From Henricia sp. BOLD:AAB3569 (taxonomy: Eukaryota > Echinodermata > Asteroidea > Spinulosida > Echinasteridae): a DNA stretch of 64,000 bases. A program made the translations under genes and the position numbers. The stretch covers positions 283,761 to 347,760 of the forward strand of contig JBBELK010000309.1 in NCBI GenBank assembly GCA_037783545.1, in the 5' to 3' direction. Below the pieces are notes generated by a model, which worked only from the letters and a program-made list of their open reading frames with translations, ran no database searches and was not told the origin of the DNA. Below, one piece after another: positions 1 to 64,000 of this stretch; position 1 is the first letter of the stretch; each line of letters starts with the position of its first letter.

Positions 1-82
1 GGTGGGATTGCACAATGCAGGAAGTGACGTCATCCATTTGGCATTTTACACAGCGGTAGCGGTAGTTCTACAGGGCGGCGCT

Positions 83-286
83 GTTCCCATTGGACTTTTC
101 GAGGGCCCTGTAAAACTCCCGCGGCTGAGCGGAAAGTTTCCGCGGACTCTTTTACCCTGTAAGTTTTACATCGTGGTCGCGGTAACTTTACAGGGACGCT
201 AATTCTCCGTGCGTCCCCATTGGACTAAATTTTGCTACTCTCCCGCACAACCACGGGAGTTTAACCAAAAATAGTCCAATGGGAAT
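83..286. mobile_element. Short inverted-repeat DNA element, copy 1
   Basis: The ends are GTTCCCATTGGACT (83-96) and its inverse AGTCCAATGGGAA (273-285). The stretch 178-286 aligns, reverse-complemented, with 9,922-10,030 at roughly 90% identity by eye, so two copies of one family lie in opposite orientation 9.8 kb apart. There is no coding content; this is a non-autonomous relic. Superfamily unknown. Confidence 0.65.
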
Positions 287-488
287 CCCCTAACTCTTCA
301 CAAAAGAATGCTCTGGGATCTTTTAAGTGTGTAACATGACACACTGGCTTTACATCCCTTGTGTGTTTAAGTGCCTTGCTCAAGGGCACAGGTACATGTA
401 CCCCAGCTGGGTATCGAACCTGCAACCCCAAGTTTTCATCCGAGTATTTTACGAGTCAGTGACCTAAACCACTCGGCGATGGTACCCC
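286..488 (-). mobile_element. tRNA-derived SINE, minus strand
   Basis: Read on the minus strand, this carries a tRNA-like head with a box B-like GGTTCGATACC, then the body words GCCCTTGAGCAAGGCACT and AGATCCCAGAGCATTCTTT. The same order of words occurs at 34,590-34,868 (minus) and 56,893-57,140 (plus), so it is a dispersed family. It abuts the DNA element at 83-286. Established knowledge: Pol III promoter boxes inside a tRNA-like head define tRNA-derived SINEs. Confidence 0.75.
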
Positions 489-1116
489 AACACGATACCA
501 AATAATTCAATGACAAGTGACTTACACCGCACTAATAAAGAATAATGAACGTTCTCAATGTACTCCCAACACAGACTGTGTATGTAAACACATACGGTAT
601 TCAACCAACCTGTGATAAAAATTGTTGCTTGCATGTGTTGTCCCTCTGGGTGGTCGTCATATTTGTTTGTGTGTACCTGGTATGTCAAGTTTTCAAGTCT
701 TAATTTTGTTCTTAGGGTGTGTTTTTGTCATGGCTGTCATGTGGTTTGTATTTATTGATGATTTATTTAAGTTTTTTTTGCATACTTTTTAGATTTTAGA
801 TTTTTATTGTGCATTTTTAAAATGTTAAATTGGTTTTAAATTATCTGTAATTTATGTAAAGTGCCTTGGGCGTCAGCTTTTGATGGAGATTGCGCTATAT
901 AAAAATGCATTATTATTATTATTATTATTATGGCGTGTAACAATTGTTTGATTACACTCATTACCTAGCCAGAGATTAGATGAAAACATTAATTAACGGA
1001 TTCCATTGTACATGTACCTTTCATTTTTGTTCATTAAAAGGCACAGGCTCGTCAACAAAGCGCACGCGCCAAATTCGTGCCACGAAATACCCAGCTCCAT
1101 GCCTTTGCTAGAGAGG
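489..1116. other. Non-coding stretch with a SINE-like 3-prime end
   Basis: No gene is visible. The piece 840-931 reads like the 3-prime end of a retroposon: AAAGTGCCTTGGGCG, then GCGCTATATAAAAATGCATT, then about seven ATT units (909-931). Words of this type end many SINEs and LINEs in marine animals. The rest is AT-rich with no structure I can name. Confidence 0.5.
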
Positions 1117-1682
1117 TACCGTAATTTTCGGAATATAAGCCGCAGCTTATACGTTGAATTTGCCAAAAACAAAGTTCCTGGGGGCTTATAAACCGGGCGG
1201 CTTATACGCCGAGCTCTAAAGATAAAAATCATGATATGCTCATATACATGTACATTATGTATCGTGGTTCGTGAAGTAATTCTATCAATTTTTTATGGGA
1301 ATTTTGTATTGTCAACAAACGATGTTTAAGGCCGTCGCACGCGCACGAAAAGATGTGCAAATTTCCAAGGTGCAAAGTGTACCGATCTTCGTTAGTGACC
1401 CATACATCGATGTGACACTGCACAAGCGCAGGCAACCAGTTCGCCATCGGACCATGCCATCGGTCGTGAGTACCCGTCCAACGCCAAACAAATCGTTTGG
1501 TGCGTCTGTTCCTTCCGTGTTTTCTTCAATTCTTTACTTTTAGTTGGCGTTGTTTTAAAATCCAAAGAGTTATGTGTTTGTCATTGTCTGTGGAAATTTG
1601 TCTTTTAGATGGAAAATCATTACAAGTAATTTTAATTAACGATGTATTTCCAACGATGTACATGTACCGTCACTTTGCCAAA

Positions 1683-1976
1683 CTTGAGCCCCTTCGCCCA
1701 AAAGCCATTTCGCCCAAGCGGCATACGTGTACGTACGTCCGCAAGGCAGGCAAACGGTCCTCTATTTTAATTACGCAAGTAGTCTTTAGTTTTACAAATG
1801 TACATGTATCTAACAAAAAAATTACCAAAATTTAACAATTGCCTTTTCCTTTGCTCACGCACGTACGCGAAGGTGCATTTGTAATCCAGCCAAGTGTCGA
1901 TTTTCATGGTTATTGATGTATATGATGTAATGGGCGATGTAGATGAGGGCGAAGTGTCTTTTGGGCGAAATGACCG
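1683..1976. mobile_element. Small foldback element with TTCGCCC ends
   Basis: The left end holds TTCGCCCAAAAGCCATTTCG and the right end holds the inverse arrangement GGGCGAAGTGTCTTTTGGGC followed by GAAATGACC. The word CACTTCGCCC recurs in inverted pairs at 28.8/29.1, 33.5/34.2 and 43.7 kb, so this looks like a short member of the same family. No coding content. Confidence 0.55.
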
Positions 1977-3154
1977 ATTTTTTTTAATACTGGGTGCTGG
2001 GAAGGGCTAATCTGTTGCGCCATGCATTGGCCAAAATTTTATACAACACGAGGTCACGTATTTTTTTGTAAACTGACGTAAAAACAATTTCCGTCAGAAA
2101 TCTGAAAAGGCACATCAGCCCGTACCAGCGCCCAGTATGGGCGGTGGGAATGAGCGAGTGCCGGGCCAGGGCGGCACAGTCAGGACGCCACCTATTGGTC
2201 CAACTTTGAACATGGCAACACCAGTACCAAGCAGAAGACGACAATAGATTCATATTGCATTCGTTTTCCGCCTATGAATTACAAATATTAATATCAATCA
2301 CCCTATCCTCATGGAGACCCTTTGTCAGTTGCAATCTTCTTTTTAATGGTTTGCAAGTAATTTTATATGATGTTTCTGTGAATATTCAGATAAACGATTT
2401 CGGAAAAAGAACTAGAACAACAAGTTGGATAATTCCCTTGTTCGAGAGGCTATACATGTAGTTGACTTTAGTCGTCAACCGAACTTGCTCTGAATGGTTT
2501 TTAAGTGCTTTGAATCATGTTATCTGCGCTGCCCAGGCATATAACTTAATAAACTTGAATTTTCTTATCCCGCCCCTTTCCTTACTTTAAAATAAATAAT
2601 GTCCATCACAACAAACGGGAAGAGAAGGGAAATAACGCAAATGTCGGCATTGTCACCAGGTCCGTGAAATCGCCACCCAGTTCATGAACAATGGCTAATG
2701 AATAGGGTTGGCTACTTCACGTACCTATCTGTGTTAGGGCTTTTTTTTCTTTTTTTCCTTTTTTTAAATACACATGTATCTATATTGGGACATTTGGGCT
2801 TCGGCACGAAATCAATCTCTTTTTTTAAAATGTGGTAACCCTGAAAAGGCTGTGTTTCTTCCTCCATGTTTTGATGAAGTGCAGTTGTAGTCAACTACAA
2901 CTCAAATCCTTCGAAGTCGCCGTCTTCGCTGTCACTGTGGAAGAGAGCAGCCAAGTCGTCGTCCAACAGACTATAGGTACTGGGAAAAATGCGACAGACA
3001 ATGCTCCAAGAGTTCTTTATAAAGTCATTAATGCCTTTTCCAGTAAAGCCCCTTTTTTATTTCAATAAGGTTTTCTCTTGAGTGTGCTCTCATCAAAACA
3101 ACCCGACCACAAAGCTCTCTTTGAGGCCGCGTGCCGACAAAGAGTGCGACTACT

Positions 3155-3282
3155 GGGGTTCATTTCACAAACATCCTAAGATCCATCTTAGGGGTTCTTA
3201 AGTCCTATTGTAGGACTTAAGCACAGTCAACTCCTATTGCTAAGACCTTTTCTCTAAGTCCTACTTTTGTGAAATGAACCCC
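3155..3282. mobile_element. 128-bp inverted-repeat MITE
   Basis: Ends GGGGTTCATTTCACAAA and TTTGTGAAATGAACCCC are perfect inverses. The interior is itself partly palindromic, with repeated CTTAAGTCCTA-type words. The ends resemble those of the element at 23,801-24,823 (GGGGCCAATTTCAT), which suggests a related transposase. The target duplication is not clear. Confidence 0.7.
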
Positions 3283-3466
3283 TGGTGCGTGGGCGGCCGC
3301 GCGTGGCCCGCGGTCAGGCATTTAGTACGGCGGCAGTTCTTTGTGGCCGACAAAATGATGCGGCTTATACGATGGTGCGGCTTATACGCCGACTATGAAT
3401 CTTATTTTGAAAATTCGAGTGCCGTGGCTAATACACCGGGCGGCTTATATTCCGAAAATTACGGTA

Positions 3467-6400
3467 AATAGTTAGCGGTAAAAAATAAATGCGCAGGAAG
3501 TGCAACTACCGCTACATATATCCCTTCCTTCAATTGACGGATGAGCACAGTACAAGCGTGGTCATTAAAAACCATCAAGCTGTGCATAGTTGACAATGAT
3601 TGAACTGTCCTACTGAAAATCCTTAGATTGTCTGGAGCCGGCAGTGCAATTAAACGTCTACATGTAAATGGCAAGGAATCATTGATTGAGCACAATGGCA
3701 AGTGAACTGCGGCCAATAGGCTACCGGTAGATTCCTGATCTTGTGAGGCACCATGAAAAAAGCTTATTGCTCAAATTATGAGAAACATGAGACGAAAACA
3801 AATGTGTGATATATTTTTTTCAGCTGCAGTTTACAAACACTACATGTACATGTATACCGGTACATGTTATACTGTCAGCAAACCAGTGGAGGTACATGTA
3901 CATGTACATTGTACATTTTTGATTGTGGAGGGGACATGTACCGGTACATGCACATGGGTCTTTTCACGGTAAAGGGGGTATTTTGGCAACAGGTATTTTA
4001 CAAAAAAATACCTTTGTCTGGTCACACTATTTGTAACCCTTTTTGGGCCTAAGTTATCTGTTCAGAACAACTTAAACTTATTTCTTTTATTTTGAGAGCA
4101 GACACACAGGCATTTCCTCGAAAATATGGTCTGTGTTGCCAAAATGCCCCCTTTACTGTGGAAACACCTACATGTACACAATCTTGGTGGACTCTGTTAA
4201 TTGGCAACTGGTTACAATCTTGAGCAACGAGGCCAGTGTCACATTCAAGTCCAAAGTGACCACAAAACTGAACATTTGCCGCATTTACACAGTCACTACA
4301 CCTCGATCCGGCTTCGACTCGCCTTCAGAAACCGCAAAAGTCACCACTAATTGGAACTGCAGCGCATGCGTGAGCCGTTAGGTGTTGCGGCACAATTAGT
4401 GATAGATTGATCAATTAAATGTACTACACGGCGGGCACCGCCCCAAGGGTAGCGTTTACACTACAAGGGACCTTAGCAATTATGCGGGGTTCAACCCTAC
4501 ATGTATATACCCCAAAGGCGACTTAAAAAAGGCGAATCAGACCCGGGTCTGATCCACCTTTTTCAATTTACCTGTTGCATTTACATTTGTACACTTAGCA
4601 ACTCCCCTTTTTAGAAATTGCGGAGTTCGATTCGGCAAAGACGAATCAAGTGAAAACGGGCTATAAAGTGATGTTGCCATTATTATAGCTGTCGTCAGGG
4701 AATCACCATACATGTAATAATCTCACTGCAAAAACTACGTATGAGATGATGACAAAGCAAATCAAATATATGTTTGTTGTCAGGAATGGACCATTTTGAT
4801 GATAAATGGGATGAAATTGAGTGCATTGCAGATCACACGGACGTTTTAATCAGATGATGACTCTCCCTTTATTCTTTTTAAGATTTTGGGAAGGTGAAAT
4901 TTGAAAATATGTGCACGTGTACAGCGTTCGAATTAGCACTGGTCCGTTGCCCAAATGACATTTGAAATCATCTCGGGCCAGCTAGAAAGCCTCCCCAAAT
5001 GGTCCGGCTGTCCAGTTGAATTAAAACAGATCTGTGCCGTACATGTACATGTGAAATTTACGAGTTTCCGCAGATTCCCGCATTTTTGATTTCCTTAATG
5101 CGTTTTTCCGTGCATGTTTCCACTTTTTTGTTGAGCGTGACAGATTTTATTTTCTGCTTTTTTTTCTACACACGCTTGGGCGATCTTGTTTTTACCAAGC
5201 AAGAAAACATCGCCCTCCATTGACAGTAAATAGACCTGTCCAAGTCTATGACACTTCCGTCCGCACCAAGTCTGTGCGTGCGTGATTGCATGTAAACTAT
5301 AGGCGCGCGTGCAGACCATGACTGTGCAAGTCTAGTTACCAAGATTGCGCCATGAAACTTGTGTGTGGTGTGCGCACGTGTTTTTGCATGAACTGGCCGC
5401 CCACTGCGCATGCGGCCTAAAGTTGACCGGCCGCTCTCGCTGGCAGGTTTGGTGGCACGGCCCGCCCGGCCCGCAGTCCCTGCCCCGTCCATCCACTGCG
5501 CGATGAGGCCATGCAGTAATAATTTAAAAAGTGGAACAGATACTGGCCGTGTCTGTCAGTTACCGGGCCGGGAAGAGCTTGGGCCTCGGCCACGTGACTG
5601 AAAAAAGTTTGACCAGACTCTCACAGTGGATTTGGGTTGTAAGATTGCAGCATTATTGGCTCCGAGAAGGTGAAAATGTAATGAAAAATCATCATTCGTG
5701 TACATGTACATGTAACTGCGGATAAATGTTAACAAATATTCTTCTTTTTTTTTAGTCGGCCTCCATTAGGTTTTTGCATCGGGTTTGAAATGTATAAATG
5801 CTTCCTGTCTAATTGGTTTTATTTCTTTTTTAGTAAAAATATTTAAATACATGCACAAAAACATGCATTCGTGAGAGTTTGTAACAAAAGAGCCCTTTTT
5901 AAGACTCAAGAAAGGCAAAAAAATTCACCACACATTTTCAAACTTGTACTGGGAAGAACCTTATGACTAGTACATGTATCAAATGTTCCTAGTTTATTCA
6001 TTGAAATGTGTTTATTGCAAACACTAAAGGTCGACTGTGTGTAAAATGAATAACCTGAATTGAAATTTGAACCGGGCCACCTGAAAAGCCAATGGGCCAG
6101 TCAAAACTTACGGTAAGCCAACTGCATGGTCCTGGTGACCAGTTGGGAAAAAAGTTAAGGGCAAACGCTGAGTGTATACATTGCAGCTTTTGGCTCAGTT
6201 ATTAAAGCCATGTTCACACTGGACGGTTCAAATGGTCAAATTCAGCTATTGTCCGCAGCTTGACTTTTTGGACACAGGGAAATTTTACTGAGACAGCGAG
6301 GTAACGGAGCTGTCAGTATTATGTGTTGTCATGCTTTCTTTTGTCGCAAGACTATTATTGCATAGCACTAATCAAACTAACAATTGTATCAATAATATCT

Positions 6401-7259
6401 GCCATGATTGCAACCAAATAGAGGAACAATGCACAAGAAACCTGCCACATATGCACCACACCGTGAAACGTGCAAAGCACTCGAATGTGTGATGTCCCTT
6501 TGCAATATGACCTCATGCTTGGCCTGGAAGTACCGTACAGCTTTCTAAAGCCGCTTTTACCAACTCGCTCTGTTCGCACTGGACATATCGTCAATTTTCC
6601 TGGGCCGCAATTGGCCATGAAAAATAACCGCTGGACTCAGGAAAAGTTACCGAGAGGAAAACATCCCAGTCTGTCCGCAATGGACTAAAAACATGAAAAA
6701 TAGAAAAAGTAACCATCGTCTCGGTAAGCTACCGGTACATGTATACCAAACAAGGTCCAATGAGGACAGAGCTCATGTATGCTTTTTAAGATTTTGAGAA
6801 GTGAAATATGTGCACATTCCAGCCGCACATTCCAGCTTTTGGCTCACTTAATGATACAGAGTTGTGCAATATGTAACAGTTTTACGATGTGAATACTAAT
6901 GTGAGGTATGATTGGTTATCATAAAGGAGCCAAAGGAAAGATGGCAGCTTCCGTAAATAGTGTAAGATGCTTTTATGCATGTACACAAGTATGATCAGCA
7001 CAATTTTAAACGTACTCGTATTTGAGTTGCAAAATGTGTTTTTATAGCATACGGTATTTACAAGTTACATACATGTACCGGTACATGTAGCTCACTTAAT
7101 TGGGTGAAATTTCATTAAAACAGCAGTGTTCTAAAATGTTGAGTGGAAATTGGTGTCCATGTATTTTGCAAACTATGGAAACGAAAGCCTTGTAGTAGGT
7201 CATGAACAAAATGAGATAATTCATGTTTTTGTTCGGAAATTGAGAAACCCCGACATGTT
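3467..7259. other. Repeat-rich intergenic DNA without a recognised gene
   Basis: No gene is recognised on either strand; the open frames are short and lack splice context. There are many TACATGTA/TGTACA palindromes (for example 3,841-3,950). A possible element begins near 4,449 (GCGTTTACACTACAAGGGACC). Words resembling the GTCCAATG-type ends appear at 6,207 (TTCACACTGGAC), 6,565 and 6,752 (GGTCCAATGAGGACAGAG), probably a decayed copy of the family at 15,432-15,843. Confidence 0.4.
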
Positions 7260-7299
7260 ATGCACCTGTCAATTGTAATCCCGGCCCCGGGGGCCCCGG

Positions 7300-7590
7300 G
7301 ACTTTGGAGAAAGTAGCGGGGACATGGCCGGGGATGTCCAAAAAATCGTGCCCCGCTAGCCGGGACAATAGCGGGGACTTGGCCGGGGTTGTACAATTTG
7401 TTGCCCCGCTATACCGGGACAATAGCGGGGACATAGCCGGGGTTGTACAATTGTGTTGCCCCGCTATAGCGGGGACATAGCCGGGGTTGTACAATTGTGT
7501 TGCCCCGCTCTACCGGGACAATAGCGGGGACATAGCCGGGGTTGTACAAATTTGCTGCCCCGCCCCACCGGGACAATAGCGCCGCTCGCC
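7300..7590. repeat. Tandem repeat, about 54-bp GC-rich unit
   Basis: The word TTGTACAA, or a close variant, starts at 7,334, 7,389, 7,443, 7,487 and 7,542, giving spacings of 55, 54, 44 and 55 bp. Units contain the palindrome CCCCGCTATAGCGGGG. The array is the left subterminal block of the element at 7,260-9,661. Confidence 0.8.
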
Positions 7591-9349
7591 CGCCGGACTA
7601 GTAAACCAACATTTTAGGTAGTCCGCAAGCTGTTTCACTAGCCCGCATGTTGTTACAAATTTTTTTTCTAAATTTCTTCATTTTGTACCAACATCTATCG
7701 AGTGTGGAATTTTGCAAAGAAAAGGCTTTGGTTTTATTTTCAGCGGTACAGAACGACTTATCAAAGCATCAGTAGGTGCACATTTGATAAGGAAAAAAAT
7801 AATAGTGAAAAAAAAAAACTTGAAGATTTTACTAAAGAAACGAACAGAAACAACATGTTGCTAGCAGGAATAACTTTACTAGGAAAAACTCTGTTCTCAT
7901 GTGTTTTGTAAAGGTCTGGTAATTGCCAAGTATTAGGCCTAAATTCTTTCCAAATGTAAAAATAAACAGGTAGTTTTCCATTTCTTTTTCATCTATTACT
8001 TTTAAAAGCTTCTAATCGTTCCGAAAATTCCGTTTACGAACACCCCGTGCTGGCCGTGCGCACGTGGTTAGCATCGTGGTTAATGTTCACATGTACACAT
8101 GTGTAAACAAACCGGATGAATGTCCGGACATGCATGTACCCACTGCATGTACATGTATCGATACATGTGCCATTGTTTCTTCCATGCATTATGGCCGTAC
8201 ACGTGTTGCATTCCAAACACACAAACGTTGGCCCAACGTCTACCACTGGTTTCAGTGCTTTTGTGCACGCGTCTATGGGAAGCCTGGTACCTGTTGTTGG
8301 CCAACGTTGGGGTTCTCCCCATGTACAAACGTGCGTATCGGCCCGACCAAAAACAGCTCTCGATACGGTACTCGCGACCCGCTCCCCCGGTGCTGGTCCA
8401 AAGGGCGCCGGAACGTGCCTAGTCTGGTTTCCGGACAAAACATTCCCGGCTTTAGTGGGGCGGTAACCAGCCCGGCCAACTCATGCCGATCACCATTTTG
8501 TTAACTTGAACGTCATTGGCCAGAGTTTACTAGCAACAGGTCATATTATTTTTATCAGCCAATCAGCATGCGTTTTACAACACGAGTTGGCCTCTTACTC
8601 TGATCGGGAAATCCCCTGCACGTGAAATCCCCTGGACGTGCACGGGGTGTGGTTGAAACCCGGAGGTCGGTCCGGAGGTAACGGAGTAACCCGGGTAGAA
8701 TTGTTTGTTACCGTGTAGTACATGCTACAACCTACCTCCGGCTTGTTATTTTAATACCACGTAGCTCCGGAGCCACCGTCAACGCACCAACTACACGTTG
8801 ACAAAAACATCTACCTCCGGGTACCTCCGACTTTTATATATTTCCTACATGACATACATATGTAGCTGGGTTGTCGATCGTAATTTTTGTGATGTTTTTT
8901 CGTGCATCGCAGCGACCGTGTTTTGCTTGATCGTCATTTTTATGGAAATATTCGACGATCCTCGGCGCCGGAGAAATAGTGCCAAACGAGACTGTTTTAT
9001 ACGGACGTACGATCGCGTTTACATGAACACATTTTTAATGCTGAAATTGCGTGCGCGATCGCGAGCGGCCTTGTGGAAATCGGTGGCAAATGCGCCGGAC
9101 TAGAGGCCCCAAAACTATATGGATATCAACAGGAGAAATTTCTAAATTAAATACACATGGGGACTGAAGTTTTGTTAAATCCACCGTACATGCCTTTCTG
9201 AAATATGGACCTTTCAACCTTTTTAACTCGCCCGCCGGACTACAAAGAGAAGGGTTTTGACTCGCCCGCCGCTATTTTCATTCGCATTTGGCGAGCGGGC
9301 GACCGCTAAGGTCGAACCAGACTGCGGGGACTTTGCGTTGTACTTCTGT

Positions 9350-9560
9350 TATGCCCCGCAAGTTAGGGCCGGGACCGCGCGGGGGTTGTCCAAAATGCCC
9401 CGCATGTCGGGGCCGGGATTGTGCGGGGGTTGTACTAAATGCCCCGCATGTCGGGGCCGGGATCGTGCGGGGGTTGTACAATAATACCCCGCATACCGGG
9501 GCCGGGGTATAGCCGGAGATGTACAAAATCAAGTGCCCCGCAGGGCCGGGCACGTAGCGG
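9350..9560. repeat. Tandem repeat, 44-bp GC-rich unit
   Basis: GGTTGTAC-type words occur near 9,386, 9,430, 9,474 and 9,519, spaced 44-45 bp, each preceded by ATGCCCCGCATGTCGGGGCC-like sequence. This is the right subterminal block of the same element. The unit is shorter than on the left because it lacks about ten bases present in most left-hand units. Confidence 0.8.
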
Positions 9561-9921
9561 GGACGTAGCGGGAGTGTCACGCTGGGCCACTTGGACATCC
9601 CCGGCCCAGTCCCCGCTAGTCCCGGGTCTCCCGGGGCCGGGATTACAATTGACAGGTGCATTATCAGAGACAGGTGAAACAAACATTAGAACTCCAAGCC
9701 ATAGGAAAATACTCCTAATATAGGAAGCAGACAACAATGGCCAAATTTATGGTGGAGGGACAGGTGGAGTAACCAAATCCCACTGGGGCCAAGTAAAGTC
9801 AAGAATTCCAGCTCCCCTGTAGAGTGTAGTGTGTGTACATGTATGTGGTCTGGTGCAATGTTGTCTACAACATGGTAGTATACATGTACATTCATGTACT
9901 GTATAGTACCAGCACAGTGGT

Positions 9922-10125
9922 GTTCCCATTGGACTATTTTTTGTAAAACTCCTGTGGTTGTGCGAGAGAGTAACAAAATTTAGTCCAATGTGGACGCACG
10001 GAGAATTAGCGTCTCTGTAAAGTTACCGCGTAAGTTACTTGTAAAACCTATAGGGCGAGAGAGGCAGCGGAAACTTTCCGCTCAACCATGGAAGTTTTAC
10101 ATGGCCCTCAAAGTCCAATGGGAAC
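9922..10125. mobile_element. Short inverted-repeat DNA element, copy 2
   Basis: This is the reverse-complement partner of 83-286. It starts GTTCCCATTGGACT and ends AGTCCAATGGGAAC (to 10,125). Internal landmarks GGAGAATTAGCGTC and CGGAAACTTTCCGC match copy 1 in inverse order. No coding content. Confidence 0.7.
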
Positions 10126-10267
10126 AGTTTCACCCTGTAAAATGAACACGACCCTGCAGTAAACTATGGGTCTGCACGACAAACGTTTACTGCAAGGTCG
10201 CGGTAGCTTTCCGCATGGGCACTGAAAGCAATTGCAAATGGGAACGCATGGAAGATTACACGAAGGA

Positions 10268-10452
10268 ATGTTAGACTCGGACTCTAACATGGTGACTCGT
10301 GACTCACGAGTCACATTTTAAAAAAAAGAAAAAGTGACTCGTGACTAGGACTCGGACTCGAGGCTAAGACCTCGGACTCGATATTGATTGCAACACCGAT
10401 TATTATTATATAATTGATTGCAACACCGATTATCATTATATAATAAATTACA
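10268..10452. repeat. GAGTCC-rich repeat followed by a 2-unit direct repeat
   Basis: 10,268-10,385 is built from ACTCGGACTC and GTGACTCGTGACT words, a dispersed type also seen at 23,583, 46,420 and 48,891. It is followed by two copies of ATTGATTGCAACACCGATTA (about 10,383 and 10,411). No gene. Confidence 0.6.
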
Positions 10453-10505
10453 CCGATTGTTTAACGTTCGCAGCATGTACCATGTACAGTGTATGTACAG
10501 CACAG

Positions 10506-10869
10506 AATCATCTCAAGGCCGCTGTTAACCCCTGAGACTGGTCGGTTAACCCACCTCGCGAGCAGGGTTAGAAATTACCTGGGTTATAATCTAGAGAATT
10601 TCTAACCCCGAGAAGTGTAGTGTATGTGAACACTCCAAATTACCAGGGTAATCTTAGGGTTAAATTGTTCGTTAACCCCAAAATAACAGGTACAATTTGT
10701 TGCATCACTACACTGTACCTGAAGTTTAGTTCTGTAGTTGAGCCACATTTTCAGCTGCTTATTGTTTGGCAATGTCCATTAAATCCAGATGCTTGGTTAA
10801 CAGAAATTCAGGTTGCACTTGTCTGAGATGTCTTTTGTTTCTTGGGTACATTGTATACCTCTCCTTTAA
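10506..10869. mobile_element. Fragments of two dispersed elements
   Basis: 10,506-10,690 shares CAAGGCCG-TGTTAACCCC, GGTTAACCCACCTCG and CAGGGTTAGAAATTACC with 33,095-33,365. 10,815-10,869 (GCACTTGTCTGAGATGTCTT ... CTCC, then TTAA) matches 41,500-41,561 and looks like one end of a TTAA-flanked element. Confidence 0.5.
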
Positions 10870-12713
10870 TTTGACAAAGCACATGTGTAACATGCACAGT
10901 ATGCTCACGTTGCATGATAAACAAAATACAATGTGATCTTGATTAGGGGGCCACCTGATGCCAACTGTTTAAATCTTTGTCCAATCAAACCCCGACTTTT
11001 TTAAAACTTGAAGCAGGTGCTCAGGTTAACCCCGCAATTACCAAGGTTGCTTGTAAGCCTGTGCATATATGGTTTTGAAAAGGAACCGGATACCCTTTTG
11101 CCGCAAACTAGTCCAATGGGAACACTTAAGTTGCTTGTAGTGTAATACTACCCAAAACGGAATACAGATTCAGCAATCTGAGCATCCTTAGGGCAGAGCT
11201 TCTGCAGTGTGCATTGTACCATTCATACACCATGGGTGTATTTCTATTGAACATTATCGGAATTTTACCGGTAATCCCATTGATCAGTAAATAGCAGTTA
11301 ACATGAAATTTCTATCTGGAAAATAGCCAAGCTTGCTGGCTTTCTATCACGCTTTGTGAATTTGTCACAGACATTGAATCGGTCATTGTGTAATCGCATT
11401 TTCTGCCCTGTATGCGCACTTGGGGAGAGCAGTAGGCCTATACCAGTATGTTTCTGTTGGCATTTACCGGATAAATTTATTGCCATTTTTCTTCCTTTAG
11501 AAGGTAAATTGCTGGGGAAAATTCTCACCACTATTTACTGAAAGTTTTTCTCTTTTTCGGTATTATTCAGTAATTGGATCCCAATAGATTTCAAGCACAC
11601 CTCATCCTACATGTACAGTATGTACAAGTACATGTAGCTAAAAATGTTGCACAACTTCAGCCAGTGTTTGAAGCAAACTTGAAAATCCAATGCAGACTAC
11701 ATGTAGGATTAAATTGCCTTCTGGTGTTCCCTCTCCAAATGTATTGAACAACAAAAATTGTACACACTGGTTATAATACTGAGCCAATAAATCTTGGCAC
11801 ACAATATCAATGTTGTCTTGTGGGATCCTTCATACCCTGTAGGCACACTCAATCATGCATCTTCCTTGCCACATTACTCGCAGCAAGACACTATCACAAC
11901 AACCTCTCAGAATTCTAAAACAAGTCCACTACAGGGCATGAACTAAAACAAAACCATGGTACACTTTCATTTGACCCAAAGGCTCAGTCAACATTGCTGA
12001 AATGCTGACATACAACTCTAGTTACAGTGTGGTATCAGATTTGAGGCCCTGTGGATAAGCTGCAAAAAGCGAGATTATGGAGTAATATCATCTGCCTCAA
12101 AGCAATTTATTATAAGACCAAGAAAAATAGCTGAGTTTTCTATTACATCAAAAATATTTAAGGTATGTAGGTTGAAAAAACTTTTCCCCTCCCAATTTTT
12201 AAGTTGAAAGTAGGGCAGGATGGTGGTCAGTATTTTTACAATGTACCCCTTTGTGCCTCATTAGAATGTCTTAATTAAAAGTCGAACTTTTGAATACAAA
12301 TGCACAAGAGTGAGGCACTTTGTCAAGCTTTGGGAAGGGATGGGGAGAAACAAAATAAAGAACTTTATTTTTTATTAATTTTTTAATAAAAAATAGTTCT
12401 GCAGGATTTTTCTCGGTTGGGGCGGGTAACCAGAAACACAGGTTTTTTTATTCTTGCAATAAGCATGAACGCACACTATTGCCAAGCAACCAACAGTCTG
12501 GTTGCTTCATGGCATTTTCTCCTACGGTGAAAAGGGTATCGATTCTGTATTTCACATCTGCCGTGTGCACCACACAGCAACAAAATTTTAGTCTGGTCAA
12601 GTGAATACTAAGTGTGCATGCGAAAGGAAGTACGTCAGTACACTAGATGCTATTCATGTGAAACGCACACAAGGCTACCGGTAATTAGGCCTCATGTCTT
12701 ACATTTTTCTTAC
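10870..12713. other. Presumed GALNT2 intron sequence
   Basis: This lies directly downstream (minus sense) of the second confirmed GALNT2 exon, whose donor at 12,712-12,713 opens into it. I looked for the next exon, which should encode the part leading to the conserved EIILVDD segment, and did not find it. No other gene was seen. A lone AGTCCAATGGGAAC element end lies at 11,111. Confidence 0.5.
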
Positions 12714-12812
12714 CTGACAACTGTGCGTAATAACGTTGATCTAGCTTCATTGTGATATGTAATAATAACTGTTGTGGCTGGTAGTACATGGTGCCAGCTG
12801 ATAGTTCTGCAT
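12714..12812 (-). CDS. GALNT2: GALNT2, internal exon starting the catalytic domain
   Basis: This minus-strand exon of 99 bp is bounded by an acceptor (pyrimidine tract, then AACACAG) and the strong donor CAG|GTAAG. The first base completes the split codon from the upstream exon at 37,333-37,574 (CA+A, Gln). The next codons give Cys and then, after ten residues, [20 protein letters not shown]. Family knowledge: the HNEA-x-S-x-LLRTV segment is a hallmark of polypeptide GalNAc transferases (GT27, GT-A fold) and belongs to the UDP-GalNAc binding half. The enzyme adds GalNAc to Ser/Thr in the Golgi and starts mucin-type O-glycans. The ITYHNEARS variant is closest to what I recall of GALNT2. The exon ends in phase 2; no downstream exon was recognised in the window. 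Confidence 0.93.
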
Positions 12813-13310
12813 CTGTGTTAAAATAAAGAGGGAAACATAACTGGTTTGAGTGTGTCAAACAATGCAGGCATTTAATATTTTATTGAAGTACATGTAACAA
12901 ATACCAAATCAAATTCTCATATTTCAAAATATCACTTAAATCACCATGGCACAATTCTAAGGTTAAAGAAGCGTGACCAGAGTTTCTGGAAAATAGTTTT
13001 CGATGTAACTTACCAATATTATCAAGTAACTCCCATACACACCTCCCATGTCCCAAAAACCCGAAAACATTCGCAATTTCCAGTAAAAAATTGAACAAAA
13101 CTATCGAGTATGCTTTCAGCGGATAAACGTTGATACTGGAAAATTAGTTTACAAATAATCGGTGGATTTTCGACGATATCCTCGGAAATATGCGGCCTAG
13201 AAGCGCGGGACATTCAGTTTCGTAATCAGAAAAATATAACGGATGTTATGATATAAAAATCTCATGACCCATAAGGTAAGTCCCGGGGAGTTATGGGTAA
13301 AAAAAAAAGT

Positions 13311-13331
13311 GATCTGGTCACACTCCTTTAA
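13311..13331. mobile_element. Single end of a TTAA-flanked element
   Basis: GTGATCTGGTCACACTCCT followed by TTAA is the inverse of the left end of the element at 18,776 (TTAA, AGGAGTGTGTCCAGATCA). The other end was not located; the element may begin somewhere between 12,830 and 13,300. Confidence 0.5.
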
Positions 13332-13682
13332 GTTATGTAATACATTTTGAGCAATTTAATAGGCCCTACTGGTCCATTTGGTTACTGTGTCAGCATTTGT
13401 GGGTTTCTGTTTAACAATAGGAACAATAGGGTCCGCGATTTGGAATCATGCACAATACAAATTAGAGCAGTCGCCAACAAAATTAAGTCCAAACAAAAGA
13501 GGAACAATGGGACGTCCCCGGTGGCAGGTGGGTACAAGATCGTGTGTACATGCATGCCTGTCTTTTCTTAATCAACGTATCTACTACTCAACTGACAGTA
13601 ATTATAACAAATAGGACCAGTTTTGTGCATTATGATTAAAATGTTAATCTTGGTTAGTTGTTACCCAAAAAATTAACAACCA

Positions 13683-14070
13683 TGCAGTGTTCTCCACTGC
13701 CGGTTTTGTCCGGGGGCGCCGCCCGGATAAAATCATAACAGGTACCGTTAGCGCCTGGACAAAAATTTGCCGCCTGGACAAAAAAATTGGCCGCCTGGAC
13801 AAAAAAAAAATCCATTTTCCCCTCTAAAACACTATGAAAGTACATCATTTCAAAGTTAGGTTCAAATTCAAAAACGTGATTCGCTAGCCACTGGTGTCAT
13901 TATCATGATTATCATTCACTTACCACGCATATCTATCCGATCGGCGACGCAAATCCGTGTCGATAAAAATAACAGAAATGACAGTTGCATGAATTTTTTT
14001 GAACAGTGCCAGCGCCCTCAAGTGGCGATTGTGTTCACCTGTTGAGGGCGATCACGGCGCATGCATACAG
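13683..14070. repeat. Dispersed repeat with CCGGACAAAA ends
   Basis: It begins TTCTCCACTGCCGGTTTTGT and has three GCC(G)CCTGGACAAAAA words. Further on it holds CATTCACTTACCACGCATAT and GACAGTTGCATG. The same parts occur at 53,800-53,996 in the other relative order, with the end inverted (GCCCGGACAAAAAATTTAGC then AGTGGAGAA). I infer a decayed DNA element whose ends are TTCTCCACTGC...TTTTGTCCGG. Confidence 0.55.
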
Positions 14071-14128
14071 CGCATGCTACCGACAAGCTAATGGCAAAAG
14101 CGCATGGCAAAACGACAAGCTAATTTTG

Positions 14129-14350
14129 GTGAGTTTTACCGATTTACACGAAAAGGTATTTATGAATGGGATTAAAAGTAGGTTTGGCCAATCTTAAAAA
14201 ACCCGTTTACATGTAAAACCAGCTAAGGGTCCTGGGCACTGATAATGCCCTCGCCTGGCGGCTGGGCCAATATCAGTACTAAGGACCCCTAGCTGGTTTT
14301 AAACGTCATTGTATGTTTCAGATCGGCCAAACCTACTTTTAATCCCTAAT
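14129..14350. mobile_element. Inverted-repeat element, copy of 35,921-36,121
   Basis: Arms ATTAAAAGTAGGTTTGGCC (14,171) and GGCCAAACCTACTTTTAAT (to 14,343) flank an inner hairpin around CTGATAATGCCCTCGCC...GGGCCAATATCAG. GTGAGTTTTACCGATTTACA and the following AAAGGTATTTATGAATGGGA match 36,052-36,100 in inverse orientation, which defines a two-copy family in this intron. Non-coding. Confidence 0.65.
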
Positions 14351-14370
14351 TATATACAATGTACATGTAA

Positions 14371-14589
14371 GGTGGATTCAAACTGAGCCTTTTCGCACTT
14401 AATTTTGACCTGCATCACTTTGAGAAAAAAAGCAGCATGGGGGAATTTGGAGCAAAATGACACACTGAAAATCACAAACAAAATCAAATTGGGCAGAAAG
14501 TGTTTTTATGATTCTGTAATTTTCAGTGCGTCGTTTCACTCCAAATTCCCTCCATGCCACTTTTTCTCACAGCTCAGTGTGAATCCACC
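14371..14589. mobile_element. 219-bp hairpin MITE, GTGGATTCACACTGAGC family, copy 1
   Basis: The ends are GGTGGATTCAAACTGAGC and GCTCAGTGTGAATCCACC. The interior folds on itself: TTTGAGAAAAAAAGC...CAGCATGG pairs with CCATGCCACTTTTTCTCA. It is homologous along its length with 36,671-36,903. No frame; non-autonomous. Confidence 0.8.
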
Positions 14590-15075
14590 CCTAGTTACAC
14601 TGCAGTTGTCTGCATAAATTGTGACATTTTTCATTTTATTATCAAGTTACAGTATCACCCAAATGCCCACGGCTACATCAGTGTCAAAGTATACACAACT
14701 ACAACATGTACAAGGGCTTTATTCTTTCCATAACTTTTATCCAATATCCTGTCTTGCAAACACGTGGGCACTAACAGTGGGCACTAGTAACAGTGGGCAC
14801 AAGACAATGATCTTTACAACTGATAACATTTAAATACTCATGAATTTAAAGAAAACAATGGTGAATTATAAGTTCCAATTTTTCCCATGCAGAAACAAAA
14901 TGAACACACTTGATGTGTTTGAATGATGGTTGACAAGAGCCACGCAAGAATGCATGTTGTGTGATGGAGACTCAAATGCTCTTTGATTCATTCTCAGCAT
15001 CTCTTTTTACAACAACACATTTTGAGTTACAATATAAAGGATACAATTTTGTTTGCTTTTGCACTCAAATATTTT

Positions 15076-15413
15076 TAAAGGAGTTGTCCAATCAATCAAA
15101 TCAAATAACATACCTTACCAAAATACTATCCATGGAAAAAAAACAGGAAAATTGCATTCTCCAATTTGGATGTGGAAACAAAGGTTTGGTGTAATCAGTG
15201 CACTGCTTTATGTACCGGTAACTGGATAAATTAATTTACAAAACATCTGTATTTTTTAAAATGATATCCTTGCAAATATAAGCTCCTACATGTATGTATT
15301 TTAGATTGGTAAAAAGAAAAATACATGTATGACAAATGATATACATGTACATGTACATGTACATGTATGGTATCAAAATCTTAATATGCATGGGCTCAAA
15401 AATGTGATCTGGA
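15076..15413 (-). mobile_element. TTAA-type element, inverse copy of the 18,776 family
   Basis: It starts TTAAAGGAGTTGTCC (15,075) and ends AATGTGATCTGGAC (15,413). The middle shares CTCCAATTTGGATGTGG and TGCACTGCTTTAT with 30,646-30,962, 18,776-19,145 and 41,790-42,064. The right end is truncated before its TTAA. Confidence 0.65.
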
Positions 15414-15431
15414 CAGTATACGTACTCTCAA

Positions 15432-15843
15432 GGCCTGTCCGCATTGGACTTTTTTTTTTTAAACTTACTGAAACGATGGGTACTTTTCCCAAATTAAGTC
15501 CAATGCGGACAGCCCAGGACGATTTCCTCTCAGGAACTTTTCCCGAGTCCAGTGGTTACTTCTCCTGGCCAACTGCTGCCCAGGAAAAGATCCCAGGTAA
15601 CTTTTCCCGAGACGAAAAGTTTAATGCGGACACAGCGAGTCGGTAAAAGCGCTCTGGAAGCGTACGTCCAGGCCGTGAAGGTCAAACTGGAACGGGACAA
15701 TGCGCATGCTCTCCCACGGTCTCGGTAAAATGTTACTGTGTCAAAAAGTCAAAATGCTGACAGCAGTAACATTTTGTCATTTTTCATTTTACCATCGTCT
15801 CGGTAAAACCTTCCAAAAAACAAGTCCAATGCGGACACGGCTT
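15432..15843. mobile_element. Inverted-repeat element, TGTCCGCATTGGACTT ends
   Basis: The left end is TGTCCGCATTGGACTT, the right end AAGTCCAATGCGGACACGG. An extra inverse copy (TTAAGTCCAATGCGGACAG) lies inside at about 15,497, so the element is compound or nested. The ends resemble those at 83-286 (CCCATTGGACT) and share the core ATTGGACT. No coding content. Confidence 0.65.
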
Positions 15844-16471
15844 CAGTGAATCTTTTGGCTTAAATTCACTGTCGGTTGGAAAGACTCAATTTTTTTCCTT
15901 CCATCTTGATGGGACTGAATGCAGGCTTGTAAATGCACTGCAAATTTAGCGATACATGTCTGCATGTTATTTGGTTTTCTTAACCCAGATCTTTCAATCA
16001 GATGAGTCACACCCAAGGAGGGAGAGAAACAAAATTTCCAGGGCCCTATTTTAACCAAACAATTTGGCTGATGGACAAATGCTAACTGAAATTACAAGTG
16101 TCTGCGGGCTACACTGTATTATTTCTTTTCCCATTTTCGTCAAATTCACAAAATAAAACTGACTACTGACGAAGACGTGCATTGGAATGAAATCATTTTA
16201 TGAGTCCAAATTTTTCAAGACGTTGTGTTTCTTCAAATTAAAGTCTTGGGTCAGTTTTGAGTTAAATGTACAAATTCATAATACATCGGACAATAAGAAT
16301 AATTTGAGCCATTTCACTTGGAGCATCACAGTGATTCCACAGTGTGACGTAACCAGTGCCTCGTCAAAATGATTCATACATACATGTACATGTACACTCT
16401 TGACTCTTGTGTAGGACGCCATACATGTATGCATGTAATCAGGTAATGCATCCTATGTACGGTAACATTAA

Positions 16472-17031
16472 AGGGCCCCTTATTTAGGATTGTTATCAAT
16501 GAAATCTATGCTTTAAAACCACTCTACTCAGTTAAAGTCATACAAATCCTATTTGGAGCTTGCTTTGGGGGTTAAAACAAAGGTTTTTAGTTTTTATGCC
16601 AATGTGAATGCATATTCATGACCAAGGTCACGATGTCACAAGAGGCAAACACAGGAAAATCACATTCAACTGTGTACAAAAGATTCCACTTTTTTCTCAA
16701 TTTTCCTGAAACTTTTGTAATCCATGGATGTTTGAGTTTGTTTTACATGTTGCCATGACAAAACTGGGGGTAGAAACTGCAGCAATTTGCCACAAGTCCA
16801 ACTTGAAGTCTTATGTTTTCTCTTAACTTTTCACTTCTGTCTTCCTTATGTGATGCACTCAAAACAGCGCCCTCTGTCTGTGATTTATTGCAGTGAAATC
16901 GTCAAAGTTGAAAAAGGCCACCTTTTATTGATTTTACATCCAGACGAACAATAGCATGTCTTGCTGAACAAGTAATCCGTCATTATGAAGCAAAGCTTAG
17001 GCACAAAGTTGTTTAGCATGTCACAGGCCCT
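16472..17031. mobile_element. TTAA-flanked element, AGGGCC ends
   Basis: TTAA (16,468-16,471), then AGGGCCCCTTATTTAGG; the right end is GCATGTCACAGGCCCT, then TTAA (17,032-17,035). The terminal match is short (AGGGCC), but position and flanks fit the TTAA group seen at 24.0, 44.0 and 57.4 kb. 560 bp, non-coding. Confidence 0.5.
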
Positions 17032-17821
17032 TTAACTCTTTCCAATGAAAAGACCATAATTTAAATTATTAGCACCGTTTGCATTTACATGTACATGTAC
17101 ATGTACATTACGTTTAACAAGTATTTGAAAATGTACAGTGCATTTTAGAAGTTTAATGACAAGCCACAAGCTACCTTTTCGTCAAGTCACGTCTCAAGTA
17201 AAACTAGAAACTCAATTCTGATTTAACGAGTAAAGTCCGCAACACCAGCATGAATAATTTTTGTTTGCTCCAATGGTCATAAGTCCAAAAGTCCTTCAGC
17301 CCAATTTTACTTCCCAATTTCCCCAAATTAACAAAGTTGTTGATTACAGCAGCCAAATGGACCTTGAGACGTCATGTCTCAATCTGCAGATGAATGAGAA
17401 AGCAAATGCAGGGATTTACGTTGGCGTAAAAAACTGAAACCCTTTCAGACAAGCATGAATTATTTATATTTCGCCTGCAAAGACAACCTAAGAGGATTTC
17501 CTCTCTGAAATTTGCTTTTGGAAACAGTCATATTTATATTTCCCTAGAGACGCGTGCAATTTATGCAACCCGGGGTGCTGTTTTTATTAAATTTGGCCAG
17601 TAATCTATCACCATTCAGTAATAACGAAGCTGGCTGAAAGAACTTGCATGAGCCTTTTAATTGTAATGGAAGGATTCAGCAAGACCTCCAGGGTAAACAT
17701 GAGCCGATAACTTTCAGGGATTTTCTCTTCTAAAGCAAAGTCTTCAAATGTAGATTTCAATAACAGACTGCCAAATTGAATGTCATATTTTAAATGTGGT
17801 AGCACTTCCTATAAATCCTAT

Positions 17822-18050
17822 GCACAACCTCTCAACCCGGGTTGAACTTAATCCGGGTTAAAATTAACCCGGGCCGAAGTCCGAGACCGCCCCGGGTTTA
17901 AATGCCAATCTTCAACCCCGCATTTATCCCCGCATCGTTTCACACTTGTTTCGGCCAAACCGGGTTTACCTCGCCCCGGGGCGAGTTCAACCCCGAGTTG
18001 AACAGGGAGGATTCACACTTGTGCAACGCCAACCCGGAGCAAGTGATATA
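17822..18050. repeat. CCCGGGTT-rich fragment of a TTCACACT-type element
   Basis: Short blocks built from CAACCCGGGTTGAACTTAA, GCCCCGGGGCGAG and two TTCACACTTGT words. The same vocabulary makes up 30,967-31,784 and 58,516-58,985. No complete pair of ends could be fixed here. Confidence 0.5.
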
Positions 18051-18548
18051 ATCGAGCTCCCATTGTAAGTGCTGTCAATGCTTTTCTGCCCTGTTTTTCT
18101 TTTCTGCTGCTCGTGCCATTTTGTTTTACTACAGAAAAGTGCAAAAGTGAATGACGGACGATGTAAAAATACGGTAGCCTCTCAAAACAGCTCTCTGATC
18201 TTCACACATACCGTACATGTACAACATGCACACCGCCGCTATCCGGGGGCCGCTAAAACATGTACCGGTACGGTACCTGAACACATTTATTTAGCTACAT
18301 GTATGTAGTTTATCCCCAAACTAAAGAAATGTCTTCATACTTCTTTTTTACCAGTATAACTTGAAAATACGTATTTCTTTAATTTTGAGATAAAATAAAG
18401 ACATTTTGGCAGACCTGCTACATTACATGTACATGTATCACCTTGTACATCTATGTCACAGAAATGCATCTTAATAATAGTGCAGAAAGACCCAATAACA
18501 GAAGGTACATGTACAGGCCTGCAGCTTGACGAACTTACTGAAATGTAA

Positions 18549-18736
18549 AGCCCATTACACACCTTTGCGATTTACCGTTCAACCGGACATCGGACCATTG
18601 GATGCGTAAAAATCAAGTTTGATTCGTCCTGGTCGTTCGTGTACGGGCAGACTGGTCTGATGTTTCAGTGCACACCTTTCCGGCATGTGGGCTGATAGAC
18701 TAATTGGTCAGAAATCGCAAAGGTGTGCGGCGGGCT
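18549..18736. mobile_element. 188-bp TAA-flanked MITE
   Basis: The target TAA lies on both sides (18,546-18,548 and 18,737-18,739). Ends are AGCCCATTACACACCTTTGC and its imperfect inverse GCAAAGGTGTGCGGCGGGCT. A TWA target with such ends is what PIF/Harbinger-type elements leave; the assignment is inference. The end AGCCCGCCGCACAC is shared with 40,525-41,115. Confidence 0.7.
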
Positions 18737-18775
18737 TAAGCAAATCAGCATTTTTTGATGAAACGAATCTCTTAA

Positions 18776-19145
18776 AGGAGTGTGTCCAGATCATATTTTT
18801 ACCAGCCCCCCTCCCCCCCTCCCCACCCCCATTTTCCCATGGGTGTTGAGATTTTTATACCATATCATGTGTCAAATTTTTTTCATTACCATTCTGAAAT
18901 TTCGCACCCTCAATTCGTATATTTTCACGTATATTGTAAAAAAAACACCGATATTTTGTGGACTACCGGTACATGTAGTTTATTCGGTTCCATAAACAGT
19001 GCAGTGATTACACAACTTTTGCTTCCACAACCAAATTAATTGAAGACTGGAAATTTTATGTTTTCTTCCCGGATGGATAGTATTTTGGGGAGTGATTGTT
19101 AGGTTAGAACGAAATCCATTTTCTGGAAACGCTGAACAAGCTCCT
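18776..19145 (+). mobile_element. TTAA-type element, reference copy of a 4-copy family
   Basis: It starts TTAA then AGGAGTGTGTCCAGATCA and ends GAACAAGCTCCT (19,145). Landmarks in between: CCCATGGGTGTTGAGATTTT, CATTACCATTCTGAA, CAGTGCAGTGATTA. Copies: 41,790-42,064 (plus), 15,076-15,413 and 30,646-30,962 (both minus). None has a coding frame. Confidence 0.7.
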
Positions 19146-19904
19146 GGATCACTTGCAAATGGTTTTCACAAACTCATAGAACAGCAACATTACAAATGTG
19201 AGGAATGTCAAGATAATTGTTTTTAAATAGTTGAGTACAGCGGATCCAACATACATGTACCGGGGTACATGTAGGCCTACACACAAAAAACTCAATATCG
19301 TACATTGTAGCTGTTACATGCAATTTTTCCCAAAGGAAGGACAACGAGAGCCCTTCCCTCCCGCATTAAGACTGAAGTCTCCAAATGAGGTGCCCCAGGG
19401 AACAGTTTCCGTACAGTAATGCCTTTTGACTGGCCAAGCTGCTTGCTAACCACTGATATTGACGAGCATTCCTGCAGTGTTAATTTCTCACTGCAATATC
19501 TGCATTATAACTCCCTTGGTGCATGTACAGTGCTAAATGCTGATGAGAGCGAAGCAGTCGGTGTAGTTTTAAGGAAGGACATTGGGAAATGAGCAGTTGC
19601 AGTTTGCCTGCCGTGGTTGTGGATATTACAATGTGCAGCCAACAATTAATAATGTATACATAAAAATACATTTTTACAACCACATGCATGGGTGCCTGTA
19701 CGTGTGGTTTCTTTAAAGTCCCATTACATGTACATCATTTGCAGTTATCCAAAATTTTACTTCACGAGTTGACAAGAAAAACAAAAAACTAAAAGTGTTG
19801 AATGATAGCAATGGTACCGGTAACAAATACCACATACCCCCGGTATGATTTTTTCTCTCGGTGTTGAACTTAGTAACGAGCGCAATAACTGAGGGAGTAT
19901 ACCA

Positions 19905-19995
19905 CTTTTTCTTATAGCTCAGCTGGTAGAGCGTCTGCTCGGTAAAATTAGAGGTCTCGGGTTCGAATCCCAATAAGGCCCTTACAATTTTTCTC
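19905..19995 (+). mobile_element. tRNA-like SINE head
   Basis: TAGCTCAGCTGGTAGAGCG (box A) and GGTTCGAATCC (box B) are spaced as in a tRNA. The last acceptor-stem pairs (TTT against GCC at the far end) do not form and one T-stem pair is a mismatch, so I call a SINE head rather than a tRNA gene. The downstream words AATAAGGCCCTTACAATTTT recur at 49,305-49,345. Confidence 0.65.
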
Positions 19996-21295
19996 TCATT
20001 TCAAGTTTGGTTCATACATGTTAAAGGTTCTGCTAATTATTGCTAATTATTGCACACTGCCCCTAAAAGGTAGCTTGCATTAGCAGGAAAAAAATATTTT
20101 CAATTTTATTGAAAATACATATGTACATGTATTAAACCTTTTTTTTTTTAGCTGTTGGGGGAGGGTGGGAGGCAGCACTGAACATGACTTTCAGAAAAAT
20201 AAAATTGTTCTTGCCAGGAAAATTGCGCTTCCGGAATGAAAAGACGTCTGCTGTAAATTAGGTTAGCCACTGATCACTGTAAATGATTGATAACGTTTAA
20301 AAACAAAATTGCCGAACGTACTAAAGTGCTACAGTACATGTACGCTATCCTCACGCACGTACATGTATCCTTGAAATGCTGTACATGCACTGCGAAGCAT
20401 GAAATTACATACTGTAGGTAAACAAAAGCCAATGGGAAAACTGTGTTGGCACAGTCAATTTTGTTATGCCATATAGCAGACTGTACACATGATACATGTA
20501 AAAGTTATTTCGTCTATTATGGAAAATGATCAAGCCGACTACCAAGCATATTGACTTGTGTGTGTGTAATTTAAAGACATGTAATTTGGACACAACCTTG
20601 GTTAAACTGACTATACGTGTGCAGGTTTCTGTATTCAAATGAGGGACGTTTAACAATATGAACAATAGGGTCCGCGATTGCCAAAGGGGTTCGCGATTTG
20701 GAATCCTGTACAAAACAAATGAGGAGTCGCCAAAAAAAAATAAGTCCAAACAAAAAAAGAAGAACAATGGGACGTCCGCGGTTGGAGGTGGGTACAAGAC
20801 AGGGTGTACAAAACCTTTTAAGACCCACTGTATTATTTGTAATGACCCAAAGTTTTACTTCATTCGTCGACAATCTTGAAACCTTACAACTGAATGTGGT
20901 TGTAGCATTCACTTTAAACAACGATAAAGGTACTCATCAAAATTATCACGAACGTTAGGTCTACACCATTTACTGAAAAGATGTACATGTACAGTGTGTT
21001 CTTCGGGAGGATCAGATTTTACACTATGAAGATGAAAGTACGGTACGTAGGAATTGTGTACTTGGGCCAAATTTAATGGAGCTGTTTGCCAGAAAATACG
21101 TACATGTACATTGTGTACTACTCAGCAAATGTTTATGCTTAGCAAAAACTGGCAGAGCACCGTTCACGTAAAAGAAATACATTTACGATGGGATTTTACA
21201 TGTAGCTGATAATCTGATTTTGCATACATGTACATGTTTAGCACAATTGTTTTCTGTGCTATGCAGTATTTTCTGGTAACATATTATTCTCCTAC

Positions 21296-21560
21296 ATGGG
21301 TCATTCCATGAAAACGGGACACAGTGTCCCCCTTACGTCGTGACACTTTTGGAGTTGATTTTTCATAATTAGCAGACTTCACAGAACGATTACCCTCGGC
21401 ATATAAAGAATATATGACCTCATGAATCGAACACTACCTAAATCTGTTGATACTACATGTATAACTAACCAAAACATAACGAGAACGATTCAATACATTA
21501 GTGATATTCCAGATGCAAGTGTGACATTTTGAACTTTTCGCTCAAAATGTAACGAAAATC
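21296..21560. repeat. Dispersed repeat, GGGTCATTCCATGAAAACGG family
   Basis: It shares about 180 bp with 48,076-48,262: GTGTCCCCCTTACGTCGTGA, GGAGTTGATTTTT, ACGGTTACCCTC-type and GAATCGAACAC words in the same order. A third fragment of its start lies at 43,608-43,665. Function unknown. Confidence 0.6.
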
Positions 21561-21919
21561 GCTCATAATGTAATTTGAATCGATAAAGTCCAGGTTCTAC
21601 AGCTGGGTAAAATCAGCAACTACCTTTTCCAGAAAAAAACTGGTCAAAAAGGCTTGAAATGTAATCGCAAGAGTTAAAAAATGCCTTGGAGTCCCCCCTT
21701 ACGTTGTGAAATAATTTCGTGAATAATTTCAAGGCTGATACCAAGACATGTCTAACCGTTTGTAAATTATTTTAAATATTCTACATCATTTAGAAATTGC
21801 ACAGAAATTTCTTTAAACAATTTTCTCAAATTAAAAAGGCAATTTTTACAAATGCATCAAATTGTCACACTTTGGCTCCTGTTTTTATGGAAATACCCAC
21901 ATGTACCCCCCGGTACGTG

Positions 21920-22505
21920 TCAAAAAAACACATTTTGATCTTGAATAACTATAATTTTTCAACGGATTTAAACAAAAATTTCACATCATGTAAACAAGGC
22001 CGGACAAATTTCCTTGAGTGAGTTTCATCAGTTTTGTCCAAGAGGTTGAGATTTAAACGCCATACGAAAAAAAACACCTAAATTTGAGAATTTGCTACTT
22101 TTGACTTGGCATCCACCATTGTCAAAGAAATTGTCTAAATGTACTTGTATGTCTGATGAGGTCCCATTGCACCTCTTGATGAATTGCATGAAATGATCGA
22201 GATGGTTTGTGTAACATTTGGAGTGATCCCACCTTTTCTCAGAAGCTTTCGGCTCAGCACACACATTCCACCACCGTCTCCAGCGACGTATTGACATTGA
22301 AGAAGGCCAAGTCGAAAGTAGCGAATTCTGAAATTGACTATTTTTTTTGTATGGCGTTTAAATCTCAACCTTTTGGACAAAACTGATGAAAGTCACTCAA
22401 TAAAATTTGTCGGGCCTCATCTACATGATGTGTAATTTTGGTTTAAATCCGTTGAAAAATTACCAAGTTATTTAAGATTAAAAGTAGGACATGTTTTTTT
22501 GTAGA
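21920..22505. mobile_element. Long foldback element with about 185-bp arms
   Basis: The left arm 21,920-22,095 and right arm 22,312-22,505 are inverse copies; landmarks are TTTCAACGGATTTAAAC and GGTTGAGATTTAAACGCCAT against ATGGCGTTTAAATCTCAACC. Identity is roughly 85-90% by eye. The 216-bp loop has one open minus-strand frame across its whole length, which I cannot assign. An RNA from this stretch would form a long hairpin. Confidence 0.75.
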
Positions 22506-22745
22506 CACATAGTTGTCTGGAAAACACACTTAGAAAAAAAAGAAATGTAAAAATATGATTTTTTTATTTCCTTTTTTTTATTTTTCAATTTTTCAATTCA
22601 ATTTGTTCCTTATCGCACCATAAGGCCAAGTGCTGTTCTTGATTCAGAAACTGCAACCCAACACCGACTGTACATAGATTTTCTCGCTAACTGCAATCTT
22701 GCAGACTAATACTTGTAGGAGCCTGTACTGTAGCCTAAAGCCATG

Positions 22746-23582
22746 TCATAAGGTTATGGGATGGGCCTCCATTATCGCCCCATCACATCCTGAGGGGGCC
22801 TGTATGATCAAAGCCCTCTGTGGCCTGTTATGGTCGTGCTTTGGCAGTGTGAAATGCTTGGAGAATGCGTGATGATTGCCTCCATTGAAAAGGCACAAAT
22901 CGTGACATGAATGAGTGCCAAGTGTTGTTTGTAGTGACTCATCCATGAAGCGCATTTGTGTGGTTAAGGATTCTTAATGTGCCGTGAAAGGCTGAGAACA
23001 CCGACATGTAGTTTCTGACACCAGTAATACGTAACAAATTTACAAATAAACAGGAACAAAAGTTTTACCACTAAACAATGATCCATTTCACGTCAAATAT
23101 TTGTGATGTTCCAGTAGAGAAATTCAACAAATACGGTACAATATATCGTTTGTATGGTCTTTTGACAAAATTCACTACATGTATCATGGTACTGATACTT
23201 TTTTCTCTCAAAACAACTGTCTTGTACATGTACAGTAGCTTGGACTCTACAATCACCAGATGGCATCCCAATGTTTCAAACAAAAATGTTACAGCCAAGT
23301 TACTTGGACTAATGTACATGAATCTCCCCCCCCCCCTTCCCCAAATGAGCAAGAATTCAGTAACTACATCTTTGACATTTTAAGACAGCAGGCGTCTTGG
23401 GCCAAGATGTCAGTGATAGATCATGTGTGCTCAAAAACAAACATTTACATGTGGCCTATGGAAATGTGTTGATGAATTATTGATCCATGTTTGTGTGTTG
23501 AAGCAAGATAGAACCTACATGTACATGTACGGGGATACATGTAGGCATAGGGAGGTACGGTATCCCCAAACTACATGGCAGC
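22746..23582. other. No gene recognised
   Basis: A 70-codon open minus-strand frame at 22,746-22,955 has no splice sites or recognisable motif. A run of 13 C lies at 23,326-23,338. The rest is AT-rich intron sequence. Confidence 0.4.
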
Positions 23583-23695
23583 AGTGTTGTAGTAGAGTTA
23601 CCAATATCGAGTCAAAAACCCTGTCTCTAGCATGTCTAGTACTAGCCTCGAGTCCAAGTCTGAGTCACGAGTCACTGAAACTGAATCTGCTGTAG
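23583..23695. repeat. GAGTCC-rich dispersed repeat
   Basis: Begins CAGTGTTGTAGTAGAGTTAC and continues with CTCGAGTCCAAGTCTGAGTC and ACGAGTCACT. The same opening (CAGTGTTGTAGTTGAGT) is found at 48,891 and the same body words at 46,420-46,575 and 10,268-10,385. Confidence 0.65.
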
Positions 23696-23990
23696 TTTCG
23701 TTCACATAGTAAAAAGTTCAACTGAAAGCAATTACATAAATTCGTCTTCAATTTTCGTTTTTTTATGAAAAGATATCATCTCTGTCGGAATAATTGCACT
23801 GGGGCCAATTTCATCAAGCAATAAAGCAAAAAAATTTGCTTAATCAAAAATTTGTTTGCTTTATAAAAATGAGTCAATAGTCGAAATTGCGTTTTTCACA
23901 AGAATATCTGCTATTCTTGCTAAAAACACAAGTTGACGTAAACCTTTGATTATTAACCCATTTTTATAAAGCAAACAAATTTTTGATTAA

Positions 23991-24780
23991 AGGAGTACTG
24001 TCAGAAGATGATAAAATTGTCTCATTTTGTACATTAGAGTTTGTTTTAAATGATAACATTGGTCATTTCTGTCATATGACGAATACATCTTTTTAAAAAT
24101 TGAAATAAAAAGGACTTCTGGGCGCCGCCATGACACTAAAAGCGAACCTCTGTGCCAGCCGTTCTCCACCATCTACCGCTAGCGGGCGCTTTTCATCGTG
24201 ACGCAGCGCGGCTGCCTGAGCTAGCTAGCTAGCTGCATACAGCTACAGGGTACCATACCCACGCACGCCGCGCTGCAATTTTCCCGACTCGCTCTTCTTC
24301 GGCGTTGGTTTTGTCAACATATGTTTTGATATTTTGATGGTGGTTTTGTAGTTCTTCTTCTGTAAACTCCGGTTCGAACATGAACCCTTCAATGTTTTCT
24401 GTGTCCTGAAATTGCATCATTTTTCAGCTGTTTGCCGGCCGCGCTCGTTTGGGAAATTTCGTGGTCGATCACATGGTACGTACACACGACACAACGTTCG
24501 TTCGGCCGGAAAAGCTTCGCTGCCAGAGGGCCGTGCAAAGTACCAGCGATACAAACGCAGCCGGCGTGACGTCATGTCCTTCGGGGTATTGGAGCGCGAA
24601 AACGGGGCTTGAATAAAAACATGGCGCGGCCCATTCACAACAAAACGGGGTAATTTTGCCCCCTTTTCCTGGTTTTACTTATAAACCATGTGGAAACATG
24701 CCAAATGAAAATCAGTACACTAACAAGTCACTACTGGGGGTTGTTTCAAAGCCATCTTTGTCTTTAATGACAGTACTCCT
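23991..24780. mobile_element. 790-bp TTAA-flanked element carrying a gene fragment
   Basis: TTAA lies on both sides (23,987-23,990 and 24,781-24,784). The ends AGGAGTACTGTCA and TGACAGTACTCCT are perfect inverses of 13 bp. It interrupts the element at 23,801-24,823, so it arrived later. Inside, on the minus strand, are a CpG-rich stretch (24,421-24,640) and a first-exon-like frame with a P2X7-like motif (24,259-24,420). TTAA targets are typical of piggyBac-type transposons; that assignment is inference because the ends do not match a family I can name. Confidence 0.75.
24259..24420 (-). pseudogene. P2X7-like domain first exon inside a transposon
   Basis: The minus-strand frame starts with ATG ATG at 24,415-24,420 and runs 54 codons to a Trp followed by the donor-like GTATGG (24,258 downward). 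Residues 11-22 read EGFMFEPEFTEE; residues 23-54 are acidic, then basic, ending in RRAW. From memory, many invertebrate proteins described as P2X purinoceptor 7-like begin with such a FEPE-(F/Y)-TEEE block and continue W-C-x-C-x-x-C, a zinc-binding Cys cluster. Here the frame stops exactly at the Trp before that cluster, as if one exon had been captured. No further exon lies inside the element, so I treat it as a gene fragment. CpG-rich DNA upstream could be its promoter. Confidence 0.5.
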
Positions 24781-26589
24781 TTAAGCAAATTTGTTTGCTT
24801 AACTGCTTTATGAAATTGGCCCCTGGACAGTTGGAACCACTTCTATGTTCCATTTGAGTAAGTTTTTGTTTTGGTCAAATGGTTGATTAAAATGTGGAGA
24901 CATTGCAAATCCTGTATACTTTGCCTTTAACAAAAGGTAGCACGTGGTGAGGTATATGGAACCGTACAAACGTTTCTTTGTTGCAGGCTCCAAGTTTGGG
25001 TCAAAGCCAGCACATTGATATTCCACTGTGATTAAGCGCACATTTTATACAGGCACTTGATGCAGGATCGAAATGGACAAGAAGTGTTGCGCCATAACAA
25101 ATAATTTGCATGCACACGAGCCAAACGGCAGTTTAAATACTTGGTTGTTCTTTTGTTTGTTTGTTTATATAATAATAAATGAGTTGCACTTGTTTAATGA
25201 TGTCTTTTGTTTTTTTAGTATACATGTACTTCATCTTTAAGAAAAACATTCAGTCTCAACTGCCAGTTCCTTCCATTACAAAAGCAGACAAATTAATTTT
25301 TAAGTATAAAACTGTTGCAAACTGCTAAATTTTTGTACAAAATTAAAGACCATTCCCGCCTTAAGCTCATCAACCTCAATTCAGCGGCAATGAAACTTCC
25401 TCAGCTACAAACCTACTACATGTACATGTACATGTAGCAAGAGTCACCTTTAAAGGCAAAACTTAAAAGCTGTGAAACTATCCTGGTAAACACACTCCCT
25501 GCCCCAGCATGAATATTACATGAATCCAAGTTTAATAGATGGTTAGGCCAACCTGGTCAATGAAATATTGACAAGGATGGGTCCATGGGGGGCTATGGGG
25601 TGGAACCAATCGGTCTAAGTGATTGCTGATGAAGGGTTTGATGTGCAGTGGGATATCTCCTTGGGTCATTATGAAAAATACAAGCAAATGTGCATTTGTA
25701 CCAGGACAATGTTGACCATTGCATTTTAGGCACAGTCAAGGGAGCCGCTTGTATTGTGACTTGTACTGGTACATCATCCATATATTCATACGATTTTAAA
25801 AACAAAATGCAAGTTATACTCTGACTGAAAGATCGAGGAGGCTGAGAGATGCACATTGTGTTGTGTATGAACACCTCTTGGAACAAGACTGACTGACTGA
25901 CTGCACCAGCCTCTGTAAGAGCCACTAAGGCAGGGTGTGCCACTCTGCCTGAAGTGCCCCCTGAGCTCCTGCACCTCTACATCATGTAAAGCTGATTTTG
26001 AGACGTGGGGCTGCTAAGATCAACACATCCCAAGCAGGTTTAATCAGGATATAAGAGAACTGAACTATTTCTGAGTGCACTTTTAAAACTACAGGATTAA
26101 AACTACAGGATTCTCCCAAACACAGGAAATGTCGCATTTCATTTCTATAGGAATCTCTTTGTTCAAACAGGTCCACTTGTACCTAGACAAAATCACTGAA
26201 GCAAAACAGTCTTGAAATTAAGAAATTTTTTTTTTTTTTTTGGGAGTATGGATTTTAGGTAAAACTTTCATATTTAGTTTATAAAAAACATCAACAGTGG
26301 AAAAGAAAAATGTCCAGAAGGGGTACATATGTACAATGTACAAGTCTCACATTAAAAGAAAATTTTAAAAGTCAACATTTGTGGGAAACTTTTTCACAAA
26401 TGGTTTATGGCTAATTCCTTAAATTAAGGGTCCAAAAGTGTGACATGTGATCAAAATTTCAAAATTACATTTTATTTATTGTAAGTGTACCATTCGGTAA
26501 AGCAAACATCACAGATCACTGTTTTGAAAACAGTGATGGGAAGCATCGCATCAATTTGTAGATATTGCAGCTTGAACACAGAATCATCA

Positions 26590-27165
26590 TGCAACTTGTC
26601 GCGCGTAACTGGGACACCAAAGCCACATCAAACTACACTGCCATAATATATTTCTTGAATGATATGGTATTCTTGTCATCATTTTTAAATCTACTCCGGG
26701 TCACATTTCAATAGTTAAAACCCCACAAACACTCAGTATTTCTAAGTTCAAAAAATAAACAACAGAAAGATAGCACTAACAAACAAAACATGTAAAAGTC
26801 ACATCGAGAACTAACTTGTTTTTATTACAACCAACACAACTTGTTTAAGCACCATTTCTTTTTATTTAATACTCCCCCTCATTGTGTTCTGTTAGAATGT
26901 AAAGCAAAACAGTGGTCACCTAGCACAGTTTTTGTCATACCTTGGCCTTTTTGTAGCATGTCGCGCATAACTAGGACACCCAAAAAAATTGGTATCCATG
27001 TTACGCGCGACAGTAATACATTGTAATCAGAATAAGACCAACAGAACATTTCTAGAACCCAAACTTAGTAATACATCCATAAATTTATACAATTTACTGC
27101 AAAATACATGTAATTTCCCTCAAAACATTTCAACTGAGACTTCACTACGGCGCGGGTAACTGGGA
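26590..27165. repeat. Scattered GTAACTGGGACAC motif cluster
   Basis: The words TCGCGCGTAACTGGGACACC (26,599), TCGCGCATAACTAGGACACC (26,961) and CGCGGGTAACTGGGACACT (27,151), plus the inverse ATGTTACGCGCGACA (26,998), stand in otherwise AT-rich DNA. Relatives are at 30,078 (GTAACTAGTGGGACACC) and 29,880-29,905. Spacing is irregular, so this is not a simple satellite. Confidence 0.45.
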
Positions 27166-28795
27166 CACTAAAACGTATCAACGGTGACTTTTTCTGGTAT
27201 AAATTTAACTGCTCATTTTTTAAACAAGAAATGTTTGCTCTTTCTGAAAAGTCCATTAACAAATAAAAGTATAATGTCTTCCCTAGCATGCCTAGAGTCA
27301 TGAGAATTTAACCTGCTCTTGCACTTTTAGTTACACTCTAGGTACAATTTGCAGATCAGACTACTGCTGTCTCCGTCAAATGTCAGAATGACCGATGTTT
27401 TTAAGCAAGACTTGGACCCTATTGCAGCGCAGTTAAATGTTTTTTTGTTTTCTCGACTGTAAGTAGCCTCAACACAGCCATAGTATTTATTACAGTTAAA
27501 TACATCACAAACTTAATCACTAAGAATTTTCTTTCTTAATAAGCCAGTTCGGAGTCTCGACTGCGCATGCGTCTTCCGACTTTGACGACCGATGGTTTGA
27601 GATAAACAAAGGCGCACCCTGTCCGTATGCAATGTGTTTATCTCAAATGACCTTTGACACAATCTCATAATTCCTTGCGCGCGCGAGATTCCGAACTTAA
27701 AAATTGCTGTCAAATTTCGTGGACTATTTACTGCCTTAGAATTTCTTTTTCTGCAAATGGCTGATCATTGACTACTTTTATGTATTTGATCTATTTCAGA
27801 CTGATATTACCAGAAACAGAAGCACAAATGGAGTCAATGTCCTCAGTAGAAAAAATATACTGGATGGATCGCCGATTGATAACTACTTCTGGAGGATGAA
27901 GTTTGCACAGGACATCTTCCGCTGTAAAGAATTAAGCAAAGTTAACATTATCACAAATGAACAATATGTTTTATCGAACAATAATTCAGACGATAGTCAC
28001 TGCACATACTTAAAAACTGAGTCTCGTCAATGCATGACGAGCTAATTCGTGCCACGAAATTTACCACGCTCCATACCATGTAAGAACCCCTACACCAGTA
28101 GATGCTAATTTTAATTGTACGAAAAGATAACGGAATAAAAATGTGTAATATCGCCCCCGACCTGCATACAAAACCTATGTAGGGAAAGTTTACTAATCAT
28201 GAACACTCGCATGACATGCACTAAATATACTGGTCAACTCTGCAATTTTTTTCCCCCTTTTAATATAGTGAAATCTTGGGTTGGGAAGTTGATCAGGAAT
28301 TTTATTCTTTAAAATTACTCATCTACATTTATGTGTACATGTAGCATTGGAATGCACAGATTTGATAGAAAAAACAATTTCCACCAGTGGGTAAAAAATC
28401 AGATTTGGTAAGGAAACACAAAAAGTTTTAGCCTGACGCATACATTTTGCACGTAAAGGCATGAAGCCATGGTAACTTCCAAATTCTATAAAAAAAATTA
28501 AAAAAAATAAAAAAAAAATATACTGACTAATCCATTTTTAAAATAGGGGAGCATGCGTGTATCATGGCAAGTAATCTCGCTGAAAATGTTTTATTTTATT
28601 ATGACAACATTAAGTTCTCCCATTATATTATGTTTATTATCATATTTACATGTTTCAGTATTAAAAGTATTTGTGTTTGTTTGTGTGTGAAATTATTTTG
28701 TAATGCATTCCTTGAAGCACCCCTCTATCAAAAATGGAGCATACCTAATGGCGTCCCGCGTTGCGTGGGTCGTTAAAAATAATTCGCTTCCTGGT

Positions 28796-29135
28796 TCCGT
28801 CACTTCGCCCCAAACCAGCTATCCACCTGCCCGGCAAAATAAAACACGTGCGTGAGATTTATTTTATGATTTGACAAAGTTCATGTGAAATACAATGTTC
28901 CTATACACCACGTACAACTCCCCAAACCGATGCCAAACACAAATTTTTGCCGCTGTTTTTCTTTGATAACGAAGTAAGAACATACATGTTGCTGGTACAA
29001 CACGCACGACTTCAGCTGGCCGTACAGTACACGTACACGCACGGTACGTAGCCGCCACTGCACGGCGTGGCAACGGGAGTCGAGCCGCTGCGCGCTGCAC
29101 TGAACACGGTGTTTGGGCGGGGCGAAGTGACTGTA
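28796..29135. mobile_element. Inverted pair with GTCACTTCGCCCC ends
   Basis: CCGTCACTTCGCCCCAAAC at 28,797 is mirrored by GTTTGGGCGGGGCGAAGTGA at 29,112. The 300 bp between is CpG-rich with open minus-strand frames that show no motif. It fits the CACTTCGCCCC family seen at 33.5-34.3 kb. Confidence 0.5.
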
Positions 29136-30645
29136 CGAGACCAACATAAAAATACACCCTTGCTTTCCGACAGACTTGAAAAAATGAACTTCTTTATTTT
29201 CCATTTATGTATTACTAAACCACCAAAATGATTAGATATGGCGATGAAAAAACACGCATTCTTCGGCAATTTGTCTCGCGTATCTATGGCCGTACGTAAC
29301 GAAGGACGCAAAACTTGTACGTCGGCCATTTTATTCACAAATTAGGTCTAAACTACGGCAAAAATCCAATTAACTGACGTTTTTAAACTAAATTTAATGA
29401 GATAACAAATACTACCGAACCTATAGAACCAGGGAAAGCGATATTTATGCTCCAATTCCACCAAAAGAATCGACCCAAGTCCCACGCAACGCCGGACACG
29501 AAAGAGGCGTGGTATCCAAACGGAACCAAACAAATGTGAACCGCATGGACAGCTCCAATACATCGCACCAAAAACATTTTTTTAGTCCTAATAACTGCAT
29601 TTTTTAACGAAATATCACACCAAAAAATAACAAGAAATATGAAGCACTTACCTGAGGTTCAGCCGACGATTTCTTGTGACCGACGTAACAAAAATGACCC
29701 ACGCAACTACGACTTCAAAAAGGACACGAAGAACTTTCTCCACTCGCTGCACATAAACAATGGCGTGTTCCGAAGCCAAGGTCCTTTCCATGCAACATAC
29801 GGGTACTTCTTGTCATGTGACTTCATTCATTGCCAACTAAAGCCTTTTTTATGCAAATTACAAATCGTCAAAGAAGACCAACGCAACGCTAGGCGTGGGA
29901 CACTAAAAATGTGCTAATTGCAAACAAAACTTTCTCTAAACGTTCGGCGTGCAATTATGTGAACCAAACCAGTGATTTTGGGGAAGGTACGAAGTGTTTC
30001 ATTAGATGAATAATGTCCAAACAACCTCAAATAAACATAAGGCCATTTGTGGGGACAGAGAAAATGGGGAAACCGTACGTAACTAGTGGGACACCAATGC
30101 GTTGCGTGGGCAAAGCAATTTTTCATGGGCTGGCGTTCTTAAATGGGGAAACTGTTAATATTGGGAATTGAAGTATAATGGCCATTCAAACCTATATTTT
30201 CATTACAAAACAAACTCAGTTAAATGGGATAACGTGGTTCTGCTCAACAAGATGTTTTTAATGGATGTCTTGCAGTGTCACATGCTGAGTTAAAAAACAC
30301 CTGGGACACGAAGAGATTTATTCAGCAAGAACTTAAAAACTGGTGGATTATTTAAAGTCTTGATTGTGTCAGGAAAAATCCTTCATTATGACACAAATAA
30401 AATGTCTTCTATTTTGGAAAATTTACTTCAGCATTTATCCAAAATATGACTTTGAACATGGTTAGCAGTGCAAACCCTATTGGACCCCTCATTACAGGAA
30501 TTAGCCTTATGCTGTATTCAGTTTTGCTCCATCGCAAACTTCTCAATAAACCTGTCAATGAAAATGCCTGTTTACTGTTCAGGGTACAAAATTGCTAGTT
30601 TTAACTTTTATTACATGATCTATGAAGTAAATAACAATTATCAAA

Positions 30646-30962
30646 AGGAGCTTGTTCGGATTTTCCAGAAAATGGATTTTGTTCCTCCCCAAAATACTAT
30701 CCATGGGAAGAACACAGGAAATTTGCAATCTCCAATTTGGATGTAAAAAAAGGTTACTGCACTGCTTTAATTACTGCACTGCTTTATAGAACCGGAAAGA
30801 TTAGTTTATAAAATGTCTCTGATTTGTTTACGATATCTTTGGAAATATATATGGATTGCGAGCGCGAAATTTCAGAATGGTAATGAAACAAAATATGACA
30901 AATGATATGATATCAAAATGGAAAAAAAAAGGAGGGTTCAAAAATGTGATCTGGACACACTC
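30646..30962 (-). mobile_element. TTAA-type element, inverse copy
   Basis: It begins AGGAGCTTGTTC and ends AATGTGATCTGGACACACTC, the inverse of 18,776-19,145. It contains a local duplication of TTACTGCACTGCTTTA (two copies at 30,752-30,786). The flanks (TCAA, TATA) are not TTAA, so the target was altered or the ends are slightly eroded. Confidence 0.65.
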
Positions 30963-30966
30963 CTAT

Positions 30967-31784
30967 AGGCCTTTCCCCAAGGTCCAAATCTCAGGGGTTG
31001 CCTCGGGGCGATGCAGGGGTGAAAGGGGTGAAAATAAAACTCGTTTCCCACTTGATATTCTCACTCCAGCGCCACCCCCGAGATTGCTCTTTTCCCAGGG
31101 CAAGTTCAACCCTGCTTGGAACCAGGGTTGAAAATTTTTGCCCCGGGGCGAGACGCATTCCCCGGGGCGAAAACGGTAGTGTGAAACAGCGCGGGGTGAG
31201 TTCGCCCCGGGGCGAGCAATGGCGAAGGTCACTTGAAATCACGCTAAGTTCGATTTGCGTAAAGACCATAACAAAAGCGCAACATGAACGGACATCTTTT
31301 TAATTACATGTATATATACATGCTACAGTACACACGCTGGCAAAACGTTTTCAACACGTGCGATTCTGATATTTCATGTCTTTGGAGTTCCATTGCCCAG
31401 AATAAATATCACTTTTATCAGCTTATACATCAGCTAAGTCGCAGAAAAATAAGTCAGCTGAAATGCAAATCTGGGGGATGAGGTACATGTAATTCGGAAC
31501 TTAATTGCCATTGGGACGACAAAATACAAAAGCAACTAAAACTGGACATAATTAATGACGAGAAATTCTACTTGATAGGCGCCCCCCGGGACCGACTTGC
31601 TCAAGTGGGAGACGAGGGTGCTGATCCTTGGGGCGAGCTCCACCTGGTGCGAAATATGTGTGGTTTAAGAAAGACAAGTGTGAAAAGATGCGGGGTGGAA
31701 CTTGGGGGTTAAAAATCACGCATTACCCCGGGGCGGCCCGGGGCGAGTCGGCCTTGGGTTTGACGTTCTAGTGGGAAAAGGCCT
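30967..31784. mobile_element. 818-bp element with AGGCCTTTTCCCACTA-type ends
   Basis: TAT lies on both sides. The left end is AGGCCTTTCCCCAAGGTCC; the right end inverse is AGGCCTTTTCCCACTAGAAC. The interior is rich in CCCCGGGGCGAG words, some in inverted pairs (31,140-31,215 against 31,590-31,745). Open frames on both strands here reflect the GC-rich repeats, not a gene. Confidence 0.65.
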
Positions 31785-31985
31785 TATAACATGTACATGT
31801 ACATGTATAAGGGTACATGTAGGAAAGTCAGTGCAAACTACATGTACTTGTTCTGGCCTTATAAAATGTCCATATTAAGGGTGTCAGGGAAAAACAGTTC
31901 TAGTTTGATACTCAGACATTTAGCTGGCTGCCTGCTGTCCTGACACTGAACAGTCGGCTGTGGCCAAATTATAGGCCTACATGTA

Positions 31986-32178
31986 TGGGGTGTTATGGCC
32001 GAGCGGTCTAGTGCGTCGAACTTAAGTTCCTGTGCTAGTACTAGAATGTAGGTTCGATTCCTGGCCATGACAGGTTGTGGCACCTGTGCCCTTGAGCAAG
32101 GCACTCAACCACACTTGCTCCCATTCCTGTAATTGGCGGTCCCTCCGCTGTTGGATGTGGTATATAAATAAATAAATG
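31986..32178 (+). mobile_element. tRNA-derived SINE with variable-arm head
   Basis: The head TGGCCGAGCGGTCTAGTGCG (box A, Leu/Ser-like) runs through a long variable region to GGTTCGATTCCTGGCCA (box B). The body has GCCCTTGAGCAAGGCACTC and the tail is (TAAA)-like (32,163-32,177). The body matches the SINEs at 286-488, 34,590-34,868 and 56,893-57,140, and the intact head and tail make this the best-preserved copy. Confidence 0.8.
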
Positions 32179-32740
32179 TACATGTACCTGTATGATACGT
32201 ACGTATGCTATAAATTCGGGACAGGTGGTTTTAGTATGACAAGTTAATCCATTAAAATCAGCCAATGGTCTGTTTGACAGATGAGTTAGAATAATATCTT
32301 TGACTATGCATCCATTAATACAAATATCTGACACTGAGATAGTTTAATCAGTAATACACCTGTATAGGTTTCACACTACTCTCGACTTACCGGGATAATT
32401 AGTTACCCGGGTAGTTCTTCATACTCGGGTAGAAACTAACCCGGAGAATCGGTTTCACACTTTAGTGCGTACCCTGGTAATTTGTGATCTGCATTCACAC
32501 TATACGAACGGCAACCCAGAGAATATGCATCACTAACCTCTCCACTCCCACGAACCATTGCGCCCACAACAGCTCAAAATGGTGCCTGAAACATTTGATC
32601 TCTACTTCTGAATCTTCGAAGTCAACAAAGAAAGCATGTACCATTTACCGACACGAGTTAATACAGATCACTAAAGATAGACATCTTCCATTAGGTACAC
32701 GTAAAGAGAAACATGGTGTCTGAGTTGTCTTTATAATAGG

Positions 32741-32973
32741 GAGGTTTAGATGCACATAAAATGCAAACGTGAACGCGAAATGCTTTGAGCACTTGGTCGT
32801 ACGTTACTTTGAGGAAATTTTAGAACAGACGAAATCAAAACTCCACAAATGTGACTTTCGTTGCAAGATTACTCTTTTGCTGTGACAAAAATTCGAACCT
32901 GAGTTTTATGTGACCAGTGCTCAAGCCATTTCGCATGATTCACGTTTGCATTTTGCGTGCATCTAAACATCTC
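32741..32973. mobile_element. 233-bp hairpin MITE
   Basis: GAGGTTTAGATGCACATAAA and the following ATGCAAACGTGAACGCGAAA at the left are mirrored by TTTCGCATGATTCACGTTTG and GCATCTAAACATCTC at the right. The arms are about 45 bp and diverged at a few positions. Nested in 32,367-34,446. No frame. Confidence 0.75.
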
Positions 32974-33059
32974 TAATATCTCTAAATGAATTACCTCACT
33001 TTATAATGAATTGCGTCATTTGATAAAATTCAACCAATGTACTTGGATTGAAGAAAACC

Positions 33060-33385
33060 CGGACGTATTCACACTACTGCAGGTAACCCGGAGAATTGTC
33101 ACAAGGCCGCCGTTAACCCCGAGAATGGTGGGTTAACCCACCTCGGGGTTTCAGACTATGCTGTTACCCGGGTTATCTCGGGGTTAACGAAAAATTTAAC
33201 CCCGAGATTACCCAGGTAATTCGGAGCGTTCAGACTACACTTCTCGGGGTTAGCAATTGTCCAGGTTAACTGCCTCAACACCCCACTTAACCCGGGTAAT
33301 TTCTAACCCTGCTCGCGAGGTGGGTTAACCCACCTATCTCGGGGTTAACGGCGGCCTTGAGACGATTCTCCGGGTTAGCTTCATA
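33060..33385. repeat. AACCCCGAG/CTCGGGGTT block
   Basis: Two outer copies of AAGGCCGCCGTTAACCCC (33,099) and its inverse GGGGTTAACGGCGGCCTT (about 33,341) enclose repeated GGTTAACCCACCT and TTACCCGGG words. This is a hairpin-forming relative of 10,506-10,690, and it includes a TTCAGACTA variant of the TTCACACTA word. Confidence 0.6.
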
Positions 33386-33468
33386 AGTTTGAAAGCTCAA
33401 GGTTTTCTTCTACCCGGGTACAGCACATGCGTGCTGCTGCAAAAAAGACGTAATTCAGCTTTACGTTC

Positions 33469-33951
33469 ACTTCGCCCCATTGCCACTTCGCCCCATTGCC
33501 ACTTCGCCCCATTGCCACTTCGCCCCATTGCCACTTCGCCCCATTGCCACTTCGCCCCATTGCCACTTCGCCCCATTGCCACTTCTCCCTGCTGCCACTT
33601 CGCCCCATTGCCACTTCTCCCTGCTGCCACTTCGCCCCATTGCCACTTCGCCCCATTGCCACTTCGCCCCATTGCCACTTCGCCCCATTGCCACTTCGCC
33701 CCATTGCCACTTCGCCCCATTGCCACTTCGCCCCATTGCCACTTCGCCCCATTGCCACTTCTCCCTGCTGCCACTTCGCCCCATTGCCACTTCTCCCTGC
33801 TGCCACTTCGCCCCATTGCCACTTCGCCCCATTGCCACTTCGCCCCATTGCCACTTCTCCCTGCTGCCACTTCGCCCCATTGCCACTTCTCCCTGCTGCC
33901 ACTTCGCCCCATTGCCACTTCGCCCCATTGCCACTTCTCCCTGCTGCCACT
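33469..33951. repeat. 16-bp minisatellite with two unit types, 30 units
   Basis: Type A is CACTTCGCCCCATTGC and type B is CACTTCTCCCTGCTGC. By my reading the order is A7 BAB A8 BAB A3 BAB A2 B, that is 23 A and 7 B. Because 16 is not a multiple of 3 and neither unit contains a stop in any frame, all six frames are open here; the long frames on both strands are an artefact, not genes. It is the left arm of an inverted pair with 34,116-34,258. Confidence 0.9.
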
Positions 33952-34115
33952 TCAAAATGGCTTTTTTCATCGGCTAAAGTTTTAAAAGGAAAAAAATGAT
34001 GCCAATTTTGCAGGAAATAAAATATCTAATGTCTAAACAGTAAAAATGTACAGGTAAGCAAAATAATGGAAAAAGAAATACAGACATATCGCTTTCGTTT
34101 AGATCAAAATACCGG

Positions 34116-34258
34116 AGATGGGACGAAGTGGTCATGGGACAAAGTGGTAATGGGGCGAAGTGGTAATGGGGCGAATGGCGATGGGGGAAGTGGCAACAGG
34201 GCGAAGTGGCAACAGGGCGAAGTGGCAACAGGGCGAAGTAGCAACAGGGCGAAGTAAT
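34116..34258. repeat. Inverse 16-bp repeat arm
   Basis: About nine units of the GGGCGAAGTGGCAACA type, the reverse complement of the array at 33,469-33,951 and more diverged. The 165 bp between the arms (33,952-34,115) is AT-rich and non-coding. Together they form a foldback element with tandem-repeat arms. Confidence 0.8.
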
Positions 34259-34589
34259 TAATTATGAACTGGTACCTCGTCACAGTAGGTTTCTTTTTAT
34301 GTGTACTTATTCTCCGGGTTGCTGCTTGCATAGAAGCGGGTAAGTTGAATTGCGGGGTTAGTTTTGTAGTGTGAAACCGATTCTCCGGGTTAATTTCTAC
34401 CCGGGTACAGACAACTACCCGGGTAATTCAAGAGTAGTGTGAAACCCGTAAATGAGACAGATACACTTTTTATTTATTGGGTTTAATGGACTTCAATTCG
34501 CAGCCCATAGGCTAATAAATTGCATGAAACTTACAGACTGTGTGTTCCACCTGTACATTTAAACATCGAGATACATCTGGTGGCACCAT

Positions 34590-34868
34590 TGGCAGCCGGC
34601 GGTCAGAGACACCGGGTAGGCCTAATCCCCTTACTCTTTACGAAAGAATGCTCTGAGATCGTTTAAGTGCATTACACAACACACTGGACCATGCAATGGC
34701 TTACATGTACATCCCTTCTGAAGGATGGAGCATTTGTGGTTGAGTGCCTTGCTTAAGGGCACAGGTATCACGACCAGGTATGAAACCCGCAACAGCAAGT
34801 TAATGTTCACCGCTGTTTGGAATCAACGACCTACAATGTACGTTAAACCACTCGGCCACGGTACCCCA
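34590..34868 (-). mobile_element. tRNA-derived SINE, minus strand
   Basis: On the minus strand it has a head with CCGAGTGGTTTAACG, a decayed box B (GTTGCGGGTTTCATACC), GCCCTTAAGCAAGGCACTC, and the 3-prime words CAGAGCATTCTTTCGTAAAG and GGTGTCTCTGACC. It extends further at the 3-prime end than the copy at 286-488. A short poly-ATT stretch at 34,946-34,960 lies outside it. Confidence 0.7.
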
Positions 34869-35920
34869 CTTGCTTTGTTCTTGCTGTTAATTTTAGAAAT
34901 ACTGTAGAAGATGTATGCGCATGGATGCTGGAATAGAAAAAATATTATTATTATAATTGTAATTCACTGACCTTACTCCAGATAAATCTAGACTGGTGTG
35001 AAAAATATTCCAAACTCTCTCACAACAGGCTGTGTGAGAAAATAATGTTTAATACCCGAACTTTCATTTTCTTTTACTTCACAAGTTGACCATTGATGGG
35101 TCCGGCAATATGCCTAAAAAACAACCCATATAACCAGATATAACCACTTTTCTGTAAACCCAAAGGTGGACAAATTGAAAAAATTATCCCTCCACTTTAG
35201 GGGCAAATATTGTAGAGCACAAATGTACTTTTTCAACTTCTTTCCACCTACAAGTGGCTGCTCATATAAAATGTATACATGTATGAACATCAGGCTACAT
35301 ACATGTACTCGTGGAAAGCTACATGTACCGGTATGCCGGGTATGGTCACTAAAAACTAATTATAATTGGCAGTTTCAGCTAACTGCACATATATTTGCAT
35401 ACATACTTTTTCCCAACTACATAGCCATGTTTGTAAAAATTACGGCGAATGACACCTGGCAAACTCTAATCAACAATGTCTTTCATTACAGAAACATAAT
35501 ATGACACAATATGGGCTCAATTTGTTTGACTTTAAATAATTGCAGTTATTACACAGACATACCCCCAGGACACATGTACATTTGTACATGACACACAGCA
35601 AGAAAGCAAGCATTGCCAGGGTATAATGAGAAATACTGTGTAACTTAACACAACCTAAACACCCAGGAAAACTATCGAAAGGTAACCCTAGACTGTGGTC
35701 CGCTTCCTGAGGGAGTTCAAGTGCATCTCATGCAAGTATAAATAAGTAATTGATGCTCCCTGTGCACAGACAGTGCCTGCAACATTATAAAGTGTCAACT
35801 TTATTGCAGGAACCTGACCAGAAATGAGTGTCTGTTGACACGTTTGAATTAATTTTCTACACAAGACGGAGTTTTTATGCTTTCTGCTGTGAGCCACAAT
35901 CATAAAATGTGTATGTACAT

Positions 35921-36121
35921 TGCGAGTCTTAAACTGGAGGCTGATAATGGCCCGAGCCCCAAGGCGAGGGCCATTATTATTAGCCTCCAGGTCCGCAGCC
36001 AGTTTTTAACATACCTGTACGTACATGTACCGTTTAAAACTGGCAAAACACACTTATTCCCATTCATAAATACCTTTTTGTGTAAATCAGTAAAACTCCC
36101 AAAATTCTCAAAAAACTGTGC
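35921..36121. mobile_element. Inverted-repeat element, second copy of the 14,129 family
   Basis: A hairpin GGAGGCTGATAATGGCC...GGCCATTATTATTAGCCTCC (35,937-35,988) is followed by TTTAAAACTGGC and the TTCATAAATACCTTTTTGTG word shared with 14,129-14,170 in inverse orientation. Non-coding. Confidence 0.65.
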
Positions 36122-36670
36122 TTGACAAATGTGAAGTGGTACATGTACATGCATCCTGTATGTTTTTTGTTCTTGAGTATAAATGGGCTGATTTTATACA
36201 CTACACATATAAATCAATGTTTTTCTGTGGTCCCGGCAGCGTTACGGGTGCCTTGTAAACTGAGCGACTTGTAAACTGACATGCGCCCCAGAGGACCATG
36301 CATGGGGCATTTGGGCCAAACCAGCATTTACACAAGAAATATGCATACAAATACGGGCCTTTCCACGGTACAGGGGAACATTCACCAACCAAGAATATAT
36401 TTCCATACAAACACCCTCATCTTTTCTTAAAATAAAAGTTGTTCAAAGGAGATAATCTGAAGGCAAAGGGTAGTAATCTTTCTAAAGTCTCTTTGTAAAA
36501 AATTTTCATGCAACATACATGCACTTTTGTACATGTACATGTACATGTACATGTACATAAAAACAGTACGTGTACATATACAGTACATGTATGTGCGAAA
36601 TTTTTGTCTGTCCTGTTTACATACATGTACGCTATATCCATGAGAAATTTATAAGCAGGGATGTTTTAGC

Positions 36671-36903
36671 GTGGATTCACACTGAGCATGTTCACACATA
36701 AATATGACTTGCATCGCTTTGAGAAAAAGCGGTGTCGGGGGGAATTTGGAGTGAAAAATCACAGAATCACAAAAGCACTTTTCGCGCAAGTTGATTCTGT
36801 GATTTTCAGGGCCTCATTTCACTTAAAATTTCCTCCAAACCGTTTTTTTCTGAAAGCAATGCGCGTTAAATTTACAATGTAAAAAAGCTCAGTGTGAATC
36901 CAC
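36671..36903. mobile_element. 233-bp hairpin MITE, GTGGATTCACACTGAGC family, copy 2
   Basis: Perfect 17-bp ends GTGGATTCACACTGAGC and GCTCAGTGTGAATCCAC. The interior pairs TTTGAGAAAAAGCGG with ACCGTTTTTTTCTGAAA. It is homologous along its length with 14,371-14,589. This copy is the better preserved of the two. Confidence 0.85.
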
Positions 36904-37012
36904 CTACAGTACTGTACATATTTGTTCTCCTTTTGCTCCTGGACACTTTCAACCAATACGTCGTTCAAGATACTGTTGCAGATTCACAACCTACCGTATT
37001 ACCTTCACACCT

Positions 37013-37255
37013 ATTCCACGAGCGGTTGGGTTGGAGTAGTGGTTCTTTCCCGCCTTTCTCCACTGTCATCCCGGGTTCGATTCCTATGTGTATATGTGGA
37101 TTGTGTTTGCAGTTCCTACCTGGTGGATTGGGTTTGCGCTTGGCTGCATGGGTTCCCCCTCCCCAAGGAGATTTCTCTTGGGGGGGAGGGGGGGGGGGGT
37201 GCAGTTTCCTCCAACTTTTAAACTACATCTCCTTCTTTGTCAAGTTGATAATAAA
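37013..37255 (+). mobile_element. tRNA-derived SINE, second type
   Basis: GGTTGGGTTGGAGTAGTGGT (box A region) and CCCGGGTTCGATTCC (box B) are followed by a body with TGTGGATTGTG and a GGTTCCCCCTCCCC/GGGGGGAGG stretch ending TTTCCTCCAAC. The body differs from the GCCCTTGAGCAAGGC type, so it is a different SINE family. It sits 80 bp from a GALNT2 exon. Confidence 0.6.
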
Positions 37256-37332
37256 GTAAATTTAAAGCTAATTGATAGCACAAGATGCCAAAGATGCGAT
37301 AAATGTATCTACATGTACAACAACAAACTTAC

Positions 37333-37574
37333 TGTGTATTTCTGGTGTCGGGGACATTCCTGTCCATTTTGAGCTTATCACTCTCAACCTGGTTGAATTT
37401 GTTCCGGGCGTACTTATCTTGTCCATTTTTGACTAACGTCTTGGCGATGTACTTCTCCTGATAAAAGTTCTGCCACGATTTGTCCTGCCTGACCCCCTGA
37501 GAATCTCCAGCAACTGCCACATCCTTTCCGATGTCATCTGGGATGAACTTAAATCTCTTGGCAGCTACATTTGG
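37333..37574 (-). CDS. GALNT2: GALNT2, stem and start of catalytic domain
   Basis: This minus-strand exon of 242 bp starts after the acceptor TTCACCAACAG and ends at the donor CA|GTAAGT. It encodes 80 residues plus two bases. Residues 1-50 form a charged stem with W34 and a basic end. Residues 51-80 contain [20 protein letters not shown] and DRNVPDTRN. The block [18 protein letters not shown](I/V)PDTR is, from memory, nearly identical to human GALNT2 just before the catalytic core, which is why I choose that paralogue. Family knowledge: a Golgi type II membrane enzyme using UDP-GalNAc and Mn2+ to glycosylate Ser/Thr, with a C-terminal ricin-type lectin domain (not in this window). The other two minus frames contain early stops. 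Confidence 0.95.
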
Positions 37575-38154
37575 CTGTTGGTGAATTGATAAAGAACAAC
37601 TTTATTTGATATTTCGTCGCACTTTAACAAAGGCCACAAAGCGTAAAAATGATGCTCGGGAACTGGATAAATGCCGTGTTTACACTTGATCCCGAAATTC
37701 GGGATTAGCTCTAATCACAGACTTAATATAAATGCTCCCAGTATCATAAGATCTGGATCAGATTCAGAGACAAGATCACAAGCTGGGCAAGAATCAGATC
37801 CCGAGCGATTGATGATCTTGCAGTCAGCTTAGAAATGTTTCAATAGACTGTGTAAGTCTCGTTTCAGGTCACACTTCCGGAGACCAGTCAGGGAATGGCA
37901 ATGGGGAACGTGGTGGCGATCTTCTTTAAATTATCACTTTACCGTACCGCGTTTGTACGTGTGCCCAAACACCAATAAATGGAAAAGGCACCTTAAAATC
38001 TACCGATTCATTAAATAAAATGAATAAAATGTTGTCAACAAACAAAAAATGTTTGACTTTTTGTTTCCGGTTTGCACACGTGTACATGTACCTTTACAAA
38101 AGGCAGGCTCAGGCTGGGTTTATCACAGAAATATTAACGTGGCTAAACAAATAC

Positions 38155-38310
38155 CTGGTTTGAACGACAACTTGAACGTTCACTTCTGTTGAGAGTAGAT
38201 AAAACCATCACCAAAAACCCAAACAAATAAAGTACACATGGTCAGGACGGAAATCGCAAAGATCCTCTGAAGCCGAATCAAGAACTTTTTAATATAGCCA
38301 TAATGCACAG
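38155..38310 (-). CDS. GALNT2: Probable GALNT2 membrane-anchor exon, frame unresolved
   Basis: On the minus strand a donor CCAG|GTATTT lies at 38,153-38,154, 580 bp upstream of the stem exon, and joins it in phase 0. The frame ending at this donor gives VLYLFGFLVMVLSTLN then a polar Ser/Arg run, but has a stop just before the hydrophobic part. A neighbouring frame gives KKFLIRLQRIFAISVLTM then a Trp/Phe-rich stretch, a classic basic-then-hydrophobic type II anchor. The two frames together would make the expected N terminus if one base were gained or lost. The start codon and upstream limit are unclear; the alternative is that the true first exon lies elsewhere. Confidence 0.4.
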
Positions 38311-38700
38311 TATTCGTGCCAACTACACTGCGCCACAATTTTCGCGCCACTTTCGGACTACCAGCGACATGCTGTCATGGCTGTGTGGTTTTTATATTAC
38401 ATGTAGGGTTACCAGTTTATCTCAGAGACGGAATTAAAAGGTCAGATTTAACATTTTATGAACTTTTGCTCAATTAACTTTTCTCACAAGTAATAAATGG
38501 GATTTTAATTATTTTTACAGTGGACCCCGAATCGGTAGGTGAAACTGCAAATTTTGACGTGGTGTCAAAATGGTACTGCACGTGGTTAAGCTCCTATACG
38601 TGGTTAAGCTCCTATACGAGGTCTCCGGAAGTCACCGAGTCTTGCACATTCTCGAGGTCAACTTACACTGTCTATTCATGAGGCTTTATACCATACTGTT

Positions 38701-38892
38701 TACAGTTGAACCTCATTAATAAGAGGTCCCTGGGACTTTGCAGATGACCTTGTTATATAACAGGAACATTGTATTATCAGGAATGAAAAAAATGAAGAAC
38801 AGGGGATTGGGATTTAAAATTGTTCTTGTTACATGTAATGTAGTAGTGGAATGTTGTATTAACAGTGCTCTTATTATCGAGGTTCGACTGTG
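38701..38892. mobile_element. 190-bp pogo-like MITE
   Basis: Ends CAGTTGAACCTCATTAATAA and TTATTATCGAGGTTCGACTG are imperfect inverses. The phrase CAGT-GAACCTC-TTAATAAGAGG is typical of pogo/Tigger-type MITEs in the Tc1/mariner group (from memory). A single related left end lies at 51,274 (CAGTGAAACCTGCTATTAAG). Confidence 0.6.
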
Positions 38893-38973
38893 CTTAGGGT
38901 AACCGTTCTCTGAATCCCTGCATATTATATTTATTATTTATTTATTATTTATAAATATATATATTAAATGACA

Positions 38974-39103
38974 AACAGCTGGCTCGAAAACAGCTGGCTC
39001 GAAAACAGCTGGCTCAAAAACCATGGCGACACATTACAGTGATCACAAGCTTGGAAAACTTTACCAAGACTGACTGTGTCCACATTGATGATGATGATGA
39101 TGA
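38974..39103. repeat. Three 16-bp repeats and a GAT microsatellite
   Basis: AACAGCTGGCTCGAAA occurs at 38,974, 38,990 and 39,006 (last copy with one change). A (GAT)6-like run follows at 39,086-39,103, then GGATTTATACTGCGCAC and CAAGGCGCC, words typical of a retroposon 3-prime end. Confidence 0.6.
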
Positions 39104-39551
39104 TATGGATTTATACTGCGCACTTATCAGGGGAAATCCCGATCAAGGCGCCTACATTATCATCACCCTGATCATAGGCTCCATTAAAATCACTCCATAT
39201 ACCATCTCAGCTCCCTGGGTAAAGATTTCAATTTCTACTTTCCCCTGCAATTCCCAAAATCTGTCATACACACAAAAGGCCAACCTCTGAAAATATCCCC
39301 ACTGGCCTAATTGTATTAAACGACTCCAATGGCATATGTAGCGTGCTGACAAAGACACATGAGGCCCCAGGCATATCTGGGGCTTACATGAAAATACTTG
39401 GAAACAATCACTGCAAAGGGCAAAATGTGCAGGGTGATAACCTGTGACCCTTTGCTCAGCATTTGGCATGGTTGAGCTCATTTGAAAACAAACACCAGTG
39501 CCTTTGGGATAAATGTAGTCAGTGGAGCAACTGGTACATTTGTAGGCCTAA

Positions 39552-39863
39552 AGGGGCATTCACACTATCGTGGAAAAATGGCTTTGTGCGCCTGTTCCAT
39601 TGGTTTGTACAGGAGATGGTTTGCCGCTTGTGCACGGCTTATCGTGACTCGCAAGACGTTTTGAGCTGGGTCAAAGTTCAAATTTGTTAAACTTTGAATG
39701 CGGTGCGCTGACCTTTCCAATGCGCCGCCAATGAGGTATCAGAGAAGACCCAAGTTACCGGGGTTGAATTTTCTATTTTGGAAAGATCGGCGATTGGGAG
39801 CTCATGCAATGCGGTGAGCGCAGCGCGACAGTGGGACTTTTCCGCGACAGTGTGAACTCCCCT
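39552..39863. mobile_element. 312-bp TAA-flanked MITE, AGGGGCATTCACACTATCG ends
   Basis: TAA is duplicated on both sides (39,549-39,551 and 39,864-39,866). The right end CGACAGTGTGAACTCCCCT is the inverse with two differences. No convincing frame. The target and end fit the TWA group in this window. Confidence 0.8.
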
Positions 39864-40524
39864 TAACAAATAAATGTCAAACAGGCGCAAATTGTTTCAT
39901 AAAATGATCAGTCCTATCTAAAATATCACAAACATTCCTCCTTTTTCAGGTTAAACCTGGTGAATATTATATTTAACTTGAACATGCTTATTTTCAACAA
40001 TGAAAAAACAATTTTTCTAAACAAATTGTTAATTTCTTTAATAAGAAGCTTAATTTGGTGTCCCCTGGTTTCCGCTCCATATATTCCACATACAACAAAT
40101 GAATATGAGATTCATTCGTTGTATGTGGAATGTGGAGCAGGAACCAGTCTACTCGCGATTGGGTACAAGCATCTCCGCACGAGTTCGTTTCAATGTCAGT
40201 TCAAAACTGGGTCATTAAACGTTTTTTTCTAGTTAAAATACTGATCCTGTGCATTTGGATATTTTTCATGGAGGTTCCAATGCAAGTAGAAATTATGCTA
40301 CAGCTATTAGCACTATGAAATACATGTATAGTCGGAAAAGCCAACTTTAGTCATGTCAGTCCGATTTCGAGTTATGGTACGGAAGCGAAACAGCGCTATA
40401 TCGATTCGTGTCACTACTTGCAATCAAGACGTTAACTTACAGTCAAATTTTCACCTTAATATTTTATATGATTGTTAAGTTAGATTGAGATCAAATTTCC
40501 AGAAAATCTGGACGAGCTCCTTTA

Positions 40525-41115
40525 AGCCCGCCGCACACGAGAGCTATGTGCTGAGCCAAAATTCATTCGTGGCCGATGGCGTAAGGAGATAGCTCTCGTG
40601 TGCGGGCAACTTTCGTGAGCATTTCGTCACTCGTGCCACTTGAGACAAATATCTAACGTGTTTGATAATTTTGGCCTCGCGTGGCCAAAATCTCACGTGT
40701 GCGGGGGTGCTGAGCCAAGTGCTGAGCTAAAATGAATGTAGCTGGCCAATTAAAACCACGCGCGCGATACGAAAACAGCGCGCGCACGCGAACCCCGCCA
40801 AGGTCACCACACTTTAGCAAAAGTTTGGTGACCTTAGCGGTGCCCGCGCGCACTGTATTCATATCACATGAATATGGGGATGGTTTTTAATTGGCCAGCT
40901 ACATTCATTTTAGCTCAGCACTTGGCTCAGCACCCCCGCACACGTGAGATTTTGGCCACGCGAGGCCAAAATTATCAAACACGTTAGATATTTGTCTCAA
41001 GTGGCACGAGTGACCAAATGCTCACGAAAGTTGCCCGCACACGAGAGCTATCTTCTTACGCCATCGGCCACGAATGAATTTTGGCTCAGCACATAGCTCT
41101 CGTGTGCGGCGGGCT
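40525..41115. mobile_element. 591-bp TTA-flanked foldback with about 235-bp arms
   Basis: TTA is duplicated on both sides. The arms 40,525-40,758 and 40,872-41,115 differ at only a few bases over more than 220. The terminal AGCCCGCCGCACACGAGAGC reappears inverted 60 bp inside the left arm (ATAGCTCTCGTGTGCGGGC), so each arm also folds on itself. The loop contains AAGGTCACCA/TGGTGACCTT and alternating CGCGCG tracts. Near-identity of the arms implies recent origin or gene conversion. Confidence 0.85.
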
Positions 41116-41289
41116 TTAGACAGTCCAAAATACACATAATTGTTACCTTGTTCATGAACTTTCATATACATGTAACTGAATACCCAAGAAACAAAAGTCA
41201 TTATTATTAAAATACAAAGAACAAGAAACCGCCTACCATAACCTACTGAAAGAAAAGCACACCTGTATGAACTTCACAAAGAACGGTAA

Positions 41290-41561
41290 TTGCACCAATA
41301 CCTTATTATGGGCACCTCCATTTTGTTCGAGAGCTGGACAAAGAATGACGTTTTTTCGTACAAGTCTTTTGTGCAATCCTATCGCAATACACAAAAACAA
41401 ATGCACAAATGTCATTCTTAGAACAGTTTTCGGACAAAATGGCGGCACCAATAAGCCAGCTTTTCTTTTTCTTTGTAACAATGTACATGTATTGTACATG
41501 TTGCACTTGTTTAGCATAATGTCTTTTGTTTCTTGGGCAGTACCATATACTACTCCTTTAA
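41290..41561. mobile_element. Hairpin sequence plus TTAA-type end
   Basis: 41,290-41,355 (CACCTCCATTTTGTTC...GACAAAGAATGAC) and 41,403-41,460 (GTCATTCTTAGAACAG...GACAAAATGGCG) are inverse copies. The stretch ends GTACCATATACTACTCCT then TTAA (41,558-41,561), like 10,815-10,869. GAATACCCAAGAAACAAAAG at 41,178 is the inverse of TTTTGTTTCTTGGGCAGTA at 41,523 and may mark the other end. Confidence 0.55.
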
Positions 41562-41789
41562 AGGACTGAAAAATAGTATGCAAAGTACCGGTATGCAGGA
41601 CATCATGGGTTCGAGTCCCACCCAAGCGCACTACGAGTTTCTTGCATGTATACAGTACTTTTGGCAAAAGTCACTTAGTATAGTGCATGTACCTGTATAC
41701 CGCGTCGTACATGGGGAAATTACATTATAGACGGACGCATTGTAATTCCCTTATTTCATGACTAAAAAAATATAAAACGATGCAAGATC

Positions 41790-42064
41790 AAATTTTGGAG
41801 TCCCCTATTTTTCCCATGGGTGTTGAGATTTTGATACCATATGTTTTGTCATATTTTTCTCATTACCATTCTGAATTTTCGCACTCTCAATCCATGTACA
41901 TGTATATTTTCAAGGATTTTGTCAAAACACCACCAATGTTTTGTAAACAAATTTATCCGTTCCATAAAGCAGTGCAGTGATTATCACACCAACCTTTTTG
42001 TTTCCACATCCAAATTAGAGATAGTATTTTGGGGAGGTATTTTATATGAAATGTGAACAAGCTC
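41790..42064 (+). mobile_element. TTAA-type element, truncated copy
   Basis: It follows 18,776-19,145 from CCCATGGGTGTTGAGATTTT to GTGAACAAGCTCCT. The left end with its TTAA is missing. Non-coding. Confidence 0.65.
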
Positions 42065-42451
42065 CTATCAAAAGATCTAAAAACCATCATACTACAGGTC
42101 TAAAAAATGTCAGTGTGCTATATGTAGATAATAATTCACATAAATCTGCAACCAAACATACACGATTGTCAGTTATTGTAACAGTGATGCATGAGTCGAG
42201 GGAACTTGGCAACACAAAAATCGGCTCCTATTTCAAAAGAAGTTGACATTTTAAACCACAGTAATCCATCTTCTGAACATTTTTTTTTCTTCCAGCCCAC
42301 TCAATAAGTACATGTACATGTAGGGCACTTAAGCATGTACATGTATGTACTTCACAACTGGAGATACATGTAAATACTGACAGTACTATGCTGCAGCTTT
42401 TCAATCCAGGTTCCATTTCACTGTGCAAACAGATATTTAAACAACGCTGAA

Positions 42452-42712
42452 TGCCGCAATAGGGCGACATTTCGGGAAGACTCTCACCGGGGACCACCGA
42501 AATTTTTTACCCAAAGCTTCCAAAAATGGTTGCAGACCGAAGAGAAACAGCTCCAGTCCCGATAAAAATGGTTCTCGACCTAAACAAAATGGTTTTTGAC
42601 CTTAAAAAAATGATTTTTAAACTCAAAAATATTAGGGCGACACCAAAATGTCGCCCTATTGAGCAGGTCGCCCTAATATAGCTTTTTTACACACGATTTG
42701 TCGCCCTATTCT
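42452..42712. mobile_element. TAGGGCGACA element
   Basis: AATAGGGCGACA (42,451) and TGTCGCCCTATT (to 42,712) bound it. Three more copies lie inside, including the near-palindrome ATTAGGGCGACACC...TGTCGCCCTATT at 42,632-42,661. GGTTGCAGACCGA, GGTTCTCGACC and GGTTTTTGACC form a weak internal 40-bp period. Confidence 0.6.
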
Positions 42713-43675
42713 AGCATTGATAGTAATTTATCAAATCAAATGCATAATTTCTCAAACACTGCATAAACATTCTTACAAATGTCTAGTTTCTTACTCATAC
42801 CGTACTGTACATTTTTGCAGTGCTGAACAGAAGAGACTGCCTGAAATCACTCCGGTTTTTTTTAAGGTTCCCCGAAGTGCTTAATTCCCGAGCTCTATTT
42901 CAATAAAGGGTGGTTTTGAATTTAAAAGACAAATCCATCTTGTATTGTGCAATGTACATGTACATCTAGGCACCTTCCTTTGGACTCCAGTGCCTCTTTG
43001 CGTCCCAAGAGTGCACTCCCCCTCTCAGTATCAAACCATAGCTGAAATTTCCAAAGGACTTGTGATCCATCTTCTCTAGTGTTTGCCAGAGTCTGGGGGA
43101 AAGAAGGAATCTACTTTACAGCTGTTTGAGGGTAAATACTCTCATCATCAAACATTCTACATTGGTTGGACAAACGGCCTGGGGAAATTGCATTCCACAA
43201 CAAGGGTTTCCTATCCCAACCTCTGGTGTGTTTCTCCTTCCAAATTAAAGGTAAACACTACCCCGATATCTGAAATTTTGGTGCCTTGAATTCACGATGG
43301 TCATTGTTGAATACGTGTACATATGTAGTATACATGTAACATTTGTAAAAATGACAATTTTAGCCAACGGTCATTTTTTAATACAATCCAAACAAAATAT
43401 ATCGTTAAAAAAGAGAGAGAAATTCAATTTTATTAAAATATACATTCTTGATCAGAACAGAAGTCTGTTGAATACAGTAATCAGCCACACTGATAAACCA
43501 ATCGCTTTTAGAACTTTTGAGCTTCGGTGATTCCTCCAAAGTTATTTCTACAGTTTCAAAATTTTGAGAACCCTGCACTTAATCACCCTGTGTGATTGAA
43601 GATATATGGGTCATTCTATAAATTTGGGGTCTAATGTGTGACATTTTTCTGTCCCCGTTACACCTGACATACTGC

Positions 43676-43845
43676 TATTTGCCACTTCGCCCTGAACCAC
43701 AGCCTGTGCACGAAGTATTTTGGGGCGAAGTGGCATTCGGACGAAGTAGTGTAAGGACAAAGTGGTTTGGGGGCAAGGTGGCTTTTGGGGCGAAGTGGTT
43801 CAGGGCGAAGTGGTGCAGGGCGAAATGGTTTTGGGGCGAAATGAA
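43676..43845. repeat. Degenerate 16-bp GGGCGAAGTGG repeat with inverse start
   Basis: It opens with TGCCACTTCGCCCTGAACCA and then switches strand to repeated GGGGCGAAGTGGTT-type units (about nine). Same unit as 33,469-34,258 but much more diverged, so an older copy of the same foldback family. Confidence 0.7.
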
Positions 43846-43850
43846 TTTAC

Positions 43851-44016
43851 GTCTCATGAGACGAAAAATAATTGTTTTACTCATTTCTTACAAACTATAG
43901 CACTTTAGACAAAACCATGTTAGGGGATGTTTACTACCATCATCATGTTTATATTGTATAAGTTATGTGTAAATCTGTGAACATTTCTGATTTTCGAGAT
44001 TACCAATGATGTGTTC
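43851..44016. repeat. Dispersed repeat, copy 1
   Basis: GTCTCATGAGACGAAAAATA through GAACATTTCTGATTTTCGAG matches 45,874-46,046 over about 170 bp at roughly 88% identity by eye. In copy 2 the sequence ends GTGTACTGCCT then TTAA, suggesting a TTAA-type element end. Here a younger TTAA element follows immediately. Confidence 0.65.
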
Positions 44017-44020
44017 TTAA

Positions 44021-44451
44021 AGTTGCACTGCCCGTGTTTGGGCCGATTTGGGCGTACAATTTGTTTTTAAAAGTTAAATAGGTATTTTTCTAGAATAGAA
44101 AAAGTTATCAGCTTTCATTTGGTACCAAGAACGTAAAAATCCGTCAAGGATTAATGCCAGTCGATTAAAAACAAGAAATGATTAAATGGCTGGCAGGTCA
44201 TTTAATCGACAGGGTTATGACGTAAATGTACATGTGCGCGTACATGTGTACATTGTACACATACTACATGTATGTACATATGAGCGTACGTACAACATGT
44301 GAAGCACGTTTCAAGAAAAAGGCTTGTATCTCCAATTCCCGACGTCGGAAATTTACGTTTTTGATATTTTTCGTTACAGAGACACGTAAGCTTTCTAAAT
44401 TCGTTCGCTTGTGTAAATTAATCCTTTCACCGAAACACGGGCAATGCAACT
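44021..44451. mobile_element. 431-bp TTAA-flanked element, AGTTGCACTGCCCGTGTTT ends
   Basis: TTAA on both sides (44,017-44,020 and 44,452-44,455). The right end AACACGGGCAATGCAACT is the inverse with one difference over 18 bp. It contains a TACATGTA-rich patch and no recognisable frame. Confidence 0.8.
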
Positions 44452-45873
44452 TTAAGGGCTCTCAGAAAACCAATTTTGTTGGGTGTCAACTTGACTGATC
44501 CTGCATGTCTCCCTAACAGCCCTTCCAAGTACAAGATCTCAGTGAGGCACTTCAGGTGGCTCTTACCTACAGTAGGCTAGTGCAGTCAGCCTTGCCATAA
44601 GAGGTGGTCATACACAATAGGAGTCATTCAAAATAGTCGTTAAAAAAATTTCATATGTTTTTAAAATATAAGAAATAAGAAATAACTAAAAATCGTGTTT
44701 TGCTTCCATTGACCTCAGTAAACCTTGTTCCAATACCGTACCTCAGCTCCTCAATGTGCCTTGAGATCGTATGAGCAAATCTTCGAACATGGGGACGAGG
44801 TTAGATGTTAGAGTAAAAAAGTAAGTTCAATTCACGACTCTAGTGAACTACCGGTATAGTTCGATAATTTTCAACCGAACGTACTGGTACGATTGTTAGT
44901 TGTGTACAATGTAGGTCTAAACAATTTCCAAAAAAATATATAATAATATTGACCATTTTGAATGGCCCCTTACTTGACCAACAACTGAGCCCTCTCGATC
45001 TTTCAGTCGGAGTATAATTTGTGTTTCTAATTTTTGAACCCTACAATGTATACAATCAACCAGAAATTGACCATGCATCAAAGCTGTTTAGACTGAATAT
45101 TTTTATTCTACTTTTGAAGCCTCTTTTATGTCTTCAATCAGTTTCAGGGTGCTTTCATACCTAATTTTGCAGAGAATGCACCTTTAAACCTTTCACGCTG
45201 ACTAACGATGCGGTGGGGCGATACAAAACTGCTCTCTCCTCAGTCTCTCCTTGCATATTAGTCGCATGGCCATCAGACATGCCAAGCCCGCCCTTGTAAA
45301 TGTGTGAACGAAGGAAATAAACTTCCAAGCGCTAATCCAAACAGATGGATTTAATTAAAATGGTGAGCTTGAAGTAAAATAGCATCTCATTATTTTGCAT
45401 TCTGCATCTGTTTCCAAAGGTGCTGATATACTTTATATATTTGTGTGGGAATTCATCTTTTATTTAAACATTTTACAGCACATACATGTAGGGCAGTCTT
45501 TAAGCAACATTTTTGAGGGGAACATGGTACTGTAATTAAAGTGCATTGAAATTTGTTGTTTTTTTTCTCTACTTTTGTGATATCAATAAACAAATTGTGA
45601 AGTTATGAAGATGCATATTACTTTTATTATTGTGGCCTGGTTATATTTTATGAGGTTGGAGTTCCAGCTGCACTCCTTGAGAAAATGGCATTGTGATAGA
45701 CCAGGGGCCAAGTTCATGGTGCTGCTAAGCACAAAAATTGTATGTCAAATAGAGTTGGTAGAAACAGTACATGTAGAATATTAGTGAATGTATACACATT
45801 GCCAGTGGCGGATCCAGCCTCATTAAAATACAGGAATACAATGGATTTCAGGGGGTCTGACCCCCGAATTAAT

Positions 45874-46046
45874 GTCTCGTGAGATGAAAAATAATTGTTT
45901 TGCTCATTTCTCAAAGACTATAGCACTTCAGACAAAACCATTTTAGGGGATGTTTTCTACCGTCATCGTGTTTATATTGTGTAATAGTTATGTGTAAATC
46001 TGTGAACATTTCTGATTCTTCGAGATACCAATCATGTGTACTGCCT
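45874..46046. repeat. Dispersed repeat, copy 2, with TTAA end
   Basis: Homologous to 43,851-44,016. The end CAATCATGTGTACTGCCT followed by TTAA (46,047-46,050) is complete. The left end is missing. Confidence 0.65.
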
Positions 46047-46419
46047 TTAAACGTAAAATCAGTTATAGCAGCAGCTTGTCAAACTTGATATTTTAATCAC
46101 GTTTCGATGTTTTGTTTTTAGACTGGAAATATAACAGCCCCTCCATAGCCTGTGGCTAATCTAGTCTGGTTCCCAGACCAAACGATTCCAAATAATTCTG
46201 AGAGCACCTCGTATTCATGTCGTATTCAGATCAGGAACTAGTCTAGCAGCTGGCTCATTTGTTAACACGTGACAGTGAGACAGCTGTTCCTGTATACTGG
46301 ATTTTGATATTTGTCATGCCTGTGCACAGAACTGGCAGAGATCCTGTTGATAAATTCATCACGCAAGTACTGCCAAACAACCAAACGTTCCTATCAACGT
46401 TTTTTTGAAACTTTGGATT

Positions 46420-46575
46420 CCCAACACTGCTTTGAAAATCTGGTATTTTTGTATGGACTCGACACCGAGTCCAGTGATTTTCAAGTCCAAATTTTTGCGA
46501 GTCCAAGTCCAAGTCCGAGTCTTTCAAGGCCGAGTCCGAGTCCGGCAAAGGGTGGACTCGAGTCCTACATTGTAC
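46420..46575. repeat. GAGTCC-rich dispersed repeat
   Basis: CCAACACTGCTTTGAAAATC leads into repeated CGAGTCCAAGTCCAAGTCCG and ends TCGAGTCCTACATTGTACAA. Same family as 23,583 and 48,891. The open frames here come from the short repeat period. Confidence 0.65.
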
Positions 46576-46599
46576 AACGCTGCTTTATACTTATAAGGA

Positions 46600-48075
46600 C
46601 ACAGAATGGACCACCACAGGACAGTACTTTTTTGCCGTATGTATGTACAATCCAGGCCCCTTTCCACCAATCATTATTGTTGTTACATTGTACATGTACA
46701 TGTATCTCCTAGTGGAGCCCAGACCACGAACGGGGCCCCCGGGGGAGCCCAGCGAGATTTGGCCAGGATTGTAGGTCACATTTTTACTTAAATGGAAGAT
46801 AGAGGTTGTTCCAACTATCCAGTGCAGTGATTCTGCCCAAGGGGATATATTTTTCCAAGAAAATGATAATTGAAGATGAATTTATATAAATGTGTGTGCG
46901 CACACATTTTTTTACAGGGACACCTTTACATGAAAGAAACTACATGTGTAGGCCCATGACTACGAAGGTATTATGGCTTCGCTGTTTGTGCAGCATAATC
47001 ATAGAACCAGCCTAAATAGGACAGCGGCTTTGCACAATTTCTCGAAAGCCTGGTCACAGTTTTTCATTGAGCTGAATTCCACATACATGTACATTAGGTT
47101 GGTATTCATCGTAGACTTCCTCAATCACACATGGAGACAAAGCCATTTTGAACAGTTTTCCAATCATGTAATCATGTAATTAGTGCAATATACAAAAATG
47201 CACATACGTACATGTATATGTGCATGTTTACATGTATGTTCAAAGTTCAGAAAAAGAGTGCCAGCTGTGATTTTGTCATATGCAAGAATACTAATGTTGA
47301 AAGTCTGTGATTTATTTCCATAAGCATAAAATAAGATAAAATTGATTTATTCTCCACTTTAATCAGGCGGACGTGTTGTCTATTGATAACAGTTGATTAC
47401 TATTGATAATAGTGATTTGGCAGGCCTGTTGCATAGGCGCATTGTGCGTTGAGTGCCTAGCAAGAGTTGTTTTTGACGCGCCGCTGGAAAACCACACTGC
47501 GCGTCTAGACGCTTGAAGCTCGGCGCTTGATGCGCGACGCACATGTACGACCTCCCACTGCTTCATTGGATTTTCAATAGCGGTCGCTCTTCGTTCGCTC
47601 TTCGTTAAGTGATATATGAACGCACGCTTCATTAACTAACAATGATTAACTAATCTTCGTCGAACGAAGCGATTTCTCTAGTGAGAACGGGGTCCGAGTT
47701 TGAAATGTCAAAATTAAGATTCAATGTATTTAATTGACTGTTCATCACTGCTTTAGGAACACTTCGGAGGCACATGTCAACTATACCGAGCAAAAAAAAA
47801 AACGAAAATTTCCTTTGTAACCAAGTTGACATCGAAATGTATTCACTTAACAGCTTCATTATGCTGACTGCATAAAGGTCCTTTTGTGCTGAAAATTCCA
47901 ACTCTCAGATTGACTGCTTTTTTTTTCTTCAATCAAAAAGAGGAGAAAATTTGGGTTTTTTTGTTGCTCGGTAAATGTTTTTTAGAAATACAATATGGCA
48001 AAGGAATACTTAAAGGGGCTGTGTCACGGTTTGCGCATGCGCAGCAAAACTTTGTCGCTGGGTTTTGCATACATG
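46600..48075. other. No gene recognised
   Basis: No splice-bounded coding segment was recognised. It holds TACATGTA palindromes (46,690-46,705, 47,205-47,235) and a short CpG-rich patch at 47,450-47,600. TTAA then AGGGGCTGTGTCACG at 48,010 looks like the left end of a TTAA-type element with no visible partner. Confidence 0.35.
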
Positions 48076-48262
48076 TATATGGGTCATTCCATAAATACGG
48101 GACCCAGTGTCCCCCGTTACGTCGTGACACTTCCGGAGTTGATTTTTATACATACCGGGCTTCAGAGAACGGTTACCCTCAGCATATGAACAATATGTGG
48201 CCTCGTAAATCGAACACCTTTGCCTGTTAATATTACCCAAAACATGACGAGATTGATTCAAA
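48076..48262. repeat. Dispersed repeat, GGGTCATTCCATAAATACGG family
   Basis: About 180 bp shared with 21,296-21,480, same orientation, including GTGTCCCCCGTTACGTCGTG. It directly precedes the left arm of the 146-bp repeat element. Confidence 0.6.
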
Positions 48263-48275
48263 AAAAAAACTGAGC

Positions 48276-48784
48276 TAGATTATCTGGTCACCTAACCCAT
48301 TGAAACCTGATGCAAAATGTTTGTCTGAACTCCCTTTCTCTTGATTGACCACTGCCAGAAGTTTTCTTTGGTGGAGCCCCCTGCCAGACGCCCCCAAAGT
48401 GGCCAGTCCCCAAAAAATAAGATAGATTATCTGGTCACCTAGCCCATTGAAAACTGTTTCATAATGTTCGTCTGAACTCTGTCTCATGATTGACCACTGC
48501 CAGACGTTTTCTATGGTGGAGCCCCCTGCAGCTGCAAGCTAGACACCCCCAAATAGCACTTCCCCAAAAATGGGTAGAGCCCCCCTGACAGACACCCAAA
48601 AATGGCAGACATCTTCTACGGTGAAGGCCTCCCCCTGCCAGACACCCCCAAATGGCCACTCCCCCAAAATGAGCTAGATTAGCTCATCACCTTACCTAAT
48701 GCAAAATGTTCGTCTGAACCTCATGTCTCTTGATTGACCACCGCCAGATGTTTTCTGTGATGGAGCGCCGCGCCGCGCCGCCCG

Positions 48785-48820
<36 letters not shown>

Positions 48821-48885
48821 TTGCCAGACACCCCAAATGGCCACTCCCCAAAACGAGGTACATTATATCTGGTCACCCAATTAAA
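48276..48885 (-). repeat. Left array of the 146-bp repeat, inverse and decayed
   Basis: Reverse-complement units of the satellite at 51,788-53,560. TAGATTATCTGGTCACC begins at 48,276 and 48,423 (147 apart), followed by a partial and a fourth diverged unit. Landmarks are CCACTGCCAGA, GGTGGAGCCCCCTGCCAGAC and CCCATTGAAA. A run of 36 C (48,785-48,820) has replaced part of the last unit. Confidence 0.85.
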
Positions 48886-48890
48886 CAGTG

Positions 48891-48965
48891 TTGTAGTTGA
48901 GTCATCCAACATCAAATCTGAGTCCGAGTTTCAAGTCCAAGTCTAGGTCTCGAGTCATTATTGCG
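48891..48965. repeat. GAGTCC-rich dispersed repeat
   Basis: Starts CAGTGTTGTAGTTGAGTCAT and ends GGTCTCGAGTCATTATTG, matching 23,583-23,680. It separates the left satellite array from the broken gene. Confidence 0.65.
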
Positions 48966-48968
48966 ACA

Positions 48969-50480
48969 GAATTTGCGTATTCAATAGCGTCCGAAGAGCG
49001 CTATGCCCCGGATGGCATTTGTCTAGACCCAAATCCAGCGAGAGCCTGCGTATGGGACAATGACAATGCAGACATAGAAACTCTAAATGGTGAAACAACA
49101 CTACATGCTACTGTGGTTCACACATACCAGAATGTGGTGCCAGATGATGAACAGAAGCCTGAAAATGATCCTACAACTCAGCAATTTAGAGCTGAAAACC
49201 ACCTCAGAAAGTTTTTTGGGAAAGAGCGGGAGATATTCCAGTTTAGGAAATATTTTACTATGGCTTAGAGTATCTGCCTAGTGAGTCAGAGGTCTCGGGT
49301 CTGAATCCCGATAAGGCCATTACTGTTTTTATCATATCCCAAGTAAGGCTCAGTTTGTCAGTGCCTCTTCAAGACCAAGTGCTGCTGACAAAATATGAGA
49401 CACATTCAGCTTCATCTGAAGATATGGCTGACATACAAAACAGAATTGATGCCAAAGGGAGGCCTCTCTAGCTCCAGAGCACTTGATCTGTAGTTGTTTT
49501 GCAAGATGGGGGGCAACATATATGATCTTGGCTGAAGGGTTGATGATGGGGTTCATCAAATGCAAGTTCTGTAACCGTTTTGCAATAATTCACCAACTGC
49601 TGTCAAACGTGCTGGAACAAAAAAAATGCATGAAGTCAACGCTTTTGCATGGGCTTATACAAAGAGCTGGAGTCAATTCAACTTGTGATCAGCACAGTGT
49701 GCCATCTGACACCAGCCAAGTTGAAAAGCACCTCTCTGATCCAACTTTCACCCAACACCTTGATGGGAGTTATGATGACTTTCTCCAAAAGATGCTGGAG
49801 GGAAGCAACAGTCCAACAGCACAGTACTGGGCGATTTACGTTAATCTTATCGATCCCTGTGCATAAAGATATTTAGAGGTACATGTATGTCAAAACCAAT
49901 GAAGTTTCTGGCTACATTGTCATAATTCACTGTTGTTCTTTGCTCTCGACCGACCAAACTATATATATGCCAGATGGGAATGCTTTTCTGGCAGAAGTTG
50001 GAAATGCACTTCCGAAACTGTGAGAGGAACCAGCAAGGACTCCAGCAGATCTGCAGTCGACCTCTCTCTTGAACAGATTGAATATTTTGCAATACGTACA
50101 CAATTACCAATTAAACTGATTCTGTGTATTAGCGTTTAAAAACTGTGTACTTGTATAACAAATTAAGCTGACATAATCCACAAGTATCGGAAAGCTAAAT
50201 TCATTTGCCTGTAGTTGATAAATCTGCTAGTCATTTTCACGTCTTTCACATGTACATGTACATTTAGGAAGGGGAGGATAAAACCACTCGGTATCCTTGA
50301 AAAAGATGAGACTGACCGCTTCCCGAATCTCTTGATCAGAATGGGTGAGAGAGGAGGTCGTGTGGACCTAGATGTGGCATCAAAGTTTGTATGCCACGTG
50401 TATGATCAGAGCAAGAAACGTAGTGAGGCAGCTGATGAGTGGCAACATCTTGTGGAGAATATAGGGGAGAGTGGGGTTAG
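48969..50480 (+). pseudogene. Broken gene of an uncharacterised invertebrate family
   Basis: Coding-like pieces occur in order but in different frames with stops between. 48,969-49,268 holds ACVWDNDNADIETLNGETT. 49,486-49,866 ends NSPTAQYWAIYVNLIDP. 49,936-49,998 reads FFALDRPNY-IY-ARWECF with a two-residue insertion, then a shift to FLAEVGNALPKL. 50,265-50,480 reads DVASKFVCHVYDQSKKRSEA. From memory, a large family of uncharacterised invertebrate and fish proteins, often linked to mobile DNA, has the same succession WDN...ET-G, TAQ-W--Y---ID and FFA--RPNYARW. A SINE-like fragment at 49,254-49,345 interrupts it. Its activity is unknown. It lies between inverted arrays of the 146-bp repeat. 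I am confident it is coding-derived and non-functional, less sure of the family. Confidence 0.6.
49254..49345 (+). mobile_element. tRNA-like SINE fragment
   Basis: GGCTTAGAGTATCTGCC and AGGTCTCGGGTCTGAATCCC with ATAAGGCCATTACTGTTTTT parallel the sequence at 19,905-19,995. Box A is damaged. Inserted within the broken gene at 48,969-50,480. Confidence 0.55.
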
Positions 50481-51787
50481 TTGGAACAGTGGGTATGTTG
50501 AAACATTAATATTTTCTTCCAAGGCTGTAGTTATTTTTATGAAATCCTGCCACTCATAATGTTGCTATTAGCAACAGCTATCCACCATATTTTCTGCAAC
50601 ACATGTGCTGCAACCCCATTAAAATGAGAAAGGAATGTTGATCTTCCGAGTAATTTTTTCACCATTCAGAAATGTTACATTATGCTAACGATGTTCATGT
50701 ATTCACTCGACTAGTTTTTGAATATTTTAGGGTACTTACAATGCTACAAAATGAGGTAAACGAAATGTCAAATTGTAGTCTCTGTTTTTCGTATGAAGCT
50801 TGCAAATATCAAACAGGCCAGCGGGTTTAGTTGGAACCGATAAGGGGGTTAGTTGGAGCATGTTTCAACTAACCCATAGGTGAAAGTATTGCCTTTGGAT
50901 AGAAGTTTTAGTTTATTTTCTCGCATTTTGTGCAAGGGGGATAACATATTGCCTTTTGCTTATAATCTATGAATTTGTACAGCTCGGCCTATACATTTTG
51001 TTTTGTTCCCCAAAAGGGGAAAAATTTAATCCAAACCTTATAATTACACATTTATCTGGCTTATATCTAGTTTAAATGTATAGGTCATGCATATTTTGCA
51101 TAGTTGTATTGTAGGCTTACGTGTGAAGTGTATGGCTGCGGAATGGATGTTCTACTGTTAAAGATAAACTTAAAGAAGATCAAAACTTTAAAATGTAAAG
51201 TTTATAATCTAAATAAATTAGAATCTTTTGTTAATTTTAACATTTTAAGGTTAGAAAGTTAAAAACAGTTGTACAGTGAAACCTGCTATTAAGACCACCT
51301 TAATAAACAGGCCACCTGTTTATAGTGGCCATTTTTTTTTTACGTTCCCAGGCTAAGGGTGGCAACTATATACAAGTTTAAGTGAACAAAAAGCGATCTT
51401 AACCGCTTGATGCATTATTGTTTTGGTGCTTTTGTTTTGTGCAGTTGTTAGTCACTCCCGTGTACCCCAAGGGGTTAATTAGCGCCCCAATTTACAGCTT
51501 AAGTGTCTGCCTTGCTAATTAGGGTGATTAAAGAAGTTATAGTAGTTTTTAAAAGACAACGTACCGTGTTTAAACTTACCCCATAGGTGGGGTAAGTCGG
51601 AACAGCTGACATGGTCAAGTTCAAGGTGGATTAAACAAGAAATCATCAACGAGTCCTAACATTTTATAGGCTCCATTTGTAGCCCAAATATGTATGCTTA
51701 AAGTGTTGATACTCATAACACCCTTTAGTACAGTACTAATTTTGCTCTTTTGTAATTCAAAATGAAGAAGATACTGATTTCAAGAGG
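50481..51787. other. Interior of the satellite-flanked element, no gene
   Basis: All reading frames are closed. The word GGGGTTAGTTGGAACA (50,471) recurs in variants at 50,824, 50,847, inverted at 50,864, and at 51,591 (GGGGTAAGTCGGAACA). A pogo-like left end (CAGTGAAACCTGCTATTAAG) lies at 51,274. The rest is AT-rich. Confidence 0.45.
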
Positions 51788-53560
51788 TTAGGTGACCAGA
51801 TAATCTAGCTTATTTTGGGGAAGTGGCCACTTTGGGGGCGTCTGGCAGGGGGGCTCCACCATAGTAAACTTCTGGCAGTGGTCAATCATGAGACAGGGAG
51901 TTCAGACCAACATTTTGCATCAGGTTTCAATGGGTTAGGTGACCAGATAATCTAGCTCATTTTGAGGGAGTGGCCATTTGGGGGCGTCTGGCAGGGGAGC
52001 TCCACCATAGAAAATGTCTGGCAGTGGTCAATTATGAGACAGGGAGTTCAGACGAACATTTTGCATCAGGTTTCAATGGGTTAGGTGACCAGATAATCTA
52101 GCTCATTTTGAGGGAGTGGCCATTTGGGGGCGTCTGGCAGGGGAGCTCCACCATAGAAAATGTCTGGCAGTGGTCAATTATGAGACAGGGAGTTCAGACG
52201 AACATTTTGCATCAGGTTTCAATGGGTTAGGTGACCAGATAATCTAGCTCATTTTGAGGGAGTGGCCATTTGGGGGCGTCTGGCAGGGGAGCTCCACCAT
52301 AGAAAATGTCTGGCAGTGGTCAATTATGAGACAGGGAGTTCAGACGAACATTTTGCATCAGGTTTCAATGGGTTAGGTGACCAGATAATCTAGCTCATTT
52401 TGAGGGAGTGGCCATTTGGGGGCGTCTGGCAGGGGAGCTCCACCATAGAAAATGTCTGGCAGTGGTCAATTATGAGACAGGGAGTTCAGACGAACATTTT
52501 GCATCAGGTTTCAATGGGTTAGGTGACCAGATAATCTAGCTCATTTTGAGGGAGTGGCCATTTGGGGGCGTCTGGCAGGGGAGCTCCACCATAGAAAATG
52601 TCTGGCAGTGGTCAATTATGAGACAGGGAGTTCAGACGAACATTTTGCATCAGGTTTCAATGGGTTAGGTGACCAGATAATCTAGCTCATTTTGAGGGAG
52701 TGGCCATTTGGGGGCGTCTGGCAGGGGAGCTCCACCATAGAAAATGTCTGGCAGTGGTCAATTATGAGACAGGGAGTTCAGACGAACATTTTGCATCAGG
52801 TTTCAATGGGTTAGGTGACCAGATAATCTAGCTCATTTTGAGGGAGTGGCCATTTGGGGGCGTCTGGCAGGGGAGCTCCACCATAGAAAATGTCTGGCAG
52901 TGGTCAATTATGAGACAGGGAGTTCAGACGAACATTTTGCATCAGGTTTCAATGGGTTAGGTGACCAGATAATCTAGCTCATTTTGAGGGAGTGGCCATT
53001 TGGGGGCGTCTGGCAGGGGAGCTCCACCATAGAAAATGTCTGGCAGTGGTCAATTATGAGACAGGGAGTTCAGACGAACATTTTGCATCAGGTTTCAATG
53101 GGTTAGGTGACCAGATAATCTAGCTCATTTTGAGGGAGTGGCCATTTGGGGGCGTCTGGCAGGGGAGCTCCACCATAGAAAATGTCTGGCAGTGGTCAAT
53201 TATGAGACAGGGAGTTCAGACGAACATTTTGCATCAGGTTTCAATGGGTTAGGTGACCAGATAATCTAGCTCATTTTGAGGGAGTGGCCATTTGGGGGCG
53301 TCTGGCAGGGGTCCTCCACCATAGAAAATGTCTGGCAGTGGTCAATTATGAGACAGGGAGTTCAGACGAACATTTTGCATCGGGCTCCAAGGGGTTAGGT
53401 GATGAGCTGACCTAGCTCATTTTGGGGGAGTGGCATAATGTCATCTGGCAGGCCCCTCCCACCAATGAAAATGTCTGGCACTCATGTTTTATTATTGCGT
53501 GGATGATGGGCATTATGTACCAAGTGGTTTCAAGGGGTTAGCTTTTGAGATGATCTAGCC
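51788..53560 (+). repeat. 146-bp satellite array, about 12 units
   Basis: TTAGGTGACCAGATAATCTA begins at 51,788 and 51,935, then every 146 bp at 52,081 through 53,249, with altered units at 53,395 and 53,538. The central units from 51,935 to about 53,300 look identical base for base; the first unit has about ten changes and the last two are strongly diverged. All six frames are closed. This is the classic pattern of unequal exchange homogenising the middle of an array. The unit length is close to the DNA length of a nucleosome core. Confidence 0.95.
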
Positions 53561-53799
53561 TATTTTGAGGTGTCCTTAAGGTACCACCCATTGCCACACC
53601 CACCAGTGTTCGTGCGGCAGACGTCCATATATACTGGGACTTATGGCACATATGCCTGTACACTTAGATATTGGTTAGCTTCCCAGCTAGGCTAACCCCT
53701 CTGGGCTCCCGGTCTATATCAAAACTATGACACCAAGACAGGGCCGAGTCATTCCAAAATTAGGTGTAAAGTCTCCAAACACGTTTTACTGCACGCTGG

Positions 53800-53996
53800 T
53801 TTCATTACCATTCACTAACCACGCATATTTATTACATCGGCGACCCAATCTGTGATCGATAACGGCCATGACAGTTGCATGCATCTGTTTTGAACAGCGC
53901 TCTCATGCGGCGAACAGGGGGTTGATCAATGTTCGCTGCATACATGTAAGGGCGCTGCTAAGTGCGCCCGGACAAAAAATTTAGCAGTGGAGAACA
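53800..53996. repeat. Dispersed repeat, partner of 13,683-14,070
   Basis: TTTCATTACCATTCACTAAC, ACCACGCATATTTATT and ATGACAGTTGCATGCAT match 13,895-13,995. It ends GCCCGGACAAAAAATTTAGC then AGTGGAGAAC, the inverse of the start of the first copy. Confidence 0.55.
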
Positions 53997-54889
53997 TTGG
54001 CAAAGTTTTGTTCTCATTAAATTAGCCCCAAGTAGACCTACCGTACACTACATGTACATGTACAAGGTACTGTACATGTAGGTCAGGCCTTCATTTTAAA
54101 GGAGCGCGATCGCGCTCGCGCTCCTCCGCGCTCCTTAAAATTTTTAAGGAGAGCAAAAAAAAGCGCTCCTTACAATTTTAACAAGAGCATTTTTTTCAAA
54201 ACGCTAATTGTTGAAAAAAGTAAGCGTATGAAAAGGATTGTTTCCGAAAGCAAAAACCACGAAAGAAAAACAAGAAAAGATCGTGGATGCGTCTTTTGTG
54301 TCCACTTATTCTAGTGCCGACATTAACGGCTCCCCTGGCCCTTTGAGGGAATTCACTGCGGCTGCCCATTGATACTTATGGAGTATTGTATTACATTGTC
54401 TGTGGTGGTTTCTGTGATATGTGCCGCACTGCTGGCAGCTCAATGTAATACAATGTGATACATTAAAAGAAGCTTTGGCCTAGTTTATTTGGTGTGCGTG
54501 TGATTATTTTTGATAGGCCTAAATTCTCTCAAACTTTGCTGCCGATCGTGCATCAAACTTTGCAACCGGTCGTGTGATCGGAAATCTTGCAAGTTTGGCT
54601 GCATTTTGAGGAAGTTTGCCCAAAAACCATGGAATTGATAAATAGGCAATGTAGAATATTTTCGGGAAAATGGGACGGAACTCGTCGCCTCGGCAGTTTG
54701 GTCGCCGGGAGTGCAGCCCAGCAAAGACCGAGAGAATGAATTACGGACGCAAATTGGTTTTGGACGCTGGTTTACAGCATTTCTTCGTCATACAGACAGA
54801 AACCGACTGAGGACGGGTACATGTATCTGCATAAAACACGCCCAAAAGGTAAGCAGGAAACAGCTTTTTCACTGAACATGTCCCATAAC

Positions 54890-56105
54890 AAAAGCCCAAC
54901 TATTCGTCATCAAATGAGGGCGCCCTTTCAAGCCCAGCTGCATGCATGACATGACAGCGAGCGCTAAATTACCGCAAATGATTGGAGGTGTTATTACGGG
55001 TTGTTTGTAAAAAGCTTCCCTATTGGTTGTCGGTCTGTGCATGGTCTGCGTGAAGCAGCCAATGAGTGCCTTCGGGGGCCGAGCTTACCATATCGGCATT
55101 CGGCAACTTGAAAGGCGACAATAACAAAAGCGGCAGTCGTGTCAAGATGGTCAGGGTGCGTGCGATGGTGATTGAATATTTGGTTGTACAGTTAGGCAAG
55201 CTGTGCACTCTTTCGTGAGATCGGCTGCAGTACCTACAATGTCATGTCAAGTTCTGTGCCACTGTCCTTTGTGGTTTTAGTTTAGGCCTACTCGGGAATA
55301 GGATGGGACCGAACGCATGACAAAAGCCATGTACGATAGAAAAAAGGGAATCAAATACCTTTAAAACGTGTGGCATAGGGCCTATATTTTATTTTGGGCA
55401 GTAAGATCGAAATCGCTGAAAAATGTACTCCTTGCGTTCCCACTCCGTTGCGATTCCACAGACGCCAAATTTCGAGCATGCTCGAAATTTTGCGATTGCG
55501 TTTCGACGGACACGTAGGCCTACACAAAATCGTGACCACATCGCCATCAAAACGCATCGCAAAACCCGTACACCTTGTGATGCGACTGCATAACGTGCGC
55601 TATAGCGCTATCGTGATCGGATCACGGACGAAACACAAGGTATCCGGCCGGCTTTTTGCGCTTTAAAGTCACCACGTGCACTGAAACTAGCCAATCGCCG
55701 TGGGCGTAATGGAGCGACTGGGCCAACTGTTATCGTACATAGCACATGCGTCAGGCCGTCCCAGGTGAAGGCACTGTACAGTTTGTACATGTGCCTTCAT
55801 ACTTACCGTGTTTGTGCACTAGTCTGTGCACTGTGCTGCTGCCGTCGGAGAAACCGGTGAATTTGTTGACTTGCGGACTTCGTCATCGACGTCTTCAACT
55901 CTCCGTAAATTTTTCGAGATTTTTCTTTATTATGCACATCCTTCAAAGGTATTTTTATTTTGTCTAAGTTACATAAACTTTATTTTCAAAACAATCTACA
56001 TAAGATGCATGTAACTTTGAGTCTTTGACTTCATGAACCTTGCTATAAATCACATACAAACATGTGGCGGTCCGGCGGCCGCTAGCGGGAAAACACCTGC
56101 CCTTA
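54890..56105. repeat. 1.2-kb duplicated segment, copy 1
   Basis: Collinear with 59,005-60,155. Landmarks: AAATGAGGGCGCCCTTTCAA, CCTATTGGTTGTCGGTCTGT, CAGCCAATGAGTGCC, CTAGCCAATCGCCGTG and GACTTCGTCATCGACGTCTT. It has three CCAAT-type boxes in CpG-rich DNA. On the minus strand a donor-like ACACG|GTAAGT (55,803-55,810) ends an open frame from an ATG near 55,887. A promoter with a first exon is possible, but coding is not conserved between the copies. Confidence 0.65.
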
Positions 56106-56508
56106 CTTCCGGGTTTGAAATTCGCGGTTAGCCAGCAATTTACCCTTGCCTATGGGTAACAGCTAATTAAATGAAAATTGTGCTAAGGATGAAATTGGGC
56201 CATGTTTCTCATTGAATAATTACTGGCCTTAAAACCCGATCACCATTCAAACAATATTATTATTATTATCAAACAGCTCAATTGGTGGTTAAGTTTCGCA
56301 GTTGTGATTGGTCAATGACAAACATTAAAATGTGACTGTGTGTGTCACCGTTTGTCTCTCAACTCTGGGTTTTTATTTTGCAAACTAATGGAATTGTCAG
56401 AGGTGGTATAAAAAAAACGGTTTCATAATTAAACTCTTTAAATTGAGTAAGAAAAAGTTGAACTACTGGTGAATGTTGTGTTCCTTTTCTTGAGTATGTG
56501 TTTATTAA

Positions 56509-56564
56509 AGGCATAGACACCTTTGGTTGTCATTTTGAGTAACTACAAATAGTGTCCAGGGCCT
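56509..56564. mobile_element. Minimal TTAA-flanked repeat
   Basis: TTAA, AGGCATAGACACC...AGTGTCCAGGGCCT, TTAA in 64 bp. From memory, echinoderm genomes contain many copies of an element with TTAAAGGCACTGGACAC ends; this would be an internally deleted one. It is my best clue to the organism group. Confidence 0.55.
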
Positions 56565-56892
56565 TTAAACTTGCGTTTTGTTAGCGAGAGCAAATCACTC
56601 TCCTTAATTCATTCTTTTGATTTAAGGAGAGCGATTTTAAAATCACTCTCCTTAATTCACCTTTTGATTTAAGGAGAGCGATGCACAGCTCTCCTCAGAT
56701 TTATTAAAATGAAGGCCTGATGTAGGTTATAAAAAAAATGAGGAAACAAACTTATCCGCACTTTAACATGCATGCAGAACACTCAAATAGGCCAAATACA
56801 TGTACGTGAGTCTTTCCACAGTAATGGGGTACATTTGAAAAATAAGTCAATAATTCCTTTCAGATGTGTTTAGTTTATCCCAAAATTAAAGA

Positions 56893-57140
56893 AATTTCCG
56901 AGCGGTTTGGGTCATTGACTCGCAATCATAGGTGAAAACTTGGGGTTGCGGGTTCGAATCCAGCTGCGGTATCTGTACCCTTGGGCAAGGCACTCAACCA
57001 CACTTGCTCCATCCTTCGGAAGGGATGTAAAGCCGTTGGACCAGTGTGTTAGGTAATGGTAACGCACTCTAAAGATCCCAGAGCATTCTTTCGTGAAGAG
57101 CAAGGGGATTCCCCGGTGTCTCTGGCCATTTCTAATTCTA
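56893..57140 (+). mobile_element. tRNA-derived SINE, plus strand
   Basis: CCGAGCGGTTTGGGTCATTG (box A region) and GCGGGTTCGAATCC (box B), then CCCTTGGGCAAGGCACTCAA and GATCCCAGAGCATTCTTTCG, ending with CCCCGGTGTCTCTGGCC. A TCTAATTCTAATTC stretch follows. Same family as 286-488, 31,986-32,178 and 34,590-34,868. Confidence 0.8.
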
Positions 57141-57228
57141 ATTCTTCATGAGTTTCCTCACGCTTGCGAGTGACAGTGCAATGAGCACTATTGAGGAATC
57201 TTTGGTATATGAATACCAGAAAGAAATA

Positions 57229-57260
57229 ATCATAATAATAATAATAATAATAATAATAAA
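57229..57260. repeat. AAT microsatellite
   Basis: About ten AAT/ATA units after AAATAATCATAATAATA. It could be the distal tail of the SINE just upstream, but 90 bp of other sequence intervenes. Confidence 0.8.
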
Positions 57261-57361
57261 GTGCGGTACAAATGCTTTTAGTTTCTTTCATACATTTTTA
57301 AAATTGTGCCATTTTCCCACATTTTCTGATTATGGCAACTTGAATACCAGGTATCACTTAA

Positions 57362-58168
57362 AGGTACACACCGGCCTACTGTTTACATAATTTAGTGATG
57401 TAGCAGCATTGACAATACTTTTTTGATGGTCGTTGTGAAAAAAAATCATAAAAATATCCCGTAATTTACTAAAGAAGTGCAAAATTAACAAAAACGGTCC
57501 AAAGATGTGTTATACGCCTTACCAGCCGTTGCAACTACGCGCGAGCTTCACGACTTTGTCACAAACGATTCGCTCTTTTCCTACTCGGGATATCTCCAAT
57601 TTTCTGATCACGATTTCACTGGACAGCCCGGACGACCGATTATGAATTTCCGCTTTCTCTGGAGAAGTTAGCATCATCATGTTTTTTCTTCACGAACGTA
57701 CATGTTCACCAACCAACCCGCCGTGTGTGCACTCGGGATATTTGCCGTGCTGCGCGGGGCGATCCACTGTAGTTTGCCATACTAGCACGCGCTCGCTGAG
57801 TCTCATTCTCCGGACTCTCGAAACAAACATTTCTGTTCGAATTTTCATACTTATGTTCAACTTTGTTTCATACCTGTATAAATAGTCTCTCTTTTGTCAA
57901 CTACTTATAAATATTGTGGAAAAATCAGAGTTGAATTTGGTGCAGTTCTGCAGTAAGAAACTTTCACGGGACTAGACATGCGACTGGACACAAAACTAAC
58001 TCGCAAGACCATGTGACTTTTCGGAACCAGAATCTGGTTCCGAAAAGTCAAGTGACCTCTGTTTTTTTTAAATTTCAGGATATGTTCAGTTTATTTCGGA
58101 AGGGCATTCAGAATCTGGTATGGGTCAATTTCGAGCCCAAAATAGCCCAACGAAGCCGGTGTGTACCT
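57362..58168. mobile_element. 807-bp TTAA-flanked element, AGGTACACACCGG ends
   Basis: TTAA on both sides (57,358-57,361 and 58,169-58,172), perfect 13-bp ends AGGTACACACCGG/CCGGTGTGTACCT. The interior has a CpG-rich part (57,530-57,850) like that in the 24.0-kb element, and a 37-nt near-perfect palindrome at 58,015-58,051. Frames are short and unrecognised. Confidence 0.8.
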
Positions 58169-58515
58169 TTAAAACTGCCTTGGATTTGGCCCATGTAATC
58201 CTGGTGCCCTTTATTATGGGCCCACAGGCAGGGAGAGTCAACATTGAAATGTTTACATGTGCTTCAGGTTACACTACAGGGAGTATCCAATGTCAATGAC
58301 GTGGTTCAGTGTTGGCTGATGCCATGTTATAAAACTACATAAACCATCCGTTTGCAGAAAGAAAATCAAAATTGTGCCCAATGGGAAAAGTCATGCAGTT
58401 GTGCAATTTGTATCACATTTGTGGTAGGATAACAGGCCAAAGTGGGCATTGAAGGTTTCTGTGCAGCTACATTGTATGGTACCGTACATGTACATGTACA
58501 CATGGATACGTACAA

Positions 58516-58985
58516 GATTTCAACTCGAGTTGAACTTAACCCTGCTCCGAAGCAGGGTTGAGATTTGTTTGCCCGGTTTGAAAGTGCATGTATCATCCCG
58601 GGTTGAAAACGGTAGTGTGCAACGAGCAGGGTTATGTTGCAATGGGTTAAGTTCGCCCCAAGGAGGGGATTCTTGCTGCTTGCAAGAATTTCTCAGTGTT
58701 GTCCAGCTCTGAGAAGCCGTACATGTATTCAAACACCATGTCGCAAAGAAGAGCCATGTACATGTTGCAGTGTGGAGTACACGTATATCTTCTGTCTGTA
58801 CTGTCTTGCCAACTTTCGTGCGATGATACTATTTCCAACAGGGTACAGCACTTATCCCAGGATGGCGTTGCTCCGGAGCAAAATAAACATGGTTTGAGCG
58901 AAACAAGTGTGAAACGACGTACATGTAGGGTTGAATACAGGGTTGAAAATTCGCGATTCAACCCGGTACAAGCTTGACCGGGGTT
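58516..58985. repeat. CAGGGTTGA-rich block of a TTCACACT-type element
   Basis: CAACTCGAGTTGAACTTAAC, GAAGCAGGGTTGAGA and CCCGGGTTGAAAACGGTAGT at the left; GGGTTGAAAATTCGCGATTC and GGGGTTGAGAGTCTATAGTG then TGAAAAGG at the right. The right end matches the TTTTCACACTA end type (31.0 and 32.4 kb). A clean left end was not found. Confidence 0.5.
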
Positions 58986-59004
58986 GAGAGTCTATAGTGT
59001 GAAA

Positions 59005-60155
59005 AGGTATCAAATGAGGGCGCCCTTTCAAGCCCAGCTGCATGACAGCGTGCGAGCACTAAATGTGTCGCAAATCATTGGAGGGGTTATTACGGGTAGT
59101 ATGTAAAAAGCTGCCCTATTGGTTGTCGGTCTGTGCATGGTCTGCGTAAAGCAGCCAATGAGTGCCGTCGGGGGCCGAGCTATACCATCGGCAACCACAA
59201 ACATTGACAAAGGCGATAACTCAAACAAAGGCGGCAGTCATGTAATGACAGTGGTCAGGGTGCGTGCAACGGTGATTGAAGTTTTAGTTGTGCAAGCTCG
59301 CTGTTTTTTGCCAGCCTACTGTAGTGGTGGCTGGAAATGTATGTTAATAAATGTTTTTCTTTCTCAAAACCAAAAATTAAACCGGTAGAGATTTAGAAAA
59401 ACCGACATGGCGCCACTTCCTATAAATAAAACAACTAAAAAAAGTTCAGGCAATTAAAACGAACAATTTCACCCTTTTCGTATTTCTCATTTTGCAAGAA
59501 TGGACTCGATGGAGATTCCCCGTGACCCGTCCAATTATTGTTGCAGCTTCGGTCAAAACCTCTGTCAAACCAGTACATACCGTACAATGTCATGTCAAGT
59601 TCTGTGTCACTGTCCTTTGTGTTTTTAGTTTATATGGGATAGGCCCGAACGCATGACAAAAGCCATGTACATTGTACAATAGTACAATACAAACACCTTT
59701 AAAATGTTTGGCATACCGGTAGGGCCTATATTTTATTTTGGCCAGTCGCTGAAAAAATTTTACCTAAAAGTCGCCTACATGTAGTGCACTGAAACTAGCC
59801 AATCGCCGTGCGCATAATGGAGCGACTCGGCCAACTGTTATAGTACGCTCGCGTCAGGCCCAGGTGAAAGCACTGTACAGTCTGTACACGTGCTTTCTAC
59901 TTACCGTGTTTGTGCATGTCTGTGAGAAACCGGTGAATTTGTTGATGACTTGAGGACTTCGTCATCGACGTCTTCAACTCTCCATTATTTTTCGAGATTT
60001 TTCTTTATTATGCACAATCCTTCAAAGGTATTTTTTATTATGTCTAATACATAAACTTTATTTTCAAAACAATCTACATATTTAGATACCTAAACATATA
60101 CAAACATGTGGCGGACTGGCCGCCACTAGCGGGAAAACTCCTGCCCCTACTTCCG
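59005..60155. repeat. 1.2-kb duplicated segment, copy 2
   Basis: Same order of landmarks as 54,890-56,105, same strand, 4.1 kb away, with numerous small gaps. The CCAAT boxes and the minus-strand donor ACACG|GTAAGT (59,903-59,910) are conserved, while the frame leading into the donor ends in a different phase. This copy lacks the repeat-bearing arms that surround copy 1. Confidence 0.7.
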
Positions 60156-60159
60156 GGTT

Positions 60160-61341
60160 TGAAATTCGAGCCCTGCGGCCATTCGGCCAACCACCGTCCC
60201 CCTTTCTCTTGACGGCATGGAGAACACTGAAGCATGCAGGTGCACTTCGCGGTGAGGTTACGTGGTTCAACTTAAACCCAAAAGCATTAACACTGTGGCT
60301 TTAAACACGGATCAGACATCTCTACATGGGTCAAGAGCCAGTGTTGAAATGTGGTAGTGTGAAAAGGTCAGTCTACTTAACATGTGTCTAACCTGTGTGA
60401 AAATGCCTTATGAGGGTCAATGAATGCAATTCTTGCAGTGTCTTTAATGGCAAATTTTCAGCCCCTATGGCTACCTGATGATGGACCAAATACTAATTTT
60501 AAGCATGTACATCAGGTGGAACTTGACACACTTCCCACAGTAAACTCATTAATCTCTCTGTGTGAGCACTTGGCAAGGAGCCACCTCAGTTGGTGTGTTC
60601 TGGCAAAGACTTGCCCCAAACACTGTATAATTCAGGTTTTGTGACACTGAAATTGCACCTCTGCCAGGCCTCACCACCTGGGTTCACTGTTGTAAACGAT
60701 TACATCAGGTACATTACTAATGCTGAGTGATTGGTGAAATTCAGGCCAGTATGTAGGCCTACCTACAGTATGGAAGTTGCATTTAAAGAAATTTGCAAAA
60801 CCGGGCAGGGCGTTTTTTTTAAATACTAGACTGCTAAGTAAAGTTTTGCTTTTAGCAAAATGGGCAGAGTTCCAGCTCAAAAAAAAATATTCCTCAAGAA
60901 TATTGTTGGGGGAAATCAGGTTGGTGTAGCAGTGCACATTTCTCGTCCTCGCTTACCATGTACAGTATGTATGTACAGTATGTTTGTACACTTTGTACGT
61001 GTAGTTTGAATATCTCAATTATTTTGTCAAAGCGTTGTTTGTCGTGTACCAAAGCTACCATAAGCCACATCAAACCATTAGGCTTCATCTTCATGTATTC
61101 AGCAGCTCCTACACCCAAACCAACATGCTCCAAATCCAATCATGGCTCTTGAGTAAACCAAGTGAATAATTCCCCGATATATGCCCCCTGGAAGAACTGC
61201 CAGCAACGATTCTAATTGGACAGCTCCTCGCGGCTAGTAGCTACACGAGACCCGAGCTCTGTGGCTGTGCACAAAGCCTCTCGGCACCAGGCAATCAGCC
61301 AGATTGAATCAATAAGAATTATCGCACTTTATCGGGCAGCT
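60160..61341. other. No secure gene; one coding-like minus-strand patch
   Basis: At 60,955-61,139 a minus-strand frame gives HVGLGVGAAEYMKMKPNGLM and continues with a helical-looking basic stretch to a donor-like ATG|GTAAGC. The upstream side has a stop and no convincing acceptor. I could not name a family. Nothing else was seen here beyond TACATGTA motifs. Confidence 0.3.
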
Positions 61342-61575
61342 GAGGCTGCACGAGTTGGGGGGTGTGGGGGGCGGCCATCTATCTACGGTATACCGTACCG
61401 GTTGTCGCAGTTGCCATGAGAAGACAAATGCTTTTGGTCGGCAGGACCCGTCATGAGGCTGCACGAGTTGGGGGGAGGGGGTTGGGGGGGGGCGGCCATC
61501 TATCTACGGTATACCGTACCGGTTGTCGCAGTTGCCATGAGAAGACAAATGCTTTTAGTCGGCAGGACCCGTCAT
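61342..61575. repeat. Tandem duplication, 113-121 bp unit
   Basis: GAGGCTGCACGAGTTGGGGG starts at 61,342 and 61,455; both copies end GGCAGGACCCGTCAT. They differ mainly in the length of the G-run (61,370 against 61,473-61,490). Contains GGTATACCGTACCGG. Confidence 0.9.
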
Positions 61576-62814
61576 TAGTCATCAGAGCATCTCAGGTCTT
61601 GAGAATAATTTGAAGAGATGAGAACATCAAACAACAGCTGCCTCTCCATAATGCCAAACCAAAGTTTAAAATCACTTTCATTAGTTTCTACAGTCTGTTG
61701 CTTCTCAGTTTAAATGTTTGCAGTCTACAGTTTTTTTTTTTTTTGGGGGGCCAATCTTAAGGCATTGCTTATTAGAAAATGGAAAAATGTGTGCACACTA
61801 ATAACTGGTAACCAGCCAAAATCTACAATATTTTCTTTGCTAAGCACAACAATTTGCTGAGTAGTATTTTCTGCTAAATAGTGTTATGAAATTTGGCCCT
61901 CAATTTTACAATTTGTATCTACTGTGGATAGTTGTACATGTTGAATGTATGTCTGAGGTTTACACAATTTAATTGTACAGACAAAAATGTAGAGTTTTTG
62001 AGTGATGTTGATTAATCTTCATCTACAGTATAGGACTACATTGTACAATACAACTTAACAGCTACATACGGTATACGTACAATCCTCCTTGAAGAAAAAT
62101 CCAGCATTTGCAGCTTATTCGATAGTTCATGTACATGTATCCCTCTAGCCGGCTTATACCAGTTTATTTCAAATTGCCCTTTTTAAAGTTGAAAATGAAA
62201 TTTTCACGATTTCTGAAATGCTCACTAGGTATTAATGGCTATGCGCGTGACCCCGTGACGCAATCCTGAGAAAGAGAAGTAAACACGATCGGCAGCTCCA
62301 TACATGTATGTTTACACGCAAAAAACTTCGAAAACCATCTCTGTTACAATGTATGTATGTTTTTTGAATAATTTTTTTCGTGCAAAAAGCCAGAGATTTT
62401 CCCAGTACATGTAGATGTGAAGTTGTATGTTTTACCAGACAGTATGAAAAAAAGAGCAAAGACTTGTAAAGTTGTATTTTGTTTGTGTGTCTGTTTCTGT
62501 CTCTGATATGTTTGGTTCTTGAAACTATAGGCATGATAGGTGTGCAATATAAATTTGTGTAATGTTTGTTGTTATTTTATTTTGTTTTTTGCTTTTTAGC
62601 TGTAAGGGTTACCCTCTTCAAATAAAGTTTAATCAAAAAAAATTAATCAAAAAAAACAAATAATAATCTTCTTTGTTATTTTCAAGAGAGAGAAAAATGA
62701 GACGCACATAAACAAAGTTATGAGGAGTACATGTAGGCGAACTTGTACCGTGGCCAGGCTGCGTGTGTTGTACAGCAAGGGACCGAAACGGACCATGCAT
62801 GCCATCTACATGTA
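61576..62814. other. AT-rich DNA, no gene recognised
   Basis: It holds a T-run at 61,730-61,744, a probable fragment of the GGGGCCAATTTCAT element family at 61,840-61,900 (inverse), and two copies of TTAATCAAAAAAAA near 62,630-62,655. No supported coding exon. Confidence 0.4.
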
Positions 62815-63674
62815 CAGTAAAATCTCGTTAAGTCGAAACTCAAGGGAATGGACGAAAACTTTGAGGTATCCAGAGTTCGAGTTAAACAGAGGTCCCGATT
62901 CGCTCCGCTCAACGCACGAAAAGTGTCCACCGTAACTCGCTAGCCCCATGATTGTGTATGTTGTGGACTCGGTAGCCTATTTAGCCCATTTTGTAAGCAT
63001 TTTTCCCCAGCTCGAAAACATCGTTTTGGCAAGATTTTTGTTCTTACTTGAAGGTCTATTTCATGTACAAGTTTAAAATATTAAAATGTCCATTTTGTAA
63101 AGCACGTACCATGTGTTTTGTGTCTTCATTTTATGGTGTTTTTTCATCACATCGTTTGTATTTTGTGGGCGGTTTGCAGTGCTGCACGCACGCACGCACG
63201 TACATGTACGGCCAGGGTGATTGCGTGATCAGTGCTATCCTGTACCTATAGAGGGCGCAATTGTCATTGTCCACAGTCTAGCGCATGGTATGGCTATGGA
63301 CCATGGTTCCGGGTATGCTTAACAATGACAGTGAGCATGTGCGAGTACCATTCAGAAGTTCCAGGAAGGCAGATTCGTTGCGGTTATGCCATAGATTTAC
63401 ATTATGCATCACGCTGCATTTTTGAAGAAAAGACGGATTATATCGACAGATAAGACTCATGAAAAGATTTTCACACTTTGTGATCCCTTTAGTTGCCGTT
63501 TCTTTTTAGATTTGCCGAAAAACAATTTGAGGTAAACGGAGCCACTAGCACAGGAATTTTGAGTTACGAAAGTATTCGTGTGCACAAAAGCCTATTCTCA
63601 TGTCGGGAATGAGGATTACTTCGAGGTAAACGGAGTTTCGAGTTATCCGGTTTCGACTTAACGAGATTTTACTG
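62815..63674. mobile_element. 860-bp TA-flanked pogo-like element
   Basis: Ends CAGTAAAATCTCGTTAAGTC and GACTTAACGAGATTTTACTG are perfect inverses over 20 bp, continuing imperfectly (GAAACTC...GAGTT), and TA is duplicated on both sides. Subterminal copies of GAGGTAAACGGAG occur at 63,530 and 63,622. Ends of this kind with a TA target are typical of pogo-type Tc1/mariner elements. No transposase frame, so non-autonomous. Confidence 0.8.
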
Positions 63675-64000
63675 TATGTACATGTACGCACGAGATCCTA
63701 CGCACGTACCGCGTGTGTGTGTAAAAATGTGGTTACGCATCTCTCGATTGCATTGTTCCGGTTCCAACTTTTTCACACAGCACCATGCTCAAATCTCCTG
63801 AATTTCGGATACGAAATAAGTACACAGAGAAATTATTCCTAGCCTGTGCACAAAATCCATTGGAACTTGATATTGATTCTCAACAGCACTCGGTGAAGGC
63901 TTATGAGGGCCTGTTTTCGCGACCACAACAGAAACATCTTTCTGGCGTAATATACCGATTCAGCCAATGGACGGCTTCGGTTGCTGACAACCAAAGCTGT
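63675..64000. other. Window end, nothing recognised
   Basis: No repeat pair or coding motif was identified in the last 325 bp. One TACATGTACG motif follows the transposon directly at 63,679. Confidence 0.4.

Follow-up and report, generated by a model that had tools for sequence, protein, structure and literature searches.

Structure of the element in the window

The window, i.e. the whole stretch of 64,000 nucleotides analysed here (C309:283761-347760), belongs to the 740.7 Mb genome of Henricia sp. BOLD:AAB3569. An earlier note had described a 146-bp unit present as a short decayed array on the minus strand and a long array on the plus strand, enclosing a 2.9-kb interior with coding remnants, and all of this is found in the window. 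The limits proposed there, 48276..53560, had to be replaced: to the right the element extends as far as a tip at 53716, and to the left it is cut at about 48267 and its tip is lost. The features are as follows.

48074..48266, no strand assigned: left flank, a high-copy dispersed repeat cut at the arm junction, with poly-A at about 48261-48270
48267..48885, minus strand: left arm, four decayed 146-bp units and a 40-bp part-unit; the inner part of an array, with the outer part and the tip absent
48881..51777, plus strand: interior common to seven other copies, main blocks 86-90% identical
48960..49251, plus strand: putative transposase gene remnant, piece 1, 85% to the C288b open frame region
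49253..49352, plus strand: tRNA-like fragment within the gene remnant, resembling window positions 19907-20014
49344..49518, plus strand: putative transposase gene remnant, piece 2, 80% to C288b
49525..50077, plus strand: putative transposase gene remnant, piece 3, 43% to P0001 residues 94-284
50100..50416, plus strand: remnant downstream of the C288b open frame, about 1.45 kb being deleted between piece 3 and here; probably a last exon remnant
50470..51700 (approximate limits), no strand assigned: nested dispersed repeat, found outside the family too (searched with 51150-51700)
51778..53570, plus strand: right arm, 13 units of 146 bp including a final 43-bp part-unit
53571..53716, plus strand: terminal domain and CGG-type tip, ending GGCTCCCGGTCTA
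53717..53719, no strand assigned: expected target duplication TAT, its partner gone with the left tip

The two arms are inverted repeats of each other, up to 115 bp at 95%, and both arrays begin and end at one common unit phase. With at most three mismatches allowed, a 23-base core of this unit has 13 occurrences in the window and none in 100 shuffles. The right-arm units R2-R10 are letter-for-letter identical, while R1 differs by 8%, R11 by 2% and R12 by 32%, and the left-arm units are 9-27% off. The outer right units R12-R13 are diverged, yet they are present in other copies. That nine 146-bp units within an older array (52000-53300) are identical points either to one unit having spread very recently or to an effect of the assembly. 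Literature searches with words for the unit, its box and the satellite gave no match, and the unit's box pattern had no matches in collections of viral contigs and genome contigs.

Elsewhere in the window a 16-bp unit, CACTTCGCCCCATTGC, forms two arrays (33468-33953 and 34118-34255) that lie 165 bp apart and face opposite ways; a third related stretch is at 43718-43840. Short repeats make up the arms of sea urchin TU elements.

The interior is found at seven other loci (C162, C23, C266, C288a, C340, C41 and C599), six of which are about 95% identical to one another. Its final 64-75 bp are 95-99% identical at all seven; at the start, 400 bp are missing in C340 and 64 bp in C288a. These loci have in common a gene remnant from which about 1.45 kb has been deleted and the tRNA-like fragment. 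The interior-sharing copies are a non-autonomous subfamily, of which the window copy is an older member. The broken gene that had been reported between the arms is present; it is the element's own and not a trapped host gene, a longer copy having a 1377-aa open frame. Two plus-strand frames covering 44-59 kb showed no domain in a Pfam scan, a protein search with a short piece had no match and P0001 gave no confirmed match in the viral contig collection. The segment 51150-51700 had at least 54 matches in the genome (only the best 40 of 1926 candidates being scored), and because it occurs at many other places it is regarded as a nested dispersed repeat that has been carried along. A tRNA-like sequence was also found at 19911-19977 (Rfam tRNA, 29.8 bits); together with the related fragment at 49253-49352 it is likely a tRNA-derived SINE.

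Copies of the family in the genome

A 301-base piece of the array gave at least 112 matches in the genome, grouped into at least 20 places, both counts being lower bounds because only the best candidates were scored. Ten of these places are inverted pairs with a minus array to the left and a plus array to the right, units outward (C309, C599, C266, C340, C23, C41, C162, C258 and two on C288); at the other ten found, the arrays have a single orientation. The opposite arrangement, plus left and minus right, was seen at none of the places found. For comparison 20 stretches were taken, representing 17 loci besides the window, and with a more sensitive search, arrays in both orientations were confirmed at 10 of the 18 loci, window included. 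The earlier note asked about inverted arrays around similar interiors elsewhere, and the paired places together with the interior common to seven other loci show that they exist. Occurrence of the unit only as single-orientation satellites at unrelated sites, which that note named as the finding that would speak against it, was looked for in the genome and is not what is seen there.

Throughout the family the unit is 142-156 bp, mostly 146-147 bp. The arms, terminal domain included, are 203-2338 bp in eight full elements and the interiors 2.8-9.6 kb. Inverted ends with a variable number of tandem repeats and a middle domain of variable length are both features of foldback elements. A miniature member of 636 bp at C158 (L026 8385-9020) has both tips, the duplication TAA, one short array and almost no interior.

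Termini and target sites

In 24 of 28 arms the similarity continues in register for about 150 bp beyond the array and then stops sharply. The four exceptions are the window left arm, whose similarity ends with the array, the C162 right arm, which is cut short, and the C253 left and C288a right arms, where tips are present in displaced or shortened form. The tip sequence is GGCTCC followed by CGG, CAG or TGC and TCTA (TCTT at C266 left); three loose, mismatched matches to the tip pattern inside C288b, C258 and C930 were left out as tips. The terminal 149 bases had at least 36 matches in the genome. All nine two-tipped elements have one TGC-type and one CGG-type end, when the CAG of C266 is counted in.

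The two ends also differ in length: the TGC-tip arm is longer than the CGG-tip arm in eight of eight full elements, a comparison that excludes the window, C162, the 636-bp C158, C1051a and C1051b. The CGG-type arms of C1051a and C1051b are long and their partner arms were not seen. If all elements are turned so that the TGC tip is on the left, the non-autonomous copies have their gene reading rightward, and in C258 and C288b it reads leftward, as expected from one inversion of the interior through recombination between the arms.

An exact 3-bp target duplication was found in seven of the nine two-tipped elements (ATA, GTA, TAA, TAT, CTA, TAA and TTA) and a 4-bp duplication, CATA, in C41; C266 has none. 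As a control, bounds shifted by up to 30 bases gave a three-base match in 550 of 33048 trials (1.7%). The nine pairs of joined flanks were compared with the sequences collected here, and among these no empty site was seen for eight of the nine. Only the joined flanks of C266 (L009, about 1289 and 7835) matched across the junction, at 87%, to a dispersed repeat that lies inside five other elements. C266 is inserted within this repeat, and it lacks a duplication because its filled site is about 13 bp shorter than the empty one. Of the empty sites with a target duplication that the earlier note asked about, the duplications are there, and an empty site can be seen for C266. The recurrent pairs, common tips, target duplications and shared interiors bear out the suggestion that the locus is one unit of mobile DNA with satellite arrays as inverted arms.

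Coding capacity and classification

One 8.7-kb copy of the family has an open frame of 1377 amino acids. Related proteins occur in sea urchins and in other animals, the closest named ones being from sea urchin (60-64%). The long copies hold most of the gene; its start codon and last exon were not located. In Pfam the only hit was DUF6589, a family that names no transposase, and it was below the cut-off (0.04 for the open frame; 1.4e-5 for P0004, 24.5 of 27 bits). A structural model of the C-terminus of a 69%-identical relative fits XPG/FEN1/XRN nucleases; a Foldseek search with this model gave nothing at E <= 0.001, the best hit being an Argonaute at 0.021. A nuclease-like C-terminus, modelled in this relative, is accordingly predicted for the protein of the family.

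The nuclease of Academ transposons is of XPG type, and AcademX is reportedly a lineage of the Academ superfamily described in Repbase by Kojima in 2020. Target duplications of 3 or 4 bp, as in AcademX, are observed here, and an encoded nuclease is indicated by the model. This is the combination given for AcademX in the accessible part of PMC10045372, a nuclease domain with 3-4-bp target duplications, and the family fits that lineage. By analogy with the published traits, the family would most likely belong to AcademX.

A search of the genome with the open frame gave at least 51 matches and revealed further families, 26-50% identical, in many of which the open frames are long. Seven stretches of such families were examined, namely three families with two copies each and L030, which has no tip pair. 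All six copies of the three families have 3-bp duplications, and their tips begin with TAG, like those of the present family read inward, these patterns being chosen after the tips had been seen. In the seven stretches, inverted repeats measure 44-128 bp where there are any, and L034 and L035 have tandem repeats near one end (34 bp and 156 bp, respectively). Since none of the seven stretches has inverted tandem arms, the arms appear special to the present family among the four families examined, and the satellite arms look derived. One related Academ-like element (L032 1804-8236) lies inside a 209-bp satellite with the duplication AGA; its joined flanks match intact satellite units at 208 of 208 bases, a clean empty site.

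Alternative explanations

With high probability, the window feature is a DNA transposon copy, damaged and non-autonomous and most likely of AcademX, in which the terminal inverted repeats (TIRs) have grown into foldback arms. Another model, in which an inversion of about 3.5 kb cut an ordinary satellite array into two opposite arrays, was first favoured because R1 has private variants in common with L4, the outermost full unit on the left. L4 lies about equally far from R1 (0.08) and from the homogenised units (0.09); decay is seen towards the inside in the left array and towards the outside in the right one. However, the inverted arrangement with common tips recurs at nine other places, and the outer right unit, decayed at first sight, corresponds to the outer arm end that is conserved in the family (77% for query 2-260 at many loci). 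Recurrent inverted pairs, common tips and target duplications rule out a split single array, to which we give almost no probability. Much the same holds for two independent Helentron (HINE)-type insertions of short arrays that lie in opposite orientation by chance. The equal start and end phase of both window arrays would suit such a carrier, and so would the unit length, which falls within the 140-180 bp of oyster HINE arrays (available text of PMC7492417). Against it, the arrays are the outer arms of one element with a shared interior, inverted tips and 3-bp duplications, no flanking module recurs among the four array ends in the window, and Helitrons are without target duplications according to the same part of PMC7492417. 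With target duplications, inverted terminal arrays and unrelated array flanks, this reading is rejected as exceedingly improbable.

There is a small chance that the element is a real cut-and-paste foldback transposon of another or an undescribed superfamily with an XPG-like nuclease. Pfam gives DUF6589 only weakly, the placement is made on a published description, and Zator also has 3-bp duplications (PMC10045372, in the portion available). The joint presence of a nuclease and 3-4-bp duplications nevertheless corresponds to AcademX in that source, so an AcademX-type element is the preferred reading.

History of the window copy and a proposed mechanism

The right arm in the window is long and of CGG type, and its partner is cut; the lost left side is taken to be the TGC side because the right tip is CGG. 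Having no second tip, the window copy cannot show a duplication of its own. Four of five other copies of the left-flank repeat that were examined extend past the point where it is cut in the window, and the left tip and the rest of this repeat have been removed by deletion or rearrangement. Insertion of the element into the left-flank repeat was also considered and was rejected, as the repeat was not seen to continue beyond the element at any of four candidate places. The contig C430 (L020), which ends 1.1 kb past the right arm, is at this end identical to the right arm and flank of the window over all bases compared, and the two are probably one region assembled twice.

Each arm is ordered as tip, terminal domain of about 150 bp and tandem array of 146-147-bp units, mirrored at both ends. 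The encoded protein may cut at the tips and insert the element with a 3-bp stagger, and longer copies may supply it in trans to mobilise short copies like that in the window. Unequal exchange could lengthen and shorten the arrays, and in one lineage (C258 and C288b) the interior would have been inverted by recombination between the arms. The window copy has lost its left tip, and one unit of its right arm may have spread into nine identical copies.

The 146-bp unit might serve as a docking site, as hinted by an analogy with Galileo in the part of PMC4079207 available and by a faint shared motif. The motif GGTTAGnTnnCCAG, a pattern written after both had been seen, occurs in the terminal domain and in the unit but not in the C258 and C288b units. 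The alignment score between terminal domain and unit was reached by 24 of 1000 simple shuffles, and descent of the unit from the terminal domain is at best hinted at by the sequences. It is a tentative and rather doubtful proposal that this is an Academ lineage whose expandable satellite arms act as docking sites for the transposase, flip the interior and seed satellite DNA, as a foldback type independent of FB, Galileo and Tetris.

Comparison with known systems

Foldback transposons are hard to place because gene-bearing copies are rare. In Henricia one genome has long gene-bearing copies, short copies with the same arms and armless related families, which together allow direct tests of the origin of tandem arms, of the link to satellite DNA and of the role of an Academ-type nuclease. 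Foldback arms and Academ transposons are each already known; their combination was not found in the literature searched. The terms Academ and foldback together gave no match in a search whose coverage excludes most subscription journals and Repbase Reports.

Galileo has a P-type transposase. The likeness to FB and Galileo that the earlier note drew stands for the structure, a foldback with tandem-repeat ends, but not for the superfamily, which is most likely Academ (AcademX). Tetris (TIR-220) of Drosophila virilis, Galileo and FB are foldbacks with tandem-repeat arms, and the present family is alike in structure. Tetris has target duplications of 8-10 bp and no known gene in the available part of PMC4079207, whereas the present family has duplications of 3 bp and a gene with a nuclease-like end predicted from the model.

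The HINE/Helentron arrays of the Pacific oyster are mobile short arrays of 140-180-bp units (PMC7492417, accessible part). They have one central array of single orientation between two modules and no duplication, in contrast to the two inverted terminal arrays and 3-bp duplications found here.

TU elements have arms of repeats of about 15 bp and 8-bp duplications, and are not known to have a 146-bp unit. They are also a foldback type with long inverted repeats, described in the sea urchin Strongylocentrotus purpuratus (Lieberman 1983, as cited in the portion of PMC4079207 available); the present family differs in its 146-bp unit and 3-bp duplications. With AcademX it shares the 3-bp (once 4-bp) duplications and, according to the model, the nuclease-type C-terminus, and it differs from that lineage in its long inverted arms of 146-147-bp tandem units.
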